The notes beneath the pieces were generated by a model that was not told the DNA's origin, searched no databases, and was given only the letters and a program-made list of their open reading frames with translations. Position numbers and translations under genes: made by a program. From a virus, in IMG/VR virus record IMGVR_UViG_3300043410_001708, positions 42,270 to 106,269 of that record: a stretch of DNA of 64,000 bases. One strand, given 5' to 3'. This document shows, piece by piece, positions 1-64,000 of this stretch. The first letter of the stretch is position 1. Each line of letters begins with the position of its first letter.

Positions 1-1477
1 CTTTCTCATTTTCATATTCCTGTTGTGCTTGCAACATCATCTTTTTGAATTTCTTGCGGTCATCATACATTTCAACCATCATCTTAGGTAAGAAACCTTG
101 AATGTCTGTACGGAAGAATTGACCGTTGGGTGTAATTGTGGCACCTTCTAAACTTGAAATGTCAATTTGTCTTTTCAAGAGTTTATCAACAGTAACACCT
201 TGTGAAAGAATGTCACGCATTTCTTGTGTATAGTTTTCTGGTTCAATCAACGTTTCTGGTGAAATATTATATTGCATCATCAAGTGAGGATACAAACTGT
301 TCAAGTCAAACGATGCAACCCAATGATGTAGGCCAACCTGTGGTTCTTTAACGTATGCACCTTCAAACGCAGCATCTTTGTCTTGCACTTCTTTTGGTGG
401 AACAATAATGTCTTTACCGAGTAAATAGGAATATGTCAGAGAATCCCACATACGTGTCTGTGCAAATACATCTTCATAGTTACACTTGGTGTCATATGCA
501 AGAGTCAAAGCCAATTCAATCAACTTTAACTTATCTTCAAGTTTGATAATCAACGCAACGTCTTTAATGTTATATTCAATAAAGAGTTGGTAATTCAATT
601 TGTAAAGTTGGTGTAAGTTTTCATATTCATCGTATGAAATCTTACCTTCACCGAGTTCTACTTGTGCAATATTATCCAAACGATAAGATTCTTGTGACTT
701 GCCACCTGGCGCATACCATTTGTATAGTTCAATATAATCAAGTGATTCGATACCAACGAAACTATATGCAATCAACAATCGACCATTGATATTGGTTTTA
801 CGTTCACTGATATAATTCCATGGAGATAACATCTTGGCTTTATCTTCACCAAGAATCTTACGAAAACGATTGACAAGATATGGTATATCAAAGAACTTGG
901 TATTCCAACCAGTGATAACATCTGGATACATTCTTGACCATAATTCAATAAACTTACTGCAAAGACTGTATTCATCTTTACACTTAATATATGTTACTGT
1001 ATTCGGATTGTCATTACGAAAATCACCACAACCAAACACATAGGTGTGACCATTTAAAAATGTTAATGCGATAGCAGTGATTGGTTCATCGGCTTTGTAA
1101 GGATCAGGGAAACCATTTTCTGAACCAACCTCAATGTCAATAATTGCAATGCTGATTTTATCTTGTTCCCAATCAACCATTTCTGGATGTTGTTCAGCGA
1201 TAAATGCATATTCGAATCTAGTGTTTCCATAGATTTTTGGTGCACCAGGAAGACCATCATATTGTTTTACGAATTCTCTGGCTTCACGGATACCATCAAA
1301 TCGTTTTGGAATAAGGTCTAAACCATCAAGTGATTTATGTGTACCTTTCCCGTTACGGGCTGGCAGATATAGTTGTGGTTCATAATCAATCTTTAGTTTG
1401 ATTCGTTTACCGTCTTTGACACCACGGTAAAGAATTCTGCCACCTAGAGATTGTACATTTGTGTAAAAAGTTGACAT
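1..1477 (-). CDS. 43: DNA polymerase, T4 gp43-like, family B (N-terminal part, cut by window edge)
   Basis: Replicative DNA polymerase of the phage replisome. About 492 N-terminal codons are visible and the C-terminus lies beyond base 1. The 3'-5' exonuclease site is visible: IDIE near residue 115 (Exo I), GWNTKFFDIPY (Exo II) and YNIKDV (Exo III). Polymerase motif A follows as SFDLNSLYP. Translation starts at ATG 1477, which overlaps the stop of the upstream Sm-like gene (TAATG), so the two are probably coupled and share the promoter at 1831-1859. I see no intron or intein in the visible part. Confidence 0.93.
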   Translation of the reverse strand, partial: MSTFYTNVQSLGGRILYRGVKDGKRIKLKIDYEPQLYLPARNGKGTHKSLDGLDLIPKRFDGIREAREFVKQYDGLPGAPKIYGNTRFEYAFIAEQHPEMVDWEQDKISIAIIDIEVGSENGFPDPYKADEPITAIALTFLNGHTYVFGCGDFRNDNPNTVTYIKCKDEYSLCSKFIELWSRMYPDVITGWNTKFFDIPYLVNRFRKILGEDKAKMLSPWNYISERKTNINGRLLIAYSFVGIESLDYIELYKWYAPGGKSQESYRLDNIAQVELGEGKISYDEYENLHQLYKLNYQLFIEYNIKDVALIIKLEDKLKLIELALTLAYDTKCNYEDVFAQTRMWDSLTYSYLLGKDIIVPPKEVQDKDAAFEGAYVKEPQVGLHHWVASFDLNSLYPHLMMQYNISPETLIEPENYTQEMRDILSQGVTVDKLLKRQIDISSLEGATITPNGQFFRTDIQGFLPKMMVEMYDDRKKFKKMMLQAQQEYENEK

Positions 1478-1788
1478 TAACCTGTAATAATTTGTTGTTG
1501 ACCTGGAAGAATAATACCTACACCAAAAATTTGATTATAGTTATTGACAAAATCTTCTGCTGGAACATAGTAGTATACAATATGTTCAAGTTTCAAGGCA
1601 ATAGTAGAATCCTTTTTTTGTTCTGCATGAATTGGAAAAGGTGCAAAACCTACGTTTGGTTGGCCATCTTTACCACGAACAATTGCAATACCCAATGGGT
1701 TTTTAATTACCATTTCGTTGAAGTTTTCCGTTTCAATTTCACCAATGAGTTCTTCACCGGTTATCAATTTCATTGCATAAATTTTCAT
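1477..1788 (-). CDS. small Sm/LSm-like protein
   Basis: 103 aa. The N-terminus (MKIYAMKLITGEELIGEIE, then IKNPLGIAIV) has the pattern of a short strongly bent beta-sheet of the Sm/Hfq type, as in small proteins of T4-like aquatic phages. The fold call is inference from pattern. The protein at 26698-27048 has the same outline and may be a paralogue. It is the first gene behind a perfect sigma-70 promoter and overlaps the polymerase start by one base. RNA binding or a regulatory role is possible but not shown. Confidence 0.6.
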   Translation of the reverse strand: MKIYAMKLITGEELIGEIETENFNEMVIKNPLGIAIVRGKDGQPNVGFAPFPIHAEQKKDSTIALKLEHIVYYYVPAEDFVNNYNQIFGVGIILPGQQQIITG

Positions 1789-1830
1789 AATAGTCGCATC
1801 CTAAATAAATATAGTTGATTTGGATCAAAC

Positions 1831-1859
1831 ATTATATCATTTTTTTAATATGTTGTCAA
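1831..1859 (-). promoter_or_regulatory. perfect consensus sigma-70 promoter
   Basis: On the minus strand, TTGACA (1859-1854), a 17-base spacer and TATAAT (1836-1831). Both hexamers match the consensus at six of six positions. Transcription would start near 1824, ahead of the Sm-like gene and the DNA polymerase. Confidence 0.85.
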
Positions 1860-1878
1860 TAGATAAAAATGGTACAAA

Positions 1879-2709
1879 ATGGATCCGTTCACACTTTTTG
1901 CCTTGGCCAACGGTGCAGTTGCCGCTGTGAAAAAAGGTTGTCAGTTATACAAAGATATTAAAGGTGCCGCTGGGGATGTTAAAGCAGTCCTCAAGGATTT
2001 GGACGACCAGTTCCACAAAAAGTATGAAGGTAAACCTGTGCCGCCTGCTGCTGCAAAGCAGTTACAGGAAGAAAAGGCTCGCATTAAAGAATTAAACAAG
2101 CGTAGTGAAGAAAGCACTAATATTTATACAGAGATAGGTGATTATCTTGGTCAATACTATGACAATTATTATAAGTGTTTAGCGGTACTTGAACAAGAAG
2201 AAAAACGTAGTGCAACAGAAGTATATACCGGCGGTGATAGTTTAGCCAAGCGTGCATTACAACGTGTTCTTATGCGTAAACAACTAGAAGCCATGGGCAA
2301 AGAATTACGTGAATTGATGATATATCAATCACCACCCGAACTTGGTGCATTATATACTGATGTTGAACTTATGACCAAAGAGTTGGGTGCTCAACAAAAG
2401 ATTCTTATTGCTAAACAGATGGAAGAACAAGCCAAAAAAGCAAAACTAAGAGCACAAAAAATTGAACATTATAAGATGGAGTTTGGTATGATTGTTGCGT
2501 TTCTTATTTTGTTTATTTTCATGGGTTTATTTTGGACTTGGTTGTATTATGATTCGAAGGAAAGACATCCACAAATATGGAATGGAACTTATCAAGCTGA
2601 ATTGGAAAAACAAAAAAGATATCAGGCTCAAAAAATTATGGATGCAATCAAATACCTGGACGAACAAAATTACGAAAATAATAAGAGGTTAATAACAAAT
2701 CAAGAATGA
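1879..2709 (+). CDS. putative membrane protein with long coiled-coil-prone region
   Basis: 276 aa, not recognised. Residues 1-200 are charged and helical, rich in E, K, Q and A. One strong transmembrane segment follows at about 203-224 (MIVAFLILFIFMGLFWTWLYY) and then a charged tail. It is the first gene of a plus-strand cassette, opposite to nearly all its neighbours. Its stop overlaps the next start (ATGA). No clear Shine-Dalgarno sequence precedes the ATG. The topology would fit a lysis or envelope role such as a spanin-like protein, but this is inference. Confidence 0.75.
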   Translation: MDPFTLFALANGAVAAVKKGCQLYKDIKGAAGDVKAVLKDLDDQFHKKYEGKPVPPAAAKQLQEEKARIKELNKRSEESTNIYTEIGDYLGQYYDNYYKCLAVLEQEEKRSATEVYTGGDSLAKRALQRVLMRKQLEAMGKELRELMIYQSPPELGALYTDVELMTKELGAQQKILIAKQMEEQAKKAKLRAQKIEHYKMEFGMIVAFLILFIFMGLFWTWLYYDSKERHPQIWNGTYQAELEKQKRYQAQKIMDAIKYLDEQNYENNKRLITNQE

Positions 2710-2846
2710 AAAGAAATAGATACACATTTTTAGAATGGGTATTTGATGATTTAGGCCTTGCTAAATTTTTATTATTTTTTTATCTTTTTTTATTGTTATT
2801 GGCAACTGGTATATTGTCACTGGTTTGGTGGTACACTAAAAGATGA
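2706..2846 (+). CDS. 46-aa single-pass membrane protein
   Basis: Short ORF: MKRNRYTFLEWVFDDLG, a hydrophobic stretch of about 22 residues (LLFFYLFLLLLATGILSLVWW) and a YTKR tail. It overlaps both neighbours by four bases (ATGA at each junction), which supports translation by coupling. Its size and shape resemble small holin-like or accessory membrane peptides, but no family is recognised. Confidence 0.65.
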   Translation: MKRNRYTFLEWVFDDLGLAKFLLFFYLFLLLLATGILSLVWWYTKR

Positions 2847-3124
2847 AAACCAGTTATCAAGCAGCACTCATAGTTGCTGGACTTATTCTTATGCCGGTGC
2901 TTATAGTCTTACTGGCAAATTATATAAACATAATTGTTATAATTATTACCTTTTCTTTAAGTTTTAGTTTGGTTGCATATTATTTGTATGTTGACATTAA
3001 AGAAGAATTGGATTGGACTCGTAGTGAAGATGAACGATTAACTTATGGATTTAAAGATAATCCTTACAAAATGAGGATGTATAAATTCTATAAAAATTAC
3101 TTCAACACACGCCATGAAAAATAA
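2843..3124 (+). CDS. two-helix membrane protein
   Basis: 93 aa with two adjacent hydrophobic segments (about residues 7-27 and 28-50) and a charged C-terminal tail of about 43 residues (DIKEELDWTRSEDERL...). It is coupled to the previous gene by an ATGA overlap and overlaps the next by 11 bases. The hairpin topology with a short luminal turn would suit a pinholin or holin-type protein. The function is not established. Confidence 0.68.
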   Translation: MKTSYQAALIVAGLILMPVLIVLLANYINIIVIIITFSLSFSLVAYYLYVDIKEELDWTRSEDERLTYGFKDNPYKMRMYKFYKNYFNTRHEK

Positions 3125-3392
3125 ACTATTGTTTACAGTTGTTACAACTGCGGCAACACTCGTTGTTACACATCCAACTATCAATATAAATTTGATGCCG
3201 GATGCTGTCATATATACAAAAAGCACTTTTGAAAGTTCTGATTATTGTAAATTGGAAAAAACTTTTACTGATCCAAGAGGATTACAAGTGTGTGAATATA
3301 AATGTCCATCAACAAGAGGTGGAAACAAAGTTATACATACGACTTCCATAAACAATGCTAGAGCATGTAAATCTAAGGTGGAGGCACCGTAA
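3114..3392 (+). CDS. putative secreted or periplasmic small protein
   Basis: 92 aa. The N-terminus MKNKLLFTVVTTAATLVVTHP looks like a signal peptide or membrane anchor. The rest is polar with four cysteines (YCK, VCEYKC, ACK), so disulfide bonding in the periplasm is plausible. It lies between a membrane protein and a peptidoglycan peptidase. No family is recognised. Its stop overlaps the start of the next short ORF (TAATG). Confidence 0.65.
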   Translation: MKNKLLFTVVTTAATLVVTHPTININLMPDAVIYTKSTFESSDYCKLEKTFTDPRGLQVCEYKCPSTRGGNKVIHTTSINNARACKSKVEAP

Positions 3393-3526
3393 TGTTTAAT
3401 CCCTACGGAGTATTCGATTGTTACATAGAATTTTTATTATACTGTTATTTTTTACCCTACTTCTTGGCCAACAAACAGTCAAAGCAGAATTCTTTACCGC
3501 CAAATCCTGGCTTGTGTCGGATTTAA
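3392..3526 (+). CDS. possible 44-aa ORF or leader overlapping the peptidase start
   Basis: ATG at 3392 has a strong Shine-Dalgarno sequence (GGAGG, 7 bases upstream) and overlaps the previous stop. The product (MFNPYGVFDCYIEFLLYCYF...) has a short hydrophobic core and no known relatives. It runs out of frame through the first part of the peptidase gene. It may be a real small membrane peptide, or a leader that loads ribosomes for the TTG-started peptidase. Confidence 0.4.
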   Translation: MFNPYGVFDCYIEFLLYCYFLPYFLANKQSKQNSLPPNPGLCRI

Positions 3527-4191
3527 ATGGCACTATAATAGATGGTGAAGATTATGATAAGGTTAGACCAATTGCTAGCATAACAAAATTGTTAACAGTT
3601 ATGGTTGTGATGGACACAAAACCTGACATGAATCAAATGTTGATGTTGACCACAAAAATACAAGATAAATTGCCAGCAAAAAATCAAAGTGTCAGTAGAG
3701 GAAATTTAGTACTGATGGCTATAGTACACAGTAGTAACAGAGCCGCATATACTCTGTGTGAGAATTATCCTGGTGGTATGCCCGCTTGTATTAAAGCAAT
3801 GAATGACAAGTTGAAAAAATTAAAAATGGAAAATTCCATTGTTTATGAACCAACAGGTTTAGATAAAAGAAACGTTAGCACTGCAAGAGAACTCATAACA
3901 TTAACAAAGGCAGCGGCTGAATATGAATCCATAGTTTATGCTAGCCGTAAGTCTGAAATAAAAATACAAGTAAAAAAGAAATGGTTTGTTTTTCGTAATA
4001 CAAACCCTATGATTGGTCATTACCAAAATATCGTAGTAAGTAAAACTGGATTTATAAATGAATCGGGTGGATGTATCACGTTGTTACTTGATACAAGTGT
4101 TGGTGATAGAATAGTTGTGGTTCTTGGCAGTAAGAACACTAAGACTAGAATTCCTGAAGCGGAATTTATATATGAGGTGTATAAAGATTAG
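3418..4191 (+). CDS. D-Ala-D-Ala carboxypeptidase/endopeptidase, peptidase S11 (PBP7-like)
   Basis: 257 aa. A penicillin-binding-protein-type serine peptidase predicted to cut peptidoglycan cross-links or stem peptides in the periplasm. A signal peptide is visible (about residues 1-23, ending VKA). The three active-site motifs are intact: SITK at 54-57, SSN at 105-107 and KTG at 209-211. It starts at TTG with GGAG eight bases upstream; no in-frame ATG is available nearby. It ends one base before the initiator tRNA gene on the other strand. A role in lysis or in wall remodelling is inferred. Confidence 0.85.
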   Translation: MLHRIFIILLFFTLLLGQQTVKAEFFTAKSWLVSDLNGTIIDGEDYDKVRPIASITKLLTVMVVMDTKPDMNQMLMLTTKIQDKLPAKNQSVSRGNLVLMAIVHSSNRAAYTLCENYPGGMPACIKAMNDKLKKLKMENSIVYEPTGLDKRNVSTARELITLTKAAAEYESIVYASRKSEIKIQVKKKWFVFRNTNPMIGHYQNIVVSKTGFINESGGCITLLLDTSVGDRIVVVLGSKNTKTRIPEAEFIYEVYKD

Positions 4192-4264
4192 TGGTTGCGG
4201 GTCACGGAGTTGCACCGGAACTGAGGATTATGAGCCCACTGTGATACTATTTCACCAACCCGCT
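4192..4264 (-). tRNA. tRNA-fMet (CAT), initiator type
   Basis: 73 nt cloverleaf with encoded ACCA. Anticodon loop CTCATAA. Position 1 is mismatched with 72 (A-A) and GGG leads into the anticodon loop, both typical of bacterial initiator tRNA. The T stem is weak (three good pairs), which lowers confidence. It lies between two convergent genes. Confidence 0.7.
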
Positions 4265-4451
4265 ATATTTCTTGTTTTTTCTGACGTTGAAGATTTTGTT
4301 CTAAAATTCTGTCAAATTCTTCTTGTTCAGCTTTAGCATCTTCTATTTCTTTTGGTGATGGTTTTCTAAAAATCTTGTCGTAGTTATTAGCAAATGTTTC
4401 CTGTGAAACACTAAATGGTCTTGGACTAGAACCTTTACCACCATCAGACAT
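4263..4451 (-). CDS. small conserved phage protein of unknown function
   Basis: 62 aa, starting MSDGGKGSSPRPFSVSQETF and followed by a charged helix rich in E, Q and K. This opening resembles a small protein common in T4-like phages of aquatic bacteria; its function is unknown to me. It starts two bases downstream of the GroES stop and ends inside the first bases of the initiator tRNA. Confidence 0.75.
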   Translation of the reverse strand: MSDGGKGSSPRPFSVSQETFANNYDKIFRKPSPKEIEDAKAEQEEFDRILEQNLQRQKKQEI

Positions 4452-4453
4452 AT

Positions 4454-4699
4454 TTATTCTCCGTAGATATAAGCAATATCTTCAATCTTCACTACAAAAT
4501 AATCTTGCACTGTTACAGCTTTACCCCAATCTGGTTGCACCACATCACCAATCTGTAACTCAGTAACATCTGGTCCAACTGCAAGTACTTTTGCTCTATC
4601 AGGTTCTTCGGAGTGTCTTAGGATGATTCCTGAAGCGGTCTGTTTAACATTCTCAAGCCGTTCAATCAATACTTTATCGTGCAAGGGTTTAATATTCAT
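4454..4699 (-). CDS. GroES-type co-chaperonin
   Basis: 81 aa with the GroES core: NIKPLHDKVLIERLE, TASGIILR, AKVLAVGPD, IGDVVQPDWGKAV and a C-terminal beta strand. ATG at 4699 was chosen because GAGGAC precedes it and the GroES fold starts there; a longer reading from 4744 adds 15 unrelated residues. The predicted role is to cap GroEL and help fold phage capsid protein, as T4 gp31 does. The region around residues 21-29 (QTASGIILR) corresponds to the mobile loop. Confidence 0.9.
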   Translation of the reverse strand: MNIKPLHDKVLIERLENVKQTASGIILRHSEEPDRAKVLAVGPDVTELQIGDVVQPDWGKAVTVQDYFVVKIEDIAYIYGE

Positions 4700-4785
4700 A
4701 ATGTCCTCAAAATGGAGCGGTCTTCTGCTTTGCTCAGATAACACAAGGGGGTGCCTTGTATCGTACTATTACAAACCGCATTAAA

Positions 4786-4859
4786 TGGAGCGGGATATCA
4801 GAATCGAACTGATGACGAAAGATTGGAAATCTCTAGTTTTGCCATTAAACTAATCCCGC
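4786..4859 (-). tRNA. tRNA-Gly (TCC)
   Basis: 74 nt cloverleaf. Acceptor GCGGGAT/ATCCCGC, anticodon loop TTTCCAA, T loop TTCGATT, encoded TCCA. Confidence 0.93.
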
Positions 4860-4907
4860 ATATAACTATATATGCATCATTTTAAAACACACATAATGCA
4901 TTTTAAA

Positions 4908-4929
4908 ATGAGGACTCTTGCGAGTCCCC
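4908..4929 (-). terminator. hairpin after the Ro60-like gene
   Basis: GGACTC-GCAA-GAGTCC (GNRA-type loop) followed by CATTTTAAAAT on the minus strand, just after the stop at 4936. The T run is short, so it may be a 3' processing or stability hairpin rather than a strong terminator. Confidence 0.45.
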
Positions 4930-4935
4930 ATACCA

Positions 4936-6363
4936 TCACAATACTTTGTAACGGTCATCCATGATGGTTTTAAGCATCACAGATTCTGGTGTAAAGGTTT
5001 CTAAGTCACCCGCCAACAGTGGTTTTACGACTGCTGGTGAGAAACCAGATACCAATGCAGTACCAGAAGTGTCGAACTTTACTGGAGCGTTGCCGTATGC
5101 GGCATTCAAGTTCCAGAATACAACCTTTGGCAAAGTGTATCCTGCTTCTTTGTACTTACGTGCAATCATCTGCATAGCAGAGTCATCATGTCTAACGCAA
5201 GCGTTAAATTGCATGTCTGACAGAATCAATACCATCGCTGGCATTTCTTCTTGTGGCACGCCACCTTTTACTGCTACATCAAGGATTTTTGCAAATGCCT
5301 TGTGTAGGTCGGTAGACATACCCCAATCAGATTTAACCATTTGGTCAATCTTTTGATTGATGTTACCTTTCAAGTGCAACAATTCTGGATTGGTAGAGAA
5401 AGTTAGGAAGGTGTCCTTGAACTTGCCTTCATTCTTATCTGCCAAGTATAGTCCCAAAGAGACTGCTACTTCCAAACAGGTTAGACCTGATTTGGAACCA
5501 TAACCACCTGCAGCGCAGGTCATTGAACCAGAAACATCCACCAAAGGTAGAATGTTTGCATCGCCAACAAAGTTAGGCAAAGCCTCCCATTGTTTTTGCA
5601 CCAAGTCCAATTCGGTCTTGTCGAATTTCATGTAACCACCGATACGGCCTTTCAGCACATCGTATGGGAACACAGCACCTGCATTAACCTTAACTTCTGG
5701 ATTATCACCCTTAACCAACGAAGCAACATATGCTGCATAAGTTGGAGTGTTACGGTTAAAAGCCTTCTTGTAACGGGATGCCGCTACGGAAGGTACGTGT
5801 GAGAAATTGATGGAATCCCAGTCTTTCGCACACATTTGAGTTTCAACCACTTTGGTCATTTCAACCAAAGACTTACGGTAAAACTTTGGGGACATACCAA
5901 AGAACTGACGGATTTCAGCCGCTAGTTTACCTTGGCGAGGAGTCCACTTTGCAGCCAATCCATTCTTCGCACGAAGCGCATCACCCAACATAGTGAATGC
6001 TGCTGACTTCATAACATCAGAATCGAATACAAAAATGTCGTCCCAACGGCCCAATTCAGGAACCTTTGTCAACAATGCTTTTGCGGCTTCTACGTCATTC
6101 TTTTCCAAATAACGCAAGATAGTACGGAACGATTCACGTTCACCGGCACCACCACGAGCATCACGTAACCAAGCAGCAACACGCAAAGCGAGTTCACGGT
6201 TTTCTGCCATTGCAGCTGCGAAAGCAGGCACAATGTTTTTGCCACGGGAAGCACCTGCATTGTAGAACAAATCTACAACTGCATTAGCAGTGGACTTACG
6301 AGCCTTCATACCGTTTGCGGTACGGGCATCTTGATTAACAACGGCATCTACAAAAGTTGACAT
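4936..6363 (-). CDS. Ro60-like RNA-binding protein (TROVE/DUF2828 type with vWA domain)
   Basis: 475 aa. Residues about 20-250 are a helical repeat region with the DUF2828/TROVE-like signature (ALRVAAWLRDARGGAGERESFR, then ELGRWDDI). Residues about 260-450 are a von Willebrand A domain with an intact metal site: DVSGS at 266-270, T351 and D383 in LSDMQF. Ro60 proteins are ring-shaped RNA chaperones that bind misfolded RNA and Y RNAs and act in RNA quality control. ATG 6363 has a GGAG sequence upstream. The Y-RNA-like element E1 ends about 20 bases before the start codon, and a promoter at 6693-6721 would make E2, E1 and this gene one transcript. Binding to these RNAs is inferred from context. 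DUF2828 is close to, but not identical with, classical TROVE. Confidence 0.82.
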   Translation of the reverse strand: MSTFVDAVVNQDARTANGMKARKSTANAVVDLFYNAGASRGKNIVPAFAAAMAENRELALRVAAWLRDARGGAGERESFRTILRYLEKNDVEAAKALLTKVPELGRWDDIFVFDSDVMKSAAFTMLGDALRAKNGLAAKWTPRQGKLAAEIRQFFGMSPKFYRKSLVEMTKVVETQMCAKDWDSINFSHVPSVAASRYKKAFNRNTPTYAAYVASLVKGDNPEVKVNAGAVFPYDVLKGRIGGYMKFDKTELDLVQKQWEALPNFVGDANILPLVDVSGSMTCAAGGYGSKSGLTCLEVAVSLGLYLADKNEGKFKDTFLTFSTNPELLHLKGNINQKIDQMVKSDWGMSTDLHKAFAKILDVAVKGGVPQEEMPAMVLILSDMQFNACVRHDDSAMQMIARKYKEAGYTLPKVVFWNLNAAYGNAPVKFDTSGTALVSGFSPAVVKPLLAGDLETFTPESVMLKTIMDDRYKVL

Positions 6364-6384
6364 AACTTACTCCTCATAAAAAAA

Positions 6385-6507
6385 CAACAGAATACATTTT
6401 TTAGCGCACTACCAATTGTGCTATTCACGCCGAAGCGTAAAACAGGATTCGAACCTGTAACCTCTCCGTTATAAGCGGAAAAATTGTTTGCTGTGAGTAT
6501 TCTAAAA
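6385..6507 (-). ncRNA. Y-RNA-like element E1: circularly permuted tRNA-Ile(UAU) module
   Basis: Read on the minus strand: closing stem AGAATAC (6503-6497) with GTATTCT (6395-6389), and a CACAGCA box. The tRNA parts then come in permuted order: anticodon arm (TTCCG/CGGAG, loop CTTATAA), five-base variable region, T arm (ACAGG-TTCGAAT-CCTGT), acceptor 3' strand TTTACGC, a UUCG tetraloop at 6434-6431, acceptor 5' strand GCGTGAA, TA, and D arm (GCAC-AATTGGTA-GTGC). All four arms pair. There is no free acceptor end and no CCA. A GTTG box follows the closing stem. This fits a Ro60-bound Y RNA that mimics tRNA; a permuted functional tRNA needing cutting and religation is the alternative. Confidence 0.78.
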
Positions 6508-6508
6508 A

Positions 6509-6667
6509 CAACAGGTTAGCTTTCTACTTTTTGTTTACAGTGAGAAATCGAAACTCACCTTCGTTAGGACCATTTCAATAAACACCTTCAAAGGTCGAAA
6601 CCTCCAGTGTTTACCATAGTTACCTAACAGTTCAGTATTATTGAATAATGCTGTAACTAACCTAAAA
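6509..6667 (-). ncRNA. Y-RNA-like element E2, large form
   Basis: Closing stem AGGTTAG (6663-6657) with CTAACCT (6519-6513), a TTACAGCA box and trailing GTTG, as in the other elements. The inside holds a nested stem: GTTAGG/CCTAAC enclosing TAAACAC/GTGTTTA, itself enclosing AGGT-TTCG-ACCT. A T-arm-like hairpin GTGAG/CTCAC containing TTCGATT then leads into CTGTAA, which can pair with TTACAG of the box. Transcription would start about 20 bases upstream, at the promoter 6693-6721. Confidence 0.65.
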
Positions 6668-6692
6668 CCTTTTCAATCTTTCAATACTGTGT

Positions 6693-6721
6693 ATTGTAAC
6701 ACAAAAATTTGTTGTAGTCAA
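6693..6721 (-). promoter_or_regulatory. sigma-70 promoter for E2, E1 and the Ro60-like gene
   Basis: Minus strand TTGACT (6721-6716), 17-base spacer, TACAAT (6698-6693), with TG one base before the -10 (extended -10). The predicted start near 6686 is just ahead of element E2. Confidence 0.75.
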
Positions 6722-6750
6722 GCAGTATGTTGTAAACATACCACAATATT

Positions 6751-6824
6751 TGGTGCCCCATGACAGAATCGAACTGCCGTACCCGGATTACAAAACCGGT
6801 GTAATACCATTATACTAATAGGGC
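6751..6824 (-). tRNA. tRNA-Thr (TGT)
   Basis: 74 nt. Acceptor GCCCTAT/ATGGGGC, anticodon loop TTTGTAA, T loop TTCGATT, encoded ACCA. Confidence 0.92.
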
Positions 6825-6832
6825 AAAAAACT

Positions 6833-6907
6833 TGGAGCGGGTAGTGGGAATCGAACCCACAACTAAACCTTGGCAAGGTCTTGTGTTACCACTAGCACCA
6901 TACCCGC
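6833..6907 (-). tRNA. tRNA-Gly (GCC)
   Basis: 75 nt. Acceptor GCGGGTA/TACCCGC, anticodon loop TTGCCAA, encoded TCCA. The consensus promoter at 6917-6945 would start transcription two or three bases before its 5' end. Confidence 0.93.
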
Positions 6908-6916
6908 ATCATGTGT

Positions 6917-6945
6917 ATTATATATGCTTTACAAACAATTGTCAA
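6917..6945 (-). promoter_or_regulatory. perfect consensus sigma-70 promoter inside the tRNA operon
   Basis: TTGACA (6945-6940), 17-base spacer, TATAAT (6922-6917) on the minus strand. It lies between tRNA-Leu(TAA) and tRNA-Gly(GCC), so the last two tRNAs of the operon can be transcribed separately. Confidence 0.85.
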
Positions 6946-6965
6946 GCACATTTTTAAAAAATATT

Positions 6966-7049
6966 TGGTACGAGTAACCGGAGTCGAACCGGTACGCACA
7001 AGGCGGCAGATTTTAAGTCTGCTGGGTCTACCAATTCCCCCATACTCGC
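6966..7049 (-). tRNA. tRNA-Leu (TAA)
   Basis: 84 nt class II tRNA. Acceptor GCGAGTA/TACTCGT, anticodon loop CTTAAAA, variable arm CGCCTTGTGCG, encoded ACCA. Confidence 0.92.
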
Positions 7050-7050
7050 A

Positions 7051-7635
7051 TCACATGGCAGGTCCGTTTCCATTACGGAAACCGACCTCACCACCTTCTT
7101 CTTTGATTCGTTTCATAACATCTTCAAAAAGAATAGGACGAAAATCTGTTTGTTCAACACAAACACAATGATAACGAACATCTGGTGTGTCCAGTTCTTG
7201 ACCTCCGTTCCATGTCATCATCACACGACCTGTATGAAGGTGACCGTGAATGTTTGTTCCGAAACGACCAAGACTGGCGGGATGAATTGGAATATGTGAA
7301 AGAATCATTCCGTTCATTACATGATACGCACGAAGTTCACGGAAGTGTATTCTATATTCATCATCACGGAAGATATCGTGGTTACCACGAATAAGAACTT
7401 TATCACCGTTAAGTCTATGCATAATGCTAAGTGCTTTACGATTGATTACAACATCACCAAGATGATATACTTTATCAGTTGGCTTTACTGTTTCGTTCCA
7501 ACGCTTAACCATTTCTTCATCCATTTCATTTGGATCGGTCCATGGTCTAATCTTTTCACCTGTTATGGAGTCGGTGAATCTACACACACCAGCGTGACCA
7601 AAGTGTGTGTCACTTACTAAAAATACTGATGGCAT
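7051..7635 (-). CDS. metallophosphoesterase
   Basis: 194 aa calcineurin-like phosphoesterase. The metal-site motifs occur in order: DTHFGH (start), HLGDV, RGNHD, SHIPIH and HGHLH. The substrate is unknown; relatives in phages are annotated as phosphoesterases. ATG 7635 is preceded by a Shine-Dalgarno sequence (AGGAGT); the longer frame would run through the upstream tRNA-Arg. The gene sits inside the tRNA operon, ending one base before tRNA-Leu(TAA) begins, so it is probably transcribed with the tRNAs. Confidence 0.88.
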   Translation of the reverse strand: MPSVFLVSDTHFGHAGVCRFTDSITGEKIRPWTDPNEMDEEMVKRWNETVKPTDKVYHLGDVVINRKALSIMHRLNGDKVLIRGNHDIFRDDEYRIHFRELRAYHVMNGMILSHIPIHPASLGRFGTNIHGHLHTGRVMMTWNGGQELDTPDVRYHCVCVEQTDFRPILFEDVMKRIKEEGGEVGFRNGNGPAM

Positions 7636-7653
7636 AATAAACTCCTGAAAAAA

Positions 7654-7728
7654 TGGCCCGGCGTGAGGGAATCGAACCCCCATTCGCACTTTAGAAGAAT
7701 GCTGTCCTATCCATTGAACGAACGCCAG
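7654..7728 (-). tRNA. tRNA-Arg (TCT)
   Basis: 75 nt. Acceptor CTGGCGT/ACGCCGG, anticodon loop CTTCTAA, encoded GCCA. This is the conventional Arg(UCU) tRNA; a second UCU arm occurs in element E3. Confidence 0.92.
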
Positions 7729-7733
7729 AAAAA

Positions 7734-8174
7734 TCATACTCGGATGTATTCGTAATTAACTGTTTCTTCATTTTCTCTAAAAACAATAGCGCCGTTCTTC
7801 AAGTGAAAACGCTTTGCCATTTCAGTTTTTGGAGATAATGTCACAAATCTTTTTATGTATGGCATATTATTTTCTATGTGTGATACTGCATCAAATATAA
7901 GTGTTCCACCAGCACCTGGTGCATAACTCCATATTGTATAAAATACCGCAATCTCTGGATCGTTTACCTTTTCAAACAATTCAGATTCTTTTGTCGGAAC
8001 ATTTGTCTGATAACTTACGCATGTGATTGCTAATACTTTACCATTTGTATCCCGAAGAACAAAAATATCTTTGTTATTACCTACTCTTTCCGTAGTTGGA
8101 ATGTTAGGCCTGACAGGATCTTCATCCAATAAATTAAAAAAACTATCTGTGATGGATTTTATAATATGTAACAT
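7734..8174 (-). CDS. putative GNAT-like acetyltransferase-fold protein
   Basis: 146 aa. Strands such as IFVLRDTNGKVLAITCVSYQ, the central AVFYTIWSYAPGAGGTLIFDAV and a late TEMAKRFHLKNGAIVF resemble the GNAT acyl-CoA-binding layout, but I see no clear catalytic residue. Similar proteins occur in T4-like phages without known function. It lies between tRNA-Arg(TCT) and tRNA-Leu(TAG) on the same strand and is probably co-transcribed with them. Confidence 0.55.
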   Translation of the reverse strand: MLHIIKSITDSFFNLLDEDPVRPNIPTTERVGNNKDIFVLRDTNGKVLAITCVSYQTNVPTKESELFEKVNDPEIAVFYTIWSYAPGAGGTLIFDAVSHIENNMPYIKRFVTLSPKTEMAKRFHLKNGAIVFRENEETVNYEYIRV

Positions 8175-8191
8175 GATAACTTAAATATAAT

Positions 8192-8268
8192 GGTGCCCCA
8201 GAGGAGACTCGAACTCCTAAAATTTGGTTTCTAAGACCAACACGTATACCAATTCCGTCACCGGGGCA
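8192..8268 (-). tRNA. tRNA-Leu (TAG), short variable region
   Basis: 77 nt. Acceptor GCCCCGG/CTGGGGC, large Leu/Ser-type D loop, anticodon loop CTTAGAA, encoded ACCA. The variable region is only about five bases (ATTTT) instead of a long arm, which is odd for leucine. Confidence 0.85.
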
Positions 8269-8280
8269 ATAAATACTTAT

Positions 8281-8505
8281 ATGATACCTTACGAACAAAG
8301 ACAAACAGTAAAACCACTTTATGAGTTATTCTCAAATGAAACATATGTGCCTCATGCTTATTATTGTATTGAATCTGATTTTATCGAATCATATGTTACT
8401 GAGATAAAATCTTTTAATGATGATGAAATATATATTCAACCTGAAAAAGAGTTTGTCTTAACAACATTAAAACAAGTTGGTGCTCCTACTAAGAATCGAA
8501 CTTAG
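8281..8505 (+). CDS. possible 74-aa plus-strand gene between tRNAs
   Basis: ATG 8281 opens a protein-like ORF (MIPYEQRQTVKPLYELFSNET... DDEIYIQPEKEF), mostly hydrophilic with some alternating pattern. It is antisense to the spacer, and its last nine or so codons run through tRNA-Thr(GGT). An AATAAATAC sequence just upstream resembles a late promoter but no Shine-Dalgarno sequence is seen. The 210-base gap it fills has no other feature. Not recognised. Confidence 0.4.
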   Translation: MIPYEQRQTVKPLYELFSNETYVPHAYYCIESDFIESYVTEIKSFNDDEIYIQPEKEFVLTTLKQVGAPTKNRT

Positions 8506-8551
8506 GATACATCCTTACCATGGATGTGGTATGCCATTTACCTATAAGAGC
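8478..8551 (-). tRNA. tRNA-Thr (GGT)
   Basis: 74 nt. Acceptor GCTCTTA/TAGGAGC, anticodon loop ATGGTAA with stem CATCC/GGATG, T loop TTCGATT, encoded ACCA. Confidence 0.9.
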
Positions 8552-8556
8552 ATGAT

Positions 8557-8631
8557 TGGTGGGTCGTCAGAGAATCAAACTCTGTTCTTCCGGTTAAGAG
8601 CCGGTTGCTTCATCACTTAAGCTTACAACCC
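8557..8631 (-). tRNA. tRNA-Lys (CTT)
   Basis: 75 nt. Acceptor GGGTTGT/ACGACCC, anticodon loop CTCTTAA with stem ACCGG/CCGGA, encoded ACCA. Confidence 0.9.
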
Positions 8632-8634
8632 ATA

Positions 8635-8711
8635 TGGTACCCAAGGTGGGATTCGAGCCCACATAATCTTGCTTTTGAGACAAGCACGTATACCAATTCC
8701 GTCACTTGGGT
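8635..8711 (-). tRNA. tRNA-Leu (CAA), short variable region
   Basis: 77 nt. Acceptor ACCCAAG/CTTGGGT, anticodon loop CTCAAAA, encoded ACCA. As in tRNA-Leu(TAG), the D arm is of leucine type but the variable region is only five bases (ATTAT). Confidence 0.85.
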
Positions 8712-8716
8712 ATATA

Positions 8717-8820
8717 CAACAGGATAGTTTTTTTACAGTGGGAATTGAACCCACAAGGTTTGCTTAGAAGGCAAATTGCGAACCATTCGCATGTGAATTT
8801 TTTGCTGAACCTATCCTAAA
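8717..8820 (-). ncRNA. Y-RNA-like element E3 carrying a tRNA-Arg-like module
   Basis: Closing stem AGGATAG (8817-8811) with CTATCCT (8727-8721), a GTTCAGCA box and trailing GTTG. A tRNA-like cloverleaf in normal order sits at the tip, joined through A-rich linkers. Because both ends are inside the closing stem, the module has no free acceptor end or CCA unless processed. Confidence 0.68.
8731..8798 (-). tRNA. tRNA-Arg (TCT)-like module inside E3
   Basis: D arm GCGA-ATGGT-TCGC, anticodon arm TTTGC-CTTCTAA-GCAAA and T arm GTGGG-TTCAATT-CCCAC are all well formed. The acceptor stem is weak (TTCACA against TGTAAA, one mismatch) and CCA is absent. It is more likely a tRNA mimic than a working tRNA, especially since a normal Arg(UCU) tRNA exists at 7654-7728. 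Confidence 0.4.
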
Positions 8821-8823
8821 ACT

Positions 8824-8899
8824 TGGTGCTGCCTAGTAGAATCGAACTACTTTCCGAGGTTCTTCAGACCCCTGCTATGACCACATCAGCTAAAGCAGC
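8824..8899 (-). tRNA. tRNA-Phe (GAA)
   Basis: 76 nt. Acceptor GCTGCTT/AGGCAGC, anticodon loop CTGAAGA, T loop TTCGATT, encoded ACCA. Confidence 0.9.
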
Positions 8900-8907
8900 A
8901 TATTGAA

Positions 8908-9074
8908 TTTGTAAGTATTGGGACCTCCCTCATTTCCCAACATTTTACCGGTATTTTCTGTGAAGCGGCCGACCGGTTAGAGGTACGTAGTAATAGTTGA
9001 TACTTGGCATCGGCAAAGCACTATCCTCATTCTTGTATGCCTACAAAAACTTTCTCAACATCTACACTTACAAA
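8908..9074 (-). ncRNA. structured RNA spacer between tRNA-Val and tRNA-Phe
   Basis: About 167 bases closed by an 11-bp stem (9074-9064 with 8918-8908, one G-U). Inner pairings include GTTGA/TCAAC around GGCAT/ATGCC, ACCGGT paired with a second ACCGGT, and TTGGGA/TCCCAA. No ORF and no tRNA fold are seen. The amount of nested pairing suggests a real RNA structure; its role is unknown. Confidence 0.5.
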
Positions 9075-9077
9075 ACT

Positions 9078-9152
9078 TGGTACCTTGTGACGGGATCGAA
9101 CCGCCGACCTTCTCCTTGTAAGGGAGACACTCTACCGCTGAGTTAACAAGGC
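9078..9152 (-). tRNA. tRNA-Val (TAC)
   Basis: 75 nt. Acceptor GCCTTGT/ACAAGGT, anticodon loop CTTACAA, encoded ACCA. Confidence 0.92.
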
Positions 9153-9165
9153 ATAAAATTTACTT

Positions 9166-9240
9166 TGGGGAGATATATGAGAATCGAACTCATGATAACG
9201 GAATCACAACCCGTGGTTTTGCCACTAAACTAATATCTCC
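9166..9240 (-). tRNA. tRNA-His (GTG)
   Basis: 75 nt including G-1. Acceptor GAGATAT/ATATCTC with the extra G-1 opposite C73, the histidine identity element. Anticodon loop TTGTGAT, encoded CCA. The flanks continue pairing for ten more bases on each side (9241-9250 with 9159-9168, overlapping the 3' end), an unusually extended acceptor stem. Confidence 0.9.
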
Positions 9241-9288
9241 CCAAAGTAAACTTTGGAATTTTTAACCGTGTTTATTCACGGGGGTCTG

Positions 9289-9777
9289 TTAGACCTGCAA
9301 AGCTTCTTGTTCTGCCAAGATTCTTTTCAATCTGTCAGCACAAAAACTTGCAGCTGGTGCGTCTGGTTTAACCATAGGTGTCATGTTACATGTACCCTTG
9401 ATATAACCAATCGCTTGTTGTACAACACATGAACTTCCGTACAAGTCATCTTTGTTTAAGTCCAAATGAACTTCAACATGGAAATCTTCTAATACATCAG
9501 CCAAGTCTTGGAACAATTCTGAAACCTTATACACTTCGGTCATTAACCGCATTGCAGGTTTACTTTTCTTATGGTCATAATCCAACTCACGTTGAACGAA
9601 ACCAAAAATCTTACAACCATGGCGGCCATCAATATGAACTACGACAGCCAAAGCATAGTCTGCATACCATACACCGTTTACACGGATACGTTCTGAGTCA
9701 GCACCCAAATATACTTTCGTATCTGGTCCTTGACTTGCAAGGAATTGCTTAACTTCTTGTATGTCGAACTTTTTCAT
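9289..9777 (-). CDS. YkuK-like (DUF458) RNase H-fold protein
   Basis: 162 aa. The layout matches the YkuK/DUF458 family: an early VYLGADSERI strand, a middle VHLDLNKDDLYGSS motif and a C-terminal VKPDAPAASFCADRL motif. These are predicted RNase H-fold nucleases of unknown substrate; the acidic residues D, D, D and E are present. ATG 9777 is preceded by AAGGTGA; the longer frame runs through tRNA-Trp. Being inside the tRNA operon, it may act on RNA, but that is inference. Confidence 0.72.
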   Translation of the reverse strand: MKKFDIQEVKQFLASQGPDTKVYLGADSERIRVNGVWYADYALAVVVHIDGRHGCKIFGFVQRELDYDHKKSKPAMRLMTEVYKVSELFQDLADVLEDFHVEVHLDLNKDDLYGSSCVVQQAIGYIKGTCNMTPMVKPDAPAASFCADRLKRILAEQEALQV

Positions 9778-9807
9778 ATCAATCACCTTTCTTTTTTTTA
9801 CTAACAC

Positions 9808-9881
9808 TGGCATCCCGACAGGGACTCGAACCCCGACCAACAGTTTTGGAGACTGGTATGCTGCCATTACACTATCGAGAT
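9808..9881 (-). tRNA. tRNA-Trp (CCA)
   Basis: 74 nt. Acceptor ATCTCGA/TCGGGAT, anticodon loop CTCCAAA, T loop TTCGAGT, encoded GCCA. Confidence 0.92.
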
Positions 9882-9887
9882 ATAATA

Positions 9888-9955
9888 CAACAGGATAGAT
9901 TTTACTTTTCAAGTTACAAGTTTGAAGTATTTTATTGCTGTTACTATCCTAAAAA
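9888..9955 (-). ncRNA. Y-RNA-like element E4, minimal form
   Basis: Closing stem AGGATAG (9950-9944) with CTATCCT (9898-9892), an AACAGCAATAAA box and trailing GTTG. The inside is only a short imperfect hairpin (ACTTCAA against TTGAAAAGT). There is no tRNA module, so the conserved stem and box are probably the functional core of the family. Confidence 0.65.
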
Positions 9956-10029
9956 TGGTCCTCAGAACAAGAATCGAACTTGTGATGGCCGGTTATCAGC
10001 CGACTGTTATACCATTTAACTATCCGAGG
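9956..10029 (-). tRNA. tRNA-Ile (GAT)
   Basis: 74 nt. Acceptor CCTCGGA/TCTGAGG, anticodon loop CTGATAA, T loop TTCGATT, encoded ACCA. Confidence 0.92.
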
Positions 10030-10033
10030 AATA

Positions 10034-10109
10034 TGGAGGGTCTTGAGGGATTCAAACCCCCGACCAATTGCTTCGTAGGCAACTACTCTGTTCACTGAGC
10101 TAAAGACCC
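10034..10109 (-). tRNA. tRNA-Arg (ACG)
   Basis: 76 nt. Acceptor GGGTCTT/AAGACCC, anticodon loop CTACGAA, encoded TCCA. The wobble A would need deamination to inosine by the host enzyme. Confidence 0.92.
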
Positions 10110-10115
10110 ATAATC

Positions 10116-10190
10116 TGGTGGTTCAGGTGAGAATCGAACTCACACAAGGCACCGTATGAAGATGCTGCACTGCCACTATGCTACTGAACC
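10116..10190 (-). tRNA. tRNA-Met (CAT)
   Basis: 75 nt. Acceptor GGTTCAG/CTGAACC, anticodon loop TTCATAC, encoded ACCA. It has no initiator features, so it is probably elongator methionine. Confidence 0.88.
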
Positions 10191-10195
10191 AAATT

Positions 10196-10270
10196 TGGTG
10201 GACCGAGGGGGAATCGAACCCCCAACTGTGACTTGCAAGGCCACTGTGTTCCCAATTATACCATCAGCCC
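10196..10270 (-). tRNA. tRNA-Ala (TGC)
   Basis: 75 nt. Acceptor GGGCTGA/TCGGTCC, anticodon loop CTTGCAA, encoded ACCA. A G-C at the first pair but no obvious G3-U70 was seen: the third pair is G with C. Confidence 0.88.
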
Positions 10271-10326
10271 AAATTTGTTGTTGACAATTTATCTCATTAT
10301 ACGCCGTCAACAAAGGCGAGTATTAC

Positions 10327-10400
10327 TGGTCTCGGTGGCAAGAATCGAACTTGCGCCACATGCTCCCAAAGCACGGATGATACCATTTCACCACACCGAG
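10327..10400 (-). tRNA. tRNA-Pro (TGG)
   Basis: 74 nt. Acceptor CTCGGTG/CACCGAG, anticodon loop TTTGGGA, encoded ACCA. Confidence 0.92.
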
Positions 10401-10406
10401 AAAATA

Positions 10407-10473
10407 CAACAGGATCGTTTTTGTCGCTAGACATCCAAAAGTTAGCTTGTTTATTGCTGAACCGATCCTAAAA
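10407..10473 (-). ncRNA. Y-RNA-like element E5, minimal form
   Basis: Closing stem AGGATCG (10469-10463) with CGATCCT (10417-10411), GTTCAGCAATAAA box and trailing GTTG. Both stem strands differ from E4 by a compensatory change (A-T to C-G), which supports real pairing. The inside has a GCTA/TAGC hairpin only. Confidence 0.65.
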
Positions 10474-10474
10474 C

Positions 10475-10549
10475 TGGCTCCACAGGCAGGGATCGAACCT
10501 ACGACCAATTGATTAACAGTCAACTGCACTACCGCTGTGCTACTGTGGA
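10475..10549 (-). tRNA. tRNA-Asn (GTT)
   Basis: 75 nt. Acceptor TCCACAG/CTGTGGA, anticodon loop CTGTTAA, encoded GCCA. Confidence 0.93.
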
Positions 10550-10556
10550 ATATATC

Positions 10557-10631
10557 TGGCGGTCCCAAGGGGTAACGATCCCCTTCTTTATGCGTGACAG
10601 GCATACGTGCGTCCATGAACACTTTGAGACC
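10557..10631 (-). tRNA. tRNA-Asp (GTC)
   Basis: 75 nt. Acceptor GGTCTCA/TGGGACC, anticodon arm TATGC-CTGTCAC-GCATA, encoded GCCA. The T loop is atypical (ATCGTTA). Confidence 0.85.
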
Positions 10632-10635
10632 AAAT

Positions 10636-10828
10636 ATTAGTACAAGCTACTGATTTTCCACGTCAGCCCTTGATTGAGCGGTTTCTCTGTCCATCCCTTT
10701 TATCTGGTACCTGTGTGCAGAGGGATACTGCCTATCAGAGCCTGAGTATTTCTCTCGCTAACGGTTTTCTGCCACCGGATCTCTATCGTTAATCAAACGC
10801 TACTTTAACGAAAAGTAGTAACGAGATT
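10636..10828 (-). ncRNA. structured RNA spacer between tRNA-Tyr and tRNA-Asp
   Basis: About 190 bases, no ORF. Nested stems on the minus strand: ATCTCGTTA with TAACGATAGAGAT around CTACTTT/AAAGTAG; CGGT/ACCG; and CTCTG/CAGAG enclosing ATCCC/GGGAT with an inner CTG-CACA-CAG. It begins directly after the CCA of tRNA-Tyr. Function unknown. Confidence 0.5.
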
Positions 10829-10915
10829 TGGTGGAGACGGTGTGAGTCGAACACACAATGCCCTGAGGGCGGCGGATTTACAGTCCACTGGGGTTACCAA
10901 TTTTCCTACATCTCC
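10829..10915 (-). tRNA. tRNA-Tyr (GTA)
   Basis: 87 nt class II tRNA. Acceptor GGAGATG/CGTCTCC, anticodon loop CTGTAAA, variable arm CCGCCCTCAGGGC, encoded ACCA. Confidence 0.93.
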
Positions 10916-10923
10916 AAATTTTT

Positions 10924-10998
10924 TGGTAGGGGCACAGAGAATCGAACTCTGATTATCTGGTTAAAAGCCAGGTACTTTCGCCGTTAAGTTATACCCCC
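10924..10998 (-). tRNA. tRNA-Lys (TTT)
   Basis: 75 nt. Acceptor GGGGGTA/TGCCCCT, anticodon loop CTTTTAA, encoded ACCA. Confidence 0.93.
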
Positions 10999-11004
10999 AT
11001 AATT

Positions 11005-11132
11005 TACCATTTGTTTTGCTGACGCACTATATGCTATGCTTCAACGGAATAGCTGCAGCGTTACCGTTTATTAACATAGTTACTCAGCATTGAACGTTTC
11101 TGCTGTGGCTTACATCAGCAAAACAAATGGTA
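11005..11132 (-). ncRNA. structured RNA with perfect 18-bp stem between tRNA-Glu and tRNA-Lys
   Basis: 11005-11022 and 11115-11132 are perfect inverted repeats of 18 bases. The 92 bases between form further stems: CAGCA/TGCTG, ACTATG/CATAG with CATATAGT nearby, and AACGG/CCGTT. One arm of the long stem contains the 3' ACCA of tRNA-Glu, so folding and tRNA maturation must compete. Role unknown. Confidence 0.6.
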
Positions 11133-11202
11133 CACCTAAGGAGAATCGAACTCCTCTTTCCGCCTTGAAAGGGCAGCGTCCTAACCGATAGACGATAGGT
11201 GC
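11128..11202 (-). tRNA. tRNA-Glu (TTC)
   Basis: 75 nt. Acceptor GCACCTA/TAGGTGT, anticodon loop CTTTCAA, encoded ACCA. The CCA end is shared with the 18-bp stem of the following structured RNA. Confidence 0.92.
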
Positions 11203-11207
11203 AAAAA

Positions 11208-11231
11208 ACTACAACAAATTTTTAAAGAACA
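11208..11231 (-). promoter_or_regulatory. boxA-like repeat, copy 2
   Basis: Minus strand begins TGTTCTTTAAAAATTTG and is identical over 24 bases to copy 1 at 12077-12100. The start resembles bacterial rRNA boxA (TGCTCTTTAACA), the NusB/NusE antitermination site. It lies between a strong promoter and tRNA-Glu. Confidence 0.55.
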
Positions 11232-11259
11232 TTTGATTGATTTCTCAATTCATAGATGA

Positions 11260-11288
11260 AGTATAACACAACCATGAATCTCTGTCAA
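11260..11288 (-). promoter_or_regulatory. sigma-70 promoter for the downstream tRNA operon
   Basis: Minus strand TTGACA (11288-11283), 17-base spacer, TATACT (11265-11260). The predicted start near 11253 precedes boxA-like copy 2 and tRNA-Glu. Confidence 0.82.
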
Positions 11289-11316
11289 CCAGTGTGTTGT
11301 ATTTCTACAACGTGTT

Positions 11317-11392
11317 TGGAGTAGGTGACAGGAATCGAACCTGCATACAAGTGGTTTGCAATCACTTCCCTAGCCTTTCGGGTCACACCTAC
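11317..11392 (-). tRNA. tRNA-Cys (GCA)
   Basis: 76 nt. Acceptor GTAGGTG/CACCTAC, anticodon loop TTGCAAA (one A-C mismatch closes the loop), encoded TCCA. Its first four bases overlap the 3' end of the upstream small gene. Confidence 0.88.
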
Positions 11393-11628
11393 ACTAATTT
11401 TTTCCTTGAACTACGGTGTGTTTCATCACGCCGCATAGTCCAATCGTAAGAGTTACCATCTGGTAACTTCTTATCTTTAACTTCATCATATCCAAACTTA
11501 CCAACGAATTCCATTTCACCATTAGTGATTGTTACGAATTCGTTAACAGTCTTGGCAAAGAACATTGCACCTGACAATGTTTCATGTTTCCATTCTTTCA
11601 ATTTTGTTTTTACTATCCACATACTCAT
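11389..11628 (-). CDS. hypothetical protein, 79 aa
   Basis: MSMWIVKTKLKEWKHETLSG... is a small basic protein with a beta-rich middle (EFVTITNGEMEFVGKFGYDEV) and a basic tail (RRDETHRSSRKK). Not recognised. It sits inside the tRNA operon between the class II tRNA at 11637 and tRNA-Cys, whose first bases it overlaps. Confidence 0.62.
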   Translation of the reverse strand: MSMWIVKTKLKEWKHETLSGAMFFAKTVNEFVTITNGEMEFVGKFGYDEVKDKKLPDGNSYDWTMRRDETHRSSRKKLV

Positions 11629-11636
11629 CTTTCATT

Positions 11637-11728
11637 TGGTACCAGCGGTGAGAATCGAACTCACTCAAGAACGCTAATCTGGCGCTAAAAGGTGTATAAG
11701 ACCTCTCTGACTACCAAGTCTCGCTGGC
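11637..11728 (-). tRNA. class II tRNA with TAT anticodon (identity uncertain)
   Basis: 92 nt. Acceptor GCCAGCG/CGCTGGT, anticodon stem AGAGGT/ACCTTT with loop CTTATAC, T arm GTGAG-TTCGATT-CTCAC, encoded ACCA. It has a long variable arm (AGCGC/GCGTT), typical of Leu, Ser or Tyr rather than Ile, although TAT reads the Ile codon AUA. A73 with a long arm fits leucine or tyrosine charging. Confidence 0.75.
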
Positions 11729-11730
11729 AT

Positions 11731-11820
11731 TGGTGGAGAGTCAGGGAGTCGAACCCTGTGACCTACTTTCGTAAATCTACGGATTAGCAATCCGCTGCAT
11801 TACCATCCTGCCCACTCTCC
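11731..11820 (-). tRNA. tRNA-Ser (GCT)
   Basis: 90 nt class II. Acceptor GGAGAGT/ACTCTCC, anticodon loop TTGCTAA, long variable arm, encoded ACCA. The discriminator is A, whereas G is usual for serine. Confidence 0.9.
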
Positions 11821-11826
11821 GAATTT

Positions 11827-11916
11827 TGGTGGAAGCGGTGAGATTCGAACTCACGGACCCTTTCGGATCGGCAGTTTTCAAGACTGCTGCAATAAACCGG
11901 ACTCTGCCACACTTCC
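11827..11916 (-). tRNA. tRNA-Ser (TGA)
   Basis: 90 nt class II. Acceptor GGAAGTG/CGCTTCC, anticodon loop CTTGAAA, variable arm GATCCGAAAGGGTCC, encoded ACCA. Confidence 0.92.
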
Positions 11917-11922
11917 ATATAG

Positions 11923-11989
11923 AAACACACTACTGGCTATACACTCAGCGTCCCAAGTGCTACCAGAATCTAACTGGCGTAATGTGTTT
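11923..11989 (-). ncRNA. compact structured RNA spacer between tRNA-Gln and tRNA-Ser
   Basis: 67 bases closed by an 11-bp stem (11989-11979 with 11933-11923, one G-U). Two inner hairpins: CCAG/CTGG and CACT/AGTG. It looks like a three-way junction. Function unknown; it may be a processing spacer. Confidence 0.5.
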
Positions 11990-11994
11990 TTATA

Positions 11995-12070
11995 TGGCAG
12001 GGGTTATCAGATTCGAACTGATGATGACGATTTCAAAGACCGTTGCCTTAGGCCACTAGGCGAAACCCCA
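11995..12070 (-). tRNA. tRNA-Gln (TTG)
   Basis: 76 nt. Acceptor TGGGGTT/AACCCCT, anticodon loop CTTTGAA, encoded GCCA. The weak first pair (U1-U72) and G73 are glutamine identity features. It is the first tRNA after the promoter and boxA-like copy 1. Confidence 0.92.
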
Positions 12071-12076
12071 ACATAA

Positions 12077-12100
12077 ACTACAACAAATTTTTAAAGAACA
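12077..12100 (-). promoter_or_regulatory. boxA-like repeat, copy 1
   Basis: The same 24 bases as 11208-11231, reading TGTTCTTTAAAAATTTG first on the minus strand. It lies between the promoter at 12108-12135 and tRNA-Gln, the position of boxA in rRNA leaders. Confidence 0.55.
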
Positions 12101-12107
12101 AGTGTGT

Positions 12108-12135
12108 ATTGTAACAGAACCAAAGGTCCTGGCAA
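12108..12135 (-). promoter_or_regulatory. sigma-70 promoter at the head of the tRNA operon
   Basis: Minus strand TTGCCA (12135-12130), 16-base spacer, TACAAT (12113-12108), with TG one base before the -10 (extended -10). Confidence 0.75.
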
Positions 12136-12164
12136 CTACACTGTTGTATTGAAACAACAAACAA

Positions 12165-12197
12165 AAAACCCTAGTAGATTTCTCTTACTAGGGTCTT
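12165..12197 (-). terminator. intrinsic terminator of the ncRNA
   Basis: ACCCTAGTA/TACTAGGGT, a 9-bp stem, followed by TTTTTTG on the minus strand. It ends the transcript that starts at the promoter 12372-12400 and would also stop read-through from the methyltransferase gene. Confidence 0.85.
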
Positions 12198-12365
12198 GTG
12201 TTTGGAGTCTTTTTTAGAACTTCTGTTTTAGTTCTCCATCTTCACACAAAACCCGGTTGCAATCGCCCATGAGCTATCAGCGCAATTAACTGTGCGATAC
12301 TCTGGTTGCAACGTAAAGGGTTTATGAGATATGAGAGACACTTTTTTCTTTCTAAAATTTAATAT
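12165..12365 (-). ncRNA. candidate stand-alone structured ncRNA, about 200 nt
   Basis: A promoter at 12372-12400 and the terminator at 12165-12197 bracket a region without a convincing ORF. The core folds as a long stem: AAACCC/GGGTTT, then GTTGCAA/TTGCAAC, then GAGTATC/GATAGCTC, then CGCA/TGCG at the tip (about 12247-12323). A second hairpin AGAACT/AGTTCT follows. No known RNA family was recognised. Confidence 0.65.
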
Positions 12366-12371
12366 ATGTGT

Positions 12372-12400
12372 ATTATATAGGAACTTTTTAACCTCGGCAA
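12372..12400 (-). promoter_or_regulatory. sigma-70 promoter of the candidate ncRNA
   Basis: Minus strand TTGCCG (12400-12395), 17-base spacer, TATAAT (12377-12372). It lies immediately downstream of the methyltransferase stop codon. Confidence 0.78.
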
Positions 12401-12413
12401 GCGGTTTTTGAAA

Positions 12414-12947
12414 TTATTTTTTGAATCCTTGAAAAAATAATTCGGGAGTATCATTTGTTTCAAACTTATAAGAATGAAACATACTATCTATATCAAAGTT
12501 AGTACGAAAATCTTCTTCTGTAAGATTCTTGTAATATTCCCAACCTTTACCGACAGTCAGTGGACTATCTTCTGGTTTTGCATTTGATGTACCATGTTCA
12601 GGTGCACCAGTTGTCGGTACAGTAATGAAAACTAATCCGTCTTTTTTGGTCATGCGATACATGTTTTGAAATGTTTCAACCCAAAATGGATTGTGTTCAA
12701 AACAATTACATGAACCTGTTGTATCGTATGTGCCGTCTGAATGGTCAACTAATTGACCCTCGCAAACTAAATCAACACTAGGTCCTTCAGCAACATCAAC
12801 GCCAGTATAATCACAGTCTTTAAAATGACTTCTCATAGTACCATTGATATCTAAACTACCAACTTCTAAAACTTTTGCGTTATTGAAGTTTTGTGGAAAT
12901 TGTTTTGACAAATTTCTAACATATTCTTGTTGTGCTGGATGTGACAT
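12414..12947 (-). CDS. class I SAM-dependent methyltransferase
   Basis: 177 aa Rossmann-type methyltransferase. The SAM-binding motif I is visible as AKVLEVGSLDINGTM, followed by DYTGVDVAEGPSVDLV (motif II acidic residue) and a later KKDGLVFITVPTTG strand. Its overall resemblance is to small-molecule or lipid-type methyltransferases, and the substrate is unknown. It starts three bases after the SprT-like gene ends, so the two form an operon with the deaminase-rubredoxin-rubrerythrin genes upstream. Confidence 0.75.
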   Translation of the reverse strand: MSHPAQQEYVRNLSKQFPQNFNNAKVLEVGSLDINGTMRSHFKDCDYTGVDVAEGPSVDLVCEGQLVDHSDGTYDTTGSCNCFEHNPFWVETFQNMYRMTKKDGLVFITVPTTGAPEHGTSNAKPEDSPLTVGKGWEYYKNLTEEDFRTNFDIDSMFHSYKFETNDTPELFFQGFKK

Positions 12948-12950
12948 AAT

Positions 12951-13457
12951 TTATTTCTTCCATAATATTGGTGACTCAATAATTGGTGCAGACGGGTTAA
13001 CAAAATCATCAAATGTTTCCCACAAATGTTCTGATATTGCAAACTTTGTAATCAATCCTGGTTCACGGCCATAGGCATCTATCTCCCATGGTTGAATCCA
13101 ATAATCAATTTTGTCTGGATCAATTCTCTTTCCTCTCCATCGGGTCAATTCATCGTTAGTTTCACCTTCAATGTATTGTTTCACATGAACCATTTCATGT
13201 GCCAATGTTTCTAAAATCTTCCTAGAACCAATATGTGGATGAATCTCTATCAAAAATTTTCGAGGTTGATTTCGTGTATTGTAATCTTCAATACTAGCAA
13301 AACCATATTCATCTATTTTGGTACTAAAAAGGATTTGTGTGGTGCAATTGTTTCTTATTCGTGTATTGGGTATCAATTCTTTAGCATAAAAATGGGCGGC
13401 TCTTTCAACAAAGGGCTTAAAATCTTTATCCGGACAGTTAACCACACGAATAATCAT
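12951..13457 (-). CDS. SprT-like zinc metalloprotease domain protein
   Basis: 168 aa. A HEMVH zinc-binding motif is visible in ILETLAHEMVHVKQYIEGE, with the layout of SprT-like proteins. The surrounding KFLIEIHPHIGSRKIL strand precedes the active-site helix as in that fold. Substrate unknown. A CTAAGGG/CCCTTAG hairpin ends right at the Shine-Dalgarno sequence (AGGAG) and may modulate its translation. Confidence 0.7.
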   Translation of the reverse strand: MIIRVVNCPDKDFKPFVERAAHFYAKELIPNTRIRNNCTTQILFSTKIDEYGFASIEDYNTRNQPRKFLIEIHPHIGSRKILETLAHEMVHVKQYIEGETNDELTRWRGKRIDPDKIDYWIQPWEIDAYGREPGLITKFAISEHLWETFDDFVNPSAPIIESPILWKK

Positions 13458-13459
13458 CC

Positions 13460-13485
13460 TAGTCTCCTAAGGGCAACATTACCCT
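13460..13485 (-). promoter_or_regulatory. hairpin abutting the Shine-Dalgarno sequence of the SprT-like gene
   Basis: CTAAGGG-TAATGTTG-CCCTTAG on the minus strand, with the last AG of the stem leading into the AGGAG ribosome site seven bases before ATG 13457. It could occlude or present the ribosome site, or be a processing site. Confidence 0.45.
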
Positions 13486-13500
13486 TAGTTATTTAGATGA

Positions 13501-13953
13501 TTAGATTTTTTCTACTAAAACTTTTGCCTTTTGTAAAAACTTAATACCATCATCACTCCGATAAGAGTTCCGATATAGAATGTGGTTAATACCACTTTGG
13601 TATATAAGTTTGGCACAGTCCAAACATGGAGCATGGGTAATAAACATAGTAGCACCCATACCAGATTCGTTAGACTTAGCCAACTTGGCAATGGCGTTAG
13701 TTTCTGCATGTAATACCTCCGGGCGTGTAACTAAAATATCTTTCTTTTCTACAGGCTGGCATGTTTCAGGATCCATTACATACGGATGCGTTTCACAGTT
13801 ATTGTCCCAACCAGCCGGCATACCATTGTAGCCAATAGAAATAATCCTATCTTCTTTGACTACAATGGCACCTACATGAAGTCTACGTGCTGAGGATAAT
13901 TCTGCGAACACCTCAGCAGTTTTCATATACGCATCACGAAATTTTTGTTTCAC
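13501..13953 (-). CDS. cd: dCMP deaminase
   Basis: 150 aa deoxycytidylate deaminase, making dUMP for dTMP synthesis. The zinc site is complete: HAE in VLHAETNAIA (catalytic E) and PCLDC in THAPCLDCAKLI. The GTG start at 13953 was chosen because GTGA overlaps the rubredoxin stop and the extra N-terminal helix (QKFRDAYMKTAEVFA) is typical of the family; ATG 13926 is the alternative. Confidence 0.92.
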   Translation of the reverse strand: MKQKFRDAYMKTAEVFAELSSARRLHVGAIVVKEDRIISIGYNGMPAGWDNNCETHPYVMDPETCQPVEKKDILVTRPEVLHAETNAIAKLAKSNESGMGATMFITHAPCLDCAKLIYQSGINHILYRNSYRSDDGIKFLQKAKVLVEKI

Positions 13954-14084
13954 AGGACCTCGTAATCTTCTTTACCGCAGCCACATTCAGGACAAGTAAA
14001 GTCATCAGGTAATGTATTCCATGCACCCTCTGTTGCTTCATCATGTTCATGTCCACAAACTACACATACGTGTACTTCACTCAT
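13950..14084 (-). CDS. rubredoxin, 44 aa
   Basis: A short gene with two rubredoxin knuckles: CVVCGH near the start and CPECGCG near the end, separated by the usual WNTLPDDFTC segment. It is a one-iron electron carrier, about 45 to 55 residues long in bacteria. ATG 14084 overlaps the rubrerythrin stop (TAATG) and its own stop overlaps the deaminase GTG (GTGA), so the three genes are translationally coupled. The likely partner is the rubrerythrin just upstream. Confidence 0.9.
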   Translation of the reverse strand: MSEVHVCVVCGHEHDEATEGAWNTLPDDFTCPECGCGKEDYEVL

Positions 14085-14533
14085 TATAGTTCTCCTAATT
14101 TTTGTTGATATGCAGCTGCATGACGTTTTTCAATTTTGGATAATGCAGCAAAACGTTTTTCTGCCTTACGTAGGATATCAGAAAATTGTTCTGCGTGTAT
14201 TTTTGATTCTTCAATTTGATGGCGAGCTTCCAATGAGGCAGATAAATTGCCTTCTGTTTTTGCATCAATTTCAAATTGTGGATACATTGTAGTGAATTCG
14301 TATGTCTCACCTTCAATGGCTTTCTCCAAACATTCTTTAGTTGATGGTTTACCAATTAACAATTCCAAATGACCCCATGCATGAAGTAACTCTTGGTCTG
14401 CTGTATGTTCAAAGTGTTTTGCAACATCTTCAAAACCTTCTTCTCGAGCAATCTTCGCAAAGTAACGATATTTGATATGTGCTTGACTTTCTCCAGCCAA
14501 GGCACTCTCAAGGTTTTTAATTGTAATTGACAT
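14084..14533 (-). CDS. rubrerythrin-like di-iron protein
   Basis: 149 aa ferritin-like four-helix protein. Iron-ligand helices are visible: SALAGESQAHIKYRYF, ADQELLHAWGHLELL, KAIEGETYEFTTMY and ARHQIEESKIHAEQF. It lacks the C-terminal rubredoxin domain of classical rubrerythrin, which is supplied by the adjacent rubredoxin gene. Rubrerythrins reduce hydrogen peroxide using electrons from rubredoxin. ATG 14533 was chosen over 14563 because a ribosome site (AAGGAG) precedes it and the longer frame runs into a tRNA. Confidence 0.88.
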   Translation of the reverse strand: MSITIKNLESALAGESQAHIKYRYFAKIAREEGFEDVAKHFEHTADQELLHAWGHLELLIGKPSTKECLEKAIEGETYEFTTMYPQFEIDAKTEGNLSASLEARHQIEESKIHAEQFSDILRKAEKRFAALSKIEKRHAAAYQQKLGEL

Positions 14534-14551
14534 AATACTCCTTAATAAAAA

Positions 14552-14626
14552 TGGTGGGCCCACTAGGAATTGAACCTAGACTCAATGAATTATGAGTTCA
14601 CTGCTTTACCATTAAGCTATAGGCCC
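14552..14626 (-). tRNA. tRNA with CAT anticodon, probably Ile2 (AUA-reading)
   Basis: 75 nt. Acceptor GGGCCTA/TGGGCCC, anticodon loop CTCATAA, encoded ACCA. The acceptor and loop resemble bacterial tRNA-Ile2, whose CAU anticodon is changed to lysidine to read AUA. Methionine is the alternative. Confidence 0.85.
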
Positions 14627-14808
14627 TATTTGATATATTCTAACGAATCTTTTCTCATTAATTTAGGTGTTTCCCTAATACCAATGTTTTTAATTACGTA
14701 AACGAAAGTAACACCATCAATTTCTTTAGTCTCTGGTGAACAGACGTAGTAATTCTCCATCGTGGTTTTTACACGAACTTTTTTGATGTATTGTTTTTCA
14801 GTTTTCAT
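14626..14808 (-). CDS. hypothetical protein, 60 aa, leaderless
   Basis: MKTEKQYIKKVRVKTTMENYYVC... is a small protein with alternating beta-like pattern; not recognised. ATG 14808 lies seven bases after a perfect -10 (14820-14815), so transcription should begin at the start codon itself. The stop codon overlaps the first base of the tRNA at 14626. Confidence 0.62.
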   Translation of the reverse strand: MKTEKQYIKKVRVKTTMENYYVCSPETKEIDGVTFVYVIKNIGIRETPKLMRKDSLEYIK

Positions 14809-14814
14809 AATACT

Positions 14815-14843
14815 ATTATAAAGGTAAAAAAAGAGGTTGTCAA
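14815..14843 (-). promoter_or_regulatory. perfect consensus promoter embedded in a terminator
   Basis: Minus strand TTGACA (14843-14838), 17-base spacer, TATAAT (14820-14815). The -35 lies in the loop and right arm of the Hsp20 terminator at 14826-14854. Confidence 0.85.
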
Positions 14844-14854
14844 GCAACCTCTTT
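14826..14854 (-). terminator. intrinsic terminator after the Hsp20 operon
   Basis: AAAGAGGTTG-CTTGA-CAACCTCTTT, a 10-bp perfect stem, followed by TTTT on the minus strand. It shares bases with the next promoter. Confidence 0.88.
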
Positions 14855-14858
14855 ACTA

Positions 14859-14924
14859 TTACCGGAACTTTTCAGGATAATTTAGTCGTTCCCACTCCTC
14901 ATCGGAGACAGGCCACCAATTCAT
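14859..14924 (-). CDS. 21-aa Trp-rich microprotein
   Basis: MNWWPVSDEEWERLNYPEKF plus R, with the start overlapping the Hsp20 stop (ATGA) and the stop just before the terminator. The tight coupling suggests that it is translated. No family is recognised. Confidence 0.5.
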   Translation of the reverse strand: MNWWPVSDEEWERLNYPEKFR

Positions 14925-15367
14925 TCTTTTTCCTTAATAGCAATTTTCTTAATGGCGTCTTGTGTTTTGACCATATTTTCTAGCCAAATTTTAAGCATAC
15001 CATTCATTAGTTCCGCATCTTTGATTTCTACTTTATCTGCGAGAGTAAAGGTACGTTCAAATGCACGGTTGGCAATGCCTTTGTACAGATAATCTTCAGA
15101 TTCATCATCTTTAGATGCAGCTTTAATTACAAGTTTGTTTCCTTCCAAAGTCATTTCAATATCAGACTTAGCAAAACCAGCAACAGCCATTTCAATGACG
15201 TACTTGTTTTCTTTTACCTGTTTGATGTTGTATGGAGGATAAGATACGGCTTTAGTTGCAGCCGTTGCAGCTTCACGCATAAGTTCCAATGTATCATTGA
15301 ATCCTACTGTGAATGGTTGAATTTTACCAAAATCAGAACCGAAAAAATCTTTCATAAGATTTGTCAT
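14921..15367 (-). CDS. small heat-shock protein, Hsp20 family
   Basis: 148 aa. The alpha-crystallin domain is visible: YPPYNIKQVKENKYVIEMAVAG, MTLEGNKLVIKA, the Arg-containing FERTFTLADKVEIKDAELMNGMLKIWLE, and a C-terminal KIAIK. Such chaperones hold unfolding proteins; T4-like aquatic phages often carry one. It has a long structured 5' leader with an attenuator-like hairpin behind a perfect promoter. Confidence 0.92.
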   Translation of the reverse strand: MTNLMKDFFGSDFGKIQPFTVGFNDTLELMREAATAATKAVSYPPYNIKQVKENKYVIEMAVAGFAKSDIEMTLEGNKLVIKAASKDDESEDYLYKGIANRAFERTFTLADKVEIKDAELMNGMLKIWLENMVKTQDAIKKIAIKEKE

Positions 15368-15525
15368 GTGTTTCTCCTAAAAGCGAGATTAAAAAATTGA
15401 TACCCCGAAGGCGTATCGGTTGAGTTACTGGTTACGGGATCCAGTGTCACCCTATCGTTGTGACCGCTTTAAACGCTCCTAAGGTAGGTGGAGCACCTTC
15501 TTCCCATCCCTGGGAACTTATTATA
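15368..15525 (-). ncRNA. structured 5' leader of hsp20, possible attenuator or small RNA
   Basis: About 150 bases of leader with hairpins GCTCC/GGAGC, GTCAC/GTGAC and ACTGG/CCAGT, ending in a terminator-like hairpin at 15399-15417. The arrangement suggests riboregulation of hsp20 or a separate short RNA. Confidence 0.5.
15388..15417 (-). terminator. attenuator-like hairpin upstream of hsp20
   Basis: GATAC-G-CC-TTCG-GG-GTATC with a UUCG loop followed by AATTTTTTAAT on the minus strand, 20 to 50 bases ahead of the hsp20 start. Confidence 0.6.
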
Positions 15526-15548
15526 TCAGTATTTATACTAGTTGTCAA
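15520..15548 (-). promoter_or_regulatory. perfect consensus sigma-70 promoter for hsp20
   Basis: Minus strand TTGACA (15548-15543), 17-base spacer, TATAAT (15525-15520). It overlaps the last codon of regA. Confidence 0.87.
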
Positions 15549-15952
15549 GAACCGTTCGGTTTTTTACCAATATTATACTTTGGTGTAAGTTGCCAGTCAT
15601 TCTTTTCCTTGTGTGACAATATTTTAATCTGTGACAAGAAAATAGGTGCTGGCACCTCAGTTTGTTTTTTGTTGACCAACTTTACTAAACCCCAATCTTC
15701 CAATAGGTTTGCAATAGCATTCCTACGTGATAGGTCATTTTCGGTAATGTCGGTTGGTTTACCATCTAAGGCAAATAGTTCTTTGAAATGTACCACATAG
15801 TATTGTCCACGTTTGTGGAGAATGTGGCAAGATTGGTATAATGTTTGGTCTTTCTTTGAGGCAACACCGATACGGGTCAGTGTTTCACGTACCTTTAGAA
15901 AATCATCTTTGTCATCCAATGTCACTTCAACTAAGTCTTTAATGTCTATCAT
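15545..15952 (-). CDS. regA: RegA translational repressor
   Basis: 135 aa. Close match in layout to T4 RegA (122 aa): DDFLKVRETLTRIGVASKKDQTLYQSCHILHKRGQYYVVHFKELFALDG, then RNAIANLLEDWGLVKLV and a final WQLTPKYNIGK. RegA binds the ribosome sites of early phage mRNAs and blocks translation. The gene order gp45, gp44, gp62, regA is that of T4. It overlaps the end of gp62 by 14 bases. Confidence 0.95.
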   Translation of the reverse strand: MIDIKDLVEVTLDDKDDFLKVRETLTRIGVASKKDQTLYQSCHILHKRGQYYVVHFKELFALDGKPTDITENDLSRRNAIANLLEDWGLVKLVNKKQTEVPAPIFLSQIKILSHKEKNDWQLTPKYNIGKKPNGS

Positions 15953-16328
15953 TATTCTTCACTCCGCCTGTATCTATTTTTGTTTTTATATCAGCGATTT
16001 GTTCATCGGTGAGGATACGTAGGGCTTCTTTAGCCTTGGAGTTTGAATACCCAAAATAGGTTTTCACACATTCAATATCCTTCTCAGAATCAGCTTTTTG
16101 CCATGGAACGAATTTACGTTTCATAGGCCTGATACTATTTAGAAGATACTGGTATTGCATGTCCTTATCGATTCCAGGCCACAGGTTCATGTCATTGGCG
16201 TACAAGACACAATCTAAATGGTTGGACAACGACCTATTGATTAGGAAAGGTGCATAATCTTTGAAGTCCAATTCACCATCCGGCACCTTCTTTCTCAGGA
16301 TGTAATCGGCATAATCGAACGGACTCAT
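15939..16328 (-). CDS. 62: clamp-loader small subunit, gp62-like
   Basis: 129 aa, shorter than T4 gp62 (187 aa). MSPFDYADYILRKKVPDGELDFKDYAPFLINRSLSNH matches the clamp-loader small subunit of T4-like phages, including the FLINR segment. It joins four gp44 subunits to load the gp45 clamp. It starts within the gp44 stop (ATGA). Confidence 0.88.
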   Translation of the reverse strand: MSPFDYADYILRKKVPDGELDFKDYAPFLINRSLSNHLDCVLYANDMNLWPGIDKDMQYQYLLNSIRPMKRKFVPWQKADSEKDIECVKTYFGYSNSKAKEALRILTDEQIADIKTKIDTGGVKNNDRH

Positions 16329-17257
16329 TTGAATTCACATTCGACCATAATTTCTGTCAGACAGGCAATCAAATTGATTTCATGGTCTGCAACAAAGGCT
16401 GATTGATACTGATACTTGGCCAAGATTAACACCATTTGTGGTACAGAATTTGGTTTCAACTTTTCATACAGACCATCATAGATGTTTCTAAAGATTCTGG
16501 TGATATCATTGTCAAGGTTGTTTGTAACCCATTTACGACAAGAAGCAAAGTCCTTGTTCATAAGTGAAGTCACCAACTCATTTAGTTGCACATCGGAAAC
16601 TGATGCAAGAATACCTTTGTCAATTGTGCCGCTAACACTATAACGCTGAAGCTCGTTAAGAACACGGCGATTATCAGGAAAATGTTTCGTGATAACGGCA
16701 GCAACCACTTGCTTATCATATGTAACTCCTTCTTGTTCAAGAATCCACTCAACACGTTTGAAGAAGGCAGCTGCCATCTTTTGTTTACTGCCATTGATTT
16801 TGAAGTCAACAACGGTACAACGGGAATGAATTGGGTCAATGATTCTGTTCTTAAAGTTACATGTGAAGATGAAAGAACAGTTGGATGCAAACTCCTCAAT
16901 CGCACCACGCATGGCAGGTTGAGTTGAATTTGGATTTAGATAGTCTGCTTCATCAATGATAACGACCTTGCGTCCACCAGACAAGGACATTGACGATGCA
17001 TAGTTTTTGATTTTGTTCCGTAGAACATCGATACCCGATTCGTCTGAACCGTTAATCATAATGTAATCACAACCGACTTCTTCACAGAGAGCCTTTGCAA
17101 TTGTAGTTTTACCAACACCAGCAGAACCAGACAACAAGAGGTTGGGAATCTCTTTGCGGTTTACATATTCCTGAAATGTTGCTTTGATACCATCAGGAAG
17201 AATACAATCTTCGATGGTTTTAGGACGGTACTTCTCCACCCATAAAATGTGTGACAT
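16325..17257 (-). CDS. 44: clamp-loader ATPase, gp44-like
   Basis: 310 aa AAA+ ATPase that loads the sliding clamp. Walker A GSAGVGKTT, Walker B VVIIDEAD, sensor 1 FIFTCN and the arginine-finger motif SRC are all present. It opens with LWVEKYRPKTIEDCILP, the usual clamp-loader start. Confidence 0.96.
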   Translation of the reverse strand: MSHILWVEKYRPKTIEDCILPDGIKATFQEYVNRKEIPNLLLSGSAGVGKTTIAKALCEEVGCDYIMINGSDESGIDVLRNKIKNYASSMSLSGGRKVVIIDEADYLNPNSTQPAMRGAIEEFASNCSFIFTCNFKNRIIDPIHSRCTVVDFKINGSKQKMAAAFFKRVEWILEQEGVTYDKQVVAAVITKHFPDNRRVLNELQRYSVSGTIDKGILASVSDVQLNELVTSLMNKDFASCRKWVTNNLDNDITRIFRNIYDGLYEKLKPNSVPQMVLILAKYQYQSAFVADHEINLIACLTEIMVECEFK

Positions 17258-17277
17258 TCAAATTCTCCATAATATAA

Positions 17278-17613
17278 TTAAATTTCGTCATGCCATTTAA
17301 AGCCAAGCAGTAACTTAGCAAAAAATCTTATGACTGCATTTGGCTTAGTGGGTCTATACACAAACACCTTGTGTGTGATTTCCCATTTGCCAACATACTT
17401 TTCACTGGGTTTTATAACAAACTCGGATGTTGGTGGTTGTGTCCATGCAAATGAACCTGTGCCACCATTACTAATCAAGTAATTGCCACTGGTAACAGTA
17501 CTCCATTGTCTCTTTCGCCACTCAGCAATCCATTGTTCACTTGGAGTAAAATCCAAGTCTAAAGTTTTTTGCTCAGTCAATGGAAAGAAAAATTCAATTT
17601 CAAGTTGTTGCAT
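17278..17613 (-). CDS. hypothetical protein, 111 aa
   Basis: MQQLEIEFFFPLTEQKTLDLDF... has a beta-rich, aromatic pattern and no recognised domain. It lies between the clamp-loader genes and the small genes downstream of gp45, overlapping the previous gene by 14 bases. A similar small gene is common near this cluster in T4-like phages of aquatic bacteria; the role is unknown. Confidence 0.65.
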   Translation of the reverse strand: MQQLEIEFFFPLTEQKTLDLDFTPSEQWIAEWRKRQWSTVTSGNYLISNGGTGSFAWTQPPTSEFVIKPSEKYVGKWEITHKVFVYRPTKPNAVIRFFAKLLLGFKWHDEI

Positions 17614-17800
17614 TTGGAAATGGCCAGTTCAATTCTTGTTTGATTTCTTCGATACGATTTTGTAACACAGAAATTGCTGTGTTAAAATGTCCAGTACCTT
17701 CTTCATTCGGATTGAATCTAGTTTTTAGAACCTGAATTTCTTTTTCCAAAACAGCAACATATTGTTCTCTATCAAACCATGTTCGTATTTCACCCATCAT
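17600..17800 (-). CDS. hypothetical protein, 66 aa, coiled coil
   Basis: MMGEIRTWFDREQYVAVLEKEIQVLKTRF... AISVLQNRIEEIKQEL has two helical, coiled-coil-like segments. Not recognised. It overlaps both neighbours slightly (start within the stop of the DsbA-like gene), so it belongs to the gp45 operon. Confidence 0.65.
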   Translation of the reverse strand: MMGEIRTWFDREQYVAVLEKEIQVLKTRFNPNEEGTGHFNTAISVLQNRIEEIKQELNWPFPNATT

Positions 17801-18072
17801 TTCACCTCATTCATACTTTCAAATAAAGCTTCAAACTCTTTTGACTCAGCAACCTCAGTCTGAAATGAATTTTTAAATTGTGTCTTTGCCATCCGTTTAA
17901 CAATCTTTTTAGGGATTTTTAATTCATCATTCGTAATGTCCACAATATCTTTAATAGCATCATTGTTGGCTTGATTTCTCTGCATATGCAACACAATCTC
18001 GTCAACATAACCTTTTAGTTTTTTTAATTGGTCTTCATCAAAAGAACCAAATAGTGTATTTACTTTAGTCAT
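17797..18072 (-). CDS. putative DsbA-like double-stranded DNA-binding protein
   Basis: 91 aa. The length and order of a mid IKDIVDITNDELKIPKKIVKRMAK helix pair and a final acidic tail resemble T4 DsbA (89 aa), a DNA-binding helper of late transcription. Similarity is by pattern only. It sits in the gp45 operon and starts inside the stop of the preceding gene. Confidence 0.5.
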   Translation of the reverse strand: MTKVNTLFGSFDEDQLKKLKGYVDEIVLHMQRNQANNDAIKDIVDITNDELKIPKKIVKRMAKTQFKNSFQTEVAESKEFEALFESMNEVK

Positions 18073-18248
18073 TATGTCATCATCCCAACAACTTCAAAAT
18101 CAGTTTCTTCAACAATAATATTACCATTGATTAAATTGATTGCCGTTTTACCGTTTTGTTCACCATCTGAAATTGTGAATACTGCCACAATATGTCTTGG
18201 GTTAACTGCAATTTTGTTTGACGATCCAATTTCTGTAATCCATATCAT
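18072..18248 (-). CDS. small protein with FlbD-like pattern
   Basis: 58 aa: MIWITEIGSSNKIAVNPRHIVAVF, then KTAINLINGNIIVEETDFEVV. The layout (ligand-strand, NPxxI, a strand, then LxNG and an EV ending) resembles the flagellar FlbD family, a small beta protein. ATG 18248 has GGAG six bases upstream; the frame can also open at TTG 18260 inside the gp45 end. The role near the clamp gene is unknown. Confidence 0.6.
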   Translation of the reverse strand: MIWITEIGSSNKIAVNPRHIVAVFTISDGEQNGKTAINLINGNIIVEETDFEVVGMMT

Positions 18249-18249
18249 A

Positions 18250-18927
18250 TTATTCTCCAAAACTTAAATCGGATTCTTTTGCTTCGATGGCGATCCAGTA
18301 TTCCATATCTTCTTTGGTGTTCTTGAAGTATGACAAACCTTTAGATGAAATTTGTACTTCATAAGAACCGGAAATCATTTTGAAGTTTTCTGTCAAAAAC
18401 AATGCCTTAAACTTCTTGCCGTTGCCATCAGCAATCTCTGTTGAATCTGTATGTGCTGAATTGTCTTTTGCATCACAGGTTGTGATAGAAATCTTTTCAC
18501 CATCAGACATGATGGCAATGTTAGGTGATTGTAGAATGCTTGCAGTCTTTAGGATAGAAGCAAGTTCTTCTTCTTTCAATGTGAAAGATACATCGACAGA
18601 AGGCAAGGTCAACTCTTTATCTGGTGGAGTTACAATCATGCTTTTTGCAGTCTTGCGATAGTTTAGTTTTTTACGACCAACTTTGAAGATAACGTGTTTG
18701 TCATCAAAATCAATTTCACCATCTTTGTACAATGATTGTACAGATAGAAACTGGTTCAAGTCATAGATGCAGAAATCCTGTGGGAAATCATCTTTAACTC
18801 CGGCTTTTGCCAGTACAGTCTTTGTTGCGGAAATAGTTGTCAATTTCTTACCAGTCTTAAACTCAATGCCAGGATTTATGTTGGCAAAGTTTTTAAGAAC
18901 CGTTAAGGTCTCATTAGATAATTTCAT
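18250..18927 (-). CDS. 45: sliding clamp, gp45-like
   Basis: 225 aa processivity clamp, the ring that tethers the polymerase and activates late transcription. The N-terminus MKLSNETLTVLKNFANINPGIEF and the internal repeat of clamp-like strands match T4 gp45 (228 aa). It starts within the stop of gp1 (TAATG), so the two are coupled. Confidence 0.94.
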   Translation of the reverse strand: MKLSNETLTVLKNFANINPGIEFKTGKKLTTISATKTVLAKAGVKDDFPQDFCIYDLNQFLSVQSLYKDGEIDFDDKHVIFKVGRKKLNYRKTAKSMIVTPPDKELTLPSVDVSFTLKEEELASILKTASILQSPNIAIMSDGEKISITTCDAKDNSAHTDSTEIADGNGKKFKALFLTENFKMISGSYEVQISSKGLSYFKNTKEDMEYWIAIEAKESDLSFGE

Positions 18928-19589
18928 TACGATACTCCTTGTTTCAATTCACTCATTATACCTGGACCATAAGAGGTTGTCAAGCATTTAATCAATTTGT
19001 TCTTTAAGTCTTCCAAAGAACCTTGGTTGTCAATGTTGTGGTCAACATAACCACCAATCCATCGCCATTCAGATTCGTGTACACCGGATTGTTTCAGCAT
19101 AAATTCTTCTGCTTTCCAGTCACCACGATTAGCTTTGGCTGCAATCTCATACCAATGTGGTGTTGTACCACGTTCTATTTCTATGAGAATACCTTTATTA
19201 CCATGAACAAATTCAATTTCATTTTGAAAACGAACATCGGTTATAACATAATTTTGATTTGGATTATTTTGTATATAATTCTTTAATTTGATGATCCAAA
19301 AGTCTGAATGAAAAACATCACGTCCAACTTCTGTACCCATTAATTGTAATGCAAGTCTTGGTGTAAACTCACGTCCAAATTCTTCTGACCAAAACTTATC
19401 TGGTTGTTCACGCCACTGCCTAGATTGTTCTGTGTCACCTTCCAATAAATGTCGTGGCCAACCAAACATTTCTGCGGCAACATCTTTAACACCTTTAGCA
19501 AAACTGACAGGAGTAAAACCAAGGTCTTTAAGAATGTCACCGGCAGTACCTTTACCTGAACCAATGAATCCAAGTAAACCAACAATCAT
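18927..19589 (-). CDS. 1: deoxynucleoside monophosphate kinase, gp1-like
   Basis: 220 aa. P-loop GFIGSGKGT at the N-terminus and the overall layout of T4 gp1, which phosphorylates dTMP, dGMP and hydroxymethyl-dCMP. Here there is no visible hydroxymethylase, so the substrate set may be the ordinary dNMPs. Coupled to the genes before and after by one-base overlaps. Confidence 0.88.
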   Translation of the reverse strand: MIVGLLGFIGSGKGTAGDILKDLGFTPVSFAKGVKDVAAEMFGWPRHLLEGDTEQSRQWREQPDKFWSEEFGREFTPRLALQLMGTEVGRDVFHSDFWIIKLKNYIQNNPNQNYVITDVRFQNEIEFVHGNKGILIEIERGTTPHWYEIAAKANRGDWKAEEFMLKQSGVHESEWRWIGGYVDHNIDNQGSLEDLKNKLIKCLTTSYGPGIMSELKQGVS

Positions 19590-20407
19590 TACATTTCTCC
19601 AACATAATTTGCTACAGCTGGCATATCACCTTTGAAGTGATAAGTACCAATGTGGTCTGTTCGCATCCAAGGACACAACCAAATTGAACCACCAATTTTA
19701 CGCCACAACTGACAGAACATATAATCTTCTGACAAATAACGGTCAGAACCACCGCCTGTAGGCGAATCAACAGTGTCAATCAATGTGTCAAAGAAAGCAT
19801 GAATATAACGTGTGCCATCAAAGTGTGCTTGGCCAACATGGTCAGGTTTGTAACGAAGATGTGGAAATGCTTGTGCAAATTTAGGAAACACTTCACGTTT
19901 AACCATCATAAAACCAGTACCAATTTCCAACACTTCAAGTGGATCGGCAACGCTGAACTTATCTGTGCCTCTAACTGGATTGAAAACATAATCACCAGTA
20001 ACTTTCTCTAAATCACCAGCTTGCATATCTGGATTTTTCTCTAGAGCTTTCTTAACTGAGGACCATTTGATGGCTTTCTTAGGATAAGGGCCGCCGATAA
20101 CATCTTTATCTAAGGCCAATAAAGCAATAACATCTTGTGGATTGAAGTGAATATCAGCATCAATAAACAACATGTGTGTGCAATCAGAACGATGCAAGAA
20201 TTCATCAACAAGATAATTTCTAGCACGGGTAATCAAAGATTCATTGAAAAGAAATGAGAATTTCACTTGAACACCATACTGCATACAGATGGCTTGTAAA
20301 TCGAGACATGCTTTAGCATAGAGTCCATGATTCATACCACCATACATTGGTGTTGCAACGAAAATGCTTTTCTTTGCTAATTCTTCTTTTTTAATTGAAA
20401 TTTCCAT
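19589..20407 (-). CDS. glycosyltransferase, GT-A fold
   Basis: 272 aa. IFVATPMYGGMNHGLYAKA opens a nucleotide-sugar-binding fold and HMLFIDADIHFNP gives the DxD metal site. The later IGTGFMMVKREVF and MRTDHIG segments fit this class. The acceptor could be DNA or a surface glycan; nothing in the sequence decides. It lies between an HTH protein gene and gp1 behind the same promoter. Confidence 0.82.
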   Translation of the reverse strand: MEISIKKEELAKKSIFVATPMYGGMNHGLYAKACLDLQAICMQYGVQVKFSFLFNESLITRARNYLVDEFLHRSDCTHMLFIDADIHFNPQDVIALLALDKDVIGGPYPKKAIKWSSVKKALEKNPDMQAGDLEKVTGDYVFNPVRGTDKFSVADPLEVLEIGTGFMMVKREVFPKFAQAFPHLRYKPDHVGQAHFDGTRYIHAFFDTLIDTVDSPTGGGSDRYLSEDYMFCQLWRKIGGSIWLCPWMRTDHIGTYHFKGDMPAVANYVGEM

Positions 20408-20462
20408 TTTCTCTCCAAAAATAAAAATGGGGATCCGGTGAACGGACCCCCAAATTGCTTAA

Positions 20463-20732
20463 TTAAGCGCTGAAGCTGTAGCCAGCTTTAAGTGCGGTAC
20501 GAACCATTGCTTTAGTTGGTGTACCCAAACGGTATACAGATACCTTAGAACCATCACCACGGGTCTTGGTGTTAGTGTAGATGACATGGCCTTCTTGGCG
20601 CAATTCATCAATACGAGCGGCAACATTTTGGATGCCGAAACGAGCACGAGCCTGTGCGGTTGAAAGGGTGTTGTAGCCTTCAGACTTGCTCAAATATTTG
20701 AGAATCTTTTCTTTGGCGGATAGTTTAGTCAT
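20463..20732 (-). CDS. winged-helix DNA-binding protein
   Basis: 89 aa. MTKLSAKEKILKYLSKSEGYNTLSTAQARARFGIQNVAARIDELRQEGHVIYTN reads as a helix-turn-helix with a wing (RGDGSKVSVYRLG). Likely a regulator of phage or host transcription. It is the first gene after a perfect promoter at 20789-20817. Confidence 0.82.
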   Translation of the reverse strand: MTKLSAKEKILKYLSKSEGYNTLSTAQARARFGIQNVAARIDELRQEGHVIYTNTKTRGDGSKVSVYRLGTPTKAMVRTALKAGYSFSA

Positions 20733-20788
20733 AATAATCTCCTAATGACAAAGTTAAAACAAAAGTCTTGCGTTTTGCAAGTATTCAC

Positions 20789-20817
20789 ATTATACTATTA
20801 CTTAGTGTGTGTGTCAA
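20789..20817 (-). promoter_or_regulatory. perfect consensus sigma-70 promoter
   Basis: Minus strand TTGACA (20817-20812), 17-base spacer, TATAAT (20794-20789), in front of the HTH gene and the glycosyltransferase, gp1 and gp45 genes that follow. Confidence 0.87.
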
Positions 20818-20838
20818 GTATATTGGCGGTATACTTTT

Positions 20839-22104
20839 TTATCTGCCAACTTGCGGCAAATACTTAGCCTTGGTTTCTTCCCAAGACAGGTATATCAAGT
20901 CATCATAAAACAATGATTCATAAGATACATTATTCTTTTTCTTCAACATTGATATACGACCCTTGGCATATTTGGTTTTCCAAATTTGCGTCAAGGTTTC
21001 TTCACTGGTATCAAATGATTTGACCAGTTGTTCATCACCAATTTCTTTCCTAAGATACTCATTGGTGTTGTTATAGAGAGGTGAGAAATAGATGCCTCTC
21101 TGATGTTCGGTACGGATAAGTTCTTTTGGAATACCTAACTTACCATACGCAAAATTTAATGTACGATTTTTGTGGTCACGTTTAAGTGGAAGTCCTTTTT
21201 GATTCTTGGCTTCCCACCACTCAAAATATTTACGTGTATGATTCTCTTTTACCCAATCATAAATCATTGTTCTGGTTTTTCTGGACGGTTCAAAAGCAAC
21301 AGAACCACTAGAGAAACCCATTTTGTTCCAATGTTCAAGACCATCATACTGAGATAGACCATTGGACTTAGTATTACCATAAAGAGAAGTAGTTGTAACT
21401 CCAACAAGAACATCACCATATTGTTTTTTCCAATCATTCTGTACAGTATCGGCAAGACACAATAGTGCCAACAATTTTCCACCCATGTAATTGAAACCAA
21501 GTGGTTGTAATGGAACAATTGTGGAACCGATTGCAGTATGATTAATCATACCTTGTTGTGTCTTAACATCTCTAGGCCAACCGATGGCCGTGTCTCTTGG
21601 AGTCAAGTCCAAGAAGTCGGATGATATACAGATAACACCAAGATATTTGTCTGTAACTTCATCAACCACAGTGTAATAAAGATTGCGGCCAATGTTTGAA
21701 TTGTTTTTCATTGTGGAAGAAAATGTACGTACAGTATTCCACGTTTCTGCCAAAGGTCCGTTAGATAAAACCAACTTTGGTTTTAGTTTTTCATAATCAT
21801 CTGGACCTTCTGGCATCCAAAAATTCTTCTTTACTTTTTCAACCAGTTTCTTTTGTGTAACATCTACCAATTGTACTTCTTCTTCAAAAAGTGTACTGAT
21901 GGTTCTGGTTGGATATTTCTCATGGACCTCTAACCACTTTTGATATAAGGTATACTCACGCACATCCATTTGTGATGCATACGTGAGGTCCTTAATCAAT
22001 ATCTCTTTCAATTGCTCGGTATCAATATGTTCAAAACGTTCAGGATCATTTAGTACCTGCCATTTCTCCCACTGAGCATCAACATAATCTATAGGTGTGG
22101 CCAT
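20839..22104 (-). CDS. DruA-like protein (DUF4338 domain)
   Basis: 421 aa. The middle matches the pattern of the DUF4338/DruA family: GRNLYYTVVDEVTDKYLGVICISS, then RDTAIGW, then IGSTIVPLQPLGFNYMGGKLLALL and DWKKQYGDVLVGVTTTSLYG. DruA is a component of the Druantia anti-phage system; phage and free-standing relatives have unknown function. Basic residues are common, so nucleic-acid binding is plausible. It is coupled to the peptide deformylase by overlap at 22104. Confidence 0.72.
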   Translation of the reverse strand: MATPIDYVDAQWEKWQVLNDPERFEHIDTEQLKEILIKDLTYASQMDVREYTLYQKWLEVHEKYPTRTISTLFEEEVQLVDVTQKKLVEKVKKNFWMPEGPDDYEKLKPKLVLSNGPLAETWNTVRTFSSTMKNNSNIGRNLYYTVVDEVTDKYLGVICISSDFLDLTPRDTAIGWPRDVKTQQGMINHTAIGSTIVPLQPLGFNYMGGKLLALLCLADTVQNDWKKQYGDVLVGVTTTSLYGNTKSNGLSQYDGLEHWNKMGFSSGSVAFEPSRKTRTMIYDWVKENHTRKYFEWWEAKNQKGLPLKRDHKNRTLNFAYGKLGIPKELIRTEHQRGIYFSPLYNNTNEYLRKEIGDEQLVKSFDTSEETLTQIWKTKYAKGRISMLKKKNNVSYESLFYDDLIYLSWEETKAKYLPQVGR

Positions 22105-22709
22105 TATTTTTTATTCAAAAGTTTATTCATCTTTTTAGGATTGAAATATTTGCGTCTAATTTTATCCAATCTCTTTAAACCAAATTGTAACGCAAGCGGT
22201 TTTACACGACTAGTATACACTATCCCGTTCATATGGTCAAGCTCATGAAGAAAACATCTTGCAGATATGCCACTAAAAGTTTTGGTACGTTTCTCACCTG
22301 TGAAATCCTGATACTCAACTTCCACATGTTCTGGTCTGGTGATACGAAGATTTAGGAAAGGGAATGAAAGGCATCCTTCTTCCATGTGTTTCTCACCACT
22401 TGATGAAATGATTTTCGGATTAAAGTATGCCACATATTCTTCACCGGCACCCATAACAAAAACACGGTACTCAAAACCACATTGATTAGCAGATAGTCCA
22501 ATACCGTTATGTTTTCTGCAAGTTTCTACCAATGTTGATGCGAAACTATTTGGATTGATTGGTGCATTTTCAAAATCAAACTCCGGTAGGACTTTGTAAA
22601 GTGCTGGATGGTCTGGCGGTACCAAGTCAAACGTTTCAACCTTTTCGGCTGTCGGTGCAACCTTAATGGTTTCTTCTGTGTTATATAAGACAATATCTTC
22701 TGTATTCAT
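22104..22709 (-). CDS. def: peptide deformylase
   Basis: 201 aa metalloenzyme that removes the N-terminal formyl group from new proteins. All three motifs are present: GIGLSANQCG, EGCLSFP and HELDHMNG (HExxH). There is an N-terminal extension of about 30 residues. Phage deformylases are known in T4-like phages of aquatic bacteria. It starts within a repeated ribosome-site block also found at the HNH remnant. Confidence 0.95.
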   Translation of the reverse strand: MNTEDIVLYNTEETIKVAPTAEKVETFDLVPPDHPALYKVLPEFDFENAPINPNSFASTLVETCRKHNGIGLSANQCGFEYRVFVMGAGEEYVAYFNPKIISSSGEKHMEEGCLSFPFLNLRITRPEHVEVEYQDFTGEKRTKTFSGISARCFLHELDHMNGIVYTSRVKPLALQFGLKRLDKIRRKYFNPKKMNKLLNKK

Positions 22710-22720
22710 TTTGCAATCCT
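22706..22720. repeat. direct repeat, copy 1 (15 bases)
   Basis: TCATTTTGCAATCCT, repeated at 22856-22870. Each copy holds the ribosome site and start codon of the following minus-strand gene. The two copies flank the HNH remnant and may record its insertion. Confidence 0.7.
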
Positions 22721-22859
22721 TTAAAATTTATAAAAATTATCTCTCTCAATAGCTGCTTTTTTGTAAGCTTCATGTGCTTCTTCTGGTTAAATTTCCTGTT
22801 TTTTCACAGTAATCAAACATCTCTTTTAATTCCAATTGTGTTATGTGTGCAATTGTCAT
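22721..22859 (-). pseudogene. remnant of an HNH homing endonuclease
   Basis: ATG 22859 gives MTIAHITQLELKEMFDYCEK then TGNLT and a stop. In another frame the downstream bases read PEEAHEAYKKAAIERDNFYKF and stop at 22721. The first part looks like the start of an HNH endonuclease and the second like its usual C-terminal end. The catalytic middle is deleted and the join is out of frame. Confidence 0.65.
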
Positions 22860-22870
22860 TTTGCAATCCT
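22856..22870. repeat. direct repeat, copy 2 (15 bases)
   Basis: Identical to 22706-22720. It holds the end of gp46 and the start of the HNH remnant. Confidence 0.7.
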
Positions 22871-24574
22871 ACTGAAATTATTCTTTTTCTCGAACTTAAT
22901 CACGCTCCTAAATTTATCGAACAGTTGGTCGCCTTTATGTGAGATAACAAATACATTTGTATCTGCTCCCATTTCATGTATCAACTTCAGAAATTCTTCA
23001 GTGCCTACTGTATCAAGGCTAGAATCAAATACCTCATCAAGTATCAACAAATTTGTATTGGTACTATTCTTTAGTTTGGCAATTTGTCGCCAAGTAAACA
23101 ATAATGCCAAATCAATACGCATCTTTTCACCTTCTGAAAAATTAGCATAAGAGAAATCATCACGGTGTCTACTCTTAATTGTTTCTTCAAAATTTTCATT
23201 GATGTTAAAGTTAACAAAAAAGTCCATTGCTTTTAGGTACTTGTTAATCAACTTGTTCATTATTGGCAAGTATTGTTTGATAATACGTGTCTTAATGCCT
23301 CCATCTTTCAACAAAGTACCTGCAAATTCATGGTAATGTTTTTCTATCAAAGTTGATTCATAAGCTTTACGATATTCTTCTAATGCAGCATTCAGTTCAG
23401 TTAATTTTTGGTCACTGCCTTCCGTATTAGATTGTTTCTTAGTCAGTTCATCAATCTCAATATTCAACTTAGAAATGTAGTTGTTTATTGCTGATATGGT
23501 AGAAGTATGTTTAATAACTTCACCATGATGTTGACTGATATGTGAAAGTATATCCGTTATTGATTTTATTTCAGTAGTTACTTTGTTTAACTCCTGTTCA
23601 ATCTCAACCAGTCCAGTTTTTTGTGTAGAGATTTTCTCTGTTTTTTCTTGTACTTGAGAATTTTTCCACTCAGGTGTGATAGATTGTTTGCAAGTTGGGC
23701 AATCGTGGTTGTTTTCATAGAAGTCAATCTCCTTTTGATTTCGGTCAATATTAGTTTGTACTTTACCTTTGATTTGAAACAGACTCTTGGATTTTTTATC
23801 CAGTTTCTCTTTCTTATCACCAACCTTATTCTGTAATACCGCAATGTGTTTATTAATCAACTGAATATCACTTTGCAATGTACTCATTTGTGTTTTTGAT
23901 TTTTCTATTTCTTCCTGTTTGCGTTTTATTTCTGCATCGTGGTTCTTTTTATGTTCCTCGATGTTTTGTTTTTGTAGTGTTATCTTTTCTTCTGTCAAAG
24001 AAATGGCATACTTGGATTTATTTAAGTCATCTTTAATTGCCGAGTTCTTTTCTTTAATGACGTTGTTCATTGAGGAAAAGATTTGAATGTCTAGTAGGTC
24101 TTCAATGATTGCCCTACGGTCAGCAGCCGATAACTGCATGAATGGAACAAAGGATGCTGAACCAAGAATGACAACCTGCGTGAAGGACTTGTAATTTAGT
24201 TTGAGAATATTATTCTCTAGTATCTCTTGATAGTCTTTTGCAGCTGCATCTTGGTTCAGCAATACATCATTCAAATAAATTTCAAATACGTTTGGTTTAA
24301 TACCACGAATGACCTTATATTTCTTTTGGCCAATGTTGAAATGTACTTCAACGACTGCCTCTTTACCATTGACAGAGTTGAGTAATTGTGGTTTGTTTAT
24401 CTTACGAAATGGTTTACCAAATAAACCAAAACACAATGCATCCAAAATTGTGGACTTGCCTGCACCATTATGGCCAATAATCAATGTGTTATTGGACTTG
24501 GTAAAATCAATCTCAGTAAAGTGTGCTCCAGTGGATAGAAAGTTCTTCCACTTAATCTTTTGGAATAAAATCAT
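22856..24574 (-). CDS. 46: recombination exonuclease subunit gp46 (Rad50-like)
   Basis: 572 aa SMC-like ATPase. Walker A GHNGAGKST near the N-terminus, a zinc hook CPTC in the middle of the coiled coil, the signature FSEGEKMR and Walker B LLILDEVFD are all visible. With gp47 it resects DNA ends for recombination-dependent replication. It overlaps gp47 by four bases. Confidence 0.95.
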   Translation of the reverse strand: MILFQKIKWKNFLSTGAHFTEIDFTKSNNTLIIGHNGAGKSTILDALCFGLFGKPFRKINKPQLLNSVNGKEAVVEVHFNIGQKKYKVIRGIKPNVFEIYLNDVLLNQDAAAKDYQEILENNILKLNYKSFTQVVILGSASFVPFMQLSAADRRAIIEDLLDIQIFSSMNNVIKEKNSAIKDDLNKSKYAISLTEEKITLQKQNIEEHKKNHDAEIKRKQEEIEKSKTQMSTLQSDIQLINKHIAVLQNKVGDKKEKLDKKSKSLFQIKGKVQTNIDRNQKEIDFYENNHDCPTCKQSITPEWKNSQVQEKTEKISTQKTGLVEIEQELNKVTTEIKSITDILSHISQHHGEVIKHTSTISAINNYISKLNIEIDELTKKQSNTEGSDQKLTELNAALEEYRKAYESTLIEKHYHEFAGTLLKDGGIKTRIIKQYLPIMNKLINKYLKAMDFFVNFNINENFEETIKSRHRDDFSYANFSEGEKMRIDLALLFTWRQIAKLKNSTNTNLLILDEVFDSSLDTVGTEEFLKLIHEMGADTNVFVISHKGDQLFDKFRSVIKFEKKNNFSRIAK

Positions 24575-25638
24575 GCTTGTTCAGTATTCAATGCCTCTAC
24601 GTAGAGTTCTTTCAATAATGTTTTTAACCGGTCGTTGTCAATACTTTCTTCCGTAATGCCATCAACATACTTGTTTAATATAGTGAGTGTATCTTCTGCT
24701 TCATCAATTACATCCTCACCGTCTTCCAACTCTGTAATATCTTCTGCAATACTAATGTCCGCAGGGTTTACATTATACAGGTTATTCATGAACTTGTCAA
24801 ACAAATATGGGTTGTTTTTATTAATTACAACCACTTTAACATAGGTGTTTGTGTATGGCTTTAAATCTTTGCCATCAATTTCTTTGATAGATTGTTCTTT
24901 GTCATCGTAAATAATACGATGGAACATTTTATTTGGATTCTCTATGAATTCCAGTTGGTGAGTATCCAGGTCAAACAGATGAAAACCCCGGCTGTCATTA
25001 TAATCTTGCCAAGTAAGTTCGTACGGATTGCCCAAATAGTAGATATCATCACTAGAAGATTTGTGATGGTAATGACCACTAAAAGTGTGACTAAACTTCC
25101 TAAAAATAGCACGATCCAACCCTCCTTCAGATGGCATGCCACGATACATGGCAAAGCCTGCAATTTCAAAATGACCCATACAAAACTTTGCATCGGTCTC
25201 CTTTAATGTCTTTAAAGAATCTTCATAATTATCTGGACATATCCAAGGCATCATACAAATCTTATGTGGTCCAACATATATTTCGGTTGGATGGTCAATA
25301 ACATTTAATGATATACCATATTCACCAAGAAGTAAATCGGCTGAATTAATATCATTGGTGTTCTTAAAGTAAGTGTCGTGGTTGCCTGCCAGCATATGCA
25401 CTTGAATACCCATTTCAAACAATGGTTCAAAGAACATTTGTTTGGCACGTTTCAATGAGAAGAAGTTGATGTACTTTCTACGGTCAAATGTATCACCAAG
25501 AATGAGTACGGTATCAATCTTTTCTTTCACCAATGTTGGAAAGAAAGTCTCTTTATAAAACTTCTCAAAGAAATCCAAAAACAATGTTGAATCGTTTCTG
25601 GCACCAAAATGTTGGTCAGTAATTATCGCAACTTTCAT
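24571..25638 (-). CDS. 47: recombination nuclease subunit gp47 (Mre11-like)
   Basis: 355 aa metallophosphoesterase-type nuclease. Motifs ITDQHFG, LILGDTFD, LAGNHD and FSGHYHHK give the two-metal site. It forms the end-resection complex with gp46. The start overlaps the stop of the nucleotidyltransferase (ATGA). Confidence 0.95.
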   Translation of the reverse strand: MKVAIITDQHFGARNDSTLFLDFFEKFYKETFFPTLVKEKIDTVLILGDTFDRRKYINFFSLKRAKQMFFEPLFEMGIQVHMLAGNHDTYFKNTNDINSADLLLGEYGISLNVIDHPTEIYVGPHKICMMPWICPDNYEDSLKTLKETDAKFCMGHFEIAGFAMYRGMPSEGGLDRAIFRKFSHTFSGHYHHKSSSDDIYYLGNPYELTWQDYNDSRGFHLFDLDTHQLEFIENPNKMFHRIIYDDKEQSIKEIDGKDLKPYTNTYVKVVVINKNNPYLFDKFMNNLYNVNPADISIAEDITELEDGEDVIDEAEDTLTILNKYVDGITEESIDNDRLKTLLKELYVEALNTEQA

Positions 25639-26075
25639 ACTATATTTTTCATCATCTTTTCTGCTTCCGCATCCACTACTCTTTGCCTCAACTCTGTTGT
25701 TGAAAAAGTGTGTTCACGTTTGTTAAAGTAAAATTTTATACCTTTACTGATACACTCTTGCCTACCCGTAAAAGTTTTGTTTTCATACTCATCACCTAGG
25801 ATTCTAACATTAATTGCATAAGAAAGCAATATGTCCAACAGGTCTTTTTCCGTGGCATAAACCACAATTTCATCCACATATTTGCAGGCTTGTAGTTGTA
25901 CATACCTTTCAAAGATGCTTTGAACTGGCCTGTTTTTTTCTTTAGGTCTATCTATGGTAGGGTCGGTTTGTAATCCAACTATAAGATAATCACACTGTTG
26001 TTTGGCTTCTTTAAGCATTATAATATGTCCAGCATGAAACAAATCAAAAGTGGAACAAGTAAATCCAATTTTCAT
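25635..26075 (-). CDS. cytidylyltransferase-like nucleotidyltransferase
   Basis: 146 aa. GFTCSTFDLFHAGHIIMLKEAK is the HxGH motif of the cytidylyltransferase family and the later EHTFSTTELRQRV resembles the second motif (ISSTxI). Such enzymes activate glycerol phosphate or ribitol phosphate or other alcohols. ATG 26075 was chosen because AGGAGTG precedes it; a longer frame would extend into gp55. Confidence 0.82.
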   Translation of the reverse strand: MKIGFTCSTFDLFHAGHIIMLKEAKQQCDYLIVGLQTDPTIDRPKEKNRPVQSIFERYVQLQACKYVDEIVVYATEKDLLDILLSYAINVRILGDEYENKTFTGRQECISKGIKFYFNKREHTFSTTELRQRVVDAEAEKMMKNIV

Positions 26076-26079
26076 TATA

Positions 26080-26625
26080 TCACTCCTCAATAAATTTTTC
26101 AAGCCCTTTTGGTTTCTTTGCAGCGTCTTTGCCAGCCTTCTTAGTCTTTCTGGCATCTTCATATGTTTCAATGAACTCTGCAATATTCTCATATAGTTCG
26201 AATTGTTTTGTGGTACCATCTTCCGATTCTAACATTTCAAATTCATCCAGAATACCATACATCTCTGTTGCTTTGTACTTAACGTATAGTTGTTTCTTTT
26301 CTTTTTGTATTCGGCGTAGGAATGCAAAATAGATGACTTGAGTGAAATAGGCAAATGGATTGTTAGACTTAGATGGGTCAAAGTTCTCAAAGTACATCAA
26401 ACAATTTTCGATACCATCAGAAATCATTTCGTCACGGTAAGTATAATTGATGAAGTTTGGTTTATGAGATAGTCCTTCGGCAATTTTCATAAAACATTCA
26501 CCAATGTAATTTGGAATGTTTGGTTTTGGTTTGCCAGCCGCTTCGGCTTCTACGCATCTAGCCTTGTAATCGACAAGTGCCTTTAGGAAATCTTGATTGT
26601 TTATATAATGTTTTTGTTTACTCAT
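26080..26625 (-). CDS. 55: late sigma factor, gp55-like
   Basis: 181 aa. Region-2-like sequence is visible (EGLSHKPNFINYTYRDEMISDGIENCLMYFENFDPSKSN, then PFAYFTQVIYFAFLRRIQKEKKQ). gp55 directs host RNA polymerase to late promoters (TATAAATA) together with the clamp. It sits between the nucleotidyltransferase and the LSm-like gene, near gp46, gp47 and UvsW. Confidence 0.9.
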   Translation of the reverse strand: MSKQKHYINNQDFLKALVDYKARCVEAEAAGKPKPNIPNYIGECFMKIAEGLSHKPNFINYTYRDEMISDGIENCLMYFENFDPSKSNNPFAYFTQVIYFAFLRRIQKEKKQLYVKYKATEMYGILDEFEMLESEDGTTKQFELYENIAEFIETYEDARKTKKAGKDAAKKPKGLEKFIEE

Positions 26626-26647
26626 TCAAATGTACCATAAAAAGTTG

Positions 26648-26676
26648 TTGACAAAGGGCTTGACATGTGATATAGT
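26648..26676 (+). promoter_or_regulatory. promoter-like sequence pointing antisense
   Basis: Plus strand TTGACA (26648-26653), 17-base spacer, TATAGT (26671-26676), between gp55 and the Sm-like gene. It points towards the 3' end of the minus-strand gene cluster and would produce antisense RNA. No plus-strand gene follows. Confidence 0.45.
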
Positions 26677-26697
26677 TCACGGTGTCCCCCTATGATA

Positions 26698-27048
26698 TTA
26701 ATGTAATAAGGATTTACCAATTTCCTTTTCTTCGAAAGCAGCTAGTACCTCATCATTGAGTTCCACTTCTCTTTCTTTTCTCTCAGAGTCTTTTAACCGA
26801 ATTACTGACGAAATATAATATTCTTCAAAATCTTCGGACGGATCCATTGTACATAAAACATTTTCGGTTCCAATCTCAACAGATTCACCTTTCATTACGG
26901 CCATTGGTAACCAGTACTGTAGTACCAGATTTATGCCCCTGAGTTCAAACAACATGGGATTGTCAATCACCAGTTTGTTATTCTTTTCAAAAATGCAGTC
27001 ACAGATTATATCTAGACCATCTTTAAAACGTAAAATTTTAACTGCCAT
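26698..27048 (-). CDS. Sm-like small protein (second copy)
   Basis: 116 aa: MAVKILRFKDGLDIICDCIFEKNNKLVIDNPMLFELRG, then a hydrophobic strand and an acidic tail. The same outline as the protein at 1477-1788 suggests a related fold. The start overlaps the UvsW stop by 11 bases. Function unknown. Confidence 0.6.
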   Translation of the reverse strand: MAVKILRFKDGLDIICDCIFEKNNKLVIDNPMLFELRGINLVLQYWLPMAVMKGESVEIGTENVLCTMDPSEDFEEYYISSVIRLKDSERKEREVELNDEVLAAFEEKEIGKSLLH

Positions 27049-28525
27049 TTTTTAGTCCTATATTGTAAATCTTAAAAGAGAACTGTTCTTCATTATATAT
27101 CTTCACTCTTTCAACGAAATGTTGCAGAGTAAAGTTTGTGTGTTTTTTGATTCTAAGGTCATCTGCAATATCATAAAGTGTTGCAATCTCTTTATTATCC
27201 GACTGTCTCAGTCCACGACCAATAGATTGTAAGTTTCTCACCCTCGATTTTGATGGTGATGTGAATATGATATTGTGTAAGTTCTTGATGTTGATACCGG
27301 TACTTGTTGTACCAAACGAAGCCACAAATATGGCGTTGTTCGATAACTCCATAAGTCTACGTATTTCTTCTCTAACATCCGTTTCAACACCACCGTCAAC
27401 AAAGAATACATTTCGACCGACTGCCTTTTCTCTAATCATTTCATAAAGTAATTTGCCATGTTTTTTCATTTGAAACAATACCAATGTATTCTTGTCTAAA
27501 CTTACAGCCAAGTTACGAATAAAACGATTTCGATTTTCAGACTCAATTAGAAATTTCAATTCATCAGGATAAGATTTATCTTTCATTTCTTGACAAATCT
27601 CCTCAGAGTGTTTCAATACCAAACACTTGATGTTAAATGGAGATAATTGTTTCTTGTCAATCAATTCTTTGGTGGTGATAACCTTTTTAGTTGGTCCAAA
27701 CAAACCTTCTAGTACCAATTTGTGTGTTTTAGTTCCATCCAAAGTTCCAGTAAGACCAATTCGGTACTTGGCATTTACACAAGCCGTCAATATAGATGTT
27801 AACGATTGTGCTTTGAATAGGTGTGCTTCGTCACCAATCACATAATCAAATTGGTGGAAGTATTCTGCGGGCAATTTGTAGAGAGATTGCCAAGTAGAGA
27901 TTGTAAGTTTTTTGTCAGTTACTTTATCTTTACCTTGATAGATTCTATGTACATTACCTTCAACATCAAAACCATTTTCACTTGAATAATCTTGGAAGTC
28001 TGTGTACAACTGTTCTACCAATGATGTTGTTGGTACAATAATTAAACCTTTCAGTTCTTGATAATCCAATAATTGTCTAAACAATAAGTATATGATAAGT
28101 GATTTACCTGATGCTGTTGGTGACAATAATAAGGTTCTACGTTTTTGGATTGCTTCAATAAACGCATTTTGTTGGTGTTCTCTGACACCGATTGGTTTAC
28201 TATTTGAATGTAGATTCAAAGTATCAAAGAATTTGTGTGCGTGATACACAGAATATTCATCTTCAATCAAATTATGTGAATATGCATACTCACGTTCATC
28301 ACAAAACTCCGTAAGATACGGAACTAGTCCAAGATATAGTTGACTGGTTTGTAGATTGAATAGACGAATCTTACCATCCCAAATGCGATTCCGATAGGCT
28401 GGAACGAATTGATAACCAGGTACAAAGAACGTGAAGTATTCTGATAGTTCCCTTGCAACGTGGCGTTCACAGACCACTTTACCGTACACCTCATTTACTT
28501 TTGCTATTGTAATGTGTTCAGACAT
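27038..28525 (-). CDS. uvsW: UvsW-like DNA/RNA helicase
   Basis: 495 aa superfamily 2 helicase. Motif I SPTASGKS, motif II GDEAH, motif III TGTLDG and motif VI SIGRGLRQSD are present after an N-terminal UvsW-type domain (YFTFFVPGYQFVPAYRNRIWDGKIRLF). It unwinds branched DNA and R-loops and helps end origin-dependent replication. Confidence 0.94.
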   Translation of the reverse strand: MSEHITIAKVNEVYGKVVCERHVARELSEYFTFFVPGYQFVPAYRNRIWDGKIRLFNLQTSQLYLGLVPYLTEFCDEREYAYSHNLIEDEYSVYHAHKFFDTLNLHSNSKPIGVREHQQNAFIEAIQKRRTLLLSPTASGKSLIIYLLFRQLLDYQELKGLIIVPTTSLVEQLYTDFQDYSSENGFDVEGNVHRIYQGKDKVTDKKLTISTWQSLYKLPAEYFHQFDYVIGDEAHLFKAQSLTSILTACVNAKYRIGLTGTLDGTKTHKLVLEGLFGPTKKVITTKELIDKKQLSPFNIKCLVLKHSEEICQEMKDKSYPDELKFLIESENRNRFIRNLAVSLDKNTLVLFQMKKHGKLLYEMIREKAVGRNVFFVDGGVETDVREEIRRLMELSNNAIFVASFGTTSTGINIKNLHNIIFTSPSKSRVRNLQSIGRGLRQSDNKEIATLYDIADDLRIKKHTNFTLQHFVERVKIYNEEQFSFKIYNIGLKNGS

Positions 28526-28685
28526 AATGATATCTCAAAGCATAGTATAATGCCAAACATGCAAAATAAAAGACGACATAATATAAAGCCCTAGTTCTCC
28601 ACATGGTTGCAGCAAAGAACATGCCAACCATAAAAGAGAATAGGTTTATTGCCTCAAACGATATTGTGAAGAAATTACTTGACAT
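28518..28685 (-). CDS. small two-helix membrane protein, 55 aa
   Basis: MSSNFFTISFEAINLFSFMVGMFFAATMW then a second hydrophobic stretch (LYYVVFYFACLALYYALRYHYV). ATG 28685 has AGGA upstream. It overlaps the next gene slightly. Function unknown. Confidence 0.62.
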   Translation of the reverse strand: MSSNFFTISFEAINLFSFMVGMFFAATMWRTRALYYVVFYFACLALYYALRYHYV

Positions 28686-28881
28686 ATTTTTCCTTTTTTT
28701 TATTAAAATGCCTATCGGCAATTTCTTCAATTACTATGGTTAATATAGGTCTATATTGTTTATCAACCCAATGTTTAGCTGCCCAATCCAAATATTCATC
28801 AGGCACATCTTTTAGATAAAACCCTTTATATTTACCAAATGGCAACGGTGTATGTTTTCTGGATACGTGGTCTTTCTTCAT
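28675..28881 (-). CDS. DUF3820-like small protein, 68 aa
   Basis: LPFGKYKGFYLKDVPDEYLDWAAKHW matches the DUF3820 pattern (MPFGKYKG, then PDDYL and W), seen in small phage and bacterial proteins of unknown function. It lies between UvsY and UvsW, so a link to recombination is possible. Confidence 0.7.
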   Translation of the reverse strand: MKKDHVSRKHTPLPFGKYKGFYLKDVPDEYLDWAAKHWVDKQYRPILTIVIEEIADRHFNKKKEKYVK

Positions 28882-28882
28882 G

Positions 28883-29317
28883 TTACTGTCCGTTTACAAA
28901 TTTTTCCCATGAGATAAAGTCTCTTAACTGCCACGTTCTTTGTTTAAGTTCTGCCATCACCGATTCTATTACGGAGATAACTTCTTCGTGGTAGACCTTC
29001 TTTTCAAGTAATTTGATAAGGTCTTTGTCTGCTTCTAGGTAAGTATTGATATCCGATTTGAGTGCAAACTGGAATGGTTCCCATCCGTATTGTTCCAATT
29101 CTTCTTCGGACATTTTGCCAGTAAAGTATTCCCACTTTACTTTACGCATACGTAGATAATCAAAGTGTGCTTTCTTTGATGCAATCTTATGTTTAGTAAG
29201 GATGCCAAGATACTTACTATGATATTTGGGAATGTTTAATAGTTCTTTAGATGGTTCAGTTTGGTCAATAACCGCATCCGATTCCCACATTTTTAAAACT
29301 TGTTCAAGTGTTTCCAT
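28883..29317 (-). CDS. uvsY: UvsY-like recombination mediator
   Basis: 144 aa (T4 UvsY is 137 aa). LEQVLKMWESDAVIDQTEPSKELLNIPKYHSKYLGILTKHKI and the later FQFALKSDINTYLEADKDLIKL follow the UvsY pattern. It loads UvsX recombinase onto gp32-covered single-stranded DNA. It follows a perfect promoter at 29395-29423. Confidence 0.85.
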   Translation of the reverse strand: METLEQVLKMWESDAVIDQTEPSKELLNIPKYHSKYLGILTKHKIASKKAHFDYLRMRKVKWEYFTGKMSEEELEQYGWEPFQFALKSDINTYLEADKDLIKLLEKKVYHEEVISVIESVMAELKQRTWQLRDFISWEKFVNGQ

Positions 29318-29394
29318 ATCTATTCATCTATCTATTCAAATAACAAAATCTCTTTAGAAATCAACAACTTAATGTCATTTTATCTATTCAAAAC

Positions 29395-29423
29395 ATTATA
29401 ACACAAAATGATTACACTGTCAA
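29395..29423 (-). promoter_or_regulatory. perfect consensus sigma-70 promoter for uvsY
   Basis: Minus strand TTGACA (29423-29418), 17-base spacer, TATAAT (29400-29395), about 80 bases ahead of uvsY. Confidence 0.87.
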
Positions 29424-29924
29424 GTATGTGTATGACTGATATCTAAATGTTGCCGTTGCGGTCATTATTGTGTCCGCAGATTGTGTGGTATCAAATCTAA
29501 TATCACTAATACTCAAAGGAAAAACATTTAGATATTGTATTCTTAATATTGGATTATTCAGTCCGCTTAGAATCGTTAAAGTGGCATCTGAAAAATGTTT
29601 GTTTGTTTGCAATTCTTTACTGCCGTCACGTTTTTCAAAACCATCGGGGTCTGCCATGGTAAGAAACCAATCATATATGTTTTTCCATCCCTGCAATTCT
29701 TCATCTAATATGAATTCTACAGTCAATGGATCATAACTCAATTTTGTACCAGGCGAGTACATATCCAAAAATGGCGTTGCTCTATTCACTTCACCCAATG
29801 TAACACCAGGAAGATTAACTGTTTGACAGAAATATTGAGTTGTTCTGATTCTATCAAACGTTAATAGAAACTTGGTAGGTTGAAGTAAATTGGTATTTTG
29901 TGGTGTTCTGGTTATTGCAGACAT
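29412..29924 (-). CDS. tail-tube-fold protein, gp3- or gp19-like
   Basis: 170 aa: FLLTFDRIRTTQYFCQTVNLPGVTLGEVNRATPFLDMYSPG is the tail-tube-type opening (related to gp19 at 35947) and LYDPLTVEFILDEELQGWKNIYDWFL follows. In T4-like phages a tail-completion protein (gp3) lies after gp23, which fits this position, but a gp19 paralogue is also possible. Confidence 0.65.
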   Translation of the reverse strand: MSAITRTPQNTNLLQPTKFLLTFDRIRTTQYFCQTVNLPGVTLGEVNRATPFLDMYSPGTKLSYDPLTVEFILDEELQGWKNIYDWFLTMADPDGFEKRDGSKELQTNKHFSDATLTILSGLNNPILRIQYLNVFPLSISDIRFDTTQSADTIMTATATFRYQSYTYLTV

Positions 29925-29953
29925 TTTATCTCCTCTACTACTATTTAGGAGCC

Positions 29954-29983
29954 AAAAAAAAGACCACCCGAAGGTGGTCTTTA
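29954..29983 (-). terminator. intrinsic terminator after gp23
   Basis: AAAGACCACC-TTCG-GGTGGTCTTT, then TTTTT on the minus strand, about 30 bases after the gp23 stop. It ends the head gene transcript. Confidence 0.92.
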
Positions 29984-30010
29984 AGTATCACTCTATGGTG
30001 ACTTTTTATC

Positions 30011-31357
30011 TTACATCAAGTTTTTAACTTGGAAGATACGGTAGTACACGTTAGTACGTGGGTTCAATGCACCGTTGCCAGATGCAAGACCGTTTGCGAA
30101 TGGGTTTGCAACCATGCCGTAACGAGTCTTGAAACCAATTTTTGGTTGGAATGTGAACTGGTCAACTGCACGAACCATTTGTAGAGGAACGTATGGGCAG
30201 TAGAATAGACCAGCGTCATAAGGAGAAGAACCCTTATAACCAACAGTAACCAATTCTTGGTTAGAAGTGTAACCACCGAAATATGGATCGATGTAAACTT
30301 TGATACGACCATGCAACATACCAGCAAATGTATTGCCTGTATCGTCAACTTGTAGGTCAGCAGATAGAGCTGGTGTGTATTGTAGAACACCGGCCATTGC
30401 CATAGCAGAAGCAACGTCAGATGATACAATCATCACGTTACCTTTACCTCTACGAGTTTGTTTTGCAATAACGTTAGCATCACGTTCAATTTGGAAAATC
30501 AAACCTTTGAAACGTTCAACTGACCAACGACCGTTAGAATCTGTGTCCAAGTCAAATGCACCAGCAGTTGTAGTACCATATTGAGCACCTGCAACAGCAG
30601 TTGTATAGATTGTACGGATAACTTCACGGTTAATTTCAGACAAAATTTCTGTAGAAAGAATGTTTGACAACTCTGTTTCTGCGTCCAAGCCATGAATTGC
30701 CTTCAAGTCTTGTGCAAGTTCTAGAGAGTATTCTGCCTTCAACGCACGGCTTTGAGCAGTAACTGTAACCTTTTCGATAGAGAAAGCCATTTGTTTGAAA
30801 GGACTATCTGTATCAGCACCCAATGCTTCAGCAGTTGCTGTAGTCATTGCGATACCAGTTGTATAGTGGTTAGCAGTCAAGTCTGCAACAGGGCTTGTAC
30901 GGATGTCAGTTGCGTTGTTACCACGGAAACCGTATGGGTTAGACGTAGACAATGCACCAGAGAATTCTGTATTTGCTTCGTTGAAGAATGCTTCGTTTGT
31001 GTTACCTGGACCACCTGATTGTGTGTCGTAACGAGCACGCATTGCGAAGATAAGACCTGTAGGTCCTGTCATTGGCTGAACGCCTGCAACGTCATAAGCA
31101 ATCAAGTTTGGCAATGCACGGCGAACCAAGCTAATCAAGATTGGGTCGTAGTTAGAAATGCCAGAACCTGTAACGTTTGTTGGTGCAGCAGAAACAGCAG
31201 TTTCATTCAACTGTTGTGCAGCAGCGGCCATTTCACGTTGTTGGTTTTCCAAAACAAGTGCTGTAACAGCTTTCTTGTATGGATCTTTGATGGACTCTAG
31301 GCCTTCGTGTTCAAGCACTGGCGCCCATTTCTTTTGTAGTTCTTCGGTTAGATACAT
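30011..31357 (-). CDS. 23: major capsid protein, gp23-like
   Basis: 448 aa. MYLTEELQKKWAPVLEHEGLESIKDPYKKAVTALVLENQQ and PNLIAYDVAGVQPMTGPTGLIFAMRARY are typical of the T4-like shell protein, whose N-terminal part is removed by gp21. It is processed and assembles the icosahedral head, possibly with the host GroEL and the phage GroES. Confidence 0.96.
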   Translation of the reverse strand: MYLTEELQKKWAPVLEHEGLESIKDPYKKAVTALVLENQQREMAAAAQQLNETAVSAAPTNVTGSGISNYDPILISLVRRALPNLIAYDVAGVQPMTGPTGLIFAMRARYDTQSGGPGNTNEAFFNEANTEFSGALSTSNPYGFRGNNATDIRTSPVADLTANHYTTGIAMTTATAEALGADTDSPFKQMAFSIEKVTVTAQSRALKAEYSLELAQDLKAIHGLDAETELSNILSTEILSEINREVIRTIYTTAVAGAQYGTTTAGAFDLDTDSNGRWSVERFKGLIFQIERDANVIAKQTRRGKGNVMIVSSDVASAMAMAGVLQYTPALSADLQVDDTGNTFAGMLHGRIKVYIDPYFGGYTSNQELVTVGYKGSSPYDAGLFYCPYVPLQMVRAVDQFTFQPKIGFKTRYGMVANPFANGLASGNGALNPRTNVYYRIFQVKNLM

Positions 31358-31398
31358 TAGTTTTCTCCTTGTTAGTATCTTTTATTGGTAAATTTTAT

Positions 31399-32661
31399 TT
31401 ATTTAACCAATGATTTAGAGATAATTTGTGCGTACTGAGCGATTGCAGGATCAATAGCTGCCGATGGCGCTTTTTCATCCTCAATTTCTACAGCTTCGTT
31501 AAGAGCAGAACTAACTGGTGCTTTAACTGATTGTTGGAAGTATGAATCTACCAATGTTTCTAGTTTGCGACCGAATTCTTCTTCAGTAGTAAACTCAACG
31601 CTCTCTGCGAGTGATTTAAGTTTTTCTACTTGTGTCTGCGTCAGGCCTTCACATACTGCATGTATAGCCTCGTTCTTTTTAAATTCGTTAATTTGTTTCT
31701 TCATTTCAACGTTACGTGAAATTTCTTCGTTGATAGAAGATTCCAATTCTTCAACCTTTGTTGTCAATTCTTCTACAACATCCACTTTTTCTTCTGGAAT
31801 TTCAATGTAGTGTTCTTCGAATAGACCTTTTAGACCACGAATGAAATCTTCAACGATTTCAGAACGTAGGCCTGCTTCGATTGCCAATTGGTTTTCTTTG
31901 AACCATTCTTCAGCCATATAGTTGATGTAGTCATCCAACTTCTTAGCCAAATCTTCTTTAACTGCTTCAACAGCAACTTCGAATTCTTCGTACAATGCTT
32001 CTTCAACTTCTTCCATAATGGACTGTGAACGAGCAATAACGGCAGATTCAAAAATTGTGGTAGCTTTTGATTTGAATTCTTCTGAAAGTTCTTCACCTGA
32101 AAGCAATGCACCTACGTCTTGGTCCATTTGTTCTTTCATTTTTTGTTTCTTCATCATAGCCTTAATCATTGCTTTGTCTTCGGCTGCGTCTTCATGGCCT
32201 TCGCCTTTTTCTTCAGCAACAACTTCATCTTCAACTTCAACTTCTTCTGGTACTGCATGGAATGTTGCACCAGGATTTGATTGCATTGTTTGTGTTGCTA
32301 ATTTAGCTTTGATGCGGTCACGGATTGCAGAATAGTCTGTTGCATTTGCTTGAACAGCTTTGTGTTCAGAACCTTGTGAGTCGGCAGGACCAGTTAGTTT
32401 GCCGCCAGGTTGTGAACCAACTGGTGGTGTTGCGCCTGGTGGTGTAGCTGTTGGAACACCTTTGGTGTAATCGCCTTCATCATCGTCTTGTTTCTTAACT
32501 TCACCTGCAACCTCACCAACATCTTTCATGCCATAAGCAACAGATGTAGGTAGTTTAGATGGACCATCTTTGTGACCACGAGCTACAGAAGCTTCAAAAT
32601 TTTCTTTTGCACCTTCTGTTAGAATTGCTTTAGCGGCGTCTGTCAGATTAAATTTTCCCAT
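31399..32661 (-). CDS. 22: prohead core scaffold, gp22-like
   Basis: 420 aa, long, acidic and helical, with coiled-coil segments (VVEELTTKVEELESSINEEISRNVEMKKQINEFKKN). It forms the core around which gp23 assembles and is then cut by gp21. Its position between gp21 and gp23 fits. It is longer than T4 gp22 (269 aa), with an N-terminal low-complexity Pro/Gly region. Confidence 0.85.
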   Translation of the reverse strand: MGKFNLTDAAKAILTEGAKENFEASVARGHKDGPSKLPTSVAYGMKDVGEVAGEVKKQDDDEGDYTKGVPTATPPGATPPVGSQPGGKLTGPADSQGSEHKAVQANATDYSAIRDRIKAKLATQTMQSNPGATFHAVPEEVEVEDEVVAEEKGEGHEDAAEDKAMIKAMMKKQKMKEQMDQDVGALLSGEELSEEFKSKATTIFESAVIARSQSIMEEVEEALYEEFEVAVEAVKEDLAKKLDDYINYMAEEWFKENQLAIEAGLRSEIVEDFIRGLKGLFEEHYIEIPEEKVDVVEELTTKVEELESSINEEISRNVEMKKQINEFKKNEAIHAVCEGLTQTQVEKLKSLAESVEFTTEEEFGRKLETLVDSYFQQSVKAPVSSALNEAVEIEDEKAPSAAIDPAIAQYAQIISKSLVK

Positions 32662-32689
32662 TTTGAGAATCTCCTTGATTTATATTGGA

Positions 32690-32697
32690 TATTTATA
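32690..32697 (-). promoter_or_regulatory. late promoter, TATAAATA
   Basis: TATAAATA on the minus strand, about 29 bases before gp22, matching the T4 late promoter sequence read with gp55. Confidence 0.7.
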
Positions 32698-32698
32698 T

Positions 32699-33343
32699 TT
32701 AAAGTTTTTTAAGGAAGTTTTCAAAGATTTTTAAGCTTACTGCTTCAATATCTTTACTTGATGCTTGTTTGATTTCTTGTTTAGCAACATCGTAATGTTG
32801 TTCTGTCCAGATACCATTAACCAACATCCATTCCTTACCTTCCATAATACCTTGCACAAAAGCACCAGGTGCAGAAGGATCTGCTACAATATCTGCCGCT
32901 GTGGCCAGATGAAAGTCTCCTTGAACGACATTGATGCCGTTTTCCATTTTAAGAGAACCCATGCCTCTGGATGACACACCAAGTTGTGCGCCACCTTCGA
33001 TAAGATTTCTTGCAATGTTACCCATAGGGGTTTCAAGAATTTTTGCTTTGCCTATCCAAGCATTTCCTTCTTGACGTAGACCAACAATTAGGTGTGATAC
33101 ACGGTCAAGATTAATGGATGGGGTGTCTGGATGTCCCAGTTCACCAAAGGCACGATTTTTAGAAATGTATTCTTCACTGTAACGATTAACTTCATTACGC
33201 ATGGTTTCTTCTTTGTACATGCGTTTGTTTTTGTTAACAGCTTCTGCAACTAGAAACGGACCTTCAATGTAGAGAGTTTTCTTTCCATCTTTTTCTTCCG
33301 TTAAGTATTGTACCGATTCGGTAAGTTCTCTGATAAGTTTCAT
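32699..33343 (-). CDS. 21: prohead protease, gp21-like
   Basis: 214 aa serine protease. GELGHPDTPSINL contains the catalytic histidine and GVSSRGMGSL the catalytic serine of the S78-type phage protease family. It cuts the capsid and core proteins during head maturation. It starts 10 bases after the next upstream gene ends. Confidence 0.93.
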   Translation of the reverse strand: MKLIRELTESVQYLTEEKDGKKTLYIEGPFLVAEAVNKNKRMYKEETMRNEVNRYSEEYISKNRAFGELGHPDTPSINLDRVSHLIVGLRQEGNAWIGKAKILETPMGNIARNLIEGGAQLGVSSRGMGSLKMENGINVVQGDFHLATAADIVADPSAPGAFVQGIMEGKEWMLVNGIWTEQHYDVAKQEIKQASSKDIEAVSLKIFENFLKKL

Positions 33344-33353
33344 TATTGATACC

Positions 33354-33881
33354 TTATGGTTTCATGGCATATTGGCCATAGTTGAATGCTGCAGGGTCAT
33401 TGAATTGGCCTCTTTGATAATGTGCATTATCTTTGCGAAACTCAGCAACAATTGTATAACTGTCATTTGCAACCATACCTCTTGTTGTTACTAGAATGTC
33501 TCCTAAACAACCTGCTGTACCTTTTGCATTATTTGGAATTGTTACCCAGTTGCTATGTCCATCATATTCTCCATTACCATTTAAGAACATTAATGGTACT
33601 GGTGTATCAGCGTGCCAATACAACTCAACATCGCCTGTACAACCACAGTCATACCACAAACGATGTAAGCTTAAACCATAATATGAAAGTGGGGTATTTG
33701 CGGCACCACCTTGAGTGTTTGCAACCAAATATCCGTTAGTTGCAATTGCACCATACAAACTATTTGCTACAATACGTGTGTGATTATTTTCTTGACCTGT
33801 ACCGTCAAATTTACCTGTCAATTTAATAACAACATGTTCTGTTGTATCTTTTATTATTTGGTCGGTATATGAATTTGCCAT
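33354..33881 (-). CDS. putative virion structural protein, 175 aa
   Basis: Beta-rich protein (HVVIKLTGKFDGTGQENNHTRIVANSLY... VELYWHADTPVPLMFLNGNGEYDG), with no domain I can name. It has its own late promoter (TATAAATA at 33908-33915) and lies between gp21 and the gp67-like gene, so it is probably a late head or neck protein common in T4-like phages of aquatic bacteria. Confidence 0.68.
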   Translation of the reverse strand: MANSYTDQIIKDTTEHVVIKLTGKFDGTGQENNHTRIVANSLYGAIATNGYLVANTQGGAANTPLSYYGLSLHRLWYDCGCTGDVELYWHADTPVPLMFLNGNGEYDGHSNWVTIPNNAKGTAGCLGDILVTTRGMVANDSYTIVAEFRKDNAHYQRGQFNDPAAFNYGQYAMKP

Positions 33882-33907
33882 TTGTAATCCCTGTTATGTT
33901 TGAATAA

Positions 33908-33915
33908 TATTTATA
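33908..33915 (-). promoter_or_regulatory. late promoter, TATAAATA
   Basis: TATAAATA on the minus strand 27 bases ahead of the 175-aa gene start. Confidence 0.7.
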
Positions 33916-33927
33916 CCAGTGTCAAAA

Positions 33928-34125
33928 TTATTCAGCGTCTGCTGCATATACAACTTCATCTTCAGCAGTTGCGCCATTTGGATTCATTAATTGTTTTGCA
34001 ACTTCTACTTTGTGAGTTTCGATATGTGCCATGACTCTATCATGTAAAGCAGAATATAATGCATTACGCATTTCATTTGCGTTGTCAGTTTCTGCGTAAT
34101 CTATAATTTCTCTTGCTTTGTCCAT
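33928..34125 (-). CDS. prohead core protein, gp67-like
   Basis: 65 aa helical, acidic protein (MDKAREIIDYAETDNANEMRN... HDRVMAHIETHKVEVAKQLM). Its place between gp20 and gp21 matches T4 gp67, a small core protein. Similarity is mostly by position and helical character. Confidence 0.6.
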   Translation of the reverse strand: MDKAREIIDYAETDNANEMRNALYSALHDRVMAHIETHKVEVAKQLMNPNGATAEDEVVYAADAE

Positions 34126-34138
34126 TGTTATCTCCTAA

Positions 34139-35884
34139 TTATAAAATGCGTTTCAATCTGGTAAATGTGTTTTCAACTTCTTCTAAGCTGAGGTCGCCTT
34201 TAACGGATTTTGAACCACCGGAACTTTTTTCTTTTGGTTTACTATTTGATGATGAATCACCACCAGAACTGGAACCACCAGTTGCATCAGGTTGAGGCAT
34301 TAACTCTGCCTGTTGTACCATTTGGTCTGTTTGAACTTGTCCTAACATCTGTTGTTGTGCAACATCATTTGTTACCGAAACTGGCAATCCAAGACCCATT
34401 TCTTTTTCTTTTTCAATCTCTGCATCCATTTCTTTAATCTCATCATCAGTTAGACGCAACACATTTTGTTGAATCCATTTTTGAGAGAAATAACGACCAG
34501 TATATGGATCAACTGATTGAAGTAAAGTTAAACGTTGTGAAATTAATTCCGCTTCTTTTAATTCGGAAAAATTATTATCTTTGATGAAGTCATAATGAAT
34601 GTTTTCTTTGAACAATTCCCATTCTTCATCCGTACAGATACCTTTTAATACACACTGTACACGCAATGCTTGATTGAAAACATCAGAGAATTTGTTTCTC
34701 AATCTATCAACAAACTTAGAGAATTTCAATTCATCTCTAGTAATTTCTGATGAACGACCAAGTGAGAATCCTTGATTAGGTTCCAATCTAGAAATTGGTA
34801 CACATAATGCACCATATAGTTTCTTTTGGAAGTATTTAACGTCTTCCAACTCACCTAGGTTTTGTCCACCTGGTAGTGTAGTAATCTCTGTGCCTTTGCC
34901 ACCTTCTCTACGTGGTAACCAAAAGTCTTCCATCATTGACATAAATTTACGGTCATCACGTACTTCACCTGTGTTTGCATCATAGACAAGTTTGTTTTTA
35001 TACTTGACCATGATATCACGTAAGTATTGTTCCGCTTTTAATTTTGGTAAATTACCAACGTCAATATAGAAAATACGGCGTTCAGGTGCTCTTGAAATAC
35101 GGTAGATAACAGTTGCATCTTCAATCATACGCAACTGATTTAGAGGTTTAATTGCCTTGTGTAGGTAACTTAGAACCACCGCACGGCGAGAATCCATAAG
35201 ACCTGATACCACCGAAATAATAGAATCTGTAGTAATACGAACACCAACAGGACCAAAATTGGATGCACTGCCACTAACAACCTTGTCGTTGTAGATATAA
35301 TATTCATTGACTGGCTGCATAATATCTGCACCAGTTCTTTCGTCTTTTTGTTTCTTCATTTCACGAACCTTACGTAATCTACGTGGGTCTATGTAACGAA
35401 GTTCTTTGATGCCTTCTTGTGGATTTTCACGGTCAATAATAATGTGATAGTACATTCTGCCATCAACATAATATCGGCGGAAAATATCTTGTGCCATTTT
35501 TTGATAACTCAACATACGTAATACCGTGTTGAATTCTTCTTTAATGGCTTTTTTGATTTTGTCTGTAACTTTTAAATCATCTAAAATGATTTGTGTTATT
35601 TTACCATCATCGTCTTGCACAATGGCTTCATTAACTATGTCATCTATCGCAGATTCTATTTCAGGTTGCATTGCCATTTCACGGTAACGAGAAATAAGTT
35701 CTACCTCATTCTTTGCAGTACCGTCAAGGTCAACATATGTGCCGTAGTATGCGGCAGATGTAATAGTTAATGCCCCATCGTCTTGCGTTGGTGGTGCAAA
35801 TGATTGTTGGACGGCTGCGTCTTCCTCATCCTTTTGGCGAGAAATTGTAAATCCGAACAATGAAAATTTATTTGTGTTTGCCAT
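34139..35884 (-). CDS. 20: portal vertex protein, gp20-like
   Basis: 581 aa. YYGTYVDLDGTAKNEVELISRYREMAMQPEIESAIDDIVNEAIVQD, VYRISRAPERRIFYIDVGNLPK and the later GRSSEITRDELKFSKFVDRLR are typical of the T4-like portal, through which DNA enters the head. The C-terminus is a low-complexity Ser/Gly/Lys stretch. Confidence 0.95.
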   Translation of the reverse strand: MANTNKFSLFGFTISRQKDEEDAAVQQSFAPPTQDDGALTITSAAYYGTYVDLDGTAKNEVELISRYREMAMQPEIESAIDDIVNEAIVQDDDGKITQIILDDLKVTDKIKKAIKEEFNTVLRMLSYQKMAQDIFRRYYVDGRMYYHIIIDRENPQEGIKELRYIDPRRLRKVREMKKQKDERTGADIMQPVNEYYIYNDKVVSGSASNFGPVGVRITTDSIISVVSGLMDSRRAVVLSYLHKAIKPLNQLRMIEDATVIYRISRAPERRIFYIDVGNLPKLKAEQYLRDIMVKYKNKLVYDANTGEVRDDRKFMSMMEDFWLPRREGGKGTEITTLPGGQNLGELEDVKYFQKKLYGALCVPISRLEPNQGFSLGRSSEITRDELKFSKFVDRLRNKFSDVFNQALRVQCVLKGICTDEEWELFKENIHYDFIKDNNFSELKEAELISQRLTLLQSVDPYTGRYFSQKWIQQNVLRLTDDEIKEMDAEIEKEKEMGLGLPVSVTNDVAQQQMLGQVQTDQMVQQAELMPQPDATGGSSSGGDSSSNSKPKEKSSGGSKSVKGDLSLEEVENTFTRLKRIL

Positions 35885-35906
35885 ATTTGTGTGTAATTAT
35901 AAAATC

Positions 35907-35939
35907 AAAAAAAACATGGGAGACCCTATTGGGCCTCCC
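35907..35939 (-). terminator. intrinsic terminator after gp19
   Basis: GGGAG-G-CCC-AATA-GGG-T-CTCCC followed by ATGTTTTTTTT on the minus strand, between the gp19 stop and gp20 start. Confidence 0.85.
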
Positions 35940-35946
35940 GCATATA

Positions 35947-36489
35947 TCAGGTAGTTGTATTTGTTTCCCAGAATTGGTAAGCAAAAGTACAAGTATATTC
36001 CTCAATTGCGTCATTTGAACCCCAATCTAAATCGATTGGAGACAAGTCTAATGGGAACATACCAACGAATTTATATTTCTTCAATTCGTTACCAGTTTTT
36101 CCATATTGAATTACGCTTGCATCAACAGAATATGAGTTAATATTTTGAGCAGCTGTGCTTCTAATGTTACCTGCATGACTATTGATTGAGTTCATCCAAT
36201 TTTCTAAAGAATTTCTAACGACAAAATCTTCATCGTTAATAATTGTTAATGTCCAGTCTGCGAAAGTTCTGTTACCAGCAAATTTCATTTCACGACCAAA
36301 ATAATATACTGGAACTGTACCAATTGATGAACCTGGTAGTTGAGCTGTTTTAGCCATAAAACTGATTTTTTGGCCAGCAGCTGTAGCGTTTGATACTAAT
36401 GTTGGAAATATTAAAGAGACAGAGAATAGATTAGGACGTGCGCCGTCTCCAATCATATTAGCTCTGAATTCTGCTACATTAAATGCCAT
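35947..36489 (-). CDS. 19: tail tube protein, gp19-like
   Basis: 180 aa. MAFNVAEFRANMIGDGARPNLFSVSLIFP and the KTAQLPGSSIGTVPVYYFGREMKFAGNRTF segment are typical of the tail tube of T4-like phages. It assembles inside the gp18 sheath. Confidence 0.93.
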   Translation of the reverse strand: MAFNVAEFRANMIGDGARPNLFSVSLIFPTLVSNATAAGQKISFMAKTAQLPGSSIGTVPVYYFGREMKFAGNRTFADWTLTIINDEDFVVRNSLENWMNSINSHAGNIRSTAAQNINSYSVDASVIQYGKTGNELKKYKFVGMFPLDLSPIDLDWGSNDAIEEYTCTFAYQFWETNTTT

Positions 36490-36516
36490 TGTTTTCTCCT
36501 ATTATCGTTTTATTTA

Positions 36517-38208
36517 TTAAGCTGCACCAACGATTGTCACAAAATCAACACCAGTTCCAATAGCAACAAAATTCAATTGAATGTAGTTGACTGAACGAGC
36601 AGGCTTGATGTAAATATCACCAACAAATTGGTTACTGTCAACAACTTGTTGTGTATTATTTGTTGAATCACATACAACTTTAAAATCTGTGATACCACGG
36701 CGACCTTGAATATCACGTAAGAAAGGAGTTACAAGTGCAACAAATTGTGCTCTTGTGAATTCATCATTCAATTCAAACATTGAATACTTAGCTGCTTGTG
36801 CAATTGATTTTTCAAGTGTGATAAACAATCTACGAACATTGATTCTATCAAATGCAGAAGGTTTGTCCAACAAAGTTTTGTCACCAAATAATACGGTGCC
36901 TTGACCAGGGAAAGAAACAACTGGATTAACACCAAGTTTATATAGTGAATCACGGTATGGTTTAGTTGGATTCCATGACAACTTGATACAATTCTTAATT
37001 GCACCACGATTGAAACCTGCTGGTGAGAACCATGGGTCACGAATGTTGTCTGTGTATACACATAGACCAGCAATATCACCGTTCAATGGGATCCAACGGT
37101 ATGTATTGTTGTATTTGTCAAATTGATATTTCCAACCAGAATCAGCAACAACATAAGAAGATGTTCTGCTTAGCGATGATAACCAGTTTTCGATGTTGGT
37201 TGATTCACTACCACCTTGACTAACAACGTCTGCTCTTCTTGGAGAAATAAATGCAACACAATCTGCTCTACCAATTGCAATATTATCAATTACACTTTGT
37301 TGAACTGTAACACTGTGGTTAGCAGTCAACACCAATGAAATATCAATACCTTCTTTATTTGCAAACAAATCATAAGAGGTAACAATATCACCATCGGCTG
37401 GTGTTGCAGACACACCATTGCCTAGAGACCTTGTTATGTTTGTTGTTGGTCTTGCAAAAGTTCTACCTGCTGCAGGTTCATCCCAAGTTGTATTTGTTGT
37501 TGAATAATCAATTGGATCCATTGAGTAAATATACTTGGAATTATTAAAAATTACTTGTTTATAATAATTTGTAACACCATTGATTGTTGCATCTGAAGCA
37601 GCAGAAACAAAACCAAATGTTTCCAAAACTGTTCCAGCTGAACCAGTAAATAAACCATTTTCGTCAATAACAACAATGTGCATTTCGTCATCGGCTCCAG
37701 CAACAGAATCTGCATAATCAGATGTTTTTGGTGCTGATGTAAAATAGTTTTTGTATGCCCATGTAGAGAATGTTGATGTATTCGCACAAACAGAAACTGC
37801 TAAAGAATTTCCTAAAGTACCAGCGTATCTTGCTGCCCAAGGACCATAAGAATTCGAATTGCCTTGTCTAAGGTAAGTAGCTTCATAAACGTCTTCGTTT
37901 TTAATTGATACTGAATCACCTGTACCATCAACTGCGTTTCTTGCGGCTGAACCAACAGCTCTAACAACACTTAAGTTGTTTCCGTATGACAAAAAGTTTG
38001 CACAAGTGAAAAAAGATTCTGCTGTACTAGAATCTGGTTTACCGAATGTGTTGATAAGGGATATTTCACTATCGATTATTTTTATTTTATCTGCTGGACC
38101 CCATTGAAATGTTCCAGCAAATGCACCGGCCGTTGTTTGTAGTGCTGGTACAACTGTTGTTGCATCCACTTCAGCTACATTTACGCCTGGAGAGATTTGA
38201 AATGCCAT
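36517..38208 (-). CDS. 18: contractile tail sheath protein, gp18-like
   Basis: 563 aa. MAFQISPGVNVAEVDATTVVPALQTTAGAFAGTFQWGPADK and the C-terminal RDIQGRRGITDFKVVCDSTNN are typical sheath sequences. It forms the contractile outer tail. The CATAAATA late promoter is at 38257-38264. Confidence 0.95.
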   Translation of the reverse strand: MAFQISPGVNVAEVDATTVVPALQTTAGAFAGTFQWGPADKIKIIDSEISLINTFGKPDSSTAESFFTCANFLSYGNNLSVVRAVGSAARNAVDGTGDSVSIKNEDVYEATYLRQGNSNSYGPWAARYAGTLGNSLAVSVCANTSTFSTWAYKNYFTSAPKTSDYADSVAGADDEMHIVVIDENGLFTGSAGTVLETFGFVSAASDATINGVTNYYKQVIFNNSKYIYSMDPIDYSTTNTTWDEPAAGRTFARPTTNITRSLGNGVSATPADGDIVTSYDLFANKEGIDISLVLTANHSVTVQQSVIDNIAIGRADCVAFISPRRADVVSQGGSESTNIENWLSSLSRTSSYVVADSGWKYQFDKYNNTYRWIPLNGDIAGLCVYTDNIRDPWFSPAGFNRGAIKNCIKLSWNPTKPYRDSLYKLGVNPVVSFPGQGTVLFGDKTLLDKPSAFDRINVRRLFITLEKSIAQAAKYSMFELNDEFTRAQFVALVTPFLRDIQGRRGITDFKVVCDSTNNTQQVVDSNQFVGDIYIKPARSVNYIQLNFVAIGTGVDFVTIVGAA

Positions 38209-38256
38209 TTTATTCTCCTTGAATTATTATGTTCTTTTGGCAAAATACCATAAGAG

Positions 38257-38264
38257 TATTTATG
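38257..38264 (-). promoter_or_regulatory. late promoter, CATAAATA
   Basis: CATAAATACTC on the minus strand, about 50 bases ahead of gp18 and just before the gp17 stop. Confidence 0.6.
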
Positions 38265-38275
38265 AAAGGCTGGTT

Positions 38276-39964
38276 TTATAACCTTTCCAATCTGTTTCTC
38301 ATAAACTTCGCATACGTTTCTCCACCGTCTGCAAGTTCCCACAAATCACCACCCATAATTTCAAAATCGTGTTCCAAGCCGTCCTCAATGATTGGTGCTG
38401 GCAGAACGTCATCATCCATTTGGTTCATATTTTCTAATTGAATCTGTTTACGTATGTCATGGTTAACAATTTCTTTAAAATATTGTTGAGTTGTTACCCA
38501 TGAAAACATAACCAAAGACATAACCATATCATCATTTGCACCTTCTTCCGCACTAAAAGAGTTCTTTTGCTGAATAAAAGTGGTCAATTCCGAATAAGTA
38601 TCAAAATCTTGAATTTGTAATTTGTCACCTTCAATTAAAGTTTTTAGGTTTGAACACCCAATTGCCTTAACTTGTGGCGACATTTTCAGTCCCATTTGAA
38701 CACCACGGGCAAAACCAGCCGATAATTGCTGTGGTTTCTTATTACCTGTATATATTTTCCACAAGTTTTCATATTCAAAATCTGCATGTAATGAGTCGGC
38801 CACCTGTGGATTGTTATTAATTTCTACCAAAACATATGCATCATTATAATACCTGGCTGTATTGTAGATGACTGTTGGGAAAAGAATTGGTGTAATTGAC
38901 GAACTCTTATATGTTGCCACTTGTTTATATGGTGTCTGAGAGATATCAATTACAGAGAATGCTGAACTGTCAAGGTTTTTACCCTCCGAAACGTCAACCG
39001 TAATTGCATATAGGTGGTCCGATTTAGAATCATTCACACCTTCTTTAACCGGATGTTCATATATCTTCAACAAGTCGTGGTTTGCAATCGGGTCAATGTA
39101 TACCAGTTGTTGTAATTTGTAACCAGAAATTAGTGTGTTAGAGGAACCTAAAAACTCTGTTTCAAATTCTTGTGCAAACTGTCGTTCAGAAGTATTTCGA
39201 ATCGTTTCTTCTTTCCATTTTTCATCACGACCTGGTACATGTGACCAATGAATTTCAAAACTTACATAATTATTTTTCTTATTGATTGAGTCCATCCACA
39301 ACTTGTAGAATAGATTCATACCGTTTGGTGTAGACACAATAATAATCTTTGTCTTTTTACCTGATGAAATTACAGGGTAAACAGAGTTAAAGAATTCTTC
39401 CGCAATATTGTTTGGAACGAAAGCAAATTCATCCAAGAATACGATATTGAAAGAACCTCCACGAATTGCAGAACTTGATGTGGATGCTGCAACAATCTTA
39501 GAACCGTTCTCCAATTCAACGTTACCTTTGTTCCAGGTGACAATACCTTGTTGTAACCACATAGGTAAGTTTTCGTATGCGAGTTGGTACTTAGATAAAA
39601 TATCTCTTGCAAGAGAACCTTTGTTGGCCAAAACAGCACAATTCTGGCTGTCTGTAAAGATGGTTGCCCATAACATATAGGCAACTGTAGTGGTTGTTTT
39701 ACCAACCTGTCGAGGACATTTAGTGATAACGAAACGATTGTCCTTGAAAAGTTTCAACATCTTTTCTTGGAATGGCCACATCTTAAAGTTGATTAGACCT
39801 TCGTCAACGTTAACAATCTTTACATAATTCTTTGCAAAATAAACAGGGTCTTTGGCACACTTGATGTATTCATCAATCTGTTCTTGTGTGTATTCTACCT
39901 TGACGCCTGCCTTTTTAAGTAACGGATTGTCACGATAGGCTTCGCCGGTTCTTAAATCACTCAT
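38276..39964 (-). CDS. 17: terminase large subunit, gp17-like
   Basis: 562 aa packaging motor. Walker A CPRQVGKTT, Walker B FNIVFLDEFAF and the nuclease residues in ITVDVSEG and GANDDMVMSL are visible. It packages DNA into the head with gp16 and gp20. The start overlaps the gp16 stop. Confidence 0.96.
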   Translation of the reverse strand: MSDLRTGEAYRDNPLLKKAGVKVEYTQEQIDEYIKCAKDPVYFAKNYVKIVNVDEGLINFKMWPFQEKMLKLFKDNRFVITKCPRQVGKTTTTVAYMLWATIFTDSQNCAVLANKGSLARDILSKYQLAYENLPMWLQQGIVTWNKGNVELENGSKIVAASTSSSAIRGGSFNIVFLDEFAFVPNNIAEEFFNSVYPVISSGKKTKIIIVSTPNGMNLFYKLWMDSINKKNNYVSFEIHWSHVPGRDEKWKEETIRNTSERQFAQEFETEFLGSSNTLISGYKLQQLVYIDPIANHDLLKIYEHPVKEGVNDSKSDHLYAITVDVSEGKNLDSSAFSVIDISQTPYKQVATYKSSSITPILFPTVIYNTARYYNDAYVLVEINNNPQVADSLHADFEYENLWKIYTGNKKPQQLSAGFARGVQMGLKMSPQVKAIGCSNLKTLIEGDKLQIQDFDTYSELTTFIQQKNSFSAEEGANDDMVMSLVMFSWVTTQQYFKEIVNHDIRKQIQLENMNQMDDDVLPAPIIEDGLEHDFEIMGGDLWELADGGETYAKFMRNRLERL

Positions 39965-40374
39965 TCTTTACCTTTGAGTAATTTATTTAATTCTGCGGTT
40001 GAACCAACAAAAATGGCTTTGTCAATCTTGGTATCACCATCTTTAGGTTTACCGTCCATTGTACGCATTTGTTTTTGTACTGCAAGAAGTTCTTTGTTTG
40101 CATCAACCACATTCTTTAACAGTGTACCATAAACTTCAAATGCCCTAGGATGTTGACCTGCTTTGGCAATTTGTAGTATTTCTTCCATGGCTTCTTTGCC
40201 TTGGTCAATTAGGTCTTGCAGATTATCTTTTGTTTGTTGATATGCGTCATTCAAATCATTTTTTAAATCTGGCCCATCTTCTGATGGCGCAACCACCGGT
40301 ACTAAAGGTTTAACCTCCTGTTCTACCGGTGTTACATCAAATAATTTTTCCATGTTTTTGTCAAATGTACTCAT
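39961..40374 (-). CDS. 16: terminase small subunit, gp16-like
   Basis: 137 aa helical protein with MSTFDKNMEKLFDVTP, then NDLNDAYQQTKDNLQDLIDQGKEAMEEILQIAKAGQHPRAFEVYGTLLKN. The position directly upstream of gp17 (ATGA overlap) and the predicted helical layout fit gp16, the DNA-recognition partner of the packaging motor. Confidence 0.8.
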   Translation of the reverse strand: MSTFDKNMEKLFDVTPVEQEVKPLVPVVAPSEDGPDLKNDLNDAYQQTKDNLQDLIDQGKEAMEEILQIAKAGQHPRAFEVYGTLLKNVVDANKELLAVQKQMRTMDGKPKDGDTKIDKAIFVGSTAELNKLLKGKE

Positions 40375-40388
40375 AGTTTTTATTTATT

Positions 40389-42353
40389 TTAGTCAAATAC
40401 ACTGTGTGGAAGATTCCAACATCCGTTTGTAAATATTAAAGTCAAAACAGCAAATGCTTGATTTCCTCTAAATGGTAACCACCAAGATGCCTGACCTTCA
40501 TATATGTAACCATTACCATCAGACCAACGTGCATTTGCAATTGTCATGCTTGTATATTCATTACCAGCAAAAGGACTAGATGGAACAATATACATGATTT
40601 GACCTTCAACACCATCAGATAAATGATATTGATTCGGTCCGTTACTACTTTGTGGTGTCAATTTATTAACAGAGACAGTTAAATCTAATTCAAATGGATC
40701 AGTTTCATTCCATTCTGCACTAGCTGTTCTGGTGGTTATTGAACCAACATTTGCAACACCTTTGCCACTAAATTCTATAGCCAAATCTGAACCAGAAGAA
40801 GGTATCACTACAGTACCGTTGGAATTAAAATTCCAATTTTGTGTAAACACATTTAACGTCTGTTCATTTTCAGGACTTGGGTTTTGATATAAAACAACAT
40901 TCATTGTGTATGCATAATTGGTATTTTCTGCAATCGTTAATGTTGTATTGCCTGAACCAACTGTTGAACTTGTTGAAGTTCTGGCTTCTGGTACAGTAAC
41001 ATATGTAAAATCACCCCATGATGTTGATTCTGCACCAAAATAAGTGCCAGACAAATTACCATCTATAGGCAATTGAAATACTGTTGTAATTGCTGCATTG
41101 CTTTGTGGAAAACTATAACCTGTTCCAACAATAAAATTGCCTCTAATATCTATTTCATGTGGTGTTGGTGTTGATGAGCCAGCACCAAGAATTTGAAGTG
41201 CATTGGCCCATGCAATAGAACCATCATCCGCATCTATCTTATAAACACAGAAACCATTTTGTTCATTTGATACTTGACCGTGGCCCATTGCATATAGATA
41301 ACCATTACTATATTTTATGGTTACTATTTCTGGATTATTTCCAACACCAAGAATTTCTTTTTCCCAAACTAATGAATTATCTGGTTCAAATTTGTAAATG
41401 TTTGTGCTTGTTGCTGCATACCAATTGTTTGATGAATCATAACTCAAAGAAACTATTGTATCATCATTATCATTTACTTTGTTTGACCACTGATAAACAC
41501 CTTCTGTATCAAACTTATGCACAAAACCATTATCAGAACCAACGTAAATACCACCTCTATTTGGCAACGCAATCACTGCCTCTGCATTTGGAATGTCTGC
41601 ATTAAAATGTGTGAAATATAATTCACCAGTTATATCTAAACCTGTGATTAAGTTGTGACCGCCAACATAGTAAGGAAATTCTTCATCATCAACAACAATA
41701 CCGTATGAATCAACTGAATCTGAAACTAATGTGCTCCATACATTTTGACCAAGATAATTAAATTTTGTAACAAGTGTTGAATTGTCATCTGGTATATTTG
41801 TCAATAAATACACGTTGTTATTTGCATCAACAGCAACACCAGCAGAATAACTATCCAATAAAACACTATCCACATTTGCGGCTGGTACCGATTTTCTCCA
41901 GTAAATATTTCCGTATGGATCAAATTTAATAAGGGTTGATTGTACCAAATTTGTGACGGTATTTGGTGTTGTCATTGAAACTAAAATGTTATTTTCACTA
42001 TCATAAGCAACACCACTTGGCCATGAATAACCATTTTGTGAAAGTGTTTCACCAAATAACATACCCCATGCTTTACGACTATAATGGTCATTAGCAATTT
42101 GTACTTCCGTATTGCTATACATTATAGTTTTATCAAACAAAATGTTACCTAATGATGCAGTGTTTGCTTTGTTAAAGGCATTTTGTGCTAGATTTTGGTT
42201 GGTTTCATAATAAGTATTAGATGTATTAGCATTGTTTGAGACTGCGGTATACAGCTCGGTGAAATTACTATTTGTTTTGATAAAGGCGCCTCTTAACGTA
42301 TCGCCTTTACCATCGTTTGCTCTAATACCAATATTGATAGTTTGTTTAGACAT
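40389..42353 (-). CDS. large virion protein with beta-propeller-like repeats
   Basis: 654 aa. Residues about 1-40 (INIGIRANDGKGDTLRGAFIKTNSNFTELY) are a module shared by many fibre-type proteins of T4-like aquatic phages. About residues 100-430 hold repeats such as SGVAYDSENNILVS, AGVAVDANNNVYLLT and WSNKVNDNDDTIVSLSYD, as in beta-propellers. The C-terminal part is beta-rich. It sits between gp15 and gp16, an unusual place. A virion surface or decoration role is inferred. Confidence 0.68.
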   Translation of the reverse strand: MSKQTINIGIRANDGKGDTLRGAFIKTNSNFTELYTAVSNNANTSNTYYETNQNLAQNAFNKANTASLGNILFDKTIMYSNTEVQIANDHYSRKAWGMLFGETLSQNGYSWPSGVAYDSENNILVSMTTPNTVTNLVQSTLIKFDPYGNIYWRKSVPAANVDSVLLDSYSAGVAVDANNNVYLLTNIPDDNSTLVTKFNYLGQNVWSTLVSDSVDSYGIVVDDEEFPYYVGGHNLITGLDITGELYFTHFNADIPNAEAVIALPNRGGIYVGSDNGFVHKFDTEGVYQWSNKVNDNDDTIVSLSYDSSNNWYAATSTNIYKFEPDNSLVWEKEILGVGNNPEIVTIKYSNGYLYAMGHGQVSNEQNGFCVYKIDADDGSIAWANALQILGAGSSTPTPHEIDIRGNFIVGTGYSFPQSNAAITTVFQLPIDGNLSGTYFGAESTSWGDFTYVTVPEARTSTSSTVGSGNTTLTIAENTNYAYTMNVVLYQNPSPENEQTLNVFTQNWNFNSNGTVVIPSSGSDLAIEFSGKGVANVGSITTRTASAEWNETDPFELDLTVSVNKLTPQSSNGPNQYHLSDGVEGQIMYIVPSSPFAGNEYTSMTIANARWSDGNGYIYEGQASWWLPFRGNQAFAVLTLIFTNGCWNLPHSVFD

Positions 42354-42373
42354 TTATTTCTCTCATTTGAAGT

Positions 42374-43393
42374 TTATTGGTTTGCTGCCTTGTTAATTGT
42401 CAAGACTTCATTTAATGTGTTATCAGCCATGGCTTCAACTTTATCAACAGTCATAAAGTCGATATCTGTAGAAACTCTACCAACAGAATCAACTTCAACA
42501 AATTTCAATGGGTTCAAGTTATAAGAAGTGAAGTTATAATTTGCTAAAGTATTAACACCGTATATAGGTTTATCGGACACAAAGTTTCCTGTTAGTTGTT
42601 TTAATCTTAGAATGTTGTCTGTGAATTGGACAACAATACCTGTTGCTGTTGTATCATCTGATGTATATCCCTGATATACCGTTTCACCAACTTTATAGGT
42701 ACCAAATCCGGAATCTAAATTCAAATAAAATTCGACAATATCTGTGTCTGTTATCAAATTGTAAACAGAAACAAATGCACGATTGATAACACCAGTTTCG
42801 GTTGTTTTTCCAAAAACAAAACCTTTGACTGTAAAATTCAAAGTCCAGATTATCATTCTGGTTTCTTTTTCTCTACCACCTTCATATGTTATTTCATGTG
42901 AAGTTGAATTTAAAATAACAGGTATTTCTTTAATGATACCCATTTCAGGAATTAAATTTAATTTAATTGTATAATCTGGTGTAAAATATGGTAATATGTG
43001 CTCAATGATTTGTGTACCATCTTCGATGTTTCTTACATAAATGTATAAATTGAAATCAAAATTGTATGGTACAGGATTATATTGTGCAATAACTCCAGTT
43101 GCTACATTTGTTCCTGCAAAATTTTTGATATTTGTATTTTGTTTTCTGCTAGAATCATATGTCAATCCTGCCATTTCAAATGACATTCTTGGTAAAGTTG
43201 TTTGAACTTTTTTATCTAAATTCAAATCTTCTTCTAAACGCATAACATATCGTTCTTTGCTTGCATATGCAATAGGAACAATAAATCTTTCAGATTCAGT
43301 ATTGTCTGGTTTGAATCGATATAGTGTTATGTTGTCAAAAAGATTGCCAAATCCAACAACTAATTTTCTGATGACACGGTTATATGTTGACAT
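42374..43393 (-). CDS. 15: tail completion/sheath stabiliser, gp15-like
   Basis: 339 aa. MSTYNRVIRKLVVGFGNLFDNITLYRF is the typical opening of gp15 of T4-like aquatic phages, and YDVERYVMRLEEDLNLDKKVQTTLPRMSFEMAGLTYDSSRK-like text follows (ERYVMRLEEDL seen). The order gp13, gp14, gp15 agrees. Confidence 0.82.
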   Translation of the reverse strand: MSTYNRVIRKLVVGFGNLFDNITLYRFKPDNTESERFIVPIAYASKERYVMRLEEDLNLDKKVQTTLPRMSFEMAGLTYDSSRKQNTNIKNFAGTNVATGVIAQYNPVPYNFDFNLYIYVRNIEDGTQIIEHILPYFTPDYTIKLNLIPEMGIIKEIPVILNSTSHEITYEGGREKETRMIIWTLNFTVKGFVFGKTTETGVINRAFVSVYNLITDTDIVEFYLNLDSGFGTYKVGETVYQGYTSDDTTATGIVVQFTDNILRLKQLTGNFVSDKPIYGVNTLANYNFTSYNLNPLKFVEVDSVGRVSTDIDFMTVDKVEAMADNTLNEVLTINKAANQ

Positions 43394-44274
43394 TATATTT
43401 TTCCAAACGGATTAATTTCTGTAAAATCTATAATATTATCAGCCGAGTCGGACAAATATTCATTGTCATAAGCTTCATTCATGGTACTATCTTTTAATGG
43501 AATGTAAGATGACAAATAATAAGATGCATTACTTGTTGCACCAATGATTGCAACATTGTCCACAAATTCACCAGCAACATTTGTTACTTTCAATATGTCG
43601 TCAACTGTATTCCAAGATTGTACCATTGCAACGACAGTAGCATTTGCTTCTGTACCATCAGGTGATTGAAATACAATTTCTCTGGCTTCATATGTTCCTG
43701 TACCAATACCTGTGTTCAAATCAATTGTATAACTTGATTGAATCATTACATCATCAATATCTTCCACACCAGTATCGATAACTTCTTGTGAGTACTTGAA
43801 TTTCTCTAGTTCCAATTCATAGAAATAAGGAATCTTTCTACCCAACATAAAGAAGTCTTTGGTCTGGTTTGTGAATTTAATCTCAAACAATTCACCAGTA
43901 CCATTTAAGAATGGCACATAGACCAAATCACCTTCTCTTGGTCTATTGAATTTATCTTGTGGTACTCTTTGTGAGAAAGAACGTTTCGACAAAATGATGT
44001 TGACATTATTTTTAATCTCAAGTCCAAACTTTGAGAAGAATTCTCTTTCACCACCATACTCCATTGAACTGGATAGGTAAAATTCAATTGGAAATGCTGA
44101 ACTGAATTTCTTAATTGGATCTTCACCGTAAAGAATGTCTCTATCTTCTTCGTTTTCAATAGGTAAATAATAGGCATCAAAGCCCATAATCTTAATTGAT
44201 TCAACAATTAAGTCCTCAATTACTCTCTGCTCAGCAAGAGAGTTATAATTGTTGAAGTAGACACTGGTTGCCAT
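43393..44274 (-). CDS. 14: neck protein, gp14-like
   Basis: 293 aa. MATSVYFNNYNSLAEQRVIEDLIVESIKIMGFDAYYLP and REGDLVYVPFLNGTGELFEIKF are typical neck-protein sequences. It joins head and tail with gp13. The start lies one base after the gp13 stop and the end overlaps the gp15 start. Confidence 0.88.
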   Translation of the reverse strand: MATSVYFNNYNSLAEQRVIEDLIVESIKIMGFDAYYLPIENEEDRDILYGEDPIKKFSSAFPIEFYLSSSMEYGGEREFFSKFGLEIKNNVNIILSKRSFSQRVPQDKFNRPREGDLVYVPFLNGTGELFEIKFTNQTKDFFMLGRKIPYFYELELEKFKYSQEVIDTGVEDIDDVMIQSSYTIDLNTGIGTGTYEAREIVFQSPDGTEANATVVAMVQSWNTVDDILKVTNVAGEFVDNVAIIGATSNASYYLSSYIPLKDSTMNEAYDNEYLSDSADNIIDFTEINPFGKI

Positions 44275-44275
44275 A

Positions 44276-45052
44276 TTAGTTCATAAACATTTCTAGTGGT
44301 GCACCGTACTTGTCACCGATTTCTGCGTGAAGTGCATCAATTTCTTCTTTTGCTTCGGCATAAATTTTATCACCATTCAACATAACACCACCAGGTAATT
44401 GAATGCCACTAAACTTTTTAAGGTTGTTGCCCCAAGAACGTTTAATAAGTGCTGTCGCATATTCTTTTAACCAACGGTCATTCCAAGCCTGTGTATAAAC
44501 ATCCGGATCAATCACCGCATAACATTCTGCAATAACTGTTGTACCAACTGGTGCTTCGCTGTGACCCCAAGCCCAATCAATATACAGTCTTTGCATGTGT
44601 CTTTGGAATCTAATAGGCACTTCACCAGAGAATAATTGTTCCAACATACGCAAATGTTGTAATGTCATGGTATAATTGATGTATGATGCAGATGTAAAAT
44701 CATACAATTCATTTAAACGTAGTTGATATCTCAAATCAAACATATTGACTTGAGATTGTGAATCAGAAATAGGAAATATTCTGGTAATACCAGCAATTTG
44801 TAATGCGTTGTTTGATGAATCTACTGCTTCTGATAGGTCCAAATATCTATTATCAACGTCCGTTTGGTCTAATTTTTTGATGTAATATACTTTTTGTAGG
44901 CCATCAAAATGATAATCTTGCCAGTATTGTAGTGCATCATCAATACGGTCTTCTACCTGGTCGTCATCAACGTTGATTTCGATTACTGGAAATCCTAGTC
45001 TACGCAGGCAATATTCTTTGAATGCCGTTCTTGTTGTGATTGTTTGCGCCAT
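44276..45052 (-). CDS. 13: neck protein, gp13-like
   Basis: 258 aa. TRTAFKEYCLRRLGFPVIEINVDDDQVEDRIDDALQYWQDYHFDG and LAWGHSEAPVG-type text (YIDWAWGHSEAPVGTTV) are typical of the T4-like neck protein gp13. A CATAAATA late promoter precedes it (45071-45078). Confidence 0.88.
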   Translation of the reverse strand: MAQTITTRTAFKEYCLRRLGFPVIEINVDDDQVEDRIDDALQYWQDYHFDGLQKVYYIKKLDQTDVDNRYLDLSEAVDSSNNALQIAGITRIFPISDSQSQVNMFDLRYQLRLNELYDFTSASYINYTMTLQHLRMLEQLFSGEVPIRFQRHMQRLYIDWAWGHSEAPVGTTVIAECYAVIDPDVYTQAWNDRWLKEYATALIKRSWGNNLKKFSGIQLPGGVMLNGDKIYAEAKEEIDALHAEIGDKYGAPLEMFMN

Positions 45053-45070
45053 TATATCCCCCTATAGGGA

Positions 45071-45078
45071 TATTTATG
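45071..45078 (-). promoter_or_regulatory. late promoter, CATAAATA
   Basis: CATAAATATCCC on the minus strand, about 19 bases before gp13. Confidence 0.65.
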
Positions 45079-45487
45079 CTTCTGATTCCGTTGGCTCTAC
45101 GTATTCTACCCAAGAAAGTGTTTCTTCATTCCAGGTCCAGTAACCTTCTAATGGATATGGTACTGGTGGTATCAAATCGTGATTAATTTCATCTACTGTC
45201 CATGATGGATAAGGATTTGATGCAATCAAAGCATCTATCATTTCCTTTCTTTTTTCGTCTGAAATTTTATTGACAGTCCATACATCATAACAAATACCAT
45301 CAATTATTTTATATTCGGGTCCTTCAACCACTTCATCCCATTTAATAACTGGTTGTTCCACACGAACAAACTTACAATAATCTGGTGAATTGTCTAAGTC
45401 TATTTCAGGATAAACCATTTTCAAATTTGATTCAAACAAAGGATGATTTTTTGGTTCACCATTTTCAAGTTGTATGTATAAATTCAT
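45074..45487 (-). CDS. putative tail-fibre assembly-type protein, 137 aa
   Basis: MNLYIQLENGEPKNHPLFESNLKMVYPEIDLDNSP... ends with a Trp-rich acidic part (WTWNEETLSWVEYVEPTESEA). Such sequences often occur next to tail fibre genes and resemble fibre assembly chaperones. It follows directly downstream of the Gly-rich adhesin gene. Confidence 0.6.
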   Translation of the reverse strand: MNLYIQLENGEPKNHPLFESNLKMVYPEIDLDNSPDYCKFVRVEQPVIKWDEVVEGPEYKIIDGICYDVWTVNKISDEKRKEMIDALIASNPYPSWTVDEINHDLIPPVPYPLEGYWTWNEETLSWVEYVEPTESEA

Positions 45488-45504
45488 TTCATTAACTCCT
45501 CAAA

Positions 45505-47574
45505 TTAAACATCTACAGTTGGTCCAGGATAAGTTGCTCTACCCCATGTAATTCTAACTGCACCAGGACCACCATTGCTTCTTCCTGCTGTATATGATCC
45601 TGCACCGCCACCACCGCCACCATAAGTTCCTCCTGTGCCGGTTGAGTTTGGTGCTGAACCATCTGTACCACCGCTGCCGCCAAAACCTTGAGCAGTAACT
45701 GTTGGACCAGCCGTATTAGTGAAGTTGTCTATATTTGGATCTTTACCCCAACCAAAAAGACCAACGCCGCCGCCACCTGCACCAACACCTAAAGCGGTTG
45801 CACCACTATTTGCACCACTCGCACCTGATCCTGGAAAAGCAGTTAAACCACCAGTTGCGGGATAGGCTCCGTTTGCCGCACTACCGCTTGTGTTCGATGC
45901 ATTTGCCCCGTTACCACCATAACCTGCAGCACCGCCGCCACCTTGGCCTCGACCGGTAGTTGCAGTTGTTCCTTGGCCACCTGTTCCACCACTATATGAT
46001 GCGCTTCCTAAATTTGTACCAGGAACACTTGCGGTTCCACCAGAACTTGCTGAAGCTGCTGTACCACTATTTGTTCCGCCTGTGGCGCTCATCAATAGTT
46101 GTGTGCCTGTTATTGTTATTGGACTGGTTATTGAACCTACTGTTTGAGAGGTACCGACCGTGTATGTTCCAACTTTACCATATTCACCTGTTTGAAATGC
46201 ATTTATAGTTGTTGAAGTTACGCCAGAACCAGTTATAGTTAGTCCTGTTGTTATTCGTCCTGAAGTAACTTCTGTTATATGTAAACTAGTTCCTGAAATG
46301 AATCCTTTGAAAGAAACATTTCGTGTTATGCTACTAGTTCCACCGTTTGTCCATAAGTTTACACCTGTTGAAGCGCCAGCAGCACCCGCCACTACAGTAA
46401 ATGTTTCACCGGGAACACATTCAAATCCTGCCCAACACAATCCTGCTCCGCCACCTCCAGTTTTTCCTGTTGTTGAATTGCTTTGTAAACCTGGTCCACC
46501 GCCACCAATACAGACTGCGGAAAAGTTATATATTCCGGCCGGCACAACCCATGAATAAGAACCTGCTGTTGTATAGCTTTGTTGACTTGTAGCTACTGAG
46601 GTATCGGTTGTATCAACGTTACCTGCTCCATATGAAGGAAATTGTCTACCGTCTCCCCATATTATTCTTACGCATCCTCTTGCACCAAATCCAGCAGCAG
46701 TGCCTGGGTTACCACTGCAACCACCTCCACCACCTCCACCAAATAGTCCTCCATGACATCCATTACCTCCAGCAGCCCATTGATTGGGTATGCGAACTAG
46801 AATAGACAAATAAGAAGCGGATGGTAAACCACTAGAACCACCAACACCAGATTGCCTAGCCCCTGTTGCTGCTGTGCTGTTGCTACCTTGGCCCCAAGGT
46901 CCTGTTCCTCCTCCGCCGCCGCTAGGACCGCTAATTGATCCTACACCTCCGCTACCTCCACCAGTTGTTTCTGCTGTACTTGTGCCTGTGTTGTTGACTC
47001 CATTTGATCCTAAGTTGGAACCACCATTACCATATCCACCTGCTCCACCGCCACCACTACTTCTTTCACTTGATGTAGCTGAGGTTGTTGTAGAAAAACC
47101 TCCAAAACCAACATCGGCCGAAAATCGTCCAACAATATTATACCAAGAATTTGTAGTAACACCCCAACTGTAGGTGCCATTTTTACCACTGGTTGCACTG
47201 ACACCAATGACTCCGCCACCACCGCCTGGAGCACTTAACATTCTTACACCATTTTGTAAAATATATGATTCTCCACCAGCACCACCAGTTTGACCTGTAG
47301 CTTGGCCGCCGGAACCTCCACCGCCAACCACAATTGTTAGTATTTCTCCAGGTGTAACAGACATGACGTTACCATAAATTAAATCGCCACCAGAACCACC
47401 CGTTGATGGTGCTGTTGTAGAAGATGCGCCGCCGCCACCGCCGCCAATACAAACTGCTGAAATTGCAAAAACACCTCTAGGTACTATCCAAGAAAATGAT
47501 CCGGAATTAGAAGTCCATTCTGCTTGACCGGGTGGTGCTTTGTACTTATCAGCTTTAATTAAACTAATAGACAT
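45505..47574 (-). CDS. Gly-rich adhesin or tail-fibre tip protein
   Basis: 689 aa, very rich in G, S, T and A. Two related modules (SGSFSWIVPRGVFAISAVCIGGGG at about residue 25 and GSYSWVVPAGIYNFSAVCIGGGG in the middle) are followed by polyglycine runs and loops, as in the tip adhesins of T4-like phages. It is the most likely receptor-binding protein. The DNA is GC-richer in the Gly tracts. Confidence 0.72.
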   Translation of the reverse strand: MSISLIKADKYKAPPGQAEWTSNSGSFSWIVPRGVFAISAVCIGGGGGGASSTTAPSTGGSGGDLIYGNVMSVTPGEILTIVVGGGGSGGQATGQTGGAGGESYILQNGVRMLSAPGGGGGVIGVSATSGKNGTYSWGVTTNSWYNIVGRFSADVGFGGFSTTTSATSSERSSGGGGAGGYGNGGSNLGSNGVNNTGTSTAETTGGGSGGVGSISGPSGGGGGTGPWGQGSNSTAATGARQSGVGGSSGLPSASYLSILVRIPNQWAAGGNGCHGGLFGGGGGGGCSGNPGTAAGFGARGCVRIIWGDGRQFPSYGAGNVDTTDTSVATSQQSYTTAGSYSWVVPAGIYNFSAVCIGGGGPGLQSNSTTGKTGGGGAGLCWAGFECVPGETFTVVAGAAGASTGVNLWTNGGTSSITRNVSFKGFISGTSLHITEVTSGRITTGLTITGSGVTSTTINAFQTGEYGKVGTYTVGTSQTVGSITSPITITGTQLLMSATGGTNSGTAASASSGGTASVPGTNLGSASYSGGTGGQGTTATTGRGQGGGGAAGYGGNGANASNTSGSAANGAYPATGGLTAFPGSGASGANSGATALGVGAGGGGVGLFGWGKDPNIDNFTNTAGPTVTAQGFGGSGGTDGSAPNSTGTGGTYGGGGGGAGSYTAGRSNGGPGAVRITWGRATYPGPTVDV

Positions 47575-47576
47575 AA

Positions 47577-49502
47577 TTAATCATTATAATAAAAAACAAC
47601 TTTCAATCCTTTTGCACCAGTACCAGCAGAAAGAATATCAACGGTGATTTCAGCATCATCAGATACCGCTGTTGTTACTAATGTTGTTGCTGTTACAGCA
47701 GTTGTGCTGGTTTTTTCTGTTGCATCTATTGTTAATTTATTTGTACCAAGAATTGTTGTACCTGACAATTTTATATCAACGTTAACTAAACCTGATGTTG
47801 ATGCAACATTGAGTGTTGCTCTTGGTATAGAAGTTAATGTCAATGCAGAAGGTGCTCTGAATGATGCTCTAGCGGAACCAACTGTTAAATTTGTTGATTC
47901 ATCAACAACAGAAAGAATCAACATCTCAGAATTTGCTTTTGAGAATGCTGCGTTAGCTTGTGCTCTTGCCCATGTATCTGTACCACCACCAGAACCTGCG
48001 TTGGCTGTGTATTGTGTGGTACCATCAGCAAATGTTAATCCGTTGGCGGTTGAACCCGTTATCCTTATCATACCTGAATAAACGTTACCAACAACACCCA
48101 AACCACCAGTAATTTGTACAGCACCACTTGTGTTTGAAACAGCAGTGTTTGCACTTGTTACTACCAAATTTCCTGTTATTACAGTATTACCTGTAACTGT
48201 TCCACCAACGTTTGCACTTAAAGAATTATTTGCTCTGGTGTAGGCCGCATTTGCTTGTACAAAAGCCGCATTTGATTGTGCTCTAGCAAATGTATCCGGT
48301 ACGTTGGCTGTGTATTGTGTGGTACCATCAGCAAATGTTAATCCATTCGCAGTTGAACCGGTTATTACAATTAAACCTGAATATAAATTACCAACAACAC
48401 CTAAACCACCAGTAATTGTCAATGCACCGCTTGTATTTGATATGGCCGTGGTTGTATTTGTAACCACCAAGTTGCCGGTAATTACTGTATTGCCTGTTAT
48501 GGTACCACCAGATTTTGGTAATGCATTGTTGGCTGTAGTAAAAGCACCATTGGCAAATGATGCTGCTGAGTTGGCAGTTAGAAAGGCACCATTAGCAAAA
48601 CTTGCTGCTGAATTTGCTGTAGAATAAGCTGCGTTGGAATTATTTCTTACCCAAGAATCGGTAGCATTATTAGCAGTATTGTAGGCCGCATTGGCTCTAT
48701 CGAAAGCACCGTTTGCAGTATCTCTAGCCCACGAATCGGATACTGAACCTCCACCACTATTTGCGGTATTGTATGCTGCATTAGCACGGTCAAAAGCTGA
48801 ATTGGCAAAATTTTGAGCTAATGTGATATTTGTATTTTGCGTTAAGTCAACACCTTGAATAGTTATGGTATTAGACGATGCACTATTGGCCATCAAAAAA
48901 GCACCATTAGCAAAATCAGCTGCTGAGTTGGCTGTTATAAAGGCACTATTAGCAAATGATTGTGCTGATGCAATATTAGTGTTCTGTGTCGAATCAACAC
49001 CTTGAGTAACTACTGTATTTGATGAAGCACTATTAGCCACCAAGAAGGCGCCATTGGCAAATAAACCTGCTGAGTTTGCAGTATCATAAGCATTATTGGC
49101 CTGTGTTCTTACCCATGAATCGGTAGCATTATTAGCGGTATTATAAGCCGCATTAGCTCTATCAAAAGCACCATTTGCAAATAAACCTGCTGAGTTTGCA
49201 GTGTCATAGGCATTGTTTGCTTGTGTTCTTACCCATGAATCGGTAGCATTATTAGCTGTGTTGTATGCTGCATTTGCTCTATCAAAAGCACCGTTAGCAA
49301 AAGAGGCTGCTGAATTTGCAGTAATGAATGCTGCATTAGATGTATCTCTAGCCCATGAGTCTGCACCGCCACCAGTATTTGCTTGTGAAAAAGCAGCATT
49401 AGCCTGTGCAAACGCAGCATTAGCCTTTGCGTATGCAGAAGGTACCAAAGAAGAAAAATCTTTAGTTGAATCTAGTCTTGATGGAGGTACTTGTGTTGAC
49501 AT
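47577..49502 (-). CDS. repeat-rich tail-fibre protein
   Basis: 641 aa with many near-identical units (FDRANAAYNTANNATDSWV, QANNAYDTANSAGLFANGAF) and TVTGNTVITGNLVV strands. The A/N-rich repeats are typical of long trimeric fibre shafts in T4-like aquatic phages. The same units occur in the protein at 55441. The C-terminal 100 residues differ and look like a beta domain. Confidence 0.75.
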   Translation of the reverse strand: MSTQVPPSRLDSTKDFSSLVPSAYAKANAAFAQANAAFSQANTGGGADSWARDTSNAAFITANSAASFANGAFDRANAAYNTANNATDSWVRTQANNAYDTANSAGLFANGAFDRANAAYNTANNATDSWVRTQANNAYDTANSAGLFANGAFLVANSASSNTVVTQGVDSTQNTNIASAQSFANSAFITANSAADFANGAFLMANSASSNTITIQGVDLTQNTNITLAQNFANSAFDRANAAYNTANSGGGSVSDSWARDTANGAFDRANAAYNTANNATDSWVRNNSNAAYSTANSAASFANGAFLTANSAASFANGAFTTANNALPKSGGTITGNTVITGNLVVTNTTTAISNTSGALTITGGLGVVGNLYSGLIVITGSTANGLTFADGTTQYTANVPDTFARAQSNAAFVQANAAYTRANNSLSANVGGTVTGNTVITGNLVVTSANTAVSNTSGAVQITGGLGVVGNVYSGMIRITGSTANGLTFADGTTQYTANAGSGGGTDTWARAQANAAFSKANSEMLILSVVDESTNLTVGSARASFRAPSALTLTSIPRATLNVASTSGLVNVDIKLSGTTILGTNKLTIDATEKTSTTAVTATTLVTTAVSDDAEITVDILSAGTGAKGLKVVFYYND

Positions 49503-49525
49503 TAATTATAGCCTTTTTATACTAT

Positions 49526-52500
49526 TTATTTGATATCATATGGCGTTGTCGGTACACTTATGGTTCTCGCATATCCGTTTGTCACTCTTAAATCTGCAAT
49601 GTAACCAATAATTCCATAACCGGCAGTTTGATTATCTTTTGAACCGCCTGCGTAAATTGAACCACTTGTGATATTACCTACTTGTACGCCAGAAACAGTA
49701 GCAGTTCCTCCAGCATTACCATTGACATAGAATGTCACAGTTGAACCACTACGTACCCAAGCAACATGTGTCCATTGATTATGAGTTATTGTTGTTGTTC
49801 CGTAATAACTTGTGCCGTTATAATATTCCATTCTGTAAGAACCTGACACGGGACTTGCTAAAGGTGATAATTTGAACACCATTGGATTAGCTGTACCACC
49901 AGCCTGTCTACTATCCCAAATACCCCAATGTGTCACAGTTGCATCCGATGGATACACCCAACATTCAAATGTAAAATCTCCACTAAATTTTACAAGACTT
50001 GGTTGTGGTCTTATACCAAGGTAGTCACCTTTTGCTGGAAAATATGCAGAGGTAAATCTTGATGTATTATTGGCTGCAAAAGGTTGTATTGTAGAAATTC
50101 TTGCATCGCCCGCTTTAGTAATAGTAAATGCGTTGGTCGACTTGTCAACAAAACTATTTGATTGGCAGGTCAATAGACTGGTGCCAGAAATTGCTGTGAG
50201 TGGTGAAGTTGGTGGAGTTGTATTTGCAGTGTATAATGCGGTGCCTTTTAATAATCTATAGTTACTCATGTATCCAGTAAAAAATTCACTATTATTATGT
50301 GCTGCCATACCAATTGTAACAGTGGCCGTTGCAGGAGAAATACTACTAGAATCAGTAAATGTACTACCAAGTCTATTGCCATTTACATAAAATGTACAAG
50401 TAGATCCATTTCTAACTAATGCAATATGATTCCAAGCATTTTGTGTAAGCCCGGTTGTTGTGATTAAACGTTGTGTACCATTAGTATAAATTTCAATACC
50501 AGTAGTTGCTGCGGATCTAATCAATAATCCTGTTAAATAGGTACCAATGTTCAAAATATTATTAGTATTAATTGAACCTAGTGCAGTTGGATATATCCAA
50601 GTTTCGAATGTATAATCTCCAGTTCCTAGTTGAAAAGCAGTATTTGAAGCAACGGTTAAATAATCCCCAGTACCATCAAAGTAACCACTGTATGTATCAT
50701 AGTATGGAGAATTATTGGCCACTGCTACAGCAGTGTTTCCATTTTCAATGTTATTGATTCTTGTTACATCTGTTATAGGTGATCCACCTAATGTGCTACC
50801 TAACAATAGTGTGGTATTTGCTATTGAAGTTAATGTTTTAGTTGGTGGTGTAAAACTTGTATTTGAACTATAAAGTGCTGTACCATTAAGTACTCTAACA
50901 CTATTCATATATCCAGTAAAATAATCGTTTGGTGTATTATTATAATATCCAACTCTTGGTGCTGATTGCATTATGGATGATGTGTAACTTGTAAATACCA
51001 CATCAACCACACCATTTAAAAATACTCTAAGTGTATTACTTGCATCTCTAGTTACTGCAACGTGATTCCATTGATATGGTACTATTGTTGTTGCTCCAGT
51101 AATATTACCTGCTGTTCCGTGTGATACTGTTAGTTTATTAGCGGTAGATATGTTAATGGTCCATCTGTTGGCATCAGATGTTGTATATTGAGAGTAAAAT
51201 ATTTGTGCAGTTGCACCGTTAATTTTTGTAGTATAAAACCATGCTTCAAATGTAAATTGACCTGTAGCTGATATTGGTATACCAGAAACACTTAAAAAAT
51301 CCGCAGTAGTGGTACCACCAAAATATATACTGCTTCCAAATGTGTTTGCTGAATAATCCGAAACAGCGCTTGGATTTGTTATTGTGAATGAACTAAAAGG
51401 ACTAAATTTTGAAATGGCAGAATCGCCATTTCTAGTAATTGTAAGTGCATTATTTGAGTTGTCTATGAATTGATTTGATTGACAAGTCAATAATACTGTG
51501 TTAGCCACTGCTGTAAGTGGTGTAATAGAAGGTGTTGTATTTGATGTATATAATCCAGTACCATTAGTAATACGTAAATTTGAAATAAACATATTTTGTG
51601 GCGAAAGGCCTGCATAATCTGCTGCTATACCCAAATTTGTACCTGAAGCTGCTGCCAAAGTAACACTAATTGAGGCTGAGGTATTTAATACTCCATTAAT
51701 ATATAATGATAATGTGTTACCGGATCTAACTGCGGCCACATGAGTCCAAGTATTAAGTGCATATGCATTTGAACTACTAGTAAGATTAGTAGTGGAACCT
51801 GCGCCCGTACCATAATAACGAAAAACAATACTAAATGTTCCGCCGACACCACCTCTCAACGACCATGATGAATTTGAACTTGAGGGTAAACTTTCTCTAT
51901 AGATACCAACAATTGGGCTAAGAGTCAATTCAGCTATAGGATATATCCAGCATTCAACTGTGAAATCATTGGAACCAAAAAGAAATTGATTAAATGGTAC
52001 AGTTAAATAATCTCCAGTACCATCAAAGTAATTACTCCATGAAGTGCCAAATGGTGTGAATGATCCTGTACTTGGAATTCCGTTTTTTGTAATTATGTTA
52101 TTAAAGTTACTTTCATCAATAAATGATTTTGTATTTGAAGAAAGGGATGTTTGTGTTGTCAACAACACTGTATTGGCCACAGGTGTCAATGGTGACCAAG
52201 AAGGAACAAAAGCAGATGTATATAATGCGGTGCCTTTTGTTATACGAACATTAGAAATGTAACCAGTAAGATAGTTTGCTCCAGGATTGTTTGCTCCAAT
52301 TGTCAATGGTCTTGTATTATTACCCATTGTAACGGTGATAGCGGTCGGCCCAACAACTAAAGCACCATTTAAATAAATTGATAAATTGTTTCCATTGCGA
52401 ACCATAGCAACATGGTTCCATGTATTAAGTGATGCTACTGCTGTTGAAATAAAGTTTTGGTTTCCTGTTGAACTTGTTGCAGGACTTAATACTCCTTGAA

Positions 52501-55072
52501 TAGTTCCGGTTGTAGTAAGAGCTAAAGAATATTGCGGTTGTACAGTGCCACTACTTCCGTCTTTTTGTATGAGACATGGTGAACTGGCAAAAGATGAGGT
52601 ATAAAACCAACATTCAACTGTCCAGTTAGGTGCACCTGTTGCCAAATCAACTGCGGGAGTATTATTAATATTTAAATAATCACCGGTACCATCAAAGTAT
52701 GCTGAGCCTTCATTCCCAATTAAAGTAACTGTTGATGTGTTTGCAAAAGGTCCGTTTCTTGTTGGTCTTGCATCACCATTAACTGTGATTGCAAATGCAT
52801 TGTTTGAGTTATCAATTACTGTATTTGCTTGACAAGTTAATAAACTGGTGTTTGCTATTACCGATAATGGACTAGTTGGTGGTGTGAATGCTTCTGTATA
52901 GACTGAAGTGTCTTTAACAATTCTAAAATTACTTAAATATCCAGTAAAACCAAAAGTCGATTGACCTCCAATTTCTAATGTTTTATTTTCACTAACAATA
53001 TTAGAACTTGTACCACTACCCAATACAGCACCATTTTTATACAAAACAAAACTTGTTCCTGTTTTCACTAATGCAAGGTGGTACCACTGATTTAATGAGA
53101 AATTATGTGTTACATTTATGATATCTCCTGATACCTGTGACGAGCGCAATATAATCGTTCCATCGCCCCAAAGATACAAATATGGATTGTAAGTACCAAA
53201 ATTATATAAATTGTCATTAGTGCCGGCGCCTGGTAATCCGGTAAAATAATACCAACCTTCTACTGTAAAATTGGTTGTTCCCATGTTAAAAGCTGTATTG
53301 CTAGTTAATGACAAATAATCTCCAGTGCCATCAAAATACATACTGTAATTATTTGCAGCAGGCACAGTGATTGTTGTTGGTGCGCCATCAAATGGAACAA
53401 ATGGACTAACTGTTACATCACCGTTCTTTGTGATTGTAAAGTTATTATTTGAATTGTCAATTAATCTATTTGATTGACATGTCAACAAAGATGTGTTGGC
53501 TACATATGTTAACGGTCCTGTTGGTGGAGTTGTATTTGCGGTGTATAGTGCAGTGCCTTTAAGAATACGAACATTAGAAATGTATCCTAACCAATCATTT
53601 GTTGTTGATCCAACTTGTCTGCCAATTGTTGGAGTACCATTACTTACATTTACATCAGAATTGGTGGCAGTGGCATCAATTATACCGTTAATGAACAATC
53701 TTGCTGATGTACCAGAGCGAGTAAGTGCAACATGAGTCCATTGATTTAATGGTATTGTTGCATTACTGGTGATCCAAGTGGAAGTTGAATTAAAAGCTGC
53801 TAATTTATTATTAGTAAGTGTATAGATTAACACATTCAAATCTTGATTGCCACGTAAATCAACAATTGCTCTTTGTGTTCCTGAATCTGTTTTGTATATC
53901 CATGCTTCGATAGTGTAGTCTGCACTAATAGCAAATGCTGAGTTAGCAGAAAAACTTAAATAATCCCCAGTACCATCAAAATAATTACTATAATACCCTT
54001 CTTCAAAAGGATTAAATTTACTTGACTTTGCATCTGCAATAACTGAGATTTGACTATTAATTGGACTTGAATCTGTATTAAAAGTGACTCCGTTTGGTAT
54101 TGTGTTTGCACTCAAAAGTAATGATGTATATTCCCAAAATAAATCACCAGCAAGATTGATAGACCAATTCAAATATAATGTTGCACTTCTACTTGTTGTG
54201 TTTGCAGTTGCGGTTATAATTGATGTGTTGCTGCCAAGAACTGTTGCTGTACCAGAAATTATACCTGTAGAAGTATTCATTGACAGACCAGTTGGCAATC
54301 CACTTGTTGTATAAAGTACACCATAACCGGCCGCAGAAGTTGCAACAGTTGTTACATTTGATATGGGTATATCTTGTGTTATATTATATGTTGTGTTGTT
54401 TGCTGGTGATGAAAAAGAAACAACATCCGTATTTACTGTAAGTGAAAAAGAACGAACTGAATCTTGATTTTCCGCATCAGATGCTTGTATTGTAAATGAA
54501 TATGTTGTACTTGATCCATCAACTGGTGCGGTACCTGAAATTGTACCACCAGAACTCAATGTTGCACCTGATGGTAATGATCCTGAGTATAAAGAATATG
54601 TAATTGGTGCATCACCTGTTGCAACAACCGATGTGTTAATTGCAGTTGTTTCATATACAGAACCTAATGAACCAGCTGATGTGGTGAATGTTGGTAGGCC
54701 AGAATATACCAAACCTGGAACAAGAATGCCAGTACCACCATTTACATTAGTTACAAAAATGGTGTAACTACCAGAACCTAATGCAGGAGAACTAAAGGCC
54801 AAACGACTGGAATCTAGGAATGTTACTACACCTATTGTGTTAGTTCCAACTATAACGGTTGCGCCAGGTGCAAAACCGGACCCATACAGGACGATAGTTT
54901 GATTACCTGATGTGTCAGCCGCAGTATCATTTGTTTCGTTGTAAGAACCATCGGTAATTGCAAAACGAGAAACAGTTGGAACAAGGTATTGTTGTTGGTT
55001 AAAATGTTCACCAACTGTAAGAATACCTGTCGTGTCTTTTGCTCTTTTGCCTCTAACACCGGCATTAAACAT
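49526..55072 (-). CDS. giant tail-fibre/adhesin with IPT/TIG, Ig-like and seven LamG-type modules
   Basis: 1848 aa. The N-terminus has an IPT/TIG domain (TIVLYGSGFAPGATVIVG, SPALGSGSYTIFVTN), then a putative Ig domain (YSLYSGSLPSGATLSSGGTISG). Seven concanavalin/laminin-G modules follow, each starting like YFDGTGDYLSF with a TIEAWIY strand and ending with NGTALYTANTTPPTSPL. Such modules bind sugars. Probably a surface fibre or receptor-binding protein. Introns or breaks are not seen. Confidence 0.8.
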   Translation of the reverse strand: MFNAGVRGKRAKDTTGILTVGEHFNQQQYLVPTVSRFAITDGSYNETNDTAADTSGNQTIVLYGSGFAPGATVIVGTNTIGVVTFLDSSRLAFSSPALGSGSYTIFVTNVNGGTGILVPGLVYSGLPTFTTSAGSLGSVYETTAINTSVVATGDAPITYSLYSGSLPSGATLSSGGTISGTAPVDGSSTTYSFTIQASDAENQDSVRSFSLTVNTDVVSFSSPANNTTYNITQDIPISNVTTVATSAAGYGVLYTTSGLPTGLSMNTSTGIISGTATVLGSNTSIITATANTTSRSATLYLNWSINLAGDLFWEYTSLLLSANTIPNGVTFNTDSSPINSQISVIADAKSSKFNPFEEGYYSNYFDGTGDYLSFSANSAFAISADYTIEAWIYKTDSGTQRAIVDLRGNQDLNVLIYTLTNNKLAAFNSTSTWITSNATIPLNQWTHVALTRSGTSARLFINGIIDATATNSDVNVSNGTPTIGRQVGSTTNDWLGYISNVRILKGTALYTANTTPPTGPLTYVANTSLLTCQSNRLIDNSNNNFTITKNGDVTVSPFVPFDGAPTTITVPAANNYSMYFDGTGDYLSLTSNTAFNMGTTNFTVEGWYYFTGLPGAGTNDNLYNFGTYNPYLYLWGDGTIILRSSQVSGDIINVTHNFSLNQWYHLALVKTGTSFVLYKNGAVLGSGTSSNIVSENKTLEIGGQSTFGFTGYLSNFRIVKDTSVYTEAFTPPTSPLSVIANTSLLTCQANTVIDNSNNAFAITVNGDARPTRNGPFANTSTVTLIGNEGSAYFDGTGDYLNINNTPAVDLATGAPNWTVECWFYTSSFASSPCLIQKDGSSGTVQPQYSLALTTTGTIQGVLSPATSSTGNQNFISTAVASLNTWNHVAMVRNGNNLSIYLNGALVVGPTAITVTMGNNTRPLTIGANNPGANYLTGYISNVRITKGTALYTSAFVPSWSPLTPVANTVLLTTQTSLSSNTKSFIDESNFNNIITKNGIPSTGSFTPFGTSWSNYFDGTGDYLTVPFNQFLFGSNDFTVECWIYPIAELTLSPIVGIYRESLPSSSNSSWSLRGGVGGTFSIVFRYYGTGAGSTTNLTSSSNAYALNTWTHVAAVRSGNTLSLYINGVLNTSASISVTLAAASGTNLGIAADYAGLSPQNMFISNLRITNGTGLYTSNTTPSITPLTAVANTVLLTCQSNQFIDNSNNALTITRNGDSAISKFSPFSSFTITNPSAVSDYSANTFGSSIYFGGTTTADFLSVSGIPISATGQFTFEAWFYTTKINGATAQIFYSQYTTSDANRWTINISTANKLTVSHGTAGNITGATTIVPYQWNHVAVTRDASNTLRVFLNGVVDVVFTSYTSSIMQSAPRVGYYNNTPNDYFTGYMNSVRVLNGTALYSSNTSFTPPTKTLTSIANTTLLLGSTLGGSPITDVTRINNIENGNTAVAVANNSPYYDTYSGYFDGTGDYLTVASNTAFQLGTGDYTFETWIYPTALGSINTNNILNIGTYLTGLLIRSAATTGIEIYTNGTQRLITTTGLTQNAWNHIALVRNGSTCTFYVNGNRLGSTFTDSSSISPATATVTIGMAAHNNSEFFTGYMSNYRLLKGTALYTANTTPPTSPLTAISGTSLLTCQSNSFVDKSTNAFTITKAGDARISTIQPFAANNTSRFTSAYFPAKGDYLGIRPQPSLVKFSGDFTFECWVYPSDATVTHWGIWDSRQAGGTANPMVFKLSPLASPVSGSYRMEYYNGTSYYGTTTITHNQWTHVAWVRSGSTVTFYVNGNAGGTATVSGVQVGNITSGSIYAGGSKDNQTAGYGIIGYIADLRVTNGYARTISVPTTPYDIK

Positions 55073-55431
55073 TAACTAATCTCCTCAAACGAACATACTG
55101 CTTGTAGTGTACTGTTATTGCTTGCTGTCAATCGTAAAGCATCTCCCTCCATCAAATAAATGGAAAGTGTTTTGTCGATGGCTGTAAAAGATGTATCCGC
55201 AGCTACAGAAACTGTGCTAACGATTTTATATGCCGTTGTATTTCTATACAAATCAACTGTTATATCTTGTGCATTTGTCGCATGTATATTGGAAATAATT
55301 AACGAATTGATTTTTAATATTTTACCACTAGAAGAAGGATTGGTTGCAATCGCTGCAGCTGATGTTGTCACTGCTTGAACTTGTGTATTTCCGTTAATTG
55401 TTGTTAGTGCTGCTATGTTTGGGTTTGCCAT
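55072..55431 (-). CDS. small structural protein, 119 aa
   Basis: MANPNIAALTTINGNTQVQAVTTSAAAIATNPSSSGKILKIN opens a beta-sandwich type protein: LIISNIHATNAQDITVDLYRN, LSIYLMEGDALRLTASNNS. It starts 10 bases after the upstream fibre gene ends and overlaps the giant fibre start. Small proteins of this kind are common next to fibre genes and may be fibre or head decoration. Confidence 0.65.
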   Translation of the reverse strand: MANPNIAALTTINGNTQVQAVTTSAAAIATNPSSSGKILKINSLIISNIHATNAQDITVDLYRNTTAYKIVSTVSVAADTSFTAIDKTLSIYLMEGDALRLTASNNSTLQAVCSFEEIS

Positions 55432-55440
55432 TTTAAATCC

Positions 55441-58437
55441 TTAGAATCCGAAAACAATTGACATTGCAATTGCTTTTGATAATGATGTTCCACCAGTATT
55501 TGCTTGATTAAATGCTGCATTGGCTTGAATGAATGCTGCATTTGCGGTGTCTCTAGCATATGTATCCGAGCCAGAAGCACCCACATAAGAATTTCCAGAT
55601 AATGTGGTTACTTCAACATTTGCACCATTCTCAAATGTTGTATCAAAATATATTACATTGCCTGTTATTGTATAAGTATCTCTGAGTTGAACGATACCAT
55701 CAACAACTGCTGTTACAAAATCTTCACTTAATGGTGTTACACTTAAATCGAATGTTGATGTTGAACCATTGGCTACAAATTTATTTGTTTGAATAGTTAA
55801 TACACTATTATTTCCGCTGACCGTATTTGCAGCTGCGTAAGCTGCATTGGCTCTATCAAAGGCTGCGTTAGCAAAACTTGCTCCTGAATTGGCTTTAGAA
55901 TAAGCTGCATTAGAATTTTCTCTTACCCAAGAATCTGTTGCAGTATTTGCTGCTGAGTAAGCCGCATTAGCTCTATCAAAAGCACCGTTTGCAAAACTGG
56001 CTGTTGTATTTTGTGAATCGTATGATGCGTTTGCTGTTACAAATGCACCATTAGCAAATGATGCACCACTATTTGCAGTTACAAAGGCACCATTAGCAAA
56101 ACTTGCTGCTGAATTTGCTTTGTCATATGCATTGTTTACATATGGCAACAAATCAATATTCTTAATTGTTATTATAGTTGATTTTAAATTTGCATTGAGT
56201 GTTGCAAGTTTAAAAGAACCGTCATTAATATCAATATTATTATTTGCACCAACTTCTGGTGTATATTCTTCAAAGAGTTGCCATTCTTTGGTGCCAGCGT
56301 CACGTATCAAACCAGTGTGTGCATTGGTGCCGTTATTATAGTGTGCAGCAAAACCAATATCAAGTACATCACCTGAATAATTTCCAGTACCTAAAATAAA
56401 CAAAGTATCATTTGCAACAATTTGTGTTGCACTGGTACTAAATGTATTTCCTGTAACAGAAAGATTGCCTGTGATATTAACATCACCAGAGATTGTACCA
56501 CCAGTTGAACTGAATTTTGAATTAGCTGTTGTAAAAGCACCATTAGCAAAATCTGCTGCTGAATTTGCTTTATCGAATGCTGCAGCCGAAGATATGCTTG
56601 CAGCATTAGCGGTGTATTGAACACTGCCGTCTGCAAATGTAATGCCGTTATTACCAGTTCCTGATATCTTTAAAGTGCCGCCAACTGTTACGTTACCGCC
56701 AACACCAACTCCACCAGTAACAACGATTGCACCGGTTGTAGTTGTTGTTGAACTGGATGTGTTTGTAAAATATGTTGGTTGTGTAAACGTTACGATACCG
56801 GTGTTATATACATTTCCTGATGTGTTTTGATTACCAACTTGAAAATCACCATCAACTGTAAATACACCACCAACCCATACATTTCCTTTAAATGCTGCAC
56901 CGCCCGCCACAGTTAAAGCACCAGTAGAATTAGATATTGTTGGTGTGGTGTTTTGTATTACTATTTGACCGGCATATATGTTGCCTTTACTACCAATACC
57001 ACCAGTAACAACAATTGCACCTGTTGTATTTGATGTTGCTGCCGCAACATTTGTGAAACTTACTGGTTGTGTAAATGTAACAATACCATTATTAATTACA
57101 TTACCACTTGTTGTTTGGTTGCCTACGGAAAAGTCACCATCAACCGTAAATACACCACTAACCCATGTATTACCTTTGATGGCAACACCACCATCAACAA
57201 TTAAAGCACCTGTTGAGTTTGATGTTGTTGGCCTTGTATTTTGAATAATCATTGTCGCCGTTGTGGACAATGTTAGGTTACCAGTTACTGTACCACCTGC
57301 TTTTGGTAATGCATTATTAGCAGTTACGAATGCTGCGTTTGCTTGACCTCTAGCCCAAGAATCTGTTGCAGCACCTGCAGCATTTGCCGTATATTGTGTT
57401 GTACCATCTGCAAATGTAATACCGTTAGCAGTTGAACCAGTTACTCTAATTGCACCAGTATAAACATTTCCCTTAATACCTGCACCACCAGTAACAACAA
57501 TTGCACCAGTGGAATTGGATATTGCAGCTGTATTTGATGTAAATTCTGTGGGTTGTGTAAATGTTACAAAACCTGAATGTAAAACATTACCTGTACTGGT
57601 TTGATTACCTACAGAGAAATCACCGTCAACTGTAAATATACCACTAACCCATGTATTACCTTTGATGGCAACACCACCATCAACAATTAAAGCACCAGTA
57701 GAATTTGATACAGTCGCTTGAGTGTTCTGTATAAGCATCGATGCCGTGGTAGACAATGTTACATTGCCTGTTACTGTACCGCCTGTTTTTGGTAATGCGT
57801 TATTTGCGGTAGTAAAAGCACCATTGGCAAATGAACCTGCCGAATTCGCAGTATCATAAGCATTATTGGCCTGTATTCTTACCCATGAGTCTGTAGCTGT
57901 GTTGGCAGCATTATATGCCGCATTAGCTCTATCGAAAGCTCCATTGGCAAATGTTGCACTAGAATTGGCTGTAACAAAAGCACCATTAGCAAATGAACCT
58001 GCTGAATTTGCCTTGTCGTAGGCATTATTGGCTTGAGTTCTTACCCAAGGATCACCACCAGTGTTGGCCATGTCATAGGCTGCATTGGCGTGACTATATG
58101 CACCATTGGCTCTATCAAATGCATATTGCGGATCACTTCCACCTGCAAGCGCCGCATTGATTGTGATTGTTTTTGTAGTTGTATTTGTGCTGATAGTTAC
58201 ATTATTACCAGCAACAAAAGACAATGTGTCTGAACTACTTCCCGCAAATATTAGGGAGTTGTTTGAGTTGATTGTGTCAAACGAATATTGGTTGTTGATG
58301 TACGATGTACCACCAAGACTGTTTTTATAATACAGTTTACCATCGGCGTAGTTAAGAGCAACCTCACCAAATGCAAGACCTGATGGTGTGTTTCCTGTTA
58401 CGCCTGATTTTTTTAACTGTATTGCTGTGTTTGACAT
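55441..58437 (-). CDS. long tail-fibre protein, repeat-rich
   Basis: 998 aa. The N-terminus MSNTAIQLKKSGVTGNTPSGLAFGEVALNYADGKLYYKN is a fibre attachment module shared with the proteins at 59176 and 61135. The body has ANAAYD/ANSAGSFANGAF repeats and strands like GAIVVTGGAGIKGNVYTG. It is likely a trimeric fibre. The last 100 residues hold the VVDGIVQLRDTYTITGNVIYF segment. Confidence 0.78.
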   Translation of the reverse strand: MSNTAIQLKKSGVTGNTPSGLAFGEVALNYADGKLYYKNSLGGTSYINNQYSFDTINSNNSLIFAGSSSDTLSFVAGNNVTISTNTTTKTITINAALAGGSDPQYAFDRANGAYSHANAAYDMANTGGDPWVRTQANNAYDKANSAGSFANGAFVTANSSATFANGAFDRANAAYNAANTATDSWVRIQANNAYDTANSAGSFANGAFTTANNALPKTGGTVTGNVTLSTTASMLIQNTQATVSNSTGALIVDGGVAIKGNTWVSGIFTVDGDFSVGNQTSTGNVLHSGFVTFTQPTEFTSNTAAISNSTGAIVVTGGAGIKGNVYTGAIRVTGSTANGITFADGTTQYTANAAGAATDSWARGQANAAFVTANNALPKAGGTVTGNLTLSTTATMIIQNTRPTTSNSTGALIVDGGVAIKGNTWVSGVFTVDGDFSVGNQTTSGNVINNGIVTFTQPVSFTNVAAATSNTTGAIVVTGGIGSKGNIYAGQIVIQNTTPTISNSTGALTVAGGAAFKGNVWVGGVFTVDGDFQVGNQNTSGNVYNTGIVTFTQPTYFTNTSSSTTTTTGAIVVTGGVGVGGNVTVGGTLKISGTGNNGITFADGSVQYTANAASISSAAAFDKANSAADFANGAFTTANSKFSSTGGTISGDVNITGNLSVTGNTFSTSATQIVANDTLFILGTGNYSGDVLDIGFAAHYNNGTNAHTGLIRDAGTKEWQLFEEYTPEVGANNNIDINDGSFKLATLNANLKSTIITIKNIDLLPYVNNAYDKANSAASFANGAFVTANSGASFANGAFVTANASYDSQNTTASFANGAFDRANAAYSAANTATDSWVRENSNAAYSKANSGASFANAAFDRANAAYAAANTVSGNNSVLTIQTNKFVANGSTSTFDLSVTPLSEDFVTAVVDGIVQLRDTYTITGNVIYFDTTFENGANVEVTTLSGNSYVGASGSDTYARDTANAAFIQANAAFNQANTGGTSLSKAIAMSIVFGF

Positions 58438-58441
58438 TTAC

Positions 58442-59131
58442 TTAAAACGTTCCGCCATCTTTGATTGGGCCATTAGTACCAATTAAACCTGTTATAGTTG
58501 TTGGTACCACTTCTTTATTTAGCTCATCAATTTTTTTTCGTTTGGCAGGAGGTAGTTGTAAGTATTCAATTTTTTCAATCAATTCGGAAATCTGATTATT
58601 CAGATTGCTCTTTTCAGTTTCGTGTTTTTGAATCAACAGTTTAACATTCTTTTCATTTTCTTCATTAATACCACTAATCTTTCCATTAGTTTCGGCATTA
58701 ATAGAGTTGATTCTATTTTCAAGTTCTGTACGAACCTTATTAGTTTCTTCTCTAGCTCTAATTAATTCACTCTTAAATGTTTCCACATGAGTGGCTTGAT
58801 TCTTAACACTATCATAGTCACGAAACTTTGTGGTCAATTCTTCATAATCTTGTTTTTGTTTTGCAACAAGATTTTCAGATTCAGCCAACTTATTTTTCAA
58901 ATCTTGTATGGCATTATTTTCATTTGTTATATTGGTTTGTTTTAAATTTTGAATTGTTTCTTGTAATTCACTATTTAATTTTACCAATGCATCAATTTTT
59001 TCAGTTTGTTCTTTTACAACCTCATCAGTTATTTTAGCATTCGCTTGCATTGAGACATTCCGGATAACACAATCTGTCATTGTGCTGGTCAATGTCTCAA
59101 TGTAATAATTTAAATACTTCTCATTTCCCAT
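58442..59131 (-). CDS. coiled-coil protein with DGGTF tail, 229 aa
   Basis: Long charged helical region (residues about 30-190: DALVKLNSELQETIQNLKQTN..., KQDYEELTTKFRDYD) predicted to be a coiled coil. The C-terminus ends KDGGTF, like the DGGxF ends of the 636-aa and 69-aa proteins nearby. It is probably a structural fibre component; function unknown. Confidence 0.65.
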   Translation of the reverse strand: MGNEKYLNYYIETLTSTMTDCVIRNVSMQANAKITDEVVKEQTEKIDALVKLNSELQETIQNLKQTNITNENNAIQDLKNKLAESENLVAKQKQDYEELTTKFRDYDSVKNQATHVETFKSELIRAREETNKVRTELENRINSINAETNGKISGINEENEKNVKLLIQKHETEKSNLNNQISELIEKIEYLQLPPAKRKKIDELNKEVVPTTITGLIGTNGPIKDGGTF

Positions 59132-59175
59132 TTCAAACTCCTATCATAAAAAATCTATTACATTATATAGTCAGC

Positions 59176-61086
59176 TTAGAATTGTCCTCCATCTATTGCT
59201 GATGACCATACTGGTACACCAGCATCAGTTGTTGTAAGAATCTGATTAGACCATGTTTGGTCGGATGTGCCTGCTGCAGCAGTAACTGACAATGCACCTG
59301 TTCCGTTGCCGTATACGATACCTTTTGTGGTGAATGTAGAAGCACCTGTACCGCCTTGTGCAACAGTCAATCCAGAAATGTCTTCCGCAGTTGCTGCACT
59401 TACACGACCATATGCATCAACAGTCAACGATGTGATTGTCTTAGCTGCACCTAGTGTACCAGTCAATGAGTAAGTAACGTTTGCAAGTGTAGAAATTGCA
59501 CCTGTACCATTACCAATTAACAAACCACCAGTGCTTAATGTAGAAGCACCAGTACCACCTTGTGATACTGTTAGACCAGAAATGTCTGTTGCTGTTGCGG
59601 CTGTTACACGACCCCAATCATCTACAGTCAATGATGTGATTGTTTTTGCGGCACCTAATGTACCTGTTAATGAGTAACCAGCATTTGCAAGTTGTACAAG
59701 AGCACCACTGCCATTACCAATAACAATTTGACCAGCAGTGAATGAACTTGCACCAGTACCGCCTTGGCCAACTGTTAGTCCAGAAATTGCTTGGAATGTT
59801 GCAGCAGTGAATCTACCGTATGCGTCAACTGTTACAGAAGTAATGGTATTGTTTTGTGTACCAGAACCTGTTGCAGTGAATGTTGTATTAGCAAGTTCTT
59901 TTAATGAGTTTGTGCCATCACCAACAAGGATAGAACCAGCAGTGAATGAACTTGCGCCAGTACCACCGTTGGATACTGTCAAGTCATCAGTTAAAGTTAA
60001 TGACTTAAGGTCTGCACTACCGGCAACTTTTAATGTACCAACTTCTAATACTGTTGTATTTGCCCATGCAGCAACCAAATTAGATTTCAAGTTTGCTTGA
60101 CGGAAACTTCCAGATGCAACGTTGATAACGTTACCTGTTGGTTCTGTGTCATAATTGTCAAACAAATAGAAGTAACCATCACCAGCATGACGCATCAAAC
60201 CAGCATGTCTTGCAGAACCATCATTATAGTGACCGTAGAAACCGATATCAACTGCATCGGACGTATTGTTTGCACCAAGTGCAATCATTGAGTCTTCTAC
60301 TGACAAGGTAGTTACATCATATTTTGTAACTGCACCTAAAACAGCAAGGTTACCGCTGATGGTAATATTACCATCAATAGTTTGGTCTAGTGAAGCGGTG
60401 TTTGCACGAACAACTGTCGTGTCTACATCAATTGTAATTGTGTTATTTGTAACTGTTGAAGTTAAACCTGCGCCACCAGCAACTGTTAGTGTGTCAGATG
60501 CAAGGTTAACTGTATCTGTACCAGAATCACCAGCAACGTTCAATGCAGTAGAAATTGTTGATGAATTGGCAATGGTCATAACACGACCGTTTGCAGCAAC
60601 TTGAATAATAGGTATTACTGTTGTACCACCGTATGTGCCAGCAGATAGACCAGCAACTGTGTTAAGTGATGCACTTAATGTTGCATTTGCAGTACCATTA
60701 AACAACTGTGCGGATGCAGTGATATCACCACCAGTAACATCAATATATCTGTCTGTCTCAAATTGTGTTGCAGAGTTCGCATTACCTGTGAAACCACTTT
60801 CATCAATCGTGAAAGCCCCAATTGTAACGCCACGGGAAGTGATATGACCAACAGCAATATTACCAGCAGCATCACGTTTAACTAATGTGCTTACTGTATT
60901 TGATGCGGTTGCAGAATCAATCTGCGAGGTGTAATATTGACCACCAACATTAACAACACCGTTACCGTCAGGTGATCCAATGAAGATAGTATTAGATTGA
61001 TATGAATATGCCAGCTCACCTGATTGCAGGCTTACTGGTACACCTGTGGTCAGGGAACGTTTTATTCTTAGTGCTGTATTGGCCAT
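59176..61086 (-). CDS. tail-fibre protein with tandem repeats
   Basis: 636 aa. N-terminal attachment module (MANTALRIKRSLTTGVPVSLQSGELAYSYQSNTIFIG) and repeated units of about 50 residues beginning GGTGASSFTAG, with LVGDGTNSL and TITSLTVDDWGRVTAAT strands. The C-terminus ends SAIDGGQF. The layout is that of a long fibre whose repeats form a beta-rich shaft. Confidence 0.8.
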   Translation of the reverse strand: MANTALRIKRSLTTGVPVSLQSGELAYSYQSNTIFIGSPDGNGVVNVGGQYYTSQIDSATASNTVSTLVKRDAAGNIAVGHITSRGVTIGAFTIDESGFTGNANSATQFETDRYIDVTGGDITASAQLFNGTANATLSASLNTVAGLSAGTYGGTTVIPIIQVAANGRVMTIANSSTISTALNVAGDSGTDTVNLASDTLTVAGGAGLTSTVTNNTITIDVDTTVVRANTASLDQTIDGNITISGNLAVLGAVTKYDVTTLSVEDSMIALGANNTSDAVDIGFYGHYNDGSARHAGLMRHAGDGYFYLFDNYDTEPTGNVINVASGSFRQANLKSNLVAAWANTTVLEVGTLKVAGSADLKSLTLTDDLTVSNGGTGASSFTAGSILVGDGTNSLKELANTTFTATGSGTQNNTITSVTVDAYGRFTAATFQAISGLTVGQGGTGASSFTAGQIVIGNGSGALVQLANAGYSLTGTLGAAKTITSLTVDDWGRVTAATATDISGLTVSQGGTGASTLSTGGLLIGNGTGAISTLANVTYSLTGTLGAAKTITSLTVDAYGRVSAATAEDISGLTVAQGGTGASTFTTKGIVYGNGTGALSVTAAAGTSDQTWSNQILTTTDAGVPVWSSAIDGGQF

Positions 61087-61134
61087 TATTATTATCCTTG
61101 TTGTTGGTTGGACTTAAATCCTATTATCTATTTA

Positions 61135-61344
61135 TTAAAAACTGCCACCGTCAAAACTCAAATCTGACGCAGGACCTGGAACACTTTCAATGTAACCCAA
61201 ACCACCTATGGGTATTACGTGATTTGTAGTATTTCCAATGAAAAGTGTGTTAGAAAGAAAAGAGTATGCTAATTCTCCGTCTGCTAGTGATTCTGGTGCC
61301 GTGTTTGCATACGAACGGAGTATCTGTATTGTGGTATTTGCCAT
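61135..61344 (-). CDS. mini-fibre protein, 69 aa
   Basis: MANTTIQILRSYANTAPESLADGELAYSFLSNTLFIGNTTNH... is the same N-terminal module as at 59176 and 55441, but the protein stops after 69 residues at LSFDGGSF, matching the DGGxF end of the larger fibres. It may be a spacer or plug in the fibre stack, or a leftover of a fibre by deletion. Confidence 0.7.
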   Translation of the reverse strand: MANTTIQILRSYANTAPESLADGELAYSFLSNTLFIGNTTNHVIPIGGLGYIESVPGPASDLSFDGGSF

Positions 61345-61878
61345 TTAAAAGAACCCCGCATCCGCACCCTGGAAAGCCAAATAAGTTATTGAGTTTGCTA
61401 CTGCGGCTTGAATTGCTTCCTCAGAAATTACACCACCGACTGTTTGTACGGGTGTAAAACCACCAACAGGTGATACAACAATTGCAATCGGATCAGGATT
61501 GTTTGCTGTTGGTGCAGCTGCAAATGAAATTGCACCTGTTGTTGCTTCAGATTTAATAACTGTTCCATCCAAGTCAATTGTATTACCACTTAGATACAGA
61601 CTTCGGAATTTTTTAGTTCTGGAACCAAGGTCGTATGTTCTTGATTCGGTAGGTATCAAACTACCATGTACTGGAGTATCAGTACCAAGGCCTTTAGCAG
61701 AAAAAGTTTTGGTTTGTGAATTGTATACGATTACATCACCAGTGTTTGCACCAACCAAACTAAGGTCGGTCAAACTTCTGAGTGTTTTGGTGCCATAAGA
61801 AAGTGTTTGTACTTTCGTTTTCTGGCCTTCAACTCTAACTCTTACTGTTGCTGGTTGTCTAACGGTTACCGTTGGCAT
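61345..61878 (-). CDS. putative fibre or baseplate structural protein, 177 aa
   Basis: MPTVTVRQPATVRVRVEGQKTKVQTLSYGTKTLRSLTDLSL, VHGSLIPTESRTYDLGSRTKKFRSLYLSGNTIDLDGT and a VIVYNSQTKTF segment give a beta-rich protein with the SLYLSGN-type strands found in fibre proteins. It abuts the mini-fibre gene. Confidence 0.65.
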   Translation of the reverse strand: MPTVTVRQPATVRVRVEGQKTKVQTLSYGTKTLRSLTDLSLVGANTGDVIVYNSQTKTFSAKGLGTDTPVHGSLIPTESRTYDLGSRTKKFRSLYLSGNTIDLDGTVIKSEATTGAISFAAAPTANNPDPIAIVVSPVGGFTPVQTVGGVISEEAIQAAVANSITYLAFQGADAGFF

Positions 61879-61887
61879 GTTAATCCT

Positions 61888-62229
61888 TTAAAATACTGTA
61901 ACTTGAGGTAAAACGTTCACAACTCCTTCTAAAACCCGTATAACTGTATTCGAAGAATCTTTGATGAGCACATCATATACATAACGACCAGCTGGAATAT
62001 TTGCTGTATTTGCGTATGGTAGAGATAGTAGTATGATACCTTCTGTCGGATCGTTGACTTCTACCACAAAATTTGCGGTTGTACTACTAGAATAATATGA
62101 TTTTTTCATGGCAGCTTTTATTTGGCTACCAGTTAAAACGAAAGGTGAACCATCGGCCTGGTCCAAAGAGATGGACGTACTGAAATTTGAACCTTGTTCT
62201 AAAAATAATTCTTGGTAACCAGCTGGCAT
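61888..62229 (-). CDS. structural protein, Ig-like (baseplate or fibre), 113 aa
   Basis: MPAGYQELFLEQGSNFSTSISLDQADGSPFVLTGSQIKAAMKKSY... and GRYVYDVLIKDSSNTVIRVLEGVVNVLPQVTVF resemble a small beta-sandwich protein often found beside T4-like fibre genes. It has its own late promoter (TATAAATA at 62250-62257). Confidence 0.68.
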   Translation of the reverse strand: MPAGYQELFLEQGSNFSTSISLDQADGSPFVLTGSQIKAAMKKSYYSSSTTANFVVEVNDPTEGIILLSLPYANTANIPAGRYVYDVLIKDSSNTVIRVLEGVVNVLPQVTVF

Positions 62230-62249
62230 TCTTTAACCCCTTTTGGAGG

Positions 62250-62257
62250 TATTTATA
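62250..62257 (-). promoter_or_regulatory. late promoter, TATAAATA
   Basis: TATAAATACC on the minus strand, 21 bases ahead of the 113-aa gene. Confidence 0.75.
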
Positions 62258-62334
62258 CTGAAAATAAATTCGCTTTTTACATTCTTGGACCTGTTGGAGA
62301 AATTTCTGGAGCCGGAATGCAAAAAAGTGAAATT

Positions 62335-62625
62335 TTATGGTTTTGGATATTTTTCTTTAACTGCTTTACAATCAGCAATATACTTATCTACTGCCGCTTG
62401 GTCACCTTTGACGATTGCGTCCACATAGTCGAAGATGGGAGGATATTCTGCAAATCGTTTCTGAGCATAAGTTAGACTATTGAATTGTGATTGAGCCATG
62501 GCAATTCTTAGTTGTTCAGCCTCTTCGTCTGTGATAGCAACATAATCTGCTGGAATAATATGGTCTTGGCTGCCGTCTGATTCGTAGGCATAAATTTCGT
62601 TGTTTGGACTTTTATAATGTTTCAT
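62335..62625 (-). CDS. tail-fibre assembly protein-like, 96 aa
   Basis: MKHYKSPNNEIYAYESDGSQDHIIPADYVAITDEEAEQLRI opens like fibre assembly proteins, and the C-terminal FDYVDAIVKGDQAAVDKYIADCKAVKEKYP is a phage tail-type segment. It probably helps assemble or trimerise the fibres encoded around it. Confidence 0.72.
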   Translation of the reverse strand: MKHYKSPNNEIYAYESDGSQDHIIPADYVAITDEEAEQLRIAMAQSQFNSLTYAQKRFAEYPPIFDYVDAIVKGDQAAVDKYIADCKAVKEKYPKP

Positions 62626-62634
62626 TTTTTTTCC

Positions 62635-63876
62635 TTAGGATCTCAATTCATACCAAGTTATTGTGGGACCACCAGATGCTGTAACTTTGTAAGTTGATCC
62701 TGGTTGAACAATAGCACTCACTGTTGCAGCAACCGCACCATATTGAAAACTTGACCAACCTGCGGTAGATACATTTATCCCATCAACCGATAATTGTATC
62801 GACTGATTGACCGTAAAATTTCCATAAACATTTACCATGCGGGGTTTAGTATCTGTATTTATATAAGTAGTGCCTGCTACTCTTGTCCCATCCGTTGTTG
62901 ACATTAATCTCCAAGTTTGACCCATACCAACAGCAGGTACTGTATATGATGTGTAATATCCTATATCGTTGATAAATGAACTAATATAAGTTGGAATCGT
63001 TGGTATTGTTGGCTTATTTAAAATTTGTGAAGCGCCACTAGTAGCATTCCAATCAGCATTTACTTGACCAGGTATAGAAGGTTTGTTAGACAAATCATTA
63101 TATGAACCAGATGTTGCAACAGCAGCTAAACCAGAAACTGCACCTGCAGCAATTCCAATTGCTACGTTGGATGCGCCCGTAACCCTACCTTTTGCGTCCA
63201 CAATAACTCTAGGAACATTACTTGCAGAACCATATGTTGTTGCTACCACACCAGAATCGGCCAATCTACCAACAGCTAACAAACCAGAACTAATATTACC
63301 TGCATTTGTGGTATCTGTTGTTGCCGATGCGGCTAGTCCTGATACTGCACCGGATGAAATTGCAATTGCAACATTCGAAGCACCAGTGACTCTACCTTTT
63401 GCATCAACAGTAACTTGACTCACACTTGAAGCAGTACCATATGTTGTAGCAGTTACACCAGAATCGGCCAATCTAGCTGCATTTAATGTACCTGAACTGA
63501 TATTAGTTGCACTTGTTGTGTCTGTAGTTGCTGATGCAGCAAAGGTTGGATAACCGGTAATCTGTGCAGTTGTGATTTGTATTGGTGTATTGGAAATAGA
63601 TTTAACTCTACCTTTTGCATCTGTGACAATTGCAATAGAAGTATTTGTATTACCGTTATAAGCACTAGCAGTCAAACTAGATTGTGCTGGCAACCTTGCA
63701 TCTGCCAAAGTACCACTAGTTAATTGACTTGTATCAATATTGATTACGTTATTTCCTGCACCAATAACTCTACCTTGTGCATCAATAATTACCGATGGAG
63801 AAATCGAGGCGCCACCATAAGAGCCTGCTGTTACAGCTGTATTTGCCAGTACTGACGGCGTTATCTTTGTTGTCAT
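62635..63876 (-). CDS. tail-fibre protein with GRVTGA repeats
   Basis: 413 aa. Several units such as TVDAKGRVTGASNVAIAISS and SATTDTTSATNISSGTLNAARL alternate, with PTIPTIPTYISSF near the middle and a C-terminal beta domain (TYKVTASGGPTITWYELRS). A typical long fibre shaft followed by a tip or trimerisation domain. Confidence 0.75.
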   Translation of the reverse strand: MTTKITPSVLANTAVTAGSYGGASISPSVIIDAQGRVIGAGNNVINIDTSQLTSGTLADARLPAQSSLTASAYNGNTNTSIAIVTDAKGRVKSISNTPIQITTAQITGYPTFAASATTDTTSATNISSGTLNAARLADSGVTATTYGTASSVSQVTVDAKGRVTGASNVAIAISSGAVSGLAASATTDTTNAGNISSGLLAVGRLADSGVVATTYGSASNVPRVIVDAKGRVTGASNVAIGIAAGAVSGLAAVATSGSYNDLSNKPSIPGQVNADWNATSGASQILNKPTIPTIPTYISSFINDIGYYTSYTVPAVGMGQTWRLMSTTDGTRVAGTTYINTDTKPRMVNVYGNFTVNQSIQLSVDGINVSTAGWSSFQYGAVAATVSAIVQPGSTYKVTASGGPTITWYELRS

Positions 63877-64000
63877 TTAATTTGTCCCTTTAATGTTTCC
63901 ATTTCAGCTTTCAACTCTTTAATTTGTTGTTCGGATTCCAAAAGTCGTTGTGCAAGTTTTATACAAGATACCAACGCTGCATTTCCATATGCAACGGACA
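63873..64000 (-). CDS. C-terminal end of an S74-chaperone-type fibre protein (partial)
   Basis: Forty-one codons are visible before the stop at 63873: VAYGNAALVSCIKLAQRLLES and then QQIKELKAEMETLKGQIK. This helical tail resembles the end of the peptidase S74 intramolecular chaperone of fibres. The gene begins beyond base 64000. It overlaps the next start (ATGA). Confidence 0.65.
   Translation of the reverse strand, partial: SVAYGNAALVSCIKLAQRLLESEQQIKELKAEMETLKGQIK

What the first reader, a model, noticed from the sequence alone, without database searches (positions are those of the whole stretch)
4936..6745. Phage Ro60-like protein encoded with Y-RNA-like RNAs in one transcription unit
A promoter (6693-6721) leads into two structured RNAs (E2, E1) and then the gene for a Ro60-like protein with an intact vWA metal site; E1 ends about 20 bases before the start codon. 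Bacterial Ro60 (Rsr) loci are known to place Y RNA genes next to rsr, and bacterial Y RNAs contain a tRNA-like module; Ro/Y pairs are also known in some mycobacteriophages. A DUF2828-type version with several RNA partners in a T4-like phage would be new to me. It could be an RNA quality-control or tRNA-sensing system used during infection.
Basis: partly seen in the sequence, partly recalled or inferred. Interest (0 to 1): 0.93.

Follow-up and report, generated by a model that had tools for sequence, protein, structure and literature searches.

The report
Phage Ro60-like protein with tRNA-mimicking Y-RNA array
This phage carries a gene for a Ro60-shaped RNA-binding protein together with at least five small RNAs that share one protein-docking stem and display copies of tRNA parts (anticodon arms, even a cut-and-rejoined whole tRNA); the same kit turns out to be widespread in phages, and its short RNAs look like a family thought to exist only in social amoebae.

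Summary
Confirmed and larger than reported. ORF 6363-4936(-) is a DUF2828+DUF7788 (vWA) protein whose predicted fold matches only D. radiodurans Rsr and Xenopus Ro full-length. E1 (6503-6386) is a circularly permuted tRNA mimic with strong covariation. E1 and E2 share a terminal-stem motif, AG-N5-N(2-4)-CAGCAA ... N5'-CTGTTG, that also marks three further RNAs in the tRNA array (8817-8718, 9950-9889, 10469-10408). In relatives, 71/72 loci have such RNAs just upstream of the gene (226 upstream, 6 downstream, 0 antisense); an RNA-only search leads back to the gene, always co-oriented. Short RNAs carry 5-bp/7-nt anticodon arms (73% vs 10% shuffled) with U33, A37 and many anticodons. The motif recurs with DUF2828 genes, or in tRNA arrays, of phages of E. 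coli, Vibrio, Aeromonas, Listeria, Staphylococcus, Enterococcus, Campylobacter, Fusobacterium, Mycobacterium and Synechococcus; short RNAs match Rfam's Dictyostelium Class I RNA end to end, below cut-off. Best reading: a Ro/Y-type RNP that displays tRNA mimics, probably as decoys for tRNA-attacking enzymes. RNA binding and function are untested. New variant of a known kind; prior art found covers phage Ro-like proteins and mycobacteriophage Y RNAs.

The parts
4936..6363 (-). Ro60-like protein gene (DUF2828 N-terminal + DUF7788/vWA C-terminal, PHROG_850), 475 aa, MIDAS residues intact
   Evidence: Foldseek to Rsr 2NVO and Ro 1YVR
6386..6503 (-). RNA 'E1': 118-nt Y-like RNA containing a circularly permuted tRNA (order anticodon arm - T arm - acceptor closed by UUCG - D arm) inside the terminal stem AGAATAC/GTATTCT
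   Evidence: Rfam YrlA 36.5 bits, E 2e-6
6464..6480 (-). anticodon-arm-like hairpin of E1, UUCCG-CUUAUAA-CGGAG (anticodon UAU)
6442..6458 (-). T arm of E1
6424..6441 (-). acceptor stem of E1 closed by a UUCG tetraloop
6406..6421 (-). D arm of E1
6510..6663 (-). RNA 'E2': 154-nt Y-like RNA, terminal stem AGGTTAG/CTAACCT, conserved UGGAG...UUGAAGG core hairpin and GUGAGUUUCGAUUUCUCAC hairpin
8718..8817 (-). 100-nt Y-like RNA: D arm - anticodon arm UUUGC-CUUCUAA-GCAAA (UCU) - T arm, with the Y stem in place of the acceptor stem; Rfam reads 8798-8730 as a tRNA (35.8 bits), ARAGORN does not
9889..9950 (-). 62-nt Y-like RNA with hairpin around CUUGUAA (anticodon UGU)
10408..10469 (-). 62-nt Y-like RNA with GCUAAC...GUCUAGCGAC insert (possible pseudoknot)
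6693..6721 (-). sigma-70-like promoter TTGACT-17-TACAAT with TG, upstream of E2
   Evidence: 10/12 match; site class not enriched over shuffles
4786..12070 (-). array of about 27 tRNA genes in which the Y-like RNAs and the gene lie

Best explanation
The locus encodes a phage version of a Ro60/Y-RNA ribonucleoprotein. A DUF2828/vWA protein with the Ro60 fold is inferred to bind a constant element: the covarying 7-bp terminal stem followed by (A/U)CAGCAA on the 5' side and CUGUUG on the 3' side. Each RNA carries a different display domain: a single anticodon arm, a tRNA body whose acceptor stem is replaced by the constant stem, a permuted whole tRNA, or a non-tRNA domain (E2). Inferred mechanism: the RNPs present tRNA mimics that capture host enzymes acting on tRNA anticodon loops, above all anticodon nucleases used in anti-phage defence, shielding the tRNAs the phage depends on. 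Shown here: fold, motif, covariation, linkage, anticodon-arm geometry. Inferred: RNA binding, capture of nucleases, benefit in infection.
For: Fold: the only PDB matches with E<1e-3 are Rsr 2NVO (2.5e-7) and Ro 1YVR (8.7e-7), both full-length. Linkage: 71/72 loci have a motif RNA within 700 nt upstream; 226 upstream, 6 downstream, 0 antisense; an RNA-only pattern scan gave 118 stretches, 67 with the gene, all 67 co-oriented, and 21 of the 50 other records hold it elsewhere, including every one of 90 kb or more. Covariation: terminal stem fully paired in 304/325 RNAs picked without requiring pairing, 36 expected by shuffling partners, 36 different stems; E1 alignment 99.1% paired, 20/28 pairs with changes on both sides, 0/500 shuffles. 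Anticodon mimicry: 5-bp/7-nt hairpin in 73% of 196 short RNAs vs 10% shuffled, loop lengths 6 and 8 near background; U33 in 61/79, A37 in 61/79; where U33 is present position 34 is U or G in 59/61; 24% of distinct loops equal a real phage tRNA loop vs 2% shuffled, while the stems do not copy tRNA stems. Breadth. The decoy idea has been voiced for Salmonella YrlA (PMC7790460), and phages evade tRNA-cutting defences by supplying tRNAs (PMC11555353, abstract).
Against: No binding data. The AlphaFold model is moderate (pLDDT 68.8, pTM 0.61), and no sequence profile reaches Ro60 in PDB or TROVE in Pfam. E2 and the longest RNAs carry no evident tRNA part, so tRNA decoy cannot be the only job. About a third of the short RNAs lack a clean U33 anticodon hairpin. 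No nuclease or defence system was linked to any anticodon.
Confidence: 0.5

Rival explanations
1. RNA decay or quality-control machine: the RNAs tether the Ro-like protein to an exoribonuclease such as PNPase and gate its RNA channel, as in Deinococcus; the tRNA-like parts are structural or recruit tRNA-handling factors.
For: Ro60 fold; E1 resembles YrlA in topology; in Deinococcus Rsr is tethered to PNPase by Y RNA (PMC7790460).
Against: Does not explain many different anticodon loops with U33/A37 and a wobble-like position 34, nor several distinct RNAs per phage.
Confidence: 0.25
2. tRNA repair or maturation platform: the RNP gathers RNA ligase, kinase/phosphatase and CCA-adding enzyme on tRNA-like baits within the phage tRNA array.
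For: RNA ligase, tRNA-ligase or CCA transferase genes lie within a few kb in Listeria cka15, Munch, CBB and Ci1; a phosphoesterase gene lies beside the RNAs here.
Against: No RNA_ligase family member in this record, which may be incomplete; the mimics lack a free acceptor end.
Confidence: 0.15
3. The anticodon arms act by sequestering or regulating aminoacyl-tRNA synthetases, tRNA-modifying enzymes or specific mRNAs rather than nucleases.
For: Loops equal real tRNA loops while stems differ, as expected for any partner that reads the anticodon loop.
Against: No specific partner is indicated by any data here.
Confidence: 0.1

Closest known systems
Bacterial Rsr / YrlA (Ro60-Y RNA) systems, Rfam RF02553
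   Same: Ro-fold protein with vWA domain; Y RNA gene beside it; permuted tRNA module with a looped acceptor stem
   Different: Protein is DUF2828/DUF7788, not TROVE by profile; RNA scores 36.5 bits against a 69-bit cut-off; the terminal motif CAGCAA/CUGUUG is not in the RF02553 consensus shown; extra anticodon arm; several RNAs per genome
Mycobacteriophage Y RNAs (Chen et al. 2014, as cited in PMC12282133)
   Same: The RNA at Faith1 L207:7533-7657 matches the E1 model at 58.8 bits, with TACAGCAA, an anticodon arm around CUGUUAA and a permuted tRNA
   Different: The shared motif and the wider multi-RNA family were not found described in the papers I could read (Chen 2014 itself was not held)
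Dictyostelium Class I RNAs, Rfam RF01414
   Same: 42-65 nt, conserved 5' G, covarying 6-bp terminal stem, 11-nt motif (Rfam consensus CCUUACAGCAA), 3' CUGU (PMC7919456); phage short RNAs match the model end to end at up to 38.6 bits
   Different: Below the 41.5-bit cut-off; described as unique to dictyostelids; known binder is the RRM protein Rnp1A; dictyostelid DUF2828 proteins not searchable here
Listeria phage CKA15_055 and its suspected Y RNAs (PMC12282133)
   Same: CKA15_055 is a homologue; three motif RNAs lie directly upstream of it
   Different: The abundant ncRNA loci CKA15_059-061 that the authors suspected lie inside a ROOL RNA match (90.1 bits), not in the motif RNAs

Membership tests
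Ro60/Rsr protein family | TROVE sequence profile | tested here: not met
   no TROVE hit at E<=1 in Pfam; DUF2828 and DUF7788 instead
Ro60/Rsr protein family | HEAT-like ring plus vWA fold | tested here: met
   Foldseek 2NVO 2.5e-7 and 1YVR 8.7e-7, full-length; model confidence moderate
Ro60/Rsr protein family | MIDAS metal site DxSxS..T..D | tested here: met
   D276, S278, S280, T351, D383 invariant in 26 sequences
Ro60/Rsr protein family | Y RNA genes next to the protein gene | tested here: met
   Y-like RNAs in 71 of 72 loci
Ro60/Rsr protein family | binds Y RNA and misfolded RNA 3' ends | not testable with these tools
   needs biochemistry
YrlA (RF02553) | Rfam gathering score 69 bits | tested here: not met
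   36.5 bits, E 2.1e-6
YrlA (RF02553) | permuted T arm - acceptor - D arm module on a stem | tested here: met
Dictyostelium Class I RNA (RF01414) | Rfam gathering score 41.5 bits | tested here: not met
   best 38.6 bits, full model length
Dictyostelium Class I RNA (RF01414) | terminal covarying stem, 5' G paired with C of CUGU, CUUACAGCAA-type motif | tested here: met
   features from PMC7919456
Dictyostelium Class I RNA (RF01414) | association with Rnp1A in dictyostelids | not testable with these tools
   no eukaryote genomes or binding data

The most novel reading that the evidence does not exclude
A phage-wide RNP class in which one Ro60-fold protein docks many small RNAs through a common stem/CAGCAA element and displays interchangeable anticodon arms and permuted tRNAs as decoys against tRNA-cutting immunity; dictyostelid Class I RNAs, of unknown function, are a eukaryotic branch of the same RNA family.
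Probability: 0.3. Interest if true: 0.96.

Novelty: new variant of a known kind. Interest (0 to 1): 0.9.

Why it matters
It turns hundreds of phage proteins annotated 'hypothetical', 'vWFA' or 'DUF2828' into candidate Ro60 RNPs with identifiable RNA partners, names the likely docking element, and gives a testable reason for the RNAs (anticodon display). It also offers a lead on the open function of Dictyostelium Class I RNAs and can be tested in a phage of E. coli K-12.

Tried and rejected
(1) Equating the abundant CKA15_059-061 transcripts with the motif RNAs: rejected, they lie inside a ROOL RNA match. (2) Tandem-tRNA artefact for the permuted module: such chance hits carry CCA in the 'loop' and score lower (11-15.9) than E1 (17.0). 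(3) Mobile inverted repeats: rejected because the stems covary between copies while the flanks stay constant. (4) tRNA gene fragments: the loops match tRNA loops but the stems do not. (5) PADLOC defence models: no hit. (6) PDB sequence search with the profile: no relative. (7) E2 as a known RNA: no match to it in Rfam beyond tRNA-like and chance-level hits. (8) NCBIfam: no hit.

Full report
OBSERVATION. The 475-aa ORF 6363-4936(-) exists and is a DUF2828/DUF7788 protein, PHROG_850 'RNA-binding protein'. With 25 relatives in the alignment AlphaFold gives pLDDT 68.8 and pTM 0.61; Foldseek against PDB has exactly two hits below 1e-3, D. radiodurans Rsr (2NVO, 2.5e-7) and Xenopus Ro (1YVR, 8.7e-7), both along the whole protein. 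The vWA MIDAS residues are invariant. Homologues occur in 672 phage records of many hosts, none above 60% identical, and structurally similar DUF2828 proteins in giant viruses. The window phage is a myovirus (major head, portal and sheath PHROGs) in a 106-kb record of unknown completeness.

E1. The 118-nt RNA 6503-6386 folds into a terminal stem enclosing four hairpins: an anticodon-like arm (CUUAUAA loop), a T arm, an acceptor stem closed by UUCG, and a D arm. That is a tRNA circularly permuted between D and anticodon arms. Rfam's YrlA gives 36.5 bits, E 2e-6, below its 69-bit cut-off. On 21 diverged sequences the structure has 99.1% of cells paired (78.8% shuffled), 20 of 28 pairs with changes on both sides, covariation 0.488 against 0.148, 0 of 500 shuffles reaching it, and 33-46% paired when slid. 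Caveat: most of these sequences were picked with a descriptor that asks for pairing in the T, acceptor and D stems, which inflates the paired percentage; the anticodon arm was not asked for, and the terminal stem was tested separately without that requirement (below).

A SHARED MOTIF. E1 and E2 have the same ends: TTTAG-N5-N(2-4)-CAGCAA ... N5'-CTGTTG, where AG-N5 pairs with N5'-CT. Three more RNAs in the window have it (8817-8718, 9950-9889, 10469-10408), all on the gene's strand (5 matches against 0.22 expected). In 80 related viral contigs the motif is found about 230 times in sense and never antisense; 71 of 72 loci with enough upstream sequence have one within 700 nt of the gene, and the nearest ends a median 23 nt before the start. 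A test without circularity: of 325 RNAs chosen by the two constant flanks alone, 304 have five of five pairs in the variable stem, 36 if partners are shuffled; 36 different stems occur. The reverse search by RNA pattern alone gave 118 stretches: 67 contain the gene, all co-oriented, and of the 50 remaining records 21 contain it elsewhere, including all of 90 kb or more. E2-type RNAs (15 aligned) also show compensatory changes, 11 of 21 predicted pairs.

DISPLAY DOMAINS. Short RNAs (<70 nt, 196) contain a 5-bp/7-nt hairpin in 73% of cases against 10% when shuffled; loop lengths 6 and 8 are near background. U33 and A37 each occur in 61 of 79 distinct hairpins, and position 34 is U or G in 59 of the 61 with U33, as in tRNA wobble positions. 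Anticodons include UUU, UGU, UCU, UGA, GGA, GUU, UAU, GUA and UGG. 13 of 55 distinct loops equal a phage tRNA loop, 2% for shuffled loops, whereas the stems are not copies. The 100-nt class has D, anticodon and T arms with the constant stem in place of the acceptor. E1-type RNAs are permuted tRNAs. E2 and the 200-240-nt RNAs carry other domains without an Rfam identity.

BREADTH. Motif RNAs were seen with DUF2828 genes in phages of Synechococcus, E. coli (Felix-O1-like), Listeria, Vibrio (BUCT194; KVP40 at a distance), Aeromonas, Campylobacter, Enterococcus, Staphylococcus, Fusobacterium and Mycobacterium (42 sense, 8 antisense, about 6 expected per strand over 18 loci). In Stenotrophomonas DLP6 and the jumbo phage CBB they lie in tRNA arrays away from the gene, with 6-7-bp stems. 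The E1 covariance model, built only from the window's relatives, finds RNAs in DLP6 (63.7 bits), Mycobacterium Faith1 (58.8), E. coli bumzen (57.1), Enterococcus EF1 (55.1) and Synechococcus (55.0); weaker matches partly overlap tandem tRNAs and should not be counted. No convincing local motif RNA was found in Salmonella Munch, Aeromonas phiAS5, Ochrobactrum OC or the 735-kb LR756503.

LINK TO DICTYOSTELIUM. Several short phage RNAs match RF01414, Dictyostelium Class I RNA, over its full length: 38.6, 36.4 and 36.2 bits, 31.2 and 28.4 in Vibrio and Aeromonas phages, cut-off 41.5. Class I RNAs are described as 42-65 nt, with a conserved 5' G, a covarying 6-bp terminal stem, an 11-nt motif and a 3' CUGU, as unique to dictyostelids and of unknown function (PMC7919456). 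The architecture is the same. Homology or convergence cannot be decided here.

MECHANISM. Shown: a Ro-like predicted fold, a constant RNA element, variable tRNA-like inserts, tight linkage. Inferred: the protein binds the constant element; the inserts are bait for anticodon-loop-acting enzymes, most likely defence nucleases. The idea that YrlA's tRNA-like domain could competitively inhibit an anticodon nuclease was raised for Salmonella (PMC7790460). Rivals are an RNA-decay tether and a repair platform.

PRIOR ART. Phage Ro/TROVE-like proteins: PMC7824862, PMC7765460; Listeria phage CKA15_055 with suspected Y RNAs, the protein being detected in purified virions: PMC12282133. I found no report of the motif, the arrays or the anticodon arms in the open-access library; Chen 2014 and the Sim reviews were not held, so this absence is weak evidence.

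Noticed in passing
L210:6869-7420 (Listeria cka15) and L204:4468-5019 (P100): A ROOL RNA match (90.1 and 86 bits, cut-off 99.1) covers CKA15_059-061, the most abundant phage transcripts in PMC12282133, whose identity was open.
   Followed up: yes
window 8730-8798: Rfam calls a tRNA (35.8 bits) here; it is the inside of the 100-nt motif RNA, whose acceptor is replaced by the constant stem.
   Followed up: yes
L202:8012-8125 (Citrobacter Ci1): Annotated 'tRNA-Pseudo-AAC'; the stretch overlaps an E1-model match at 7942-8056 and CAGCA-type motif sequence.
   Followed up: partly
window 4454-4702; L241:1332-1580: A GroES-like gene sits beside the motif RNAs and tRNAs both here and in Stenotrophomonas phage DLP6.
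   Followed up: no
E2-type RNAs, e.g. window 6510-6663: A conserved GUGAGUUUCGAUUUCUCAC hairpin followed by AAAAAGUAG recurs in several otherwise different longer RNAs; its partner is unknown.
   Followed up: partly
window 10408-10469 and relatives: A recurrent short class GCUAACUUU(U)GGAUGUCUAGCGAC without an anticodon arm, possibly a pseudoknot.
   Followed up: no
window 6917-6945 (-): A perfect sigma-70 consensus promoter (TTGACA-17-TATAAT) just upstream of tRNA-Gly(gcc).
   Followed up: no
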